Shown: in pieces, positions 1 to 26,251 of the stretch
Numbering within the stretch: the stretch's first letter is position 1
Layout: the number at the start of each line of letters is the position of its first letter
Source of the DNA: a virus
Virus record (IMG/VR): IMGVR_UViG_3300025162_000163
Location: 1-26,251 of that record
Strand: one strand, 5' to 3'
DNA: 26,251 bases
Translations under genes and position numbers: made by a program
Notes under the pieces: model-generated
Told to the model about the DNA's origin: nothing
Seen by the model: the letters and a program-made list of their open reading frames with translations, nothing else
The model's database searches: none

Positions 1-318
1 TGATGCCGGAGCCGCTGTAGCCGCTGATGCCCGAGCCGCTGTAGCCGCTGATGCCAGAGCCGCTGTAACCGCTGATGCCCGAGCCGCTGTAACCGCTGAC
101 GCCCGAGCCGCTGTAACCGCTGACGCCCGAGTATCCACTGTATCCGCTGATGCCGGAGCCGCTGTAGCCGCTGATGCCGGAGCCGCTGTAGCCGCTGATG
201 CCGGAGCCGCTGTAGCCGCTGATGCCAGAATACCCGCTATAACCGCTGATGCCCGAGCCGCTGTAACCGCTTATGCCGGAGCCGCTGTAGCCGCTGATGC
301 CGGAGCCGCTGTAGCCTG
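1..318 (-). repeat. 24/27-nt tandem array A in fibre gene
   Basis: Thirteen head-to-tail units inside the fibre gene. Eleven are 24 nt long, encoding GYSGSGIS or near variants, and two are 27 nt (121-147 and 220-246), encoding three full Gly-X-Ser triplets. The units at 148-171, 172-195 and 196-219 are identical. Unit length is a multiple of three, so gain or loss of units keeps the frame. The array may continue past the left edge. Confidence 0.93.
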
Positions 319-2485
319 AGTCACCACTAATTCCGTCTTGACCTGAAAATCCAGAATAGCCTGATTGACCATCTTGACCAGAATAGCCACTAAAACCGCT
401 TGTGCCGATTCCTGAGTAGCCAGAATAACCGCTTGCGCCATCTTGACCAGAAAATCCTGATATTCCAGACCAGCCGCTAATTCCTGAAAAGCCAGACTGT
501 CCATCAATACCGCTATAGCCAGAAGTTCCACTTTCTCCAGAGTACCCAGAGATGCCGCTAAATCCTGAAAGCCCATCTTGACCTGAGTAACCGCTAAATC
601 CAGACAATCCATCTTGTCCAGACCAACCAGAGAATCCTGAATAGCCACTATCACCTTGGATAGATTCGCCTGAATAGCCTGAATAGCCTGAGAAGCCGCT
701 ATAACCACTTATACCGCTTCCGCTGTAACCTGAAAACCCTGAGATACCGCTATTCCCAGAATAGCCGCTAATGCCGCTATAACCTGAAATTCCTGAATCA
801 CCAGAATATCCAGATATTCCTGAATCTCCACTAAACCCTGAAATACCGCTAAACCCTGATTGACCATCAATTCCAGAAAATCCAGACCAACCGCTTATAC
901 CGCTAAAACCTGACCAGCCAGATACACCGCTACCAGAAAACCCTGATATACCGCTATCGCCTGAATACCCTGAAATTCCAGAGAAACCGCTTATGCCGCT
1001 ATCGCCACTATATCCAGAGATACCAGAAAATCCACTAAATCCTGAATAACCAGAATCGCCTTGTGGGCCAACTATAGGGCCAGCATTAAACCAAATAGAG
1101 CCATCCCATACATAAAGATCACCATCGGATAAAACAATGTAGGCATCATTTAAATTGCCTGTAGGGGGAAGATCGGCTGGAGTAGCAACTGATCCAACAA
1201 TATTAATTGATGTACCTTGCTGACCGCTTATGCCTGAAAAACCGCTGTAACCGCTTATGCCGGAGCCGCTGTAACCGCTGATGCCGGAGCCGCTGTAACC
1301 GCTGATGCCGGAGCCGCTGTAACCGCTGATGCCGGAGCCGCTGTAACCGCTGATGCCGGAGCCGCTGTAACCGCTTTTGCCCGAGTATCCACTGTATCCG
1401 CTGATGCCAGAATACCCGCTGTAACCGCTTTTGCCCGAGTATCCACTGTATCCGCTTTTGCCCGAGTATCCACTGTAACCGCTTATGCCGGAGCCGCTAT
1501 AGCCGCTAAATCCGCTATAACCAGATATGCCCGAACCACTATAACCTGATATGCCTGAATAACCTGAAATGCCTGACCAGCCAGAATATCCGCTATAGCC
1601 GATTTGCCCATCCATACCGGAATAGCCGGAATAGCCGGAATATCCTGATACAGCAATTCCTGAATAGCCTGATATGCCGCTATAGCCGCTATAGCCTGAT
1701 ATGCCTTGCCCTGCCAGTTTGGTAAAATTAATAGGCGTGAAATTGATAAAGCCCGTTTCAGGAACGATGGCAACCCACCCTGAATTGGCATTCACGTTGC
1801 CATTGATAATGAAAGTGAAAGCACCGGGCACTTCAGCCCATATGTCCATATCCAGTGAGCGCGCCCATGCGCCCGCTGCCGCTACATAAATTCCGTTGTA
1901 ATTGGCGTTGTTTTGATTTTTAACCAGCACCCGGTCATTGGCTAATGTCGTATAACCATCAATCGTTTGAAGCCCGGACAAGGTGATATTGCCGTCAGCA
2001 GGAGAAGTGGCGCACTGACATTCGGCTTTAGGCGTAAAACCGATGATAAGATTATCGACGTAATTTTTATTGACAAGATCAGTGGGGTTTACAGGTATGG
2101 TATCTACTTGCCCAGTAGTGGTGTGCATATTGTTGAAATATGCAGAGAGCAACCCTGACAATAGCTGCGGCACCTGAATGAAAGCGTTAGCTGTGCCTGC
2201 TGTCATTAAATTGGTTACAAAATCACCACGATTCCATGCCTGAGCCGGAGTTCCTTCCTGCCCGCGCATAACAGTGAGCGCATCGCCCGCTATATGGGTG
2301 CAATATACAATTTCAACAATCAGGCTATTGGTGGATTTGACAAGGGTTAATACTACAGCTTGCCCCGCGCTAGGGGCAGGAAAAAGAGCACCAGTACCAC
2401 TCGCCACATAAATAATTGTATCTGTATTGGCGACAGGAAGCGCTAAAGTAGTCTGCGCCTGATTCTGAAAAAGAAGCAACGACAT
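1..2485 (-). CDS. Collagen-like Gly-X-Ser tail fibre, 3' end beyond window
   Basis: Long reading frame starting at ATG 2485 and open to the left edge (at least 828 codons, no stop), so the C-terminus is missing. Residues 1 to about 105 resemble the N-terminus of the fibre at 2770-4785 and are probably the baseplate anchor. About residues 150-255 look like a common phage fibre beta domain (TIDGYTTLANDRVLVKNQ). From residue 261 the protein is almost entirely Gly-X-Ser or Gly-X-Asp triplets with X = Tyr, Ile, Phe, Trp, Gln, Asp or Lys. This run is interrupted at about residues 430-475 by a module found beside phage collagen repeats (VATPADLPPTGN, DLYVWDG, GPQGD). The start overlaps the upstream stop as TAATG. 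The repeat region contains almost no proline, unlike typical collagen-like fibres. Role inferred: trimeric fibre carrying a distal receptor-binding tip outside the window. The frame is certain; the fold is not. Confidence 0.88.
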   Translation of the reverse strand, partial: MSLLLFQNQAQTTLALPVANTDTIIYVASGTGALFPAPSAGQAVVLTLVKSTNSLIVEIVYCTHIAGDALTVMRGQEGTPAQAWNRGDFVTNLMTAGTANAFIQVPQLLSGLLSAYFNNMHTTTGQVDTIPVNPTDLVNKNYVDNLIIGFTPKAECQCATSPADGNITLSGLQTIDGYTTLANDRVLVKNQNNANYNGIYVAAAGAWARSLDMDIWAEVPGAFTFIINGNVNANSGWVAIVPETGFINFTPINFTKLAGQGISGYSGYSGISGYSGIAVSGYSGYSGYSGMDGQIGYSGYSGWSGISGYSGISGYSGSGISGYSGFSGYSGSGISGYSGYSGKSGYSGYSGKSGYSGYSGISGYSGYSGKSGYSGSGISGYSGSGISGYSGSGISGYSGSGISGYSGSGISGYSGFSGISGQQGTSINIVGSVATPADLPPTGNLNDAYIVLSDGDLYVWDGSIWFNAGPIVGPQGDSGYSGFSGFSGISGYSGDSGISGFSGISGYSGDSGISGFSGSGVSGWSGFSGISGWSGFSGIDGQSGFSGISGFSGDSGISGYSGDSGISGYSGISGYSGNSGISGFSGYSGSGISGYSGFSGYSGYSGESIQGDSGYSGFSGWSGQDGLSGFSGYSGQDGLSGFSGISGYSGESGTSGYSGIDGQSGFSGISGWSGISGFSGQDGASGYSGYSGIGTSGFSGYSGQDGQSGYSGFSGQDGISGDSGYSGSGISGYSGSGISGYSGSGISGYSGYSGISGYSGSGISGYSGSGISGYSGSGISGYSGYSGVSGYSGSGVSGYSGSGISGYSGSGISGYSGSGISGYSGSGI
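1255..1506 (-). repeat. 24/27-nt tandem array B in fibre gene
   Basis: Ten units of the same family as the array at 1-318. Four consecutive identical 24-nt units occupy 1279-1374, and four 27-nt units occupy 1375-1482, encoding GYSGYSGKS or GYSGYSGIS. The sequence between the two arrays encodes the same kind of triplets with diversified codons and lower GC, so the arrays look like recent amplifications within an older repeat gene. Confidence 0.93.
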
Positions 2486-2751
2486 TACAGAATGGCGTAA
2501 GTATCGTTAATGGCCCCAGTGAACTTCAGAGCTTTCACAGGGAACGTCAGCACAAAGTAAATTTGCCCAGTCATTGAACCAGTAGGAGTTACAGCCGGAT
2601 AGAAGTTCGTGCCATCCAGTGAAAACTGTATGGTCGGGCTAGTGGTGGATGTGAACAACACCGTAGCGGGGGCTAATACAGTGGGGACTGTAACTACCGC
2701 AGTAGCAGCAGCAAGAGTTCCTGTGATGGGGCTACCGTAATTATATGTCAT
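2485..2751 (-). CDS. Small beta-rich tail-fibre-associated protein
   Basis: Encodes 88 residues, rich in Thr, Val and Ala, with no signal peptide or membrane segment. ATG 2751 is preceded by a good AAGGAA ribosome-binding site, and the stop overlaps the next start as TAATG, so it is probably translationally coupled to the long fibre. The pattern of an APATVLF strand, then FSLDGTNFYP, then a C-terminal VKALKFTGAINDTYAI strand recalls small beta-sandwich proteins often encoded among phage structural genes. I infer a minor virion component or fibre accessory factor from its position between two fibre genes. No catalytic motif is visible and the exact function is unknown. Confidence 0.75.
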   Translation of the reverse strand: MTYNYGSPITGTLAAATAVVTVPTVLAPATVLFTSTTSPTIQFSLDGTNFYPAVTPTGSMTGQIYFVLTFPVKALKFTGAINDTYAIL

Positions 2752-2769
2752 AGCAGTTCCTTAATTAAA

Positions 2770-4785
2770 TTAATAGCAAATTGAGGCGTTAGTAAGCGTA
2801 CAGTTGACAGACGTTACAACCCATGTAGCCCCATTAGGTATAAAACCTAGAACCCGCAATGTGCAGCCACTTAAGCTACTTGCGAAATAATCTATGAGTA
2901 TGCCATTACAAGTTAGGCTTACTGTGCCATTACTGCCATTGGTATACAGAAAAGAAACTTGAATACCGTAATTATAATTATTAGTACCAGAAGTAGGCGC
3001 CCCTGTATGCCATGATCCACCGCTAACGGAATTAAAAGGTACATACGTAACTATTTCCAGCTCTACAAAAGCTGTTGTAGCCATTGTGGTATCATTGGTT
3101 CCAAAGGGTTTTGTAACCCCTGTAGTCGTGCCGGATATAGAACCGGAGCCAACTAAATTAGTGGCGTTGGTCGCCGCGCCTACAGTCATTGAAGCTTGAC
3201 TCAGCCAAGAAGGTGCGCCAGAACCATTTGACTGAAGAACCTGCCCGGCAGTGCCCAATGCGCTAAATGCAAAAGCGATTCCTGTTCCATAAGCAACGCC
3301 GCCTTGGGTGGGGGCAGAAGATGAAGCTGTTCCACCATTTGCATATCCCAATACACCAGAAGGAAAACCTGTTGACCCTAAATTGACATTGGTGCATAAA
3401 GATAGAACGCCTGATACTGGCGTTCCTAAAATGGGTGCTATGAGTGTTGCGCCATTATTCAGAACCACGGAACCTGTGCCCGTGGTAGCTAATGAAGTGC
3501 CCCACGGCCCGCCTGTTCCGTTGGATACCGCCACGCCCGCACCGGGATATGCGGTTATACCTAAATTGGCAATGGTGATAGTGCCCGCCCCATTGGTGAC
3601 GCTGATACCCGTACCGGCAGTTATGGTAGTTACGGTGTAATTAGTTCCATTGCCAACAGGTATAGCACCATTAACAGGGATAGTAACTGCACCTGTACCA
3701 CCGTTGGCGGGAACTAATGTGCCAGCAAGGGTGATGGGGCCGGTGGTGGCGATATTAGGCGTTAAGCCCGTAGTACCTGCTGAAAACGATGTAACGGGAG
3801 AACTGGCTACGGGGATAACCGGATTCAGGAACAGCCATTGACCACCGCCTGATGTGCTATATACCATTTGGCAAATATAGCCCGCACCTGAAATATCCCC
3901 CGCATTGAGCGCTGCATTAGCCCATTTCTTGATTGTTTTAGCTCCTGTCGCTGTTGAGCCAAGTGTGAGATTTAATGTAGGCGTAGTCGTGGCATTGGCA
4001 TATGCCGCTTTGAAGGATACTTGCAAACCGTCTGTCAATGCCACCAGCGATGAAGGGATGGTAACTGCAAGGGTATCCGCGCCGCCTGTAGCCACTGCAT
4101 AGGTATAGTATTGCTGTTGTAGCTGACTGGCTGAAAAAGTCGGCGGATAAATGGTGGCGGGATTATTCATCACAAATGAACCGGACGAACCAAAGGCCGT
4201 TGCAAAAACCAGTTCCATCGGATAGCCCGCAATGGGTATATCCCCGGCTATCAACGCCAGATTATTACCCTTAATGATGGGATAGGATAGCGGCGCATTT
4301 GAACCTAGCGTTATGGTCAGTGTAGCTGCACCTGTGTTCACATATGCAGAATTAAGGATAAGCGTGAATCCATTAGGCAATTGCGTGAGCGTGGAGGGTA
4401 CTGTAGTAGTTAAAGCATTGGCGGTGCCTGCCGCTGTCGAATAAGTCCATAGCCCATCTTGAAGCTGATCAGGCTGAACGAATAATCCTTGCGTACCCGC
4501 TGTGGGGAAACAGCTTGCTGCGGTGCCTGCGATCCATGTAGTAGGTGAAGTGCCTTCTGCGCCGCGTACAGCGATAGTCAGTGTATCCCCAGAACGAGCC
4601 GTAACCCATACAACTTCATTCGCGCCGGAAGTAGGATTTGTAAGTGTCAGAATAAAATACTGCCCAAAAGCGGGGCTTGGGAATAGGGAGCCTGTACCGG
4701 CTGCAAGAGTACAAGTAGTGGGGGTGGTTACTGTGATCGGATTTAATAGTGTTGTCGCTGCATTATTGGCAAATATTAAAATCAT
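2770..4785 (-). CDS. Tail fibre protein
   Basis: Encodes 671 residues dominated by Thr, Gly, Ala, Asn and Ser. Residues 1-105 share an anchor-like domain with the next fibre (AGTGSLFPSP, GDTLT, RGAEGT, TAGT). Residues 112-208 and 227-323 form an imperfect repeat, each with a PSxL...L.DG/NG start and an IAGDIPIAGY or NAGDISGAGY segment. The rest carries motifs common in phage fibre shafts: LVPANGGTG, LGTAGQVLQSNGSGAPSW and TNDTTMATTAFV. The last ~95 residues look like a small globular beta domain and are the likeliest receptor-binding tip. No peptidase S74-type autocleavage segment is visible. I count only nine Lys+Arg in the whole protein. The gene lies immediately after the baseplate I-like gene, the usual place for a fibre. 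Confidence 0.87.
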   Translation of the reverse strand: MILIFANNAATTLLNPITVTTPTTCTLAAGTGSLFPSPAFGQYFILTLTNPTSGANEVVWVTARSGDTLTIAVRGAEGTSPTTWIAGTAASCFPTAGTQGLFVQPDQLQDGLWTYSTAAGTANALTTTVPSTLTQLPNGFTLILNSAYVNTGAATLTITLGSNAPLSYPIIKGNNLALIAGDIPIAGYPMELVFATAFGSSGSFVMNNPATIYPPTFSASQLQQQYYTYAVATGGADTLAVTIPSSLVALTDGLQVSFKAAYANATTTPTLNLTLGSTATGAKTIKKWANAALNAGDISGAGYICQMVYSTSGGGQWLFLNPVIPVASSPVTSFSAGTTGLTPNIATTGPITLAGTLVPANGGTGAVTIPVNGAIPVGNGTNYTVTTITAGTGISVTNGAGTITIANLGITAYPGAGVAVSNGTGGPWGTSLATTGTGSVVLNNGATLIAPILGTPVSGVLSLCTNVNLGSTGFPSGVLGYANGGTASSSAPTQGGVAYGTGIAFAFSALGTAGQVLQSNGSGAPSWLSQASMTVGAATNATNLVGSGSISGTTTGVTKPFGTNDTTMATTAFVELEIVTYVPFNSVSGGSWHTGAPTSGTNNYNYGIQVSFLYTNGSNGTVSLTCNGILIDYFASSLSGCTLRVLGFIPNGATWVVTSVNCTLTNASICY
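3817..4452 (-). repeat. Imperfect ~97-residue duplication within tail fibre
   Basis: Two protein-level copies, at about residues 112-208 (4452-4162) and 227-323 (4107-3817). Both run through a valine/threonine strand, a PSxL turn, a hydrophobic strand with AYxN, a TLTITLGS or TLNLTLGS strand, and a GDIxxAGY turn. The DNA has diverged, so this is an old shaft-domain duplication. Boundaries are approximate. Confidence 0.65.
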
Positions 4786-4793
4786 AGTGGCAC

Positions 4794-5648
4794 CTAATAA
4801 GTTACAGCCCAGTTATACTGAAATGGCAACTGCACAACTTGCGAGCTTACAAAAGATTGCAAGGTGGCTGCCAGTGAGGTATCCATAGCCCCCGCTAATA
4901 TCTGAATTGTTGCATTATACGAAGAAGGCGTCGGAAAAAGTATGCTTACTTGGTAAGCATTAACCCCATCTATATCGGTCTGATATGGGTCAGTTCCATT
5001 TATTCCAGACAAAAAGCGCACTGTTCTTCTTTTCAGCCAATTGATGTTAAATTGGTATCCGTCGCCTTTATAAAAATTCCAAGTTATTACCCGTTTATAT
5101 ATGTCGTCAGAGGCTAGTTCCACCACATTTGTTATAAACCCTTCCGTTGTCACTACGCCGGGATTAGCCGCTAAAGCATAAGTAAAGGAATGAGGCCCGG
5201 TAGAAGTGAATACAAAATTGCCATTATACCCGCTCGGTTCCACACCTTGAATATTCCCTGAAGATAAACCCGTTAAATTATAGATTGAAGCAACGGTTAC
5301 AGTTACAACGCCTGAACTCCAAGTCATTGAAACTATTGGTATTTGTGTACTTGTAACAATTCCTTCGTTATAGGGAATCGTATCATAGATAGAAGTGTCA
5401 TACACGCCTTTGCTAAGACTTGATGTCCCCGTAGTAATGTAAGGGCGCGGGATTCCATAAAGACTATTGCCCACCCAATCCAGTAACACGCCGGTAATTG
5501 CCGATGAAGTATAAATTGGCAACTTGAGGCTATTAACCGCGTCTAAATAGCCTTGAGAGGTACTATTATAAGCCGTGAAAAACGCTTGTAAGTCGGGGTC
5601 TGAGCCATACTGTTGATAAAGATAGCTTGGCAGCGTAGTGGTTATCAT
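4794..5648 (-). CDS. Baseplate/tail protein I-like, with inserted beta module
   Basis: Encodes 284 residues, and the ATG overlaps the stop of the J-like gene as ATGA. The opening (LPSYLYQQYGSDPDLQAFF), followed by LLDWVGNSLYGIPRP, resembles baseplate proteins that follow gpJ in contractile tails (P2 I or DUF2612-like) and that connect the wedge to tail fibres. About residues 103-173 form a beta module also found in the J-like protein and in the sheath. After it come a helical segment (DDIYKRVITWNFYKGDGYQF) and a C-terminal part ending in LPFQYNWAVTY, so the core appears split by the module. Position directly between J and the fibres supports the assignment. The exact family is inferred. Confidence 0.7.
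   Translation of the reverse strand: MITTTLPSYLYQQYGSDPDLQAFFTAYNSTSQGYLDAVNSLKLPIYTSSAITGVLLDWVGNSLYGIPRPYITTGTSSLSKGVYDTSIYDTIPYNEGIVTSTQIPIVSMTWSSGVVTVTVASIYNLTGLSSGNIQGVEPSGYNGNFVFTSTGPHSFTYALAANPGVVTTEGFITNVVELASDDIYKRVITWNFYKGDGYQFNINWLKRRTVRFLSGINGTDPYQTDIDGVNAYQVSILFPTPSSYNATIQILAGAMDTSLAATLQSFVSSQVVQLPFQYNWAVTY
5130..5342 (-). other. Beta-module copy in I-like protein
   Basis: Encodes about residues 103-173 of the I-like protein. The hallmarks are an IVSMTWSSGVVTVTVAS start, a GVEPSGYNGNF turn, a GPHSFTYALAANPGVVT segment and a closing hydrophobic strand. It aligns by eye with three other copies, two in the J-like gene and one in the sheath gene. It lacks the usual PHG motif after the first strands (SIYNLTG instead), so it is the most diverged copy. 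Confidence 0.75.
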
Positions 5649-7528
5649 GCCTGTGTAACCGTTATATTAGATGAATTGGTTACAAAATAGGATTGTGGAT
5701 CGCCATAATATAACCCCGTAGTTACGGCAGGAGCCACGGTCACACCATTAATGACTACCGTGAAATTGATTTCAGATATGAACTGAATAGGCACTAATGT
5801 GGCTATGGATTGCTGGAATATGGCCTGCATTTCATACTGGTTAATCGGCTGCCCAACCGTTATCCCGTTAATATAGTTGGATATTGCAACACTGGCGGCT
5901 GTAGCTACTGAAATGGGCGATACATAATTGGTCGCAATCGTATTCCACAGAATTGTTATATTTACTAATTGCGAAAGCGGATTGATAAACGACACATTAT
6001 AAGTGTTGGGGTAGTTATTAATGGATACCGTAACATTCCGCAGATTAGGCGTCACTATGCCATTACCCGTATAAGCCGCAAGGCTGGTGCTATCAAAAGG
6101 CGTATAGCCCAATACTGTAACCGCGCCGGGATTGGTTGCCAATGGATAACTGAATGAATTGGCGGATATGTAAGTGAAAGTCACGCCTGACACATTGTAT
6201 CCCGATGGCGTTACACCATAGATAGACCCTGTAACTGTTCCACTTGTCAGCCCCATAGGTGTAGCCGTAACCACTGTTACGACACTTGCCGCCCAAGTGA
6301 GCGATACAATTTCCACATTAAGGCTAAAACTATTAATGCTGTTCACTACAGCCACATAAGGAACTTCTGTGGATACCACGCCTTTAATGGTTACAGCGCC
6401 GGGATTAGAAGCCAAAGGATAAGTGAAAGTGCTGGTGCCCGTTGAAGTAATGGTAAAGGTGCCATTATATCCATTAGGTGTAACACCTGCGATTAAACCT
6501 AAAATTTTTGCGCCTGATGCAACGCCATGCGGCGTAGCAGTAGTTACGGTAACAACGCTTGACGCCCAAGTCATCGTACTTATGACAATGCCCGCTGTGC
6601 TGTTAATGCTGGTCAACCCCGTAGCCCCGCTAATATAAATCACTTGCCCTGTTGTAAAGCCATGTGTCAAATTGGTGGTTACAACAGCGGGATAGGCATT
6701 GGTGAGTGTGGAAGCTGAAAGAGTGGAGCCTATGACATTGGATATGTCAAACAAGCTAGTAAATATGGCATTAGCGATCTGATAAGGATCGCCGCCTCCG
6801 CCGCACATGACTTGCCAGTTAGTGCCGGATTGGGAGATAGCCACAAGATTATCCTGCACTCCCGACACATTCTGAAGCTGTGTTTTCAAGAATGACGGCA
6901 TTCCTTGAGCTACGGCTTGGCCTGCTTGGATGACTTGAGCCTGATAGCTTTGTATTGTCTGTGCTGTGGCCCCTGCTGTGCCCGGTGTGAGGTTAGAACA
7001 GGAGAGGTTAATGCCGCCCGGTACAGAGGTAATAATCGTCGTTACGGTGCCTTCTGGTACTGCCCAAGAACCGGCTTTTGTGGCGAGGCAGAATAATGCC
7101 GAACTTTGACCGCCCGAGCCTATAATACCGCCGTCCTGCACAACGTATTGATAGATACCGTCCGATACTACAAAACCGATGGGGATTACAAACCCCGGTG
7201 TTCCCGTAGGATTAAGCAGAGTGATGGTGGAAAAGGTTACATAAACCGAAGTATTGGCTCCGATACCTTGGGTGACCCCATAAACAGCCCCTAATTGATA
7301 AAGGATAAATGCGTTAGCCGTATAGGGGCTAATGGAATTAATCAAGTCCACATAGGCTTGATCTATAACCACTACTGCGCCTGCCGCGGTTGAGGCCATA
7401 TCTTCAACCAAGGAGCCGGGGAGATTAGCGGTTAAACCCGGTGACAAGGCTGTTGCCGCCGCAACTTCGGCATTTAGTAAATCTTGAGGGCTGCTAGGAA
7501 CCGCGCCAGCACTGGTTAATGTCGCCAT
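5645..7528 (-). CDS. Baseplate J-like protein with nested beta modules
   Basis: Encodes 627 residues from ATG 7528, with an AAGGA ribosome-binding site five bases upstream. Residues 1-255 carry baseplate J features: SPQDLLNAEVAAATALSPGL, PGSLVEDMASTAAGAVVVID, a TPGFVIPIGFVVSDG beta arm, and PGTAGATAQTIQSYQAQV, similar to the P2 J / T4 gp6 wedge region. The C-terminal part (about 495-627) with VNITILWNT, VSPISVATAASVAISNYIN and QPINQYEMQAIF also fits J proteins. Between them, about 276-494 is an FCCH-like beta domain (PAVVTTNLTHGFTTGQVIYISG ... FSLNV ... DSTSLAAYTGNGIVT) interrupted twice by a different beta module. I count only four Lys and one Arg. Known role of the family: wedge assembly around the hub and triggering of sheath contraction. 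Confidence 0.86.
   Translation of the reverse strand: MATLTSAGAVPSSPQDLLNAEVAAATALSPGLTANLPGSLVEDMASTAAGAVVVIDQAYVDLINSISPYTANAFILYQLGAVYGVTQGIGANTSVYVTFSTITLLNPTGTPGFVIPIGFVVSDGIYQYVVQDGGIIGSGGQSSALFCLATKAGSWAVPEGTVTTIITSVPGGINLSCSNLTPGTAGATAQTIQSYQAQVIQAGQAVAQGMPSFLKTQLQNVSGVQDNLVAISQSGTNWQVMCGGGGDPYQIANAIFTSLFDISNVIGSTLSASTLTNAYPAVVTTNLTHGFTTGQVIYISGATGLTSINSTAGIVISTMTWASSVVTVTTATPHGVASGAKILGLIAGVTPNGYNGTFTITSTGTSTFTYPLASNPGAVTIKGVVSTEVPYVAVVNSINSFSLNVEIVSLTWAASVVTVVTATPMGLTSGTVTGSIYGVTPSGYNVSGVTFTYISANSFSYPLATNPGAVTVLGYTPFDSTSLAAYTGNGIVTPNLRNVTVSINNYPNTYNVSFINPLSQLVNITILWNTIATNYVSPISVATAASVAISNYINGITVGQPINQYEMQAIFQQSIATLVPIQFISEINFTVVINGVTVAPAVTTGLYYGDPQSYFVTNSSNITVTQA
6101..6310 (-). other. 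Beta-module copy 2 in J-like protein
   Basis: Encodes about residues 407-476. It starts IVSLTWAASVVTVVTATPMG, has the GVTPSGYN turn and ends YPLATNPGAVTVLG. It sits between the FSLNV strand and the DSTSLAAYTGNG tail of the interrupted FCCH-like domain. It has PMG where other copies have PHG. Confidence 0.8.
6368..6589 (-). other. Beta-module copy 1 in J-like protein
   Basis: Encodes about residues 314-387. It starts with STMTWASSVVTVTTATPHG and contains GVTPNGYNGTFTITSTGT and YPLASNPGAVTIKG. By eye about 40 of 69 residues match the sheath copy, with recognisable nucleotide similarity (both contain ccatgcggcg and a closely similar 22-base stretch over the YNGTFTIT codons). It lies between the SINST segment and the VPYVAVVNSINSFSLNV strand of the FCCH-like domain. 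Confidence 0.82.
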
Positions 7529-7536
7529 GATATTCC

Positions 7537-8199
7537 TTATGTAGCTACTACTGTTTGAATTTTAGCCCCATTTTTGAATGTGGCATAGACATTATAAGTA
7601 GGTTGGGTAGCGTTTTGTTGCCTGATTATGGTCAGGCTGGCAAAATATGGCGCATATTGGGCCTGAGTCCGATTAAGGGCTACATCTGGGGCTACTTGAG
7701 TCATTACCGATTCTTGCCCCGGAATACCGTAATTTCCATAGAAAGGACTCTCGCCTGTGGTCAATCGTAAAGTTTGAACAAGGGTGGCAAGCCAGATATA
7801 ACCCACATCTACAATAACCGTTTCGCCTTGAGATAGACCCCAAGTATTAAAGAAGGATTGCGAGCCGCCTATTTGCTGCGCGATATTGGTAAGCAATGGG
7901 GCTACTGCAAGCGTTACGTTTTGCGTTATGTCCGTCCAGATATTAGAGAGCAGATTATTGTTCGCATCAAATATCTGATCGTTTATCAGCACATCGTTTT
8001 GGGCGACATTCACAACGCCGCCATTAGGGGTCGTATCAGTAAAGGCAGTAATGGCGGTGTATAAAGTGCTGGTAATAGAGGATTTCGCCCCCGATACACT
8101 ATTGATCGTAGTCGTAAGAGGATTTGAGGGGCCGGTGACAATGGCTTCAGTGAGCAATGTCCATTCACCAGTTGCAGAATCTTTACCGTAAGTTCGCAT
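7537..8199 (-). CDS. Putative baseplate wedge protein (gp25/W-like position)
   Basis: Encodes 220 residues. ATG 8199 has an AAGGATTGAT ribosome-binding site. The N-terminal half is Thr/Ser-rich beta structure (VVNVAQNDVLINDQIFDANNNL). The C-terminal half contains LVQTLRLTTGESPFYGNYG followed by a proline-led segment, which recalls the conserved region of gp25-like baseplate wedge proteins, where a helix precedes a T-x-GE-x(3)-YG motif. The position between the spike and J genes is where W/gp25 genes normally lie in contractile-tail phages. The similarity is short and the N-terminal part is not typical, so this is a contextual call; it could be another baseplate protein. Confidence 0.6.
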   Translation of the reverse strand: MRTYGKDSATGEWTLLTEAIVTGPSNPLTTTINSVSGAKSSITSTLYTAITAFTDTTPNGGVVNVAQNDVLINDQIFDANNNLLSNIWTDITQNVTLAVAPLLTNIAQQIGGSQSFFNTWGLSQGETVIVDVGYIWLATLVQTLRLTTGESPFYGNYGIPGQESVMTQVAPDVALNRTQAQYAPYFASLTIIRQQNATQPTYNVYATFKNGAKIQTVVAT

Positions 8200-8207
8200 A
8201 TCAATCC

Positions 8208-8894
8208 TTAAAATGGCGCTGAGGTAGGTATAGTTGAAGTGCCACTTTGTACCCCTACCACATTGTGTTCATGGGTTTCCAGACTAATAGCTCCTGCTAC
8301 AACATTGCCGGTGCTGGTTATTGTACCCGTTACGCTCAGATTACCCGTAATTGTTATGCCGCTTGAATTAATCACAATGGAGTTATTTCCTACTTCCAGT
8401 GTCAATGAAGTTTGGGCATTAACTACAACCCCATCAGGTGTTAAAGTAAAAGTAGTCTTGCCTTCTGTATCTTGTAAAACTACCCCGTTAGGCCCATTGA
8501 TTACAACAGCATTTGCATCTACTTCAGCCCATCCAGAATTTCCAATAGGCACGAATACCAATGCCCCAAGATTACTTGGTGTTACTAATGGCGCAAGCCC
8601 GGAGCCTAGCCCTGAAATTCCACCGAGGCGTACATCAGCAGATATACAGATACCTAAGTCGTTTACCTTTATGGGGACGCGAATATATATGCTCCCAATA
8701 ACAGGGCAAGTTACTGGTGGAAAAGAATCCGTACTTTCAGTGGCAATATCAAAATTTACCGTTACTATTGCGCCATTAACTTCAGTTACATGGCAAGGAT
8801 AAATCTGTCCTAACCCTTGCTGATGGGCTTCCATCTTCTGTTGCACGAAGCTTTGCAATGAAGCGGCAAACGGTATTTTTTGTGCTTGGCTCAT
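8208..8894 (-). CDS. Membrane-puncturing baseplate spike (gpV/Gp138-like)
   Basis: Encodes 228 residues. About residues 30-105 fit an N-terminal OB-fold (IYPCHVTEVNGAIVTVNFDI ... PVIGSIYIRVPI). About residues 118-200 are short repeating beta strands (VVINGPNGVVLQD, FTLTPDGVVVNAQ, ITGNLSVTGTITSTGNV), as expected of a trimeric beta-helix. The C-terminus has a His-Glu-His motif at residues 208-210; an HxH triplet binds a metal ion at the tip of P2 gpV-type spikes. Known role: the needle at the centre of the baseplate that pierces the outer membrane. The order hub then spike then wedge protein supports this. The start has no clear ribosome-binding site and lies three bases after the hub stop, so coupling is likely. 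Confidence 0.82.
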   Translation of the reverse strand: MSQAQKIPFAASLQSFVQQKMEAHQQGLGQIYPCHVTEVNGAIVTVNFDIATESTDSFPPVTCPVIGSIYIRVPIKVNDLGICISADVRLGGISGLGSGLAPLVTPSNLGALVFVPIGNSGWAEVDANAVVINGPNGVVLQDTEGKTTFTLTPDGVVVNAQTSLTLEVGNNSIVINSSGITITGNLSVTGTITSTGNVVAGAISLETHEHNVVGVQSGTSTIPTSAPF

Positions 8895-8897
8895 AGT

Positions 8898-9905
8898 TTA
8901 TACGTTCAAAAATACGGCATTAACAACAGTTACCCAATCATTTCCACTAGCTTGTCGGCTACTACCTAAATGATGAATCTGCTGTATATTGAACGTACCC
9001 TGAAATGAAATGTTATTTCGCAGTTGCGGATAAGTGCTTGCGGCTACATTTACAACTGGCGATGTTAAAGGGAAAGTAATGTTATCTCCTATATTCAAAT
9101 CCGAGCGCATTACTAACTTGGCTTGAATAGTGTATAAATCAATCCAAGTTAAATTACCGATAATATCAGTGTAATTGATTACCGTTGTTTTTTCTGGAGG
9201 GACTGTACCATCAGCTAAAACAAAACCCAAAGGCGAAGGTGATATAAACACTCCAAAATAATCAGGCTGATTAATTATTTGTTGGCTTTGTTTATTCACA
9301 TAATCACTAAATTGATATAGCCCATCATATTTACCGGCTTGTAATTCTGTGGAAACAAGATTTGGGTTAAGAGAGCCTTCAGGCGAAGCTATTGGAATAG
9401 TTGGGTAGGCATTTCCCAAAGTAGTTCTTATCGCATTTTCCATTGTTTGATATTGCTTCGCCCAATTCCATGAAAGATTGACATTGATATTGGGGTTAAA
9501 TGTTGCTGAAGTAACTATCAAATCCAATGTAACTAAATTGCCTTGCCAATTACCAAAGGCTTGAAGAATAGACCCATTAATAATCAGTCCTTTTTGGCTG
9601 GCATTTGCAAAGGGAAGCCCTGTCGACATTCCAACGGATATTTGTATAGAAGCCAGCTTTGGGGGTTTCTGCGAATAATCTGGGTTTAGATTAGTGGCCT
9701 GTGATAAGTCAAAGAAATCTACGCCATAAATTTTTAATGCACCTGATTGTGTCGGTTGATGAAACGGCGATTGGTAAATATCTAAATCTACCCGCAATGC
9801 CCCCGAATTTTCAAACACGCCATTCATAGTGCTATAAATTAACGCAGGAGGAGTATTGCCTTTGGCATCAGGAACAGGAGTAATAACTATTTCGTAATAA
9901 CGCAT
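8898..9905 (-). CDS. Baseplate hub protein
   Basis: Encodes 335 residues, starting at an ATG that overlaps the plug stop as TAATG. Features visible are an N-terminal beta domain (MRYYEIVITPVP ... SGALRVDLDIYQSP), an ALKIYGVDFFDLSQATNLN segment, a LASIQISVGMSTGLP strand, and a C-terminal domain with DIIGNLTWIDLYTIQAKLVMRSDL and a SFQGTFNIQQIHHLGSSR strand pair. This pattern and length match hub proteins of Mu P (p44) or gp27-like type, which form the trimeric platform that connects tube and spike. The spike gene follows immediately, the usual order. The family is inferred from pattern and synteny. Confidence 0.75.
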   Translation of the reverse strand: MRYYEIVITPVPDAKGNTPPALIYSTMNGVFENSGALRVDLDIYQSPFHQPTQSGALKIYGVDFFDLSQATNLNPDYSQKPPKLASIQISVGMSTGLPFANASQKGLIINGSILQAFGNWQGNLVTLDLIVTSATFNPNINVNLSWNWAKQYQTMENAIRTTLGNAYPTIPIASPEGSLNPNLVSTELQAGKYDGLYQFSDYVNKQSQQIINQPDYFGVFISPSPLGFVLADGTVPPEKTTVINYTDIIGNLTWIDLYTIQAKLVMRSDLNIGDNITFPLTSPVVNVAASTYPQLRNNISFQGTFNIQQIHHLGSSRQASGNDWVTVVNAVFLNV

Positions 9906-10174
9906 TATGGGGTAATCTCAAAATTCCCACTACTTGCGCGATAAACAAGAGTAGACGTTCTGAAATAACCAAATACTAAATTGATATTGTAGTTATCAGG
10001 AGAAGCAACTATAGGCCGATTAACAATTAAAGTCCGAGAAGAATTATATATGCTGATATAATATGCTTCGCGGTAAATATTCCATGTACAGATAGCAATA
10101 TAGGTTATACCATCTAGTACAGGACTGAATTGAAAATTCGCATTGGGTGATGGGTTAAATGCTATAAGAGTCAT
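9905..10174 (-). CDS. Baseplate plug-like protein (DUF6983-like)
   Basis: Encodes 89 residues. I place the start at ATG 10174, which overlaps the upstream stop as ATGA and has a GGAG ribosome-binding site six bases upstream, rather than at the in-frame TTG 10186. The short beta-barrel-like sequence (FQFSPVLDGITYIAICTWN, then YYISIYN, IVNRPIVASPDNYN, and a closing TLVYRASSGNFE strand) resembles phage baseplate plug proteins of about 90-110 residues, which lie just before the hub gene. Expected role: closing or lining the tube end in the baseplate. The match is by eye. Confidence 0.7.
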   Translation of the reverse strand: MTLIAFNPSPNANFQFSPVLDGITYIAICTWNIYREAYYISIYNSSRTLIVNRPIVASPDNYNINLVFGYFRTSTLVYRASSGNFEITP

Positions 10175-10782
10175 TGCCCACTCCAACTAGCGCCTAAAGT
10201 AGTGAATGTTGGAAGCCCTTGAGTAATACTATTCATAACGCCGCCTAAAACCGATGAAAACTGACTTTCGGAAATCAAAGGTTGTACAAAATCCCATTGG
10301 TACATGAGTTGTACTTGCTTATCGCTAGGGCTGCTTACGTCCCTGAGATTAGTCAATAAACAGTTTGTATATGTATATGCCGGGGTAATCACCGTGAAAG
10401 TACCACCGGATATAATATGGATATTTATTTGTGTTTGTAACGCGGTCATAATAGATCGTTTCAAGATATATCCACCTTCAGTCTGCGCGGGGCACACCAT
10501 TAACAAACTGATCTTCAAAGGCTGTTGAATAACTGCATTAGCCGCTACTTGAAGGCTGGCAAATGGATATTCTGCTACTTGAAAATCCGCCAATGTACTT
10601 CCGGGTAACGGTTTGTAGTGTGCAAAAAATTCTCCGTTTTCAATCCCCGGGATATCAAACATTTCCGTCAACACCGTGATAGGCAATAATTGACCGGGTA
10701 TAGATTGCGCTAATCCACCTTGTAAAATAATAGGCGATATTTCATAGGCTAATTGAAAAGTAGAAAACCCTAACGAACTCAT
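10171..10782 (-). CDS. Baseplate/tail structural protein after tape measure
   Basis: Encodes 203 residues, coupled to the tape measure gene by TAATG and to the plug gene by ATGA. It is mainly beta structure (AYEISPIILQGGLAQ, QLLPITVLTEMF), with a helical middle (EGGYILKRSIMTALQTQI) and a C-terminal YQWDFVQPLIS strand. No enzyme motif or membrane segment. In contractile-tail phages the gene after the tape measure often encodes a tube-to-hub adaptor or a LysM-type gp53/Mup46-like protein; I see no clear LysM motif. I therefore call it a baseplate component by position only. Confidence 0.68.
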   Translation of the reverse strand: MSSLGFSTFQLAYEISPIILQGGLAQSIPGQLLPITVLTEMFDIPGIENGEFFAHYKPLPGSTLADFQVAEYPFASLQVAANAVIQQPLKISLLMVCPAQTEGGYILKRSIMTALQTQINIHIISGGTFTVITPAYTYTNCLLTNLRDVSSPSDKQVQLMYQWDFVQPLISESQFSSVLGGVMNSITQGLPTFTTLGASWSGQ

Positions 10783-12794
10783 TATGCGTATCCTATAACG
10801 GGATTCATCGCCTTAATTTGCGTAATAATGTCTGCGCCAGTTGCTACATTTACTTTGAAATCCAATGTGGTGCTTACATTAACATTCGGCGTTTGCATGA
10901 AAGAAGGCGTATTTGATTTATCAAGTACATTTTTAGTTTGGTTAGCCCCATTAGCATTGCCGCTATATCGAGATAATTCTTGCATATCCATTTTCGGGGA
11001 TTCATAAGCGTTCATAAAATCAAAATCATCGGGGGGCTGCAAATTGAACATATCATATTCTTTCAAATTTTCTGGCATAACAAAGCGTGAAAGCGGATGA
11101 TTTGGGTATTTAAACTTACCATTATTCATGTTCTTTAAGAAATTACTGGTTTCATTAGGTATTTTAGAAACATCATGCACACGTCCTGTTTTATCCGTAT
11201 AGTTTGAAGCGCCGCTAAGGAATAGTTCTAAATCGTGCGGATTCCAGTTCCATGCCGCTAATGCTTTTTCTACATCGCCATTAAAACGTTTTAAGTTTTC
11301 TTTTAGTAATTTTACAGCACCTTCTGTTGCGCTTTTCATGTTAAACGGATTAGTAACACCTAATGCTTTTGAGGTGTCCGGCATAAGCTGAAACGGGCCT
11401 TGAGCGCCACTCTTAGATAACAGATGTTTGCCGTGCCCTGATTCCACATTATATAGCTGATTTAATATACCTTCAGGGAGGTCATTCGCAATTTCCGTGC
11501 GTTTAAAATATGCTTGCAATTCTGGCTCTTTTATAACTTCGCCCGAATCATAGTGCGGGCCAGTTTTTTCTAGCTCATGTATAGCCGCTATTTCTTCAGC
11601 TTTTTTCTGGCTTTTTGTTTTATATCCGGTAATGCCTGCTATCCATTTAGCTGCATCACCTACAGCCTCAGCTATATCAGCCACAGCGTTAAGAAAATCG
11701 TCCAGTGTTTTCTTAAAGTCATCACCACTTAAATAAATAGCGAAGGATTTAATGCCTTCGCCAAAAGAGGTTAGCCATTCTTTTAAGTGGGGGTTTTTAA
11801 GGAAGGCTTTTATAGCCTCTCCTATAGCTATAGCCAAATCACCTAATGGCCCTGTTAAATCATTTAGTCCTGTTATAAGAGTCAGTTCAATACTTTTACC
11901 TGCAACTTCCAGATTTTGCTTAAAGGTTTGCCATGCCCGATCTAATTCATCTTGTGTCTTAAATTCTTCATTGCCTCTATGAAGATTATCAATGAACTTC
12001 TTAAATTCTTCCTCGGTCAGATTTCCAAGCCTTCGTATATCCTCAAATTGTGCAAGCTGAGTAGCGCCTGTAGCTTCAATGATGGCTTGCTGACCGTGGT
12101 ATTTTTGATATATGCCCCTTAGCTGAGTAGCGACTTCCGGCAAAAGTTCAGCCGCATTTTTGCCTTTACTTTCCTTGACACCTATCCGCGCAAGAATAGG
12201 CTGCTTTCTAATATCACTTTGAATATCGGCTAAATTACCTAGAAGGCTATTAACATCAAAATAGCGTTCACCATAAATTTGAGCAGAACGGTATTGTCCG
12301 GTAGTGATACCAAGTCCTTGCGCGGCGCGGCGATCAGAACTTACCGCTGCGGCTAAAGCCCCCAAGCCAAACCCGCTAGCGATTGCGCCAAACGTTAGCC
12401 ATTTGGCTGCGGATACGGCGGTATCCGCCATATCTTTAGCTATTCGTGTGGTGATTTTTGCTACATTGACAAGCCCTACATGCCTATCACCAAGCACTTT
12501 ATTAAAATCTTTTCCGCGCTTGGATTCGGCTTTGTTGTTTTTATCTTCTTTGGATGCAGCTTTTTCAGCTTCTTTATTAAAATCTTTTTGGCGCTTGGAT
12601 TTGGCTTTGTGGTCTTTATCTTCTTGGGATGCAGCTTTGGCTTCAGCTTTTTCAGCTTCTTTTATTTCCTTAGCTATGTTCTTCCATTGCCCCGGCATAG
12701 CTTCAAGGATGCTTTGGAGTTTAAGCATCTGCTCATTGAAAGCTTGGAACTTCTCGTCTAATAAATCTATTTCGATAATGGATTTTGTAGCCAT
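10782..12794 (-). CDS. Tape measure protein with lytic transglycosylase domain
   Basis: Encodes 670 residues; ATG 12794 follows an AAAGGT site. Residues 1-100 are a charged helical region with a 25-residue tandem repeat. About residues 130-150 are a hydrophobic segment (AAKWLTFGAIASGFGLGALA), typical of tape measures. Helical stretches follow, with another hydrophobic segment at about 310-355. About residues 430-525 form an SLT/goose-lysozyme-like domain: LPEGILNQLYNVESG with probable catalytic Glu451, SKSGAQGPFQLMP at 461-472, and AAWNWNP at 513-519, where many relatives have A-Y-N-A-G-P. By the usual ~1.5 angstrom per residue, 670 residues predict a tail near 100 nm. Role: sets tail length and opens peptidoglycan at DNA entry. 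It follows the frameshifted chaperones, as expected. Confidence 0.9.
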   Translation of the reverse strand: MATKSIIEIDLLDEKFQAFNEQMLKLQSILEAMPGQWKNIAKEIKEAEKAEAKAASQEDKDHKAKSKRQKDFNKEAEKAASKEDKNNKAESKRGKDFNKVLGDRHVGLVNVAKITTRIAKDMADTAVSAAKWLTFGAIASGFGLGALAAAVSSDRRAAQGLGITTGQYRSAQIYGERYFDVNSLLGNLADIQSDIRKQPILARIGVKESKGKNAAELLPEVATQLRGIYQKYHGQQAIIEATGATQLAQFEDIRRLGNLTEEEFKKFIDNLHRGNEEFKTQDELDRAWQTFKQNLEVAGKSIELTLITGLNDLTGPLGDLAIAIGEAIKAFLKNPHLKEWLTSFGEGIKSFAIYLSGDDFKKTLDDFLNAVADIAEAVGDAAKWIAGITGYKTKSQKKAEEIAAIHELEKTGPHYDSGEVIKEPELQAYFKRTEIANDLPEGILNQLYNVESGHGKHLLSKSGAQGPFQLMPDTSKALGVTNPFNMKSATEGAVKLLKENLKRFNGDVEKALAAWNWNPHDLELFLSGASNYTDKTGRVHDVSKIPNETSNFLKNMNNGKFKYPNHPLSRFVMPENLKEYDMFNLQPPDDFDFMNAYESPKMDMQELSRYSGNANGANQTKNVLDKSNTPSFMQTPNVNVSTTLDFKVNVATGADIITQIKAMNPVIGYA
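12501..12650 (-). repeat. 75-nt tandem repeat in tape measure gene
   Basis: Two adjacent imperfect 75-nt copies (12501-12575 and 12576-12650) encode 25-residue charged helical repeats, each with a KAASxEDKxxKAxSKRxKDFNK core, at about residues 49-98. The unit is in frame, so changes in copy number would alter tape measure length without disrupting it. Confidence 0.85.
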
Positions 12795-12811
12795 ATCATA
12801 CCTTTATCGAG

Positions 12812-13042
12812 TTAAAAAAATGATCTATTATTGATGGCGCGGATTAAATGACGGTTACGATATTCTTGAGCGTCTTTCCATTTGCCGCCATGCTCTTGCA
12901 CAAATTCCTCAAACCATTCATTGCTGAGAGAGTCTAGGATATTACCGAGGATTCCTTGGCCTTCTTTCCAGTAGGCTCTTTTTTGTTCAATGTCGGCAAA
13001 CCATTCATGTAACCCGTAGCATCCAAGGATGAAAGCACCCAA
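12812..13042 (-). CDS. Second tail assembly chaperone frame (via -1 frameshift)
   Basis: A reading frame -1 relative to the upstream chaperone gene, overlapping its last ~110 bases. Its first possible start is a TTG (13042) with no good ribosome-binding site, so independent initiation is unlikely. A slip at about 12985-12978 would fuse the first 180 residues of the upstream protein to 55 residues of this frame (RAYWKEGQG ... RAINNRSFF), giving a 235-residue product. The layout, two overlapping frames just before the tape measure gene, is the classical G/GT or E/E' arrangement in which a minor frameshifted chaperone binds the tape measure. The frame is helical, rich in Trp and Glu. Confidence 0.78.
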   Translation of the reverse strand: MGAFILGCYGLHEWFADIEQKRAYWKEGQGILGNILDSLSNEWFEEFVQEHGGKWKDAQEYRNRHLIRAINNRSFF

Positions 13043-13518
13043 TTTCTTAATGCTCCTGCCATCTCCAAGAAAGAATTTTTCAAATCCTTCGGAGCAACCT
13101 TGGAGATTGCAATAAAAAAAACGAGGCTACTGAGTAATTCAGCTTCGTCATCTTCATCCAGCACGCCGCGTTTTACCGCTGTATCAAAGGGTATCGACTC
13201 CCACCCTTTTTCACCACTTACAAGAACATTGGTCAAACGGATAATTTCATTCACCAATCCGAACTTAACACCACCAGTACCATCCCAATTACCCGCTTTG
13301 GTAGCTATGGATTTCAAAGCGGGATAGGCTAATTGCGGCGCGGATAAAACCAAATGCGCCTGATTCACGCTATCAAAGCATTGGCTGAATACCTTACCAA
13401 GTTCCAAGTAAAACTGCTCAAAAACAGCGCGGCTAATAGAAACTGAATGAATATGCACCACTCCATTTTTAGCCGTCTGAATCGGCATCACGAGATTCAG
13501 ATTCCGGTCAATTTTCAC
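12934..13518 (-). CDS. Tail assembly chaperone, upstream frame
   Basis: Encodes 194 residues starting at GTG 13518, with an AAGGA ribosome-binding site six bases upstream. The sequence is soluble and mainly helical (SISRAVFEQFYLELGKVFSQ, AELLSSLVFFIAISK), with a Lys/Ser-rich tail (KKEPTGKKAKESSVIS). No enzyme motif is visible. Position between the tube gene and the tape measure gene, together with the overlapping -1 frame, identifies it as the major product of the chaperone pair that coats the tape measure before tube polymerisation. It is not expected in mature virions. Sequence alone does not name the family. Confidence 0.82.
   Translation of the reverse strand: MKIDRNLNLVMPIQTAKNGVVHIHSVSISRAVFEQFYLELGKVFSQCFDSVNQAHLVLSAPQLAYPALKSIATKAGNWDGTGGVKFGLVNEIIRLTNVLVSGEKGWESIPFDTAVKRGVLDEDDEAELLSSLVFFIAISKVAPKDLKNSFLEMAGALRNWVLSSLDATGYMNGLPTLNKKEPTGKKAKESSVIS
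12978..12985 (-). promoter_or_regulatory. Probable -1 ribosomal frameshift site
   Basis: On the minus strand the chaperone frame reads TTG AAC AAA AAA GAG. The slip string C-AAA-AAA-G lets both lysine tRNAs re-pair one base upstream as CAA-AAA, with one P-site mismatch, into the downstream frame that continues AGA GCC TAC. It is not the canonical A-AAA-AAG. A TGGAAAG at 12970-12964, one base from the lambda GGGAAAG, is an alternative. No strong downstream hairpin or pseudoknot is obvious. Confidence 0.6.
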
Positions 13519-13528
13519 TTTTTATCCT

Positions 13529-13972
13529 TTATGCAACCGCCCACATGGTTGAGTTAATTAAGTAAACACCGCGTAAGTGAATAATCAGCCCCGCCTGTGT
13601 ACCGTCGAAAGTCACTTCCTGAATATTTGACAAAACGCAGTTATTAAACTGAAAGGGTGACAGCACTGTGTTATCGGGGTAAATAGCAACCGACCCCATA
13701 GTGGTGTTAGTTTCAATTTGAGTCTTATACGCATCGGCAAGTGCTTGTGTGCGAAGCAAGTGCATTGTTACGTTAGCGAAAATATACGGCTCAGGACTGG
13801 TTACGGCTCCGGTTAAGGTTCCGATCAGTTGCGACAATTCCCCCTCAAAGCTAATGCTGATAGCTTCTTTAGCTAAGTAGGGGGAGGTAACATTCAAACT
13901 ACCGAAGTCTGAATACACTACACTTGCGAGTAGCCGATTGAGTGTGCCTTGTACAATATGTGGAGTAGCCAT
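13529..13972 (-). CDS. Tail tube protein
   Basis: Encodes 147 residues; ATG 13972 has a strong AAGGAG ribosome-binding site. The sequence alternates beta strands (LNRLLASVVYSDFGSLNVTS, AISISFEG, PYIFANVTMHLLRTQ) with one helix (RTQALADAYKTQI), and ends with NNCVLSNIQEVTFDGTQAGLIIHLRGV, a pattern typical of tail tube subunits of myoviruses (DUF3277-like). Immediate placement after the sheath gene and before the chaperones is the conserved order. It should stack as hexameric rings inside the sheath around the tape measure. The assignment rests mostly on synteny and fold-like pattern. Confidence 0.82.
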   Translation of the reverse strand: MATPHIVQGTLNRLLASVVYSDFGSLNVTSPYLAKEAISISFEGELSQLIGTLTGAVTSPEPYIFANVTMHLLRTQALADAYKTQIETNTTMGSVAIYPDNTVLSPFQFNNCVLSNIQEVTFDGTQAGLIIHLRGVYLINSTMWAVA

Positions 13973-13984
13973 TATTTATTCTCC

Positions 13985-15301
13985 TTAAACGGGAATGTTG
14001 GACGCGGTTAAGTAGATAGTAATGGAGTTAAAGCCTCTCAACGGTACGAAAGTAACGCTTAATCCATTGTAGATACCCGCTGCATAATCGCTCGGATGCT
14101 GTGCTATATAACTCACAAACGAAATAGCGTTTACAGTGCAAGGTGATAAAATAAGCCCAAAAGATATGCCATTATTCATCAACGCTTGTGCTACTTGCTG
14201 CAAGGAATTAATGCCCGCTTGGTTGTAATACAACGGATTAGTAGGTGTATTGCTGCCGTTGATGATCGCAGCGGATAAAGCAATAGCGGCATTGATGTTC
14301 ACCCAATCCGTTGAATACCAGTAATTGAAGGGGTGTAAATCCATGCACTCACCATTCTCAATCAATGATGTGCTGATTTGCCCTTGCGCTCCAGTACCAA
14401 TCCAGTTCACGCCTATAGCCGCCAGTGTGGTTTGCTGTGCATTGGTCAGAACAGGGGGGATAACCCCATATACAAAAGTGTATTCAAGCGGTGAAGCCAG
14501 ATTGTTAGCCGCAGGATTATAGTTCAGAGTTTGCGCCATAACCGCCGCTGCTGACCACTGAGTTACAGGCGCAGATAAAGCTTCATAAACAATAACCGCT
14601 GCTTTGTTGCCTTCATATGGCCCATATGAATCGGCGTTCATCGGCGTTGTAATATCTTGAACGCTTATGAAGAAATACACTTTCGATGTTGGCGAAGAAT
14701 TAGCCAATACCAGCGCGGGCATCGTAGAATCCGCCGACACTTCTGTGGTAACACAGTATGAATAGAACGGAATTGTGGGGTTAGCCATATATGCTGCTAA
14801 TGCAGTTACCCCCTGCGCCGCAGTACCAATGCCTAATTCCAGCACATAAACTGCGTTACCTGTTCCTTGTGCAAAATAAGTAGTCGCCATAGCGACCAAA
14901 TCTTGTTCTGCTTCTGTAACGTATGTTCCTTGAACGGTAGCTGTTCCGGGGCTGGAAACCAAAGCATAAGTGAAGGTATTAGTACCAGTGGAAGTAATGG
15001 TGAATGTACCGTTGTATGCCGTTGGCGTTACGCCAGAAATAATTCCTAAAAGAGTATCCGTAAGGGGGATACCATGCGGCGAAGCCAGAGTTACAGTAAC
15101 TACGCCTGTATTCCACACCAGAGAAGTTGTAGCGATAGGACTGGAAAGAATAGCAGTCAAATCGCTCATTTGGGTTAAGAGGGCGGTACTCCCCGCGGTT
15201 AGCGCGGTGCCCCCCTGAGTTACAAACGCGCCAGTTCTTTGCAGCGTGGAAGGCGCACTTGCTACCTGTTGGGAAACTACTACATTGACAATATTGGGCA
15301 T
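13985..15301 (-). CDS. Contractile tail sheath protein (DUF3383-like)
   Basis: Encodes 438 residues from ATG 15301. The N-terminus (MPNIVNVVVSQQVASAPSTL) and a C-terminal region (SFGLILSPCTVNAISFVSYI ... PSDYAAGIYNGLSVTFVPLRGFNSITIYLT) fit DUF3383-type sheath proteins, in which terminal strands exchange with neighbouring subunits. A middle domain has VYVLELGIG, SYCVTTEVSAD and a VNWIGTG segment. About residues 58-128 are an extra beta module inserted after the N-terminal strands, probably on the outer surface. I count only two Lys and two Arg in the whole protein. The next gene encodes the tube. Role: sheath that contracts and drives the tube through the cell envelope. Confidence 0.86.
   Translation of the reverse strand: MPNIVNVVVSQQVASAPSTLQRTGAFVTQGGTALTAGSTALLTQMSDLTAILSSPIATTSLVWNTGVVTVTLASPHGIPLTDTLLGIISGVTPTAYNGTFTITSTGTNTFTYALVSSPGTATVQGTYVTEAEQDLVAMATTYFAQGTGNAVYVLELGIGTAAQGVTALAAYMANPTIPFYSYCVTTEVSADSTMPALVLANSSPTSKVYFFISVQDITTPMNADSYGPYEGNKAAVIVYEALSAPVTQWSAAAVMAQTLNYNPAANNLASPLEYTFVYGVIPPVLTNAQQTTLAAIGVNWIGTGAQGQISTSLIENGECMDLHPFNYWYSTDWVNINAAIALSAAIINGSNTPTNPLYYNQAGINSLQQVAQALMNNGISFGLILSPCTVNAISFVSYIAQHPSDYAAGIYNGLSVTFVPLRGFNSITIYLTASNIPV
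14918..15130 (-). other. Beta-module copy in tail sheath
   Basis: Encodes about residues 58-128 of the sheath protein (SLVWNTGVVTVTLASPHG ... GVTPTAYNGTFTITSTGT ... YALVSSPGTATVQG). It matches the first J-like copy at about 40 of 69 positions by eye and shares short stretches of nucleotide identity with it, although sheath and J proteins are otherwise unrelated. Confidence 0.82.
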
Positions 15302-15314
15302 AATAGTCCCCTAA

Positions 15315-15629
15315 TTAATTATAGCTGACAGAAACAACTTGGTCTGTACCGGGCACCACAACGATGCCAACGCCGCATGGGAAGTCAAACGCATAAGTGC
15401 CTACTACATCGGGGATAGTACCTACCAGATTAGCTGCACCGACACCTGAAGTGGTCGTATGGTCATAAATCAAGCCTACTGTAGAACCGGCGGTATTCAC
15501 ATTGACTTTAACAATGCGGCCTCGCATCGCCTTGACTACGGTTGCCGCGGAAACATTGAGTACGGAATGGATGCCCTGCCCGGTGATAAGAGCGCCATTA
15601 ATAATTGCGGGATTTGAAGTGATAGCCAT
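15315..15629 (-). CDS. Small beta-rich virion protein, unknown role
   Basis: Encodes 104 residues; ATG 15629 has a good AAAAAGGA ribosome-binding site eight bases upstream. It is rich in Val, Gly and Ala with repeated strands (ALITGQGIHSVLNVSAATVVKA, GRIVKVNVNTAGSTVGLIYD, TYAFDFPCGVGIVVVPGTDQ), which suggests a beta sandwich of the kind seen in small decoration or fibre-associated phage proteins. No membrane segment or enzyme motif. It lies between a neck candidate and the sheath, so a connector, terminator or surface-decoration role is possible. Function is not identified. Confidence 0.72.
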   Translation of the reverse strand: MAITSNPAIINGALITGQGIHSVLNVSAATVVKAMRGRIVKVNVNTAGSTVGLIYDHTTTSGVGAANLVGTIPDVVGTYAFDFPCGVGIVVVPGTDQVVSVSYN

Positions 15630-15664
15630 TTTGGTATTCCTTTTTTTTGGACATTGATGTTAAG

Positions 15665-16678
15665 TTACGGGGTAGTGCTCATAAATGCTGAAGTAATGTA
15701 TTTTTGGACTACATTGTTAACCGTGTTCTGGTAATAGCTAACTTTGAAGATAATCACCTTTTTCATAGCGATAATACCAAATTCAGTCTGAGTCAGCTTT
15801 TCATCCCGAATAACAGGCATATTCATTATGCCGATATTATCCGTATTCATGCTGTATTGAAACACATAATTGGCAAAATTTATAGCCTCATTATTGCGTA
15901 TGCCGTAGATGGTTATTTTAACCGTATCGCTCACCAGTTGGTTAGAACTGGACTGCACAGGCGGGCCGGAACCGGGGATTATATTGTTGACTATGGGGAA
16001 CTGCCCCAAAGCTGTCGTATCCGATGGTTCTATATGGACAGAAGCATAAGGTGGGGGCAAATTCTGCCCTACCAGAAATGAAGGATACAGCGGAAAAAGA
16101 GCATTTAATGTCAGCCAAATGGGTAAGCTATTTGAAACTATGACGCTGGTAGTATCAAAACCTGTCATGGAATCAATAACTTGTGTATCCATTACCGAAT
16201 ACAAAGCATCACCGCGATAATGATACAGGTCAGCTTGCTTATAGAAATTATCCCTGCGTATAAAAGCGAACCGCGTTTCTTCATAGGTCGCTATATACAT
16301 GAACTGGGGGCTGATTAAATTAAAGTCCTGAATCGCGCTCAGGGAAGTAAAAATCACATGGTTATGCGCCGGGGTTCTGTCCTCTAATTGGAGCAGTTCT
16401 GTGGACAGGTGAAATGAGCCTTGTACCGTAATTTGCCGGGCGGGGACGCCAAGCGGGTAATTATCATATTCCAGCCGGTCATATTGCGAAGCATTATAGA
16501 GCGCGGAATCGGTTAATAATGAAGCATTTACCCAAAAAACATAGCCATCAAGAGGCAAAATAAGCTTGGCATATAGGGTAAAAGTTATCTCCTGATTGCC
16601 TGAAAGCGTATTTACGCCTTCTGCCAAGCCAGAAGCTAATTGGGGCTTAGCGCCCGAACTTTCCTCGACGGTACTCAT
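15665..16678 (-). CDS. Structural protein of neck/tail junction, unknown
   Basis: Encodes 337 residues; the ATG overlaps the upstream stop as TAATG. The N-terminus after residue 30 is beta-rich (EITFTLYAKLILPLDGYVFWV), followed by a FHLSTELLQLEDRTPAHNHVIFTS segment, a central QFMYIATYEETRFAFIRRDNFY, and a C-terminal domain containing DTVKITIYGIRNNEAINFANYV. No membrane segment or known catalytic motif. Placed between a gp10-like neck candidate and the sheath, it probably belongs to the head-tail interface or tail terminator region. I do not recognise the family. Confidence 0.68.
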   Translation of the reverse strand: MSTVEESSGAKPQLASGLAEGVNTLSGNQEITFTLYAKLILPLDGYVFWVNASLLTDSALYNASQYDRLEYDNYPLGVPARQITVQGSFHLSTELLQLEDRTPAHNHVIFTSLSAIQDFNLISPQFMYIATYEETRFAFIRRDNFYKQADLYHYRGDALYSVMDTQVIDSMTGFDTTSVIVSNSLPIWLTLNALFPLYPSFLVGQNLPPPYASVHIEPSDTTALGQFPIVNNIIPGSGPPVQSSSNQLVSDTVKITIYGIRNNEAINFANYVFQYSMNTDNIGIMNMPVIRDEKLTQTEFGIIAMKKVIIFKVSYYQNTVNNVVQKYITSAFMSTTP

Positions 16679-17136
16679 TAATCAACCCAACTTTTGAGTG
16701 AAGCTTCCAATATGCCTGAATAAATAAAGCTAGGCCGACGATCACCCCTGATCTGCTTATACTCTTGACCTTTTTTAACGCCTCGAATACGCTTGCCGCT
16801 TCTAGTACGCAAGGTCAGACCAGCCAGTGCAGCCTTAGTAGGTACGCCGGGGATGCCTAAGCCTTCCACTTCTTGCAGACTTATAAATTCCTTGAAGCGC
16901 TTATCTATAAGCCCTGTAGCGTCACCAAAAGGGTCGGGTATGGGATTGCCTGATACTGCCGAAGCGACAGCATCGGCAACGCTATCCTCAAGATATAGGG
17001 CTATTTTATTTTCATTATTTTTGTAAAATTCTGAAAATAACCCGTATTTTTCTTCCAGTTCCATGCCCACTTCACCCGTTGTTTTTCCTTCGGGTTCAGG
17101 TACGTCAAAAACTCCCAAATGCAGCGTGAGGCTCAT
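16678..17136 (-). CDS. Neck/head-tail joining protein candidate (gp10-like)
   Basis: Encodes 152 residues, coupled at both ends by TAATG overlaps. Visible parts are a helical middle (EFYKNNENKIALYLEDSVADAV, LIDKRFKEFISLQEVE), a Gly/Pro turn (GLGIPGVPTKAALAG), a basic segment (RTRSGKRIRGVKKG), and a C-terminal RRPSFIYSGILEASLKSWV. A helix followed by S/T-G-x-L-xxS near the C-terminus occurs in HK97 gp10-like and Mu virion morphogenesis proteins that join head and tail. The basic patch could contact DNA at the connector. Assignment is by pattern and position. Confidence 0.6.
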   Translation of the reverse strand: MSLTLHLGVFDVPEPEGKTTGEVGMELEEKYGLFSEFYKNNENKIALYLEDSVADAVASAVSGNPIPDPFGDATGLIDKRFKEFISLQEVEGLGIPGVPTKAALAGLTLRTRSGKRIRGVKKGQEYKQIRGDRRPSFIYSGILEASLKSWVD

Positions 17137-17594
17137 TAGGAAAGCCCCCAGAGCGTCCCTAAAGATTGCATGAAGGCGACGGCTTGCCGCCCATAGGGAT
17201 TTTTAATGGCTTGCAAAGAGATAAGATCGAGATTTTGAAGCCCTTTGCCGACTGATAGGGCTTCGCTGGTGGTCGTATCGGATGCGGCATTGATTACCCC
17301 TGCCACAAAGTTATTGATGCCATAGGCGGCTCTGGCATCAACGAAAAAGGTCTGCCCGGGGTAGTCCTGTTGCCATTGGAGCAGATTGCTGCCCGCCATG
17401 TTATACACCGTCAGCGTATAAATGTCGGGCAGCGTAGCTGAAAAATCCGTGGGCACCATATCGAGGGATACCTGATAGGCATAGGCATATCCCACATCAT
17501 TATCAGCGATAACGATGGAGGTCAGTCCCATTACTGCCCGCGACCAAGTAATAAAGCCCGTTAATGTTGGTGGGGAAACAATGGGGTCTGCCAT
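17136..17594 (-). CDS. Putative head-tail connector component
   Basis: Encodes 152 residues; ATG 17594 has an AAAGGAG ribosome-binding site four bases upstream. The sequence has an N-terminal FITWSRAVMGLTS segment, a central DIYTLTVYNMAGSNLLQWQQDY strand/helix, and a C-terminal helical part ending NPYGRQAVAFMQSLGTLWGLS. It is acidic and lacks membrane helices or catalytic residues. Its place, two genes after the capsid gene and before the gp10-like gene, is where adaptor and stopper proteins lie. The family is not recognised. Confidence 0.62.
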   Translation of the reverse strand: MADPIVSPPTLTGFITWSRAVMGLTSIVIADNDVGYAYAYQVSLDMVPTDFSATLPDIYTLTVYNMAGSNLLQWQQDYPGQTFFVDARAAYGINNFVAGVINAASDTTTSEALSVGKGLQNLDLISLQAIKNPYGRQAVAFMQSLGTLWGLS

Positions 17595-17603
17595 AACGCT
17601 CCT

Positions 17604-18110
17604 TTAATGCTTTCTAGGCCGTCCTCGCCCTTTGGGGGTAATGCCTTCGCGGACTACTTCGATTGTCTGCTCAAACTTAGGCTCATTATCCCCTGCATTT
17701 TTCTTTTCTTCCAGCACTTCCACTTCAAGACCCGCTTTTTGTTTCAGCCCCATTTCCTGCGCCTTATTGGAAAGGATTTGATCGGCAGCAACGGCAGTTA
17801 CTTTACGGGCTTCCAATGCCCGATCAATCATTTCCTGATCGCGTAACTCCAGCCCATGCTCAATACCATCAATACTGATGGGTTTGCCGAGAGAATAGGC
17901 AAGGCCACCAAAGCCCCTGCCGATTTTACCTATTTCCGTCATGCCATAAATCTCATGCTGTTTAATGATGTGATCAATTTCATCATTGGAACCATTAATC
18001 AGCATTTGCGCTCCGGCGCGGATATGATGCGCGAAAGGGCGTGGATTTTCCAACAGCATATAGGTGAAGTGAAATTCCTGCTTACTGCAATTTGCCACAT
18101 AAAGTTTCAT
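17604..18110 (-). CDS. Phage protein with C-terminal AT-hook motif
   Basis: Encodes 168 residues, preceded by AAGGGGAAAAAC. Residues 1-60 start MKLYVANCSKQEFHFTYM and include RPFAHHIRAGAQMLI, a mixed alpha/beta segment. About residues 85-145 are helical and charged. The last nine residues read KGRGRPRKH, a textbook AT-hook core (GRP flanked by basic residues) that can insert in the minor groove of AT-rich DNA. It is the first gene after the capsid-gene terminator. The tail may touch packaged DNA near the portal, or act as a regulator; the sequence does not decide. The N-terminal family is not named. Confidence 0.7.
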   Translation of the reverse strand: MKLYVANCSKQEFHFTYMLLENPRPFAHHIRAGAQMLINGSNDEIDHIIKQHEIYGMTEIGKIGRGFGGLAYSLGKPISIDGIEHGLELRDQEMIDRALEARKVTAVAADQILSNKAQEMGLKQKAGLEVEVLEEKKNAGDNEPKFEQTIEVVREGITPKGRGRPRKH

Positions 18111-18206
18111 GTTTTTCCCCTTAATCGGGTGAGGGAACCGATGATGCGGGGTTTTTTAAGCCCCCGGCCCCCTCATTGAATCTAACCCCGGCATCACACG
18201 GAGTAC

Positions 18207-18235
18207 AAAAAAGCCCCACCGAAGCGGGGCTTTTT
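18207..18235 (-). terminator. Rho-independent terminator with UUCG loop
   Basis: On the minus strand GCCCCGC-TTCG-GTGGGGC (18230-18213) forms a seven-pair stem, one pair being G-U, capped by a cUUCGg tetraloop and followed by six T (18212-18207); five A precede it. It lies 12 bases after the major capsid gene, so it should end or attenuate capsid transcription. The run of T on the other strand (18231-18235) means it could also work in the opposite direction. Confidence 0.88.
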
Positions 18236-18247
18236 ATTCAGTGCTTT

Positions 18248-19273
18248 TTAATATGAAGCACTTAAAATTGTAAGTGCTTCAGGACGAATACCCCATCCGC
18301 TAGTAGAGCGGAGGGTGTAAAGTGTAGTAATCCCGCCGTCGGCAATAGGCGTTGGGATTTCGGTAGGCGCAGATACATCAGTCAGCATCAACGAGGTCGC
18401 CGTCATATTTGGGGTGAGAGTCGCAAATATGTTGGTGTTGATGTTGGTATTGGCTTTGGGAATTTTCAGTTCAGGAGCAATCAACAGAACTGCATCTGTA
18501 CCACCAGAACCCTGACCAATCAAAGTATCATCGGCAGCGAAGGATACATCATCGCCACCCGCCCAAGAAGCCACTGTTTCCACCAAACCAGCGGCAGTTT
18601 CAACACCGGCTCCGATACGCTGGAATTGGGTCAGTGAAACTACGCCAGAGTAGGAAATTTGGCTAATGAAGCGTTGAGGGGCCAAAAACACCAAGCGTAA
18701 AGGCTGTCCAATTTGCAGGGTGCGAACTTTCAACGAGCCGATCATATTCAGGAGATACTGAGCCAGTTGACCGCTATCCCATGTGGAATAGCCCAAATTA
18801 CCGTTGGTATCCGCGCCCAGAACAGCAGCAGTAGCACCGGAGGTATTCAGCAAGCCTTCGCCATTGGCAGGGTTATAGCCGTACAACAGAGCATTACGCA
18901 GTTGTTGTGCGATACCTTGACGAGCAGCCAGCCGCATTGCTTGGGGCAGAGCATAACCCCAAGCCCCGGTAGCGGCCTCATCAAAATTGTCGTACTGAGC
19001 GCGGGTTTGCAAGCGATAAGTCGCTGTGCTAATCATGCTCGGGATGACAGAAGCGCTAGGCAACTGATTTTGTTGCGACTGATTAGCCGTCACCTGTGTG
19101 GTCAACTGAACCTTTTTGGCATATACATATAGGTCAGCTTCACCAAGGCGAGGCATGGGGTTTTCAGTGGCAAGGGTTGTGAAGGCACCTGAAGCCAAAC
19201 TGTATTGCATAATCAGTTCTGGCAACATCAGGTGAGGATTTACCGTAACAAACGAGGGAGCGAAGCCTGACAT
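18248..19273 (-). CDS. Major capsid protein (HK97 fold, DUF2184-like)
   Basis: Encodes 341 residues; ATG 19273 has a strong AAAGGA site eight bases upstream, as expected for a highly expressed gene. N-terminal PELIMQYSLASGAFTTLATENPMPRLGEADLYVY, a QSQQNQLPSASVIPSMI loop, TRAQYDNFDEAA, and a helix with QAMRLAARQGIAQQLRNALLYG fit DUF2184-type capsid proteins of the HK97 fold. The C-terminal part (IAPELKIPKANTNINTNIF ... SGWGIRPEALTIL) has the usual A-domain-like strands. It follows the protease/scaffold and the decoration candidate and is closed by a strong terminator. It has no long N-terminal delta domain, consistent with a separate scaffold. Confidence 0.88.
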   Translation of the reverse strand: MSGFAPSFVTVNPHLMLPELIMQYSLASGAFTTLATENPMPRLGEADLYVYAKKVQLTTQVTANQSQQNQLPSASVIPSMISTATYRLQTRAQYDNFDEAATGAWGYALPQAMRLAARQGIAQQLRNALLYGYNPANGEGLLNTSGATAAVLGADTNGNLGYSTWDSGQLAQYLLNMIGSLKVRTLQIGQPLRLVFLAPQRFISQISYSGVVSLTQFQRIGAGVETAAGLVETVASWAGGDDVSFAADDTLIGQGSGGTDAVLLIAPELKIPKANTNINTNIFATLTPNMTATSLMLTDVSAPTEIPTPIADGGITTLYTLRSTSGWGIRPEALTILSASY

Positions 19274-19305
19274 AATATGTGTCCTTTTTTTAGGTTAGTT
19301 ACCGA

Positions 19306-19953
19306 TTAAGCCGAATAGCCTGAAAGTAGGCAAAGTGCCATAATTTCGGTAGTAATCCAATTAGCATTACCCGTATCTGAGCTATAGCTAACAGACTTAT
19401 TGCCCGTTGTGCTAACACGCAGAACTTTTACGGGAAAAGCATTTGTACTATCAAAAGTAGTCAACCAGTTGGCAGTGAAATCCCAAGTTAATTGGGTATT
19501 GATGATTTCACCTTCCAGCGATACCAAAGCGGGATCAAGGCGCAATGGAATCCGCGCTCCGCTACCAAAACGGTAGAAATTCACGGACATGCCGGGGGAA
19601 TACAAAGGTACTGTGGATTGCGGAGTCGTAATCCCGGCGAAGGCTTGGTTAAATACGCAAATGCCTGTGGAAGTAGCCAATGATACAGCCTGAAGAATGG
19701 ATGACCCTATAACATCTGTACCCGGTTGAACTTGCCCTTGAGCACCAACTTGCGCGGTAGGGACAAGTTCTTCAATGGGGATACCGCCCCAAATAGGAGT
19801 AGTTGCGGCGGTGCTTAGAACACCACCGGCCAGCGCGAATCGAATTGCGGGGTCGTCTTGTGCATCGCCTTGGGTATAACCAGCCGTGTTGGTCGTAAAC
19901 AGACCACCAGCGTTGGTTGTAGCCATAGGGTTCAATGAGATTTGAGCAGTCAT
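19306..19953 (-). CDS. Putative capsid decoration/minor head protein
   Basis: Encodes 215 residues. The sequence is Thr/Gly/Ala-rich with beta-structure pattern: a GGLFTTNTAGYTQGDAQDD opening, IRFALAGGVLSTAATTPIWG, a MSVNFYRFGSGARIPLRLDP strand, LVSLEGEIINTQLTWDF, and a C-terminal GNANWITTEIMALCLLSGYSA. No membrane or enzyme motif. It lies between the scaffold and the capsid gene, the usual place for head decoration or cement proteins (lambda D-like position), although it is twice the size of D. This is a positional assignment. Confidence 0.62.
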   Translation of the reverse strand: MTAQISLNPMATTNAGGLFTTNTAGYTQGDAQDDPAIRFALAGGVLSTAATTPIWGGIPIEELVPTAQVGAQGQVQPGTDVIGSSILQAVSLATSTGICVFNQAFAGITTPQSTVPLYSPGMSVNFYRFGSGARIPLRLDPALVSLEGEIINTQLTWDFTANWLTTFDSTNAFPVKVLRVSTTGNKSVSYSSDTGNANWITTEIMALCLLSGYSA

Positions 19954-19963
19954 GGCTTATCCT

Positions 19964-20740
19964 TTAGCGTTGATTGTTGGAAAGGTGAAATTCTTTGACG
20001 CGCAATGCCGGTACTTTGAAATCATCCAGCCATGCCGACATAGAGCCACGGAATTTAGTGATAGTGCGCCCGGCCCGATCTTTTTCGTGGACTTCCACCA
20101 GTTGATCAGCGGCAAACATTTGCGGGGCTTTTGCCATAGCATAGGCATCTGCAAAAATTTGCTTTTCCGCCAAGGACAGCAAGGCTTCATCTTTAATGGA
20201 ACCAAGATTGATGCCTTTATAGCTATCGGAATAGCCTTGCAAGCCGCGCAACAGGCGTTTGCGATAAGACATTAAGGTTTCACCTTGCAGGGGACGGGAA
20301 GCGGATTTACCGAAGGAAGCTAAAACGCTATCAGCCTTGGCTTGGCAATCTGCATACATCGCAGCTTCGTCATCAGCTTTTTTAGCTGCCATTTCTTCTT
20401 CTTCTTCATCTTTTTTGACGTCATCATCTTTTTTGGCGTCATCATCATCATCAGGCTTAATTTCGCCAGCAGGCAGTTCTTCTTTACCACCGGCAGCGTC
20501 TTTACGCTTTTTGTCATCATCATCATCGTCGTCATCAGGCTTAATTTCGCCAGCAGGCAGTTCTTCTTTACCACCGGCAGCGTCTTTACGCTTTTTGTCG
20601 GCAGCAGTGACGAGAGGAGGTGCGGGGAGATTTTTTTCCATGCTATCTACGCGGGTGGCAAGAGTGCCAACAGCAGACAGGATAGCGTCGAGTTTTTCAC
20701 CGTGGGCATCTGCCGCGGGCGTATTGGTGTTGTCAGTCAT
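19964..20740 (-). CDS. Nested capsid scaffold from internal in-frame start
   Basis: Probable separate product made from Met376 of the protease gene. Codon ATG 20740 is preceded by AAGAGG at 20754-20749 and an eight-base spacer, a good ribosome-binding site inside the gene. The product would be 258 residues: an N-terminal segment MTDNTNTPAADAHGE, a helix (KLDAILSAVGTLATRVDSMEKNL), two copies of a Lys-rich/poly-Asp unit, and a helical C-terminal domain with YRKRLLRGLQGYSDSY and FADAYAMAKAPQMF. The design copies lambda C/Nu3, in which the scaffold is nested in the protease gene. The acidic helical composition fits a scaffold. Expression is inferred. Confidence 0.65.
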   Translation of the reverse strand: MTDNTNTPAADAHGEKLDAILSAVGTLATRVDSMEKNLPAPPLVTAADKKRKDAAGGKEELPAGEIKPDDDDDDDDKKRKDAAGGKEELPAGEIKPDDDDDAKKDDDVKKDEEEEEMAAKKADDEAAMYADCQAKADSVLASFGKSASRPLQGETLMSYRKRLLRGLQGYSDSYKGINLGSIKDEALLSLAEKQIFADAYAMAKAPQMFAADQLVEVHEKDRAGRTITKFRGSMSAWLDDFKVPALRVKEFHLSNNQR

Positions 20741-21865
20741 ATCAGATACCTCTTGGTTGTTTAATAAAACGCCAGCAGCTTCGCCGCCTTTGTCCCATAC
20801 GCCTTTTGACCCCCTAGCCTTTGTAACAATAGCAATGTGATCCAAAAGAAAGGGTACACCTTCAATCAAGAGCGGATCGCCATTCTCAGTTGTTAGTGTA
20901 ATGTTTCCAGCAGCATTGTCAAATACTACTGATGGGGAAGTGCTAATTTCACCCTCAAGAATCTCGTCAACCGACTCCTGATCGTAAAGTTTTGCTATCC
21001 CCCAAACCTCGTCGCCCTGAATATATGGAAGCATAATACTACCAATAGCCCTATTTTTGAACTCTTTGGAGTCCAAAACAGCAGTTTCAGGGTGATCCAT
21101 CACAACGGTTAAGCCGTTGCAGCGTTTCAAAAAGTCCTCATTCAGATAAAGTGACGGATCGCGCCAGACATGCTCCCCAATACTTGAGCGGAAAGCCAGC
21201 CCGGTGCCGGTAATCCGAATAGCCAAAAGGCAAATATTGGCATATATCTGGGGGCTAGGCATTAACCCTTCCCGCATCAGTTCAGCAATATCATGTTCGG
21301 TTTTAGCCCCGGCAATGCGGAAAGTTACTTCAAGCGCGGGATGCAAGGGCCGGGGTGATTCATCCGGATGGCTCCATACATAACCTGTTGATTCATCACA
21401 AATTGTTACGTCAAATTTCTCAATAGCGCGGGCAATATAGGTGGTGAAATGCCCATCATCGCGGAGTAATTCCAATGGGCCTTCATAATTAAACCCCGTT
21501 TCTTCCAAGGTTTCACGGCGAGCACATTCTTCCAGCGTTTCATCTTCTTCCTGATGCCCGCCGGGAATGGTAAAAGTCCCGGGGAAGTCACAGCTTTGCG
21601 CCCGGCGCAAAAGGAGGGTTTCATTATCCGAAGTCAAAAGCATTATTCCTGCCGCCTTTCTGTCCGGGGCTTCATCGTTTATTTTTTTAACGGTTTCTAG
21701 GAGGCCGTCAATGGCGGGGGTGCTAAGGGGGGTAGGTTCTGGTGGAATAGCATCTTCACCATGTTTAATGAACTTCTCACCCACGGAAGGGGGTATGCCA
21801 AGGGTGCTTTTCCCTGCGGCGGCTGCGTACATGGCGCGTCTTTGGGTTTCTGATTCAAAAGGCAT
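19964..21865 (-). CDS. NUDIX-capsid protease-scaffold fusion protein
   Basis: Encodes 633 residues. Residues 1-35 are a short phage motif (SETQRRAMYAAAAGKSTLGI) seen at the N-terminus of other phage proteins. Residues 70-165 form a NUDIX domain with the box from Gly103 (GHQEED-E109 ... R117-E118-T-L-E121-E122-T-G124-F); only the hydrophobic position after RE is Thr. About residues 205-360 resemble a DUF2213-type head maturation protease, with DHPE (His258) and STSPSV (Ser308/Ser310) as candidate catalytic residues. Residues 376-633 are an acidic, helical scaffold-like region with its own internal start. Portal and Mu F-like genes lie before it and capsid genes after, as expected for a prohead protease. 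The NUDIX part should hydrolyse a nucleoside-diphosphate-linked substrate, unknown here. Confidence 0.85.
   Translation of the reverse strand: MPFESETQRRAMYAAAAGKSTLGIPPSVGEKFIKHGEDAIPPEPTPLSTPAIDGLLETVKKINDEAPDRKAAGIMLLTSDNETLLLRRAQSCDFPGTFTIPGGHQEEDETLEECARRETLEETGFNYEGPLELLRDDGHFTTYIARAIEKFDVTICDESTGYVWSHPDESPRPLHPALEVTFRIAGAKTEHDIAELMREGLMPSPQIYANICLLAIRITGTGLAFRSSIGEHVWRDPSLYLNEDFLKRCNGLTVVMDHPETAVLDSKEFKNRAIGSIMLPYIQGDEVWGIAKLYDQESVDEILEGEISTSPSVVFDNAAGNITLTTENGDPLLIEGVPFLLDHIAIVTKARGSKGVWDKGGEAAGVLLNNQEVSDMTDNTNTPAADAHGEKLDAILSAVGTLATRVDSMEKNLPAPPLVTAADKKRKDAAGGKEELPAGEIKPDDDDDDDDKKRKDAAGGKEELPAGEIKPDDDDDAKKDDDVKKDEEEEEMAAKKADDEAAMYADCQAKADSVLASFGKSASRPLQGETLMSYRKRLLRGLQGYSDSYKGINLGSIKDEALLSLAEKQIFADAYAMAKAPQMFAADQLVEVHEKDRAGRTITKFRGSMSAWLDDFKVPALRVKEFHLSNNQR
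20448..20599 (-). repeat. 68-bp exact tandem repeat in scaffold region
   Basis: Two identical 68-bp copies at 20448-20515 and 20532-20599, with an 84-bp period. They encode a basic-to-acidic unit (DKKRKDAAGGKEELPAGE, then IKPD and an Asp run) twice in the scaffold linker. Perfect nucleotide identity indicates a recent in-frame duplication. Confidence 0.95.
20749..20754 (-). promoter_or_regulatory. Internal ribosome-binding site for nested scaffold
   Basis: On the minus strand AAGAGG is followed by TATCTGAT and ATG 20740, an ideal spacing. It lies within the protease-scaffold gene, where no such site is needed for the full-length protein, which argues for a second translation product. Confidence 0.65.
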
Positions 21866-21873
21866 ATGCGCCC

Positions 21874-22674
21874 CTATTGGGTTTTTCCCGATTGTATAGC
21901 TGTTTTGCCCTTTGTGGTAAGCATTTCTTCAGGCAATTTTTGCAAGGTATAAATGTACCGATAGAAGCATCGGCAATAAACTTCTTCTCCGGGGGATGTT
22001 ATTTCATCTGTGTAGCCGTCCGCCGGTTTAACGTACCCCTTATCAACTGCCCAACTGCCGCGAACAAGATAAATTTTGTCGCTTCGTTCCTTATGATCTT
22101 CCCGGTAATCATAGCCTGATTCACGCCAGTGGGAGTTCCATTCCGCGGCTATGGCTCCTTTATCAATAGCCACTATATCGTTGATATTGGCTATCAGTTT
22201 ATGCGTCTGGTCTATTATAACCCTCCGCTGCTCGTAAGGTATTTTAACGATAGATTTGCGGATAGCCTTCTTTTCTTCCAGTTTATCCACCGCTTTGGAG
22301 CCGCCTTCAGGGATGCTGGAAGCCCACCCGGAAAATCGTTTTAATACAGTATTAACAGTTTCATTTCTGTTTAATTCTATTAATCTGGCGCTCACCATGA
22401 TGCGGCGCTGTAATTCTTCCTGCATTTTGGGCTTCAATCGGTCTATAGTGAACCTGTCCACATATTTATTTACCAGCTTACCTTTGGTAACCAGCCGGTG
22501 ATAAGCAGTATTTAATGCCTTCTCAACGGCATTTTTCAACGAATTTTCGTCAATTAATGAATTTACCAGCGTATTTCGCAGCTTTTTCGACCAATATTCG
22601 AGCCGATCAGGACTGTCAAAGCCATATTTAATAAAATCGTTAATTGCCGCCGTAAGCGTTTCGTAAAAAGTCAT
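21874..22674 (-). CDS. Mu F-like head morphogenesis protein
   Basis: Encodes 266 residues. I choose ATG 22674, one base after the portal stop, giving MTFYETLTAAINDF; a longer frame back to 22836 would only translate over the portal gene. The body is helical with charged segments. The C-terminal quarter holds EWNSHWRESGYDYREDHKERSDKI and SPGEEVYCRCFYRYIYTL, with a C-R-C at residues 234-236, the signature of the phage Mu gpF-like (PF04233) minor head domain. Known role of the family: a minor capsid protein bound near the portal, needed for head assembly, sometimes carrying toxin domains. No toxin-like extension is seen here. Confidence 0.83.
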   Translation of the reverse strand: MTFYETLTAAINDFIKYGFDSPDRLEYWSKKLRNTLVNSLIDENSLKNAVEKALNTAYHRLVTKGKLVNKYVDRFTIDRLKPKMQEELQRRIMVSARLIELNRNETVNTVLKRFSGWASSIPEGGSKAVDKLEEKKAIRKSIVKIPYEQRRVIIDQTHKLIANINDIVAIDKGAIAAEWNSHWRESGYDYREDHKERSDKIYLVRGSWAVDKGYVKPADGYTDEITSPGEEVYCRCFYRYIYTLQKLPEEMLTTKGKTAIQSGKTQ

Positions 22675-22675
22675 T

Positions 22676-24088
22676 TTACGTTTTGCTAGGCGGCTCAGTG
22701 GGAGCGGTGAGAGGCACCGGAAGTTCGTAATCCATGATTTCTTCAATATCAAGGTTAAGGTCGCTTTTGAATGTATCGGGCATTTCCGCCAGATTGTCTT
22801 GCGCCCATTCGACTGCCCGCCCACGGTTGGGGCCATCCATAATGGGTAAAACTGTCCGCAGAACTTCGGTGATTCCCTTCAATTTAATTTCATCCACCTT
22901 GACTTTCTCGGACAATGGTTCTTCCATGAGGCTCTGCCATGAGGGTTTGAACGCGTCGCGCCACTGGTAAAAAGCCTGTTCATAGGTCATTTTTCCATAT
23001 TTATCAGGGTAAGCAGCCTGAACTGACTCAAAAAACCCCTTATTCCATGCCCGATGCTGCACAATATTGTCAAAAAACTCATATAAAGGCCTCATATCGG
23101 CGCGAATACCCTCGATATACTGCACAATAGCCTTGGAATCCTCGGTTCCCTCCCCAAATCCGTTGGTGAAGGCTTCATCCTTTATGAGCATGGCAGGCAC
23201 ATCTGATGCCGCCGCGATGTTGGCGATGATATTATCCCGCGCCGTGGTCATGGCGGTATCGGTATTACGAAGGTCAATGGACTCTATTTCTTCTTCCAGA
23301 TCAATACTCAATACGTTGCCCGTAGTGCCTTGCTGCAAGTAGGTTCGTTTGATGCCCGCCGCAGTCTGCATGAGGCGGTTCACTATGGAACCCGCCGCCT
23401 TCTGTTTGATGATTAATAGCCCGGCCTTCATTGTCACCATGTCATCGGTAATCATAGATTGCACGAAGGATTTGAGAGGGTAGAGCGCCCGCTGGAATAT
23501 AGAGCGCCCGGTATAGCCAAAGCCGGAAGGCTGATAGGATAAATAAATAGGCGTGTTGTGGAACACCACCACGCTGCGGCTTGGGTGATAGGGCTGACCC
23601 GCGGCGGTAATGTAATTCTTGGGCTTTTGAAAGTCCGGCGCGTTGGGGTTCTGGTTGGTTATGACAGACCCCGCCAGATTCAACGGGTCTAACTGGTTAA
23701 AATATAACCGCAAGTCAGGTAGCTTCCACGGATCAATGGGCTGGTCAGTGGGTATATCCTCTGCGCCATATACGATAGCCGCCGCACCATATACGCGTTT
23801 CAGGAAGGTTACATCACGGATATGATTGGTAGCCTCCAAGGAGTCCCATTCTTTCTGGAACGCCATTGTAAGCATGTCTTTAGGCTGCGTATCCACATTG
23901 ATGAAGCGTTCTTTGGAGAGCGCCAGCACGATGGGCTTTTCCACCAATTTGCCCGCTAACGGATGAAATTCCCATATGATCTTGCAAATCTGATACCCGG
24001 CCTGAGTCCCCGGTTCAATAGCGTTCGCCGCCAGTAATTGCATTAATTGGGAAGTAAGAACAGTACCACTTACGGTTACGTCAGACAT
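22676..24088 (-). CDS. Portal protein (DUF1073-like)
   Basis: Encodes 470 residues starting three bases after the terminase stop. Segments typical of the DUF1073 portal family are visible: FHPLAGKLVEKPIVLALSKE, WDSLEATNHIRDVTFLKRVYGAAAIVYG, RSIFQRALYPLKSFVQSMIT, and DVPAMLIKDEAFTNGFGEGT at residues 297-316, followed by SKAIVQYIEGIRADMRPLYE. The C-terminus (PVPLTAPTEPPSKT) is short and proline-rich. Known role: a dodecameric ring at one capsid vertex that nucleates head assembly, docks the terminase and passes DNA. Terminase before it and the Mu F-like protein after it confirm the context. Confidence 0.88.
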   Translation of the reverse strand: MSDVTVSGTVLTSQLMQLLAANAIEPGTQAGYQICKIIWEFHPLAGKLVEKPIVLALSKERFINVDTQPKDMLTMAFQKEWDSLEATNHIRDVTFLKRVYGAAAIVYGAEDIPTDQPIDPWKLPDLRLYFNQLDPLNLAGSVITNQNPNAPDFQKPKNYITAAGQPYHPSRSVVVFHNTPIYLSYQPSGFGYTGRSIFQRALYPLKSFVQSMITDDMVTMKAGLLIIKQKAAGSIVNRLMQTAAGIKRTYLQQGTTGNVLSIDLEEEIESIDLRNTDTAMTTARDNIIANIAAASDVPAMLIKDEAFTNGFGEGTEDSKAIVQYIEGIRADMRPLYEFFDNIVQHRAWNKGFFESVQAAYPDKYGKMTYEQAFYQWRDAFKPSWQSLMEEPLSEKVKVDEIKLKGITEVLRTVLPIMDGPNRGRAVEWAQDNLAEMPDTFKSDLNLDIEEIMDYELPVPLTAPTEPPSKT

Positions 24089-24091
24089 AGT

Positions 24092-25372
24092 TTAATACCC
24101 CAATTTATTGCCCACGCCTATGGCGATTCCATAGACTACACAATCCAGAATGTCATCCGCTCGTTTGTTGGCGTCTTTATCACCAATGCGGAAGTTGGCA
24201 AGCTGAGTCAACAGGTGGTTGCGCGTGCTGCCTTTCAGGTTCAACAGCTTATTGTAGGCATAATCGCTAATCTTCAGTTTCTCCTGATGATAGTAGCCGC
24301 TCACGCTGATGGCCCGTTCATCCTTCCCGGCTTGAGTCAGCTTACTATCTATTGCGTGAATGTTCCACCCCCGGTTGAGTCCTTGTTGCAGCAGGATGCT
24401 CCCCGCCGCCGTATCCTCGATGAACGTACCTGCCACGCCGCTACGCGCTTTACACATGACGGTTAATTCTTCCAGCCGCGAGAACACGCTCGGCACCCAT
24501 TTCTCAAGCAGCGCCCCATCTATGTTGATGGCATCATAGTCCAATATGGTGAGCGGATGTTCCGCGTGCTCGGAGTACGCGAAATACACCGTGGCGGTGG
24601 AGTCGTGTTCCTTTCCCCCCTTCACCGCGCAGTCCATGACAGCATACACCGCGTCGCACCGGGCAGGGTAGGGCACCGGCTGACCGCCTACCAGCATTTT
24701 ATCCGCGGAGAAGAACGCTATCCCCGACCAGTCCACGAACTCCGCCAGATACTCCTGCCTGAACACCGCCGGATGGTTGCGCGCGCGCTCGCGCTCCAGT
24801 TCATCCAGCGGCACGAAGGGGTTGCTGCTCGTCGGTGCGTGGAAGGACTTGAACCCCATCGTGTCATCGTTACACGCCGAGTAGAAGAAATTGTCGGGGT
24901 CAACCCCCGATGGGGTCGAGAATACCCACGCGATGCCGCGGGTGGTGAGCATGGTAGGCTTGATGGACTTGAACCAGATTTCCTCCTTCATCTGCGGCGA
25001 TTTGGTGAACGCCGCTTCATCCACCAGCACCAAGTCGTATTCCCGCCCGCGCCCCGCCAGTTCATTGTCGTTCAATGTCCAGAAGTCGATCTTGCCGTTG
25101 CCGATCAGCTTGATAGTGCCGTCGTTGCGGTTGGCTGAGCGAACGATGGGGTCGAGCATGTCGCGCAGGTGATCCCACGGTTCCGCCAGTTGCTTGTGCT
25201 CCGGCGCGAAGATGCCCACCGAACCGCCATTACTGGCCTTTTTACCCGCCAGATACTCGAGGAAGCGAGTCTTGCCCCACCGCCGCCCGCAGCGCGGCAC
25301 GTTGAGGCGCTGCTGCTGGTTGAACAGGGCCAGTTGCCCGGAGTGGAGTACCGGCAGAGTGACACGCAGCAT
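24092..25372 (-). CDS. terL: Large terminase subunit (ATPase-nuclease)
   Basis: Encodes 426 residues. Walker A is CGRRWGKT at residues 28-35; Walker B with catalytic Glu is DLVLVDEAAF at 113-122 (Asp118, Glu119); FSTPSG at 151-156 is the coupling motif. EYLAEFVDWSGIAFF links to the C-terminal RNase H-like nuclease, whose metal-binding acidic residues are likely Asp247 (VMDCAVKGG), Asp320 (IEDTAAG) and Asp406/Asp407 (RADDILD). All are present, so it looks active. It pumps DNA into the prohead and cuts concatemers, docked to the portal encoded next. Base composition is odd: two 60-base stretches, 24781-24840 and 25261-25320, are 70% and 73% GC by hand count, against 27% at 11101-11160 in the tape measure gene. 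Confidence 0.94.
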   Translation of the reverse strand: MLRVTLPVLHSGQLALFNQQQRLNVPRCGRRWGKTRFLEYLAGKKASNGGSVGIFAPEHKQLAEPWDHLRDMLDPIVRSANRNDGTIKLIGNGKIDFWTLNDNELAGRGREYDLVLVDEAAFTKSPQMKEEIWFKSIKPTMLTTRGIAWVFSTPSGVDPDNFFYSACNDDTMGFKSFHAPTSSNPFVPLDELERERARNHPAVFRQEYLAEFVDWSGIAFFSADKMLVGGQPVPYPARCDAVYAVMDCAVKGGKEHDSTATVYFAYSEHAEHPLTILDYDAINIDGALLEKWVPSVFSRLEELTVMCKARSGVAGTFIEDTAAGSILLQQGLNRGWNIHAIDSKLTQAGKDERAISVSGYYHQEKLKISDYAYNKLLNLKGSTRNHLLTQLANFRIGDKDANKRADDILDCVVYGIAIGVGNKLGY

Positions 25373-25374
25373 GG

Positions 25375-25821
25375 CTATTGATTGTTAGCCGTATCGGTGG
25401 ATGGTTTCGGGGCAGGATCAGTGTTGAGCTTGGGGTCGGGCAGCGAGTTCTCAATGATGATGCGTATGTCCTGATGCTCGCCTTCCACCGGCTTGGCAGC
25501 CATATAGCCGAAGCGGTGCGTGGACAGATGAATCTGCGCCTTGAGGTCATTGTTGACGATAGCGTTGTTCAGTATCCCGTCGCTCACCGCTTCTTCACAG
25601 TCGGCATGGGCGCGCAGGATGATGACTTCAATCATAGGGTCAACTTCACGCAGCATTTTGAAGGCTGCGGGCCGATAGCCCATTTTTATAGCCAAGGAAT
25701 CCCCACGCAGCCCTTTATAGGCCGCATCATAGAGCAGGCGCAATTCTTCTTCCGTGGCTTTCAGTTCTACTGGCTCCATATTAAGAGTGAAGATGGAGTC
25801 ACCCATATTGTAGAACTTCAT
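25375..25821 (-). CDS. Probable small terminase subunit
   Basis: Encodes 148 residues, ending two bases before the terL start. About residues 23-62 are helices compatible with a helix-turn-helix (EEELRLLYDAAYKGLRGDSLA, then IKMGYRPAAFKMLREVDPMI). A helical core follows (EAVSDGILNNAIVNNDLKAQIHLSTHRFGYMAA), a pattern seen in small terminases where a segment with N/D-x-K-A precedes a hydrophobic x-R-x-G/P. The C-terminus is a proline/aspartate-rich tail. Known role: recognises the packaging site on viral DNA and regulates the large subunit. Adjacency to terL supports this. Initiation lacks a strong ribosome-binding site; the ATG for Met6 is a possible alternative. Confidence 0.76.
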   Translation of the reverse strand: MKFYNMGDSIFTLNMEPVELKATEEELRLLYDAAYKGLRGDSLAIKMGYRPAAFKMLREVDPMIEVIILRAHADCEEAVSDGILNNAIVNNDLKAQIHLSTHRFGYMAAKPVEGEHQDIRIIIENSLPDPKLNTDPAPKPSTDTANNQ

Positions 25822-25824
25822 GGT

Positions 25825-26121
25825 TTAGAGCGCCGCCCTAGCTTTAGCGATCATTTCCCTGATTTTTTGCTTAATAACGGAAAAGTGAAAAATCGCCGTA
25901 GCCATTTCCATTTTACCCATCTGTCCTTCCAGTTCATTCAGGAAGGTATTGAAGGCATCACCAAAAGCAGGGGTCAATGGGGCCGCAGGCGCAACCGCTG
26001 GGCTCGCAACCGTGGAGGTTTGAACAGCGTCAACCGGCGCAACATCGGTGGATACATCCGTTGCTTCTGTGGGGGCGACTTCAGCGGTAGGGGATTCGTC
26101 AACATAGAGGTCATCAGTCAT
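25825..26121 (-). CDS. Small acidic protein upstream of terminase, unknown
   Basis: Encodes 98 residues. I start it at ATG 26121, seven bases after AAAAAGG, rather than at the in-frame GTG 26127, which lies too close to that site. The first ~50 residues are acidic and Ala/Thr/Val/Pro-rich, probably disordered (ESPTAEVAPTEATDVSTDVA). The second half is amphipathic helix (FGDAFNTFLNELEGQMGKME, then FSVIKQKIREMIAKARAA). It precedes the small-terminase candidate by three bases and belongs to the same transcription unit. The helical part could be a coiled-coil partner of packaging proteins. Family not recognised. Confidence 0.72.
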   Translation of the reverse strand: MTDDLYVDESPTAEVAPTEATDVSTDVAPVDAVQTSTVASPAVAPAAPLTPAFGDAFNTFLNELEGQMGKMEMATAIFHFSVIKQKIREMIAKARAAL

Positions 26122-26251
26122 TTTCACACCTTTTTAACAGGGGCCATAAATGAAAAGTAATACATACAAGAGGAAAAAGCAAGTTAGTGGTTACTAACCT
26201 GTTTTTGATTCCATAAAAATTTTTCTGGGGAATAAGCTGAAAACCCTGTGG
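26122..26251. other. Non-coding leader before packaging genes
   Basis: AT-rich stretch with no convincing gene on either strand. On the minus strand it ends with the AAAAAGG ribosome-binding site of the first gene and contains the inverted repeat at 26183-26198. I searched for sigma-70-like -35/-10 pairs and found none with acceptable spacing. The promoter of the cassette is either here in a non-standard form or beyond the right edge. Confidence 0.6.
26183..26198. repeat. Short inverted repeat in leader
   Basis: GTTAGT-GGTT-ACTAAC, a perfect 6-bp inverted repeat with a 4-base centre. It could be an operator half-site pair or a weak hairpin. On the plus strand it is followed by ctgttttt, which would make a feeble terminator for an incoming plus-strand transcript. 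Confidence 0.4.

Follow-up and report, generated by a model that had tools for sequence, protein, structure and literature searches.

A candidate FCCH-type beta-barrel module inserted repeatedly into the sheath and baseplate proteins of a contractile-tailed phage

The first catalytic-cysteine half-domain (FCCH) of ubiquitin E1 enzymes, represented in Pfam by E1_FCCH (PF16190), is itself an insertion within another domain. Domain shuffling is known generally in phage proteins (PMC10684548), and extra beta domains have already been recognized in contractile sheaths, where they are reported to sit at a distance from the tube, with a suggested part in adhesion or stability (PMC9230969). Here we describe a module of ~72 residues, present as four clear copies in the tail genes of one virus record, whose members probably belong to a promiscuous family of small beta-barrels with the fold of the E1 FCCH domain; we consider this the best explanation of the observations as a whole. 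Our literature search found no paper linking phage add-on domains to the E1 FCCH fold and no description of an FCCH-fold family as a self-nested phage add-on with graded relatives, and Pfam already recognizes some of the phage copies.

The stretch of DNA analysed (the window) is an entire IMG/VR virus record of 26,251 bases, a myovirus structural block with its genes on the minus strand. Judged by the sheath, its nearest annotated relatives are the Chronis/Certevirus-like myoviruses Klebsiella phage Chronis, Yersinia phage YenM_29.18 and Pantoea phage PdC23, followed by Actinobacillus phage pPE4 and Shewanella phage QDWS; searches of IMG/VR that used the sheath, J and module supplied further relatives, and locus L005 (Rac-SA53) was excluded from every analysis. 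A ~99% identical phage (L144, L145) lies on a contig of 26,074 bases from a MAG assigned to Mucilaginibacter by binning, which is weak evidence for the host. The record has several other repetitive or variable features. An open frame of 835 aa (2-2506, minus strand), which begins like a tail fibre, reaches the end of the window and contains long collagen-like G-x-y runs (GISGYSG...) built from 24/27-base tandem repeats. The tail-fibre-like protein at 2770-4785 is nearly identical over its first ~480 residues to that of L059 (12744-14768) and ends in an unrelated C terminus, which we read as a swapped fibre tip in phages that are otherwise ~99% identical. There are also two tandem duplications, one of 84 bases (20439-20606, 94%) in a NUDIX-type head gene and one of 75 bases (12497-12646, 84%) in the gene at 10782-12794.

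Queried with the sheath copy, the record returned exactly four places, namely the query itself at 14912-15127, J at 6365-6577 (E 4.6e-23) and 6107-6304 (4.1e-10), and I at 5136-5330 (1.9e-16). The full modules, all on the minus strand, are copy S (14912..15127, sheath aa 59-130), copies J1 (6365..6580, aa 317-388) and J2 (6092..6307, aa 408-479) of the J-like protein, and copy I (5127..5333, aa 106-174) of the I-like protein. Protein identity is highest for S/J1 (57%, 41/72), followed by J1/J2 (54%), J1/I (51%), S/I and J2/I (47% each) and S/J2 (42%), with conserved HG, GVTPxxYNG, TFTY and NPG residues and Smith-Waterman scores 13-26 SD above shuffles. A profile built from the sheath modules of other phages only, with the window clade left out, recovers J1, I and J2 at 6e-31, 8e-20 and 1e-16. 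These results bear out the preliminary description, which had proposed a single ~70-residue module occurring once in I, twice in J and once in the sheath, and had counted by eye about 40 of 69 matching residues between a J copy and the sheath copy. It had also held the host proteins to be otherwise unrelated, and they are so by sequence, since BLAST among I, J and sheath with the modules masked gave no match at E<=1. Lax profile scans of every open frame of the record added nothing except piece 1 of the domain resident in J, described below. The module repeat was also picked up by an independent DNA repeat search (families D11, D16 and D18). DNA identity between whole modules is only 52-63%, little above the expectation for recoded proteins.

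The protein carrying S (13985..15301, minus strand, 438 aa) is a contractile tail sheath by both profile (phrog_205 tail sheath, E 4.9e-30) and fold, its AF2 model (pLDDT 87) aligning to the Sf14 sheath 9c3b with VIA Z 27.5 and to the Pam3 sheath with 24.4. The protein that contains J1, J2 and the resident domain (5645..7528, minus strand, 627 aa) is likewise identified as a J-like baseplate wedge protein by profile (phrog_6 baseplate wedge, 1.1e-18; PF04865 in 18/23 J proteins) and by fold, Foldseek placing its model with the E217/Pa193 baseplate J proteins at ~1e-10 (E217 J 1.5e-10). The same Foldseek listing includes weak rows to cell-adhesion proteins. Copy I resides in an I-like tail protein (4794..5648, minus strand, 284 aa; phrog_8212, E 8.7e-56), whose orthologue in PdC23 is annotated DUF2612. 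J seemed longer in close relatives (2408 bp), but this was an artefact of tblastn fusing the I module to J, which is 627 aa there as well.

The earlier tally of two modules in J holds for J1 and J2 but is incomplete, as J contains a third, divergent member of the family, a "resident" domain that the two inserts cut into three pieces. The first piece (6602..6709, minus strand, aa 274-309) is matched by Pfam E1_FCCH at 2.9e-4 on aa 281-316, and alignment to undivided relatives places the second between J1 and J2 (6314..6364, minus strand, aa 389-405) and the third, with the junction to the J core, at 6035..6100 (minus strand, aa 477-498). Together they belong to a variable insert region of J (6041..6739, minus strand, ~aa 264-496) that spans 233 aa in the window. 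Across relatives the stretch flanked by the conserved '..DIS' and 'RN..V' measures 9, 79-82, 154-157 or 233 residues, corresponding to zero, one, two or three domains (a 15-residue stretch in pPE4 was scored as empty). The ~80-residue state is the resident domain alone, found undivided in the Chronis, YenM and PdC23 orthologues; J2 occupies one of its loops and J1 another. J2 is common to the window and L018, L019, L051, L072 and L151, and J1 is confined to the window clade, its site being empty in L018, L019, L051 and L151.

Structure prediction, which the preliminary description had suggested for the copies, supports FCCH barrels for J1 and J2 and a discrete beta domain for S, with the caveat that the J model as a whole is of low quality (pLDDT 59, most module stretches ~50 to 90). 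Modelled J1 superposes on UBA6 FCCH 213-293 with VIA Z 10.4 and an rmsd of 2.0 A over 77 residues, and modelled J2 on UBA1 FCCH 215-294 with VIA Z 9.2, so both are predicted to adopt the FCCH beta-barrel in a part of the J model that is of moderate confidence. In the sheath model, the chain of which is a contractile sheath throughout, the module is a separate six-strand domain (strands 56-64, 67-72, 83-89, 98-104, 109-113 and 126-129) at a pLDDT of ~95. The structural matches listed for the whole chain are taken up by sheath proteins, and it is the module's sequence homology to J1 which suggests that it too would have the FCCH fold.

Profile comparisons point to the same family. Of 34 diverse modules, 11 have an E1_FCCH match at E<=0.1 (best 6e-11), and among relatives the resident domain of J scores above the curated cut-off of 29.5 bits in Chronis (52.8), YenM (50.0), PdC23 (56.1), L018 (34.1) and L031 (31.7). 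Matches above this cut-off occur in 8 of the 12 phage records searched. The window's own copies all fall below it: J scores 21.3 bits, from the resident piece, and the window's sheath and I proteins have no E1_FCCH match. A profile of the resident domain finds sheath modules at 2.5e-9, and profiles of the two recognise each other with an hhalign probability of 97.7. No Ig-like family was among the Pfam matches of the 34 modules, 4 of which weakly match the End_beta_barrel family of phage endosialidase (PF12195; best 0.0014, below cut-off). PDB sequences searched with module profiles and an NCBIfam search gave chance matches only, and phage records searched with one module gave nothing at E<=1e-3 and only sheath-site relatives at E<=10.

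In a phylogenetic tree of J with the insert removed, the three-domain proteins trace to a single origin in the clade of the window (100/100). A group lacking any domain (L045, L052 and L054) is nested among one- and two-domain phages, indicating clean loss of the domain. The relatives form a graded series running from resident domain plus J2 (L018, L019, L051 and L072), through the further addition of I (L151, which has the sheath, resident, J2 and I copies and lacks J1), to the full set (window, L011 and L060). The gain and clean loss in this tree, the nesting in loops of a related domain and the size steps of J are what would be expected if copies came and went, to no advantage, in loops able to accommodate a compact barrel, a near-neutral accretion that we regard as rather improbable, given that the copies remain open with a conserved fold at distances where synonymous sites are saturated and that the family has several independent hosts across phyla.

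Outside J, copy I has a clean empty junction in 24 of 28 aligned I proteins, and L151 carries a module at the same I loop as the window clade. The sheath-site copy is present in 53 of 54 sheath ORFs, a set partly picked by sheath similarity. It is weak in pPE4, and among the phages examined only Shewanella phage QDWS has none at that site and none is a close empty-site relative. The QDWS sheath (L006, 13473-14795) has another inserted repeat-like stretch (GYTSAPTVTFS...) slightly downstream of the module site, and some phages have a second sheath module site near residue 260 or two tandem copies. Chronis, YenM_29.18 and PdC23 resemble the window in gene order, in the sheath-site module and in the resident domain of J, but have neither J1, J2 nor the I copy. 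Their further module lies instead in a head protein upstream of the capsid gene, at a site that is empty in the window. The preliminary description had proposed a search for relatives with empty sites and had accepted that modules present in all relatives would tell against insertion; I, J1 and J2 have clean empty sites and are absent from many relatives, whereas the sheath copy, an old one close to fixation, has no close empty counterpart and comes near to being universal.

This near fixation bears on function. The sheath module changes about as fast as the sheath core (mean identity 54.5% vs 56.7%), and a near-constant module with a core-like rate is at least as compatible with a fixed role in the structure as with an optional adhesin. 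The modules might thus stabilise the virion, sheath copies packing on neighbouring subunits and the I and J copies filling or bracing the baseplate without host binding, much as has been suggested for domain II of phage 812 (PMC9230969). We consider such a role unlikely, although somewhat less so than neutral accretion: the I, J1 and J2 copies are missing in most relatives and the resident domain of J has vanished entirely in some, so that these domains are dispensable, and the family also occurs in amidase, PilY1-like and tyrosinase-like proteins.

How the copies arose can be addressed in part from module trees, which rest on few columns. J1 and I are each recovered as a single supported clade, and the best tree also unites the J2 copies. 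The I copies are the sister group of J2 (96/94), and J1 lies within the diversity of sheath-site modules, which indicates that the module has been copied from one gene to another among related phages. A topology with the window's own sheath as donor of J1 is not rejected (p-AU 0.36), and such a donation is not established either. The preliminary description had proposed that the copies spread recently within this single genome by recombination. Copying among genes of the phage group stands, but its recency does not. The copies are alike, and DNA identity between S and J1 is slightly above the recoded expectation (0.625 vs 0.579). Against this, synonymous sites between copies are near saturation (pS 0.63-0.72), and with DNA identity so close to the recoded expectation the copying is not recent; L060, whose J is 91% identical to that of the window, has the same four copies at the same sites, and J2 is common to several divergent phages. 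Recent spread within this genome is already largely refuted, and we give it almost no credence. Inspection of the insert borders revealed no target-site duplication and no shared border, and the inserts, ~72-80 codons containing the barrel only, do not have the makeup of an autonomous mobile element (intein, homing endonuclease or transposon). The copying was presumably rare and illegitimate.

The family extends well beyond these proteins. The module-profile search gave two to four matches in each of 10 out of 10 records, and phage hosts include the sheath, J, I, the head protein phrog_6268, an amidase, a head-tail adaptor, and tail-fibre (phrog_529) and virion PHROGs; in L139 (1994-4471) a phage amidase (phrog_5107) is interrupted by four modules in a row. 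On bacterial MAG contigs the family occurs in proteins with PilY1 and tyrosinase domains. One of these combines a tyrosinase domain with two modules (L146, 1375-3138), another a PilY1 domain with four (L149, 3988-8637). The presence of the family in tail fibres, an amidase and a pilus tip protein of PilY1 type, together with the weak endosialidase-like matches, lends some weight to the earlier idea that the modules bind glycans or mucus, by which they might set or widen adsorption, an idea that we hold tentatively. The module has no recognisable binding site, its conserved residues appearing to determine the fold, and the sheath copy diversifies no faster than the core. The E1 FCCH domain is not known to be a lectin, which also counts against glycan binding.

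The module was probably inserted in frame into loops of virion proteins, presumably by rare illegitimate copying, and was inherited thereafter. The homology of the modules, their number and positions, the empty sites, the gains and losses and the nesting are demonstrated here, as is, by modelling, the fold of J1 and J2. An old copy would have entered the sheath; the baseplate protein J would have received the resident domain, and J2 would then have been placed inside it. A J2-related copy would have reached the neighbouring I gene and, in the window's clade, J1 would have been added within the resident domain. The module tolerates insertion into loops, even those of its own kind, and can be lost cleanly. 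The modules are probably exposed outward as accessory add-ons, for which weak multivalent binding to cell-surface material is the leading, if still tentative, candidate role, ahead of stabilisation and, last, near-neutral accretion.

Repeated insertion into contractile-tail parts, even into a copy of its own kind, leaves a stepwise record of accretion onto viral structural proteins. A single family is caught here at successive stages, with zero, one, two and three domains in one gene, self-nested and also in the next gene, and this J/I series provides a natural series for studying the origin and purpose of such insertions. The FCCH fold ties these phage add-ons to a domain of the ubiquitin E1 enzyme, the human one included. 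It is conceivable, if doubtful, that the eukaryotic E1 FCCH domain goes back to a promiscuous barrel of prokaryotes or phages that lives by in-frame insertion into loops of other domains, of which this phage group would keep a stepwise record that includes self-insertion.

Compared with E1_FCCH, the modelled J1 and J2 superpose at ~2 A on UBA6/UBA1 and relatives have a resident domain in J that scores above the Pfam cut-off, whereas the hosts are a sheath, a baseplate J and an I protein rather than a ubiquitin-activating enzyme, the ubiquitin pathway plays no part, and the window's copies lie below that cut-off. The likeness to the endosialidase End_beta_barrel (PF12195) is a weak one of profile, and no endosialidase is linked to the module here. 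The module resembles the Ig-like domains of tailed phages and the extra beta domains of sheaths (PMC9230969) as an optional beta domain found in more than one protein of a virion, the same domain occurring in unrelated virion proteins and being present or absent among relatives. It differs from the Ig-like domains in its modelled FCCH barrel and in being nested also within its own kind, and none of the Pfam matches of the 34 modules is to an Ig-like family. The module is probably a promiscuous FCCH-fold add-on that would work like the Ig-like domains of phages and seems to belong to another family.

Follow-up and report, generated by a model that had tools for sequence, protein, structure and literature searches.

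Does the region between residues 276 and 494 of a phage baseplate protein hold a row of small beta domains, or a single domain that has been opened twice to receive others? The question is raised by a gene at 5645..7528 (minus strand) of the 26,251-base virus record IMG/VR IMGVR_UViG_3300025162_000163, which was analysed over its whole length and is called the window here. The gene encodes a J-like baseplate wedge protein of 627 aa, and the region of interest (6047-6703) corresponds to its residues 276-494. The initial annotation had read this region as an FCCH-like domain split twice by one and the same beta module. We call the split domain the host and the two modules the guests.

By sequence profile and predicted fold, the protein is a baseplate-wedge (Baseplate J / gp6) protein. 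Its PHROG profile match was phrog_6, baseplate wedge (E 1.1e-18), and its model matched solved J/gp6 proteins, among them PhiTE 9cuy_R (Z 15.2, 2.5 Å over 172 residues) and T4 gp6 (3h2t; Z 9.2, 4.9 Å over 159 residues). The Pfam family Baseplate_J gave no match to the window J and matched its relatives L009-L011 and L013. Judged by structure match, the C-terminal part of J would correspond to domain III of phage XM1 gp16 and to T4 gp6. The XM1 study describes domain III of the counterpart protein as homologous to part of T4 gp6 and as dimerising between adjacent wedges, each of which holds this protein in two copies (PMC10457771). The 9cuy_R alignment covers the model range 209..627 and flanks the FCCH region on both sides, so the FCCH must itself be an insertion in J. 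This agrees with the complete absence of an FCCH from 9 of 111 distinct regions compared among relatives. The resemblance to E1 enzymes implies no ubiquitin chemistry: a role for J as an E1 ubiquitin-activating enzyme was ruled out, since the protein is a baseplate J by phrog_6 and fold.

In the AlphaFold2 model of the intact protein, the three stretches around the guests come together as one compact domain, as the initial annotation had expected. Piece 1 (6590..6721, minus strand; residues about 270-313) supplies strands 271-275, 282-285 and 295-300. Piece 2 (6314..6367, minus strand; residues about 388-405) is the beta4-beta5 hairpin and supplies strand 391-397 and the start of 400-413, and piece 3 (6035..6097, minus strand; residues about 478-498) supplies strand 490-493. 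Spread over residues 270-494, 73 residues of the model superpose on 75 contiguous residues of human UBA6 (216-290) at 1.2 Å, with 33% identity and Z 12.2. The isolated mouse FCCH domain 2v31 was matched with Z 10.0 and 1.9 Å over 74 residues. Foldseek alone gave UBA6 an E of 0.04 for the J model, so the strength of the host fold match comes from the second aligner and from the sequence evidence. The intact model has a mean pLDDT of 71.7 and a pTM of 0.52, with module 1 near 50 and module 2 about 90; the relative placement of the barrels is therefore not fixed by it.

The sequence evidence also bears on all three pieces. Pfam E1_FCCH (PF16190) matched the window J at residues 281-316 only (profile positions 4-41 of 70) and ended at module 1; because the match is cut there, it scored 21.3 bits, under the cut-off of 29.5. 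In the uninterrupted relatives L009-L011, which come from cultured phages of Pantoea (PdC23), Yersinia and Klebsiella and have the FCCH at the same position in J, profile positions 2-67 of 70 were matched at 50-56 bits. L024, which has a guest at the first site only, reached 42.8 bits in two stretches, over the cut-off. For L012 (Shewanella), whose FCCH is uninterrupted, the Pfam search gave no E1_FCCH match. Trained on 22 uninterrupted relatives alone, a host HMM scored 50.1 bits on piece 1 and 27.1 bits on piece 3, and in both cases none of 1000 shuffles scored as high. Piece 2, with its 18 aa, scored 3.2 bits, which 23 of 1000 shuffles reached and which is not significant alone. It is secured by the structure alignment to UBA6 and because it is contiguous with piece 1 in relatives that carry a guest at the second site only; in L019, for instance, the two form one match to positions 2-69 of the host HMM. 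We regard it as confirmed, at the level of predicted structure and profile comparison, that the stretches at about 270-313, 388-405 and 478-498 belong to a single domain of E1-FCCH fold, interrupted twice.

A search for relatives with fewer insertions found J proteins with none, with one at either site, and with two. J ORFs were collected from four J-query scans in IMG/VR, one scan in GTDB genomes, the module-scan loci and fetched phage records. This gave 284 J ORFs, a redundant set in which one contig may recur under several loci; 257 were parsed and yielded 111 distinct FCCH regions. The other 27 stand in no count (23 lacked an end anchor, several being truncated, and 4 lacked a start anchor); the L067 type, site-2 by eye, is among them. 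With site labels assigned by length and motif, 68 of the 111 regions have an uninterrupted FCCH, 26 a guest at site 2 only, 2 at site 1 only and 4 at both sites, while 9 have no FCCH and 2 fall outside these types. The last two are L267, with a site-2 guest and an insertion within it, and L341, in which a different stretch replaces the FCCH. The contig of L341, with this non-FCCH stretch at the FCCH position of its J, was binned as Nitrospira. In L324, a contig of 26 kb that binning assigned to a Mucilaginibacter MAG encodes a near-identical J with both guests; this is a weak hint at the bacterial host, from binning only.

A module HMM agreed with the site labels in 25 of 26 dereplicated carriers and gave no match in L266. 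Within the region, site-1 matches lay at offset 61 and site-2 matches at 74-82; for site 2 the offset was 152 in proteins that also have module 1, and 197 behind the L267 insert. On a tree of J cores, for which the FCCH region was excluded and near-copies were removed to leave 93 of 122 distinct closed cores, the site-2 state needs at least five changes on well-supported branches (seven at the fewest). Site-1 guests occurred at two distinct points of this tree, and the proteins with both guests formed one clade. In a nested insertion of the form A1-B-A2, the flanking pieces belong to one host domain and an empty host is known; here the flanking pieces form one predicted domain, and empty hosts exist among the relatives.

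The guests themselves lie close to where they had been placed in the initial annotation (residues about 312-387 and 407-476): module matches were found at residues 316-386 and 407-477, and an HMM search agreed. The site-1 guest (6368..6589, minus strand; residues about 314-387; 107 bits with the module HMM) occupies the beta3-beta4 connection of the host, and the site-2 guest (6098..6313, minus strand; residues about 406-477; 98 bits) the beta5-beta6 connection. That the same module was inserted twice holds in part, as the two modules are related; at 56% identity, however, they are members of a family rather than copies of one module. The initial annotation had also taken the inserts for a beta module distinct from the host, and this does not stand. 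When its structure was predicted alone, with 70 related modules, the site-1 module reached a pLDDT of 96.2 and showed strands at 2-9, 12-17, 28-34, 43-49, 54-58 and 71-73, in the same order as the six host strands. Its top PDB match, obtained with this predicted model, was again UBA6 (Z 10.6, 1.8 Å over 74 residues), and the first 37 of the 50 matches listed were E1 FCCH domains. Aligned with hhalign, the module and host profiles gave E 6.6e-13 and a score of 64.8, compared with at most 18.6 for 200 column-permuted host profiles.

On predicted structures and profile comparisons, then, the guests have the FCCH fold, are related to FCCH domains and equal the host in size: FCCH barrels within an FCCH barrel. 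Guests measure 71-77 aa and the host 76 aa, so that a host of about 76 residues accommodates about 145 residues of guest sequence. One other relationship was considered and dropped: the module profile searched against PDB sequences gave four matches, the best of them to the lectin CV39L (6gxs) at E 0.0033 over 15 residues, which we took as chance.

Two other readings of the region would remove the nesting or the kinship. Host and guests might be unrelated small barrels that look alike only through their richness in T, V, S and G. Their composition is indeed biased, and the guests are weak on the Pfam E1_FCCH model: of 71 modules, 9 gave a match with E no higher than 1, the best at 0.005, and the curated cut-off is not reached. 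Within the window, the site-1 module has no E1_FCCH match, and Pfam as a whole gave nothing for the site-1 module or for the further copies in the DUF2612-like and sheath proteins, and weak unrelated matches for site 2. The controls for composition nevertheless oppose this reading, as each of the four modules in the window (the two J guests, the DUF2612-like copy and the sheath copy) outscored all 1000 shuffles on the host HMM, and the column-permuted profiles fell far below the true one. Moreover, a single PHROG profile, phrog_9998, matches a host-only FCCH with its positions 42-101 and a guest with its positions 43-115, and strand order and top PDB match are common to host and guest. We therefore consider chance likeness improbable. 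Still less probable, in our judgement, is that three FCCH-like repeats stand end to end with the short stretches between them as linkers. A tandem array would account for the relatedness of all units and for the matches of the host HMM to every module as well as to piece 1. It would not account for the relatives with a single uninterrupted domain, which have all three pieces in order, nor for those with a guest at site 1 only or at site 2 only, nor for the fit of the 73 dispersed residues to one contiguous E1 domain.

The guests lie in two long loops of the host, the beta3-beta4 connection (site 1) and the beta5-beta6 connection (site 2). The preference for beta-hairpin loops that had been proposed is unsupported: the beta4-beta5 hairpin is unbroken in the window J and was never an insertion site among the regions examined. 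What is supported is a preference for these two particular connections. The only insertion that falls in a hairpin is the additional one of L267 (1500-1820), a 107-aa stretch within the first hairpin of its site-2 guest, which is possibly a further level of nesting. This inner insert belongs to no Pfam or PHROG family and gave no tblastn match in the phage collection; a fibronectin-like identity was dropped, as neither family source returned one. The FCCH may accordingly be both plug and socket, in that two fixed loops take FCCH barrels, a guest can itself be opened, and phages would gain larger tail surfaces by inserting one fold into itself recursively. We put this generalization slightly below even chances.

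The module is not limited to J. A further copy lies in the DUF2612-like neighbour of J (5118..5342, minus strand), recognized by the module HMM and by 50% identity to a J stretch. Another lies in the tail sheath protein (phrog_205) at 14906..15136 (minus strand), again recognized by the module HMM and by 39% identity over a longer J stretch. Most related sheaths that were found have a module at a similar position, and the sheath of L158 has two. Elsewhere in the window, the frame at 10782-12794 (minus strand) presumably encodes a tape-measure protein with a lytic-transglycosylase-like stretch. The long ORF at 19964-21865 (minus strand) combines what we take to be a Nudix-like box in the N-terminal region with central D-rich repeats, which would be an unusual fusion if real. 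The frame at 2-2485 (minus strand) encodes a collagen-like, GYSG-rich repeat protein that continues past the window end.

To follow the history of the family, we used 71 modules below 88% identity to one another: 37 first and 1 second sheath modules, 9 DUF2612-like, 21 from J and 3 others. On their tree, the window site-1 module was nearest to sheath modules, and the window site-2 module grouped with other site-2 modules. This suggested clearly different lineages for the two guests, which we do not claim, as the AU test allows them as a sister pair (p 0.125). A single clade of all 14 site-2 modules was likewise unrejected (p 0.351). Between the window and L005, dN/dS was 0.02 and 0.07 for the guests and 0.054 for the whole of J, so the guests are maintained, like J as a whole. 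A tblastn search of the phage collection gave no match for the site-1 module and matches in 20 records for the sheath module of L122. Very large proteins annotated as baseplate components occur in Synechococcus phage S-MS29 (18229-36573; L343) and Myxococcus phage Mx1 (130008-135785; L342), and in the stretch examined each of these giants gave a single or weak FCCH-like module match.

Taken together, the explanation that we favour, and hold to be very probable as a whole, is that a small E1-FCCH barrel, inserted in the C-terminal part of the wedge protein J, holds two guests with its own fold, and that these have a role at the surface. The data show the split, the predicted folds of host and guests, their kinship, relatives in every simpler state and selection on both guests; the steps that follow are inferred. 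Such a barrel may enter a loop without disturbing the protein around it, and may receive others likewise. The guests would fold independently and give the baseplate a larger outer surface. This surface would be multiplied by the several copies of J per baseplate and by the related copies of the module in the sheath and DUF2612-like proteins, and recombination may carry the FCCH, guests included, from phage to phage.

This last step is compatible with the favoured explanation and touches on how many insertions really occurred. If the FCCH and its guest passed from one J gene to another as a single cassette, few insertions would be needed, and we rate this as an even chance. The repeated changes of the site-2 state on the core tree speak for it, as do two relatives in which the parts of J disagree: the L024 core is closest to that of host-only L073 (0.86) and its FCCH piece 1 to site-2 carriers (0.71), and the L030 core is closest to host-only L248 (0.82) and its piece 1 to the site-2 carrier L019 (0.83). 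Over all 26 carriers, however, the signal is mild, since with near-copies excluded the nearest entry has a module in 22 cases when FCCH pieces are compared and in 19 when cores are; furthermore, piece 1 is short (48 aa) and its sequence may converge near the loop that takes the insertion. Comparison of the L024 and L073 DNA did not show a sharp boundary of insertion, because the two also differ in the host loop. Exchange of the whole FCCH is thus suggestive in L024 and L030 and mild overall. As for what the guests do, our leading guess, held tentatively, is weak, multivalent contact with glycans of the host surface. It is prompted by the K1F endosialidase (3gvj 427-508), which matched the module with Z 7.1 and 2.6 Å over 74 residues, a value below the tool's informative Z of 8. 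The beta-barrel of this enzyme is described as one of three polysialic acid binding sites (PMC12632334), although 3gvj 427-508 may not be exactly that barrel. Among eight J relatives scanned with the corresponding family (PF12195), only L271 matched, weakly (E 0.19). A structural role, in which the guests stiffen or space the baseplate and are not adhesive, is conceivable at less than even chances. The presence of the same module in several tail proteins is in its favour, and stabilisation is offered beside adhesion for extra sheath domains in a study of sheath proteins (PMC9230969); close relatives, however, manage without guests.

Nested proteins are usually visible only as finished products. 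Here the empty state, each single state and the double state coexist in related phages, from which the order, cost and reuse of insertion sites become measurable. A fold named after ubiquitin enzymes emerges as a recurrent, self-compatible building block of phage tails. In practical terms, a profile match that ends in mid-domain can signal a nested relative rather than a fragment.

Among known systems, the E1 FCCH domains (PF16190; human UBA6, UBA1, 2v31) share the fold of both host and guest, with 33% identity between the J host and UBA6 over 73 residues. In the aligned E1 chains, though, the matched stretch is contiguous and guest-free, whereas in J the host is split. The K1F endosialidase beta-barrel (PF12195) bears a weak structural likeness to the J module (Z 7.1). 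The extra beta domains of contractile tail sheaths are similar to J in that beta modules are added away from the tube, but they are Ig-like sandwiches, and the terms 'nested' and 'FCCH' are absent from the text of that study (PMC9230969). In the open-licence literature, judged by title and start of abstract, no description was found of FCCH domains in phage tails or of an FCCH nested in another. Nested architectures are described in a survey of domain insertion (PMC13114784). The recursive nesting of cyanobacterial RNA polymerase Si3 resembles J in having nested insertions, with single hosts holding several, but involves another fold. A P-loop hydrolase with a tRNA-modification insert, known from three proteins, shows a double insertion of one family, like J; unlike in J, its host and guest come from different superfamilies. 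Insertions in that survey were consistently smaller than their hosts, whereas the guests of J (71-77 aa) are about the size of theirs (76 aa) and their states vary among related phages. Nested, even recursive, domain insertion is already known.
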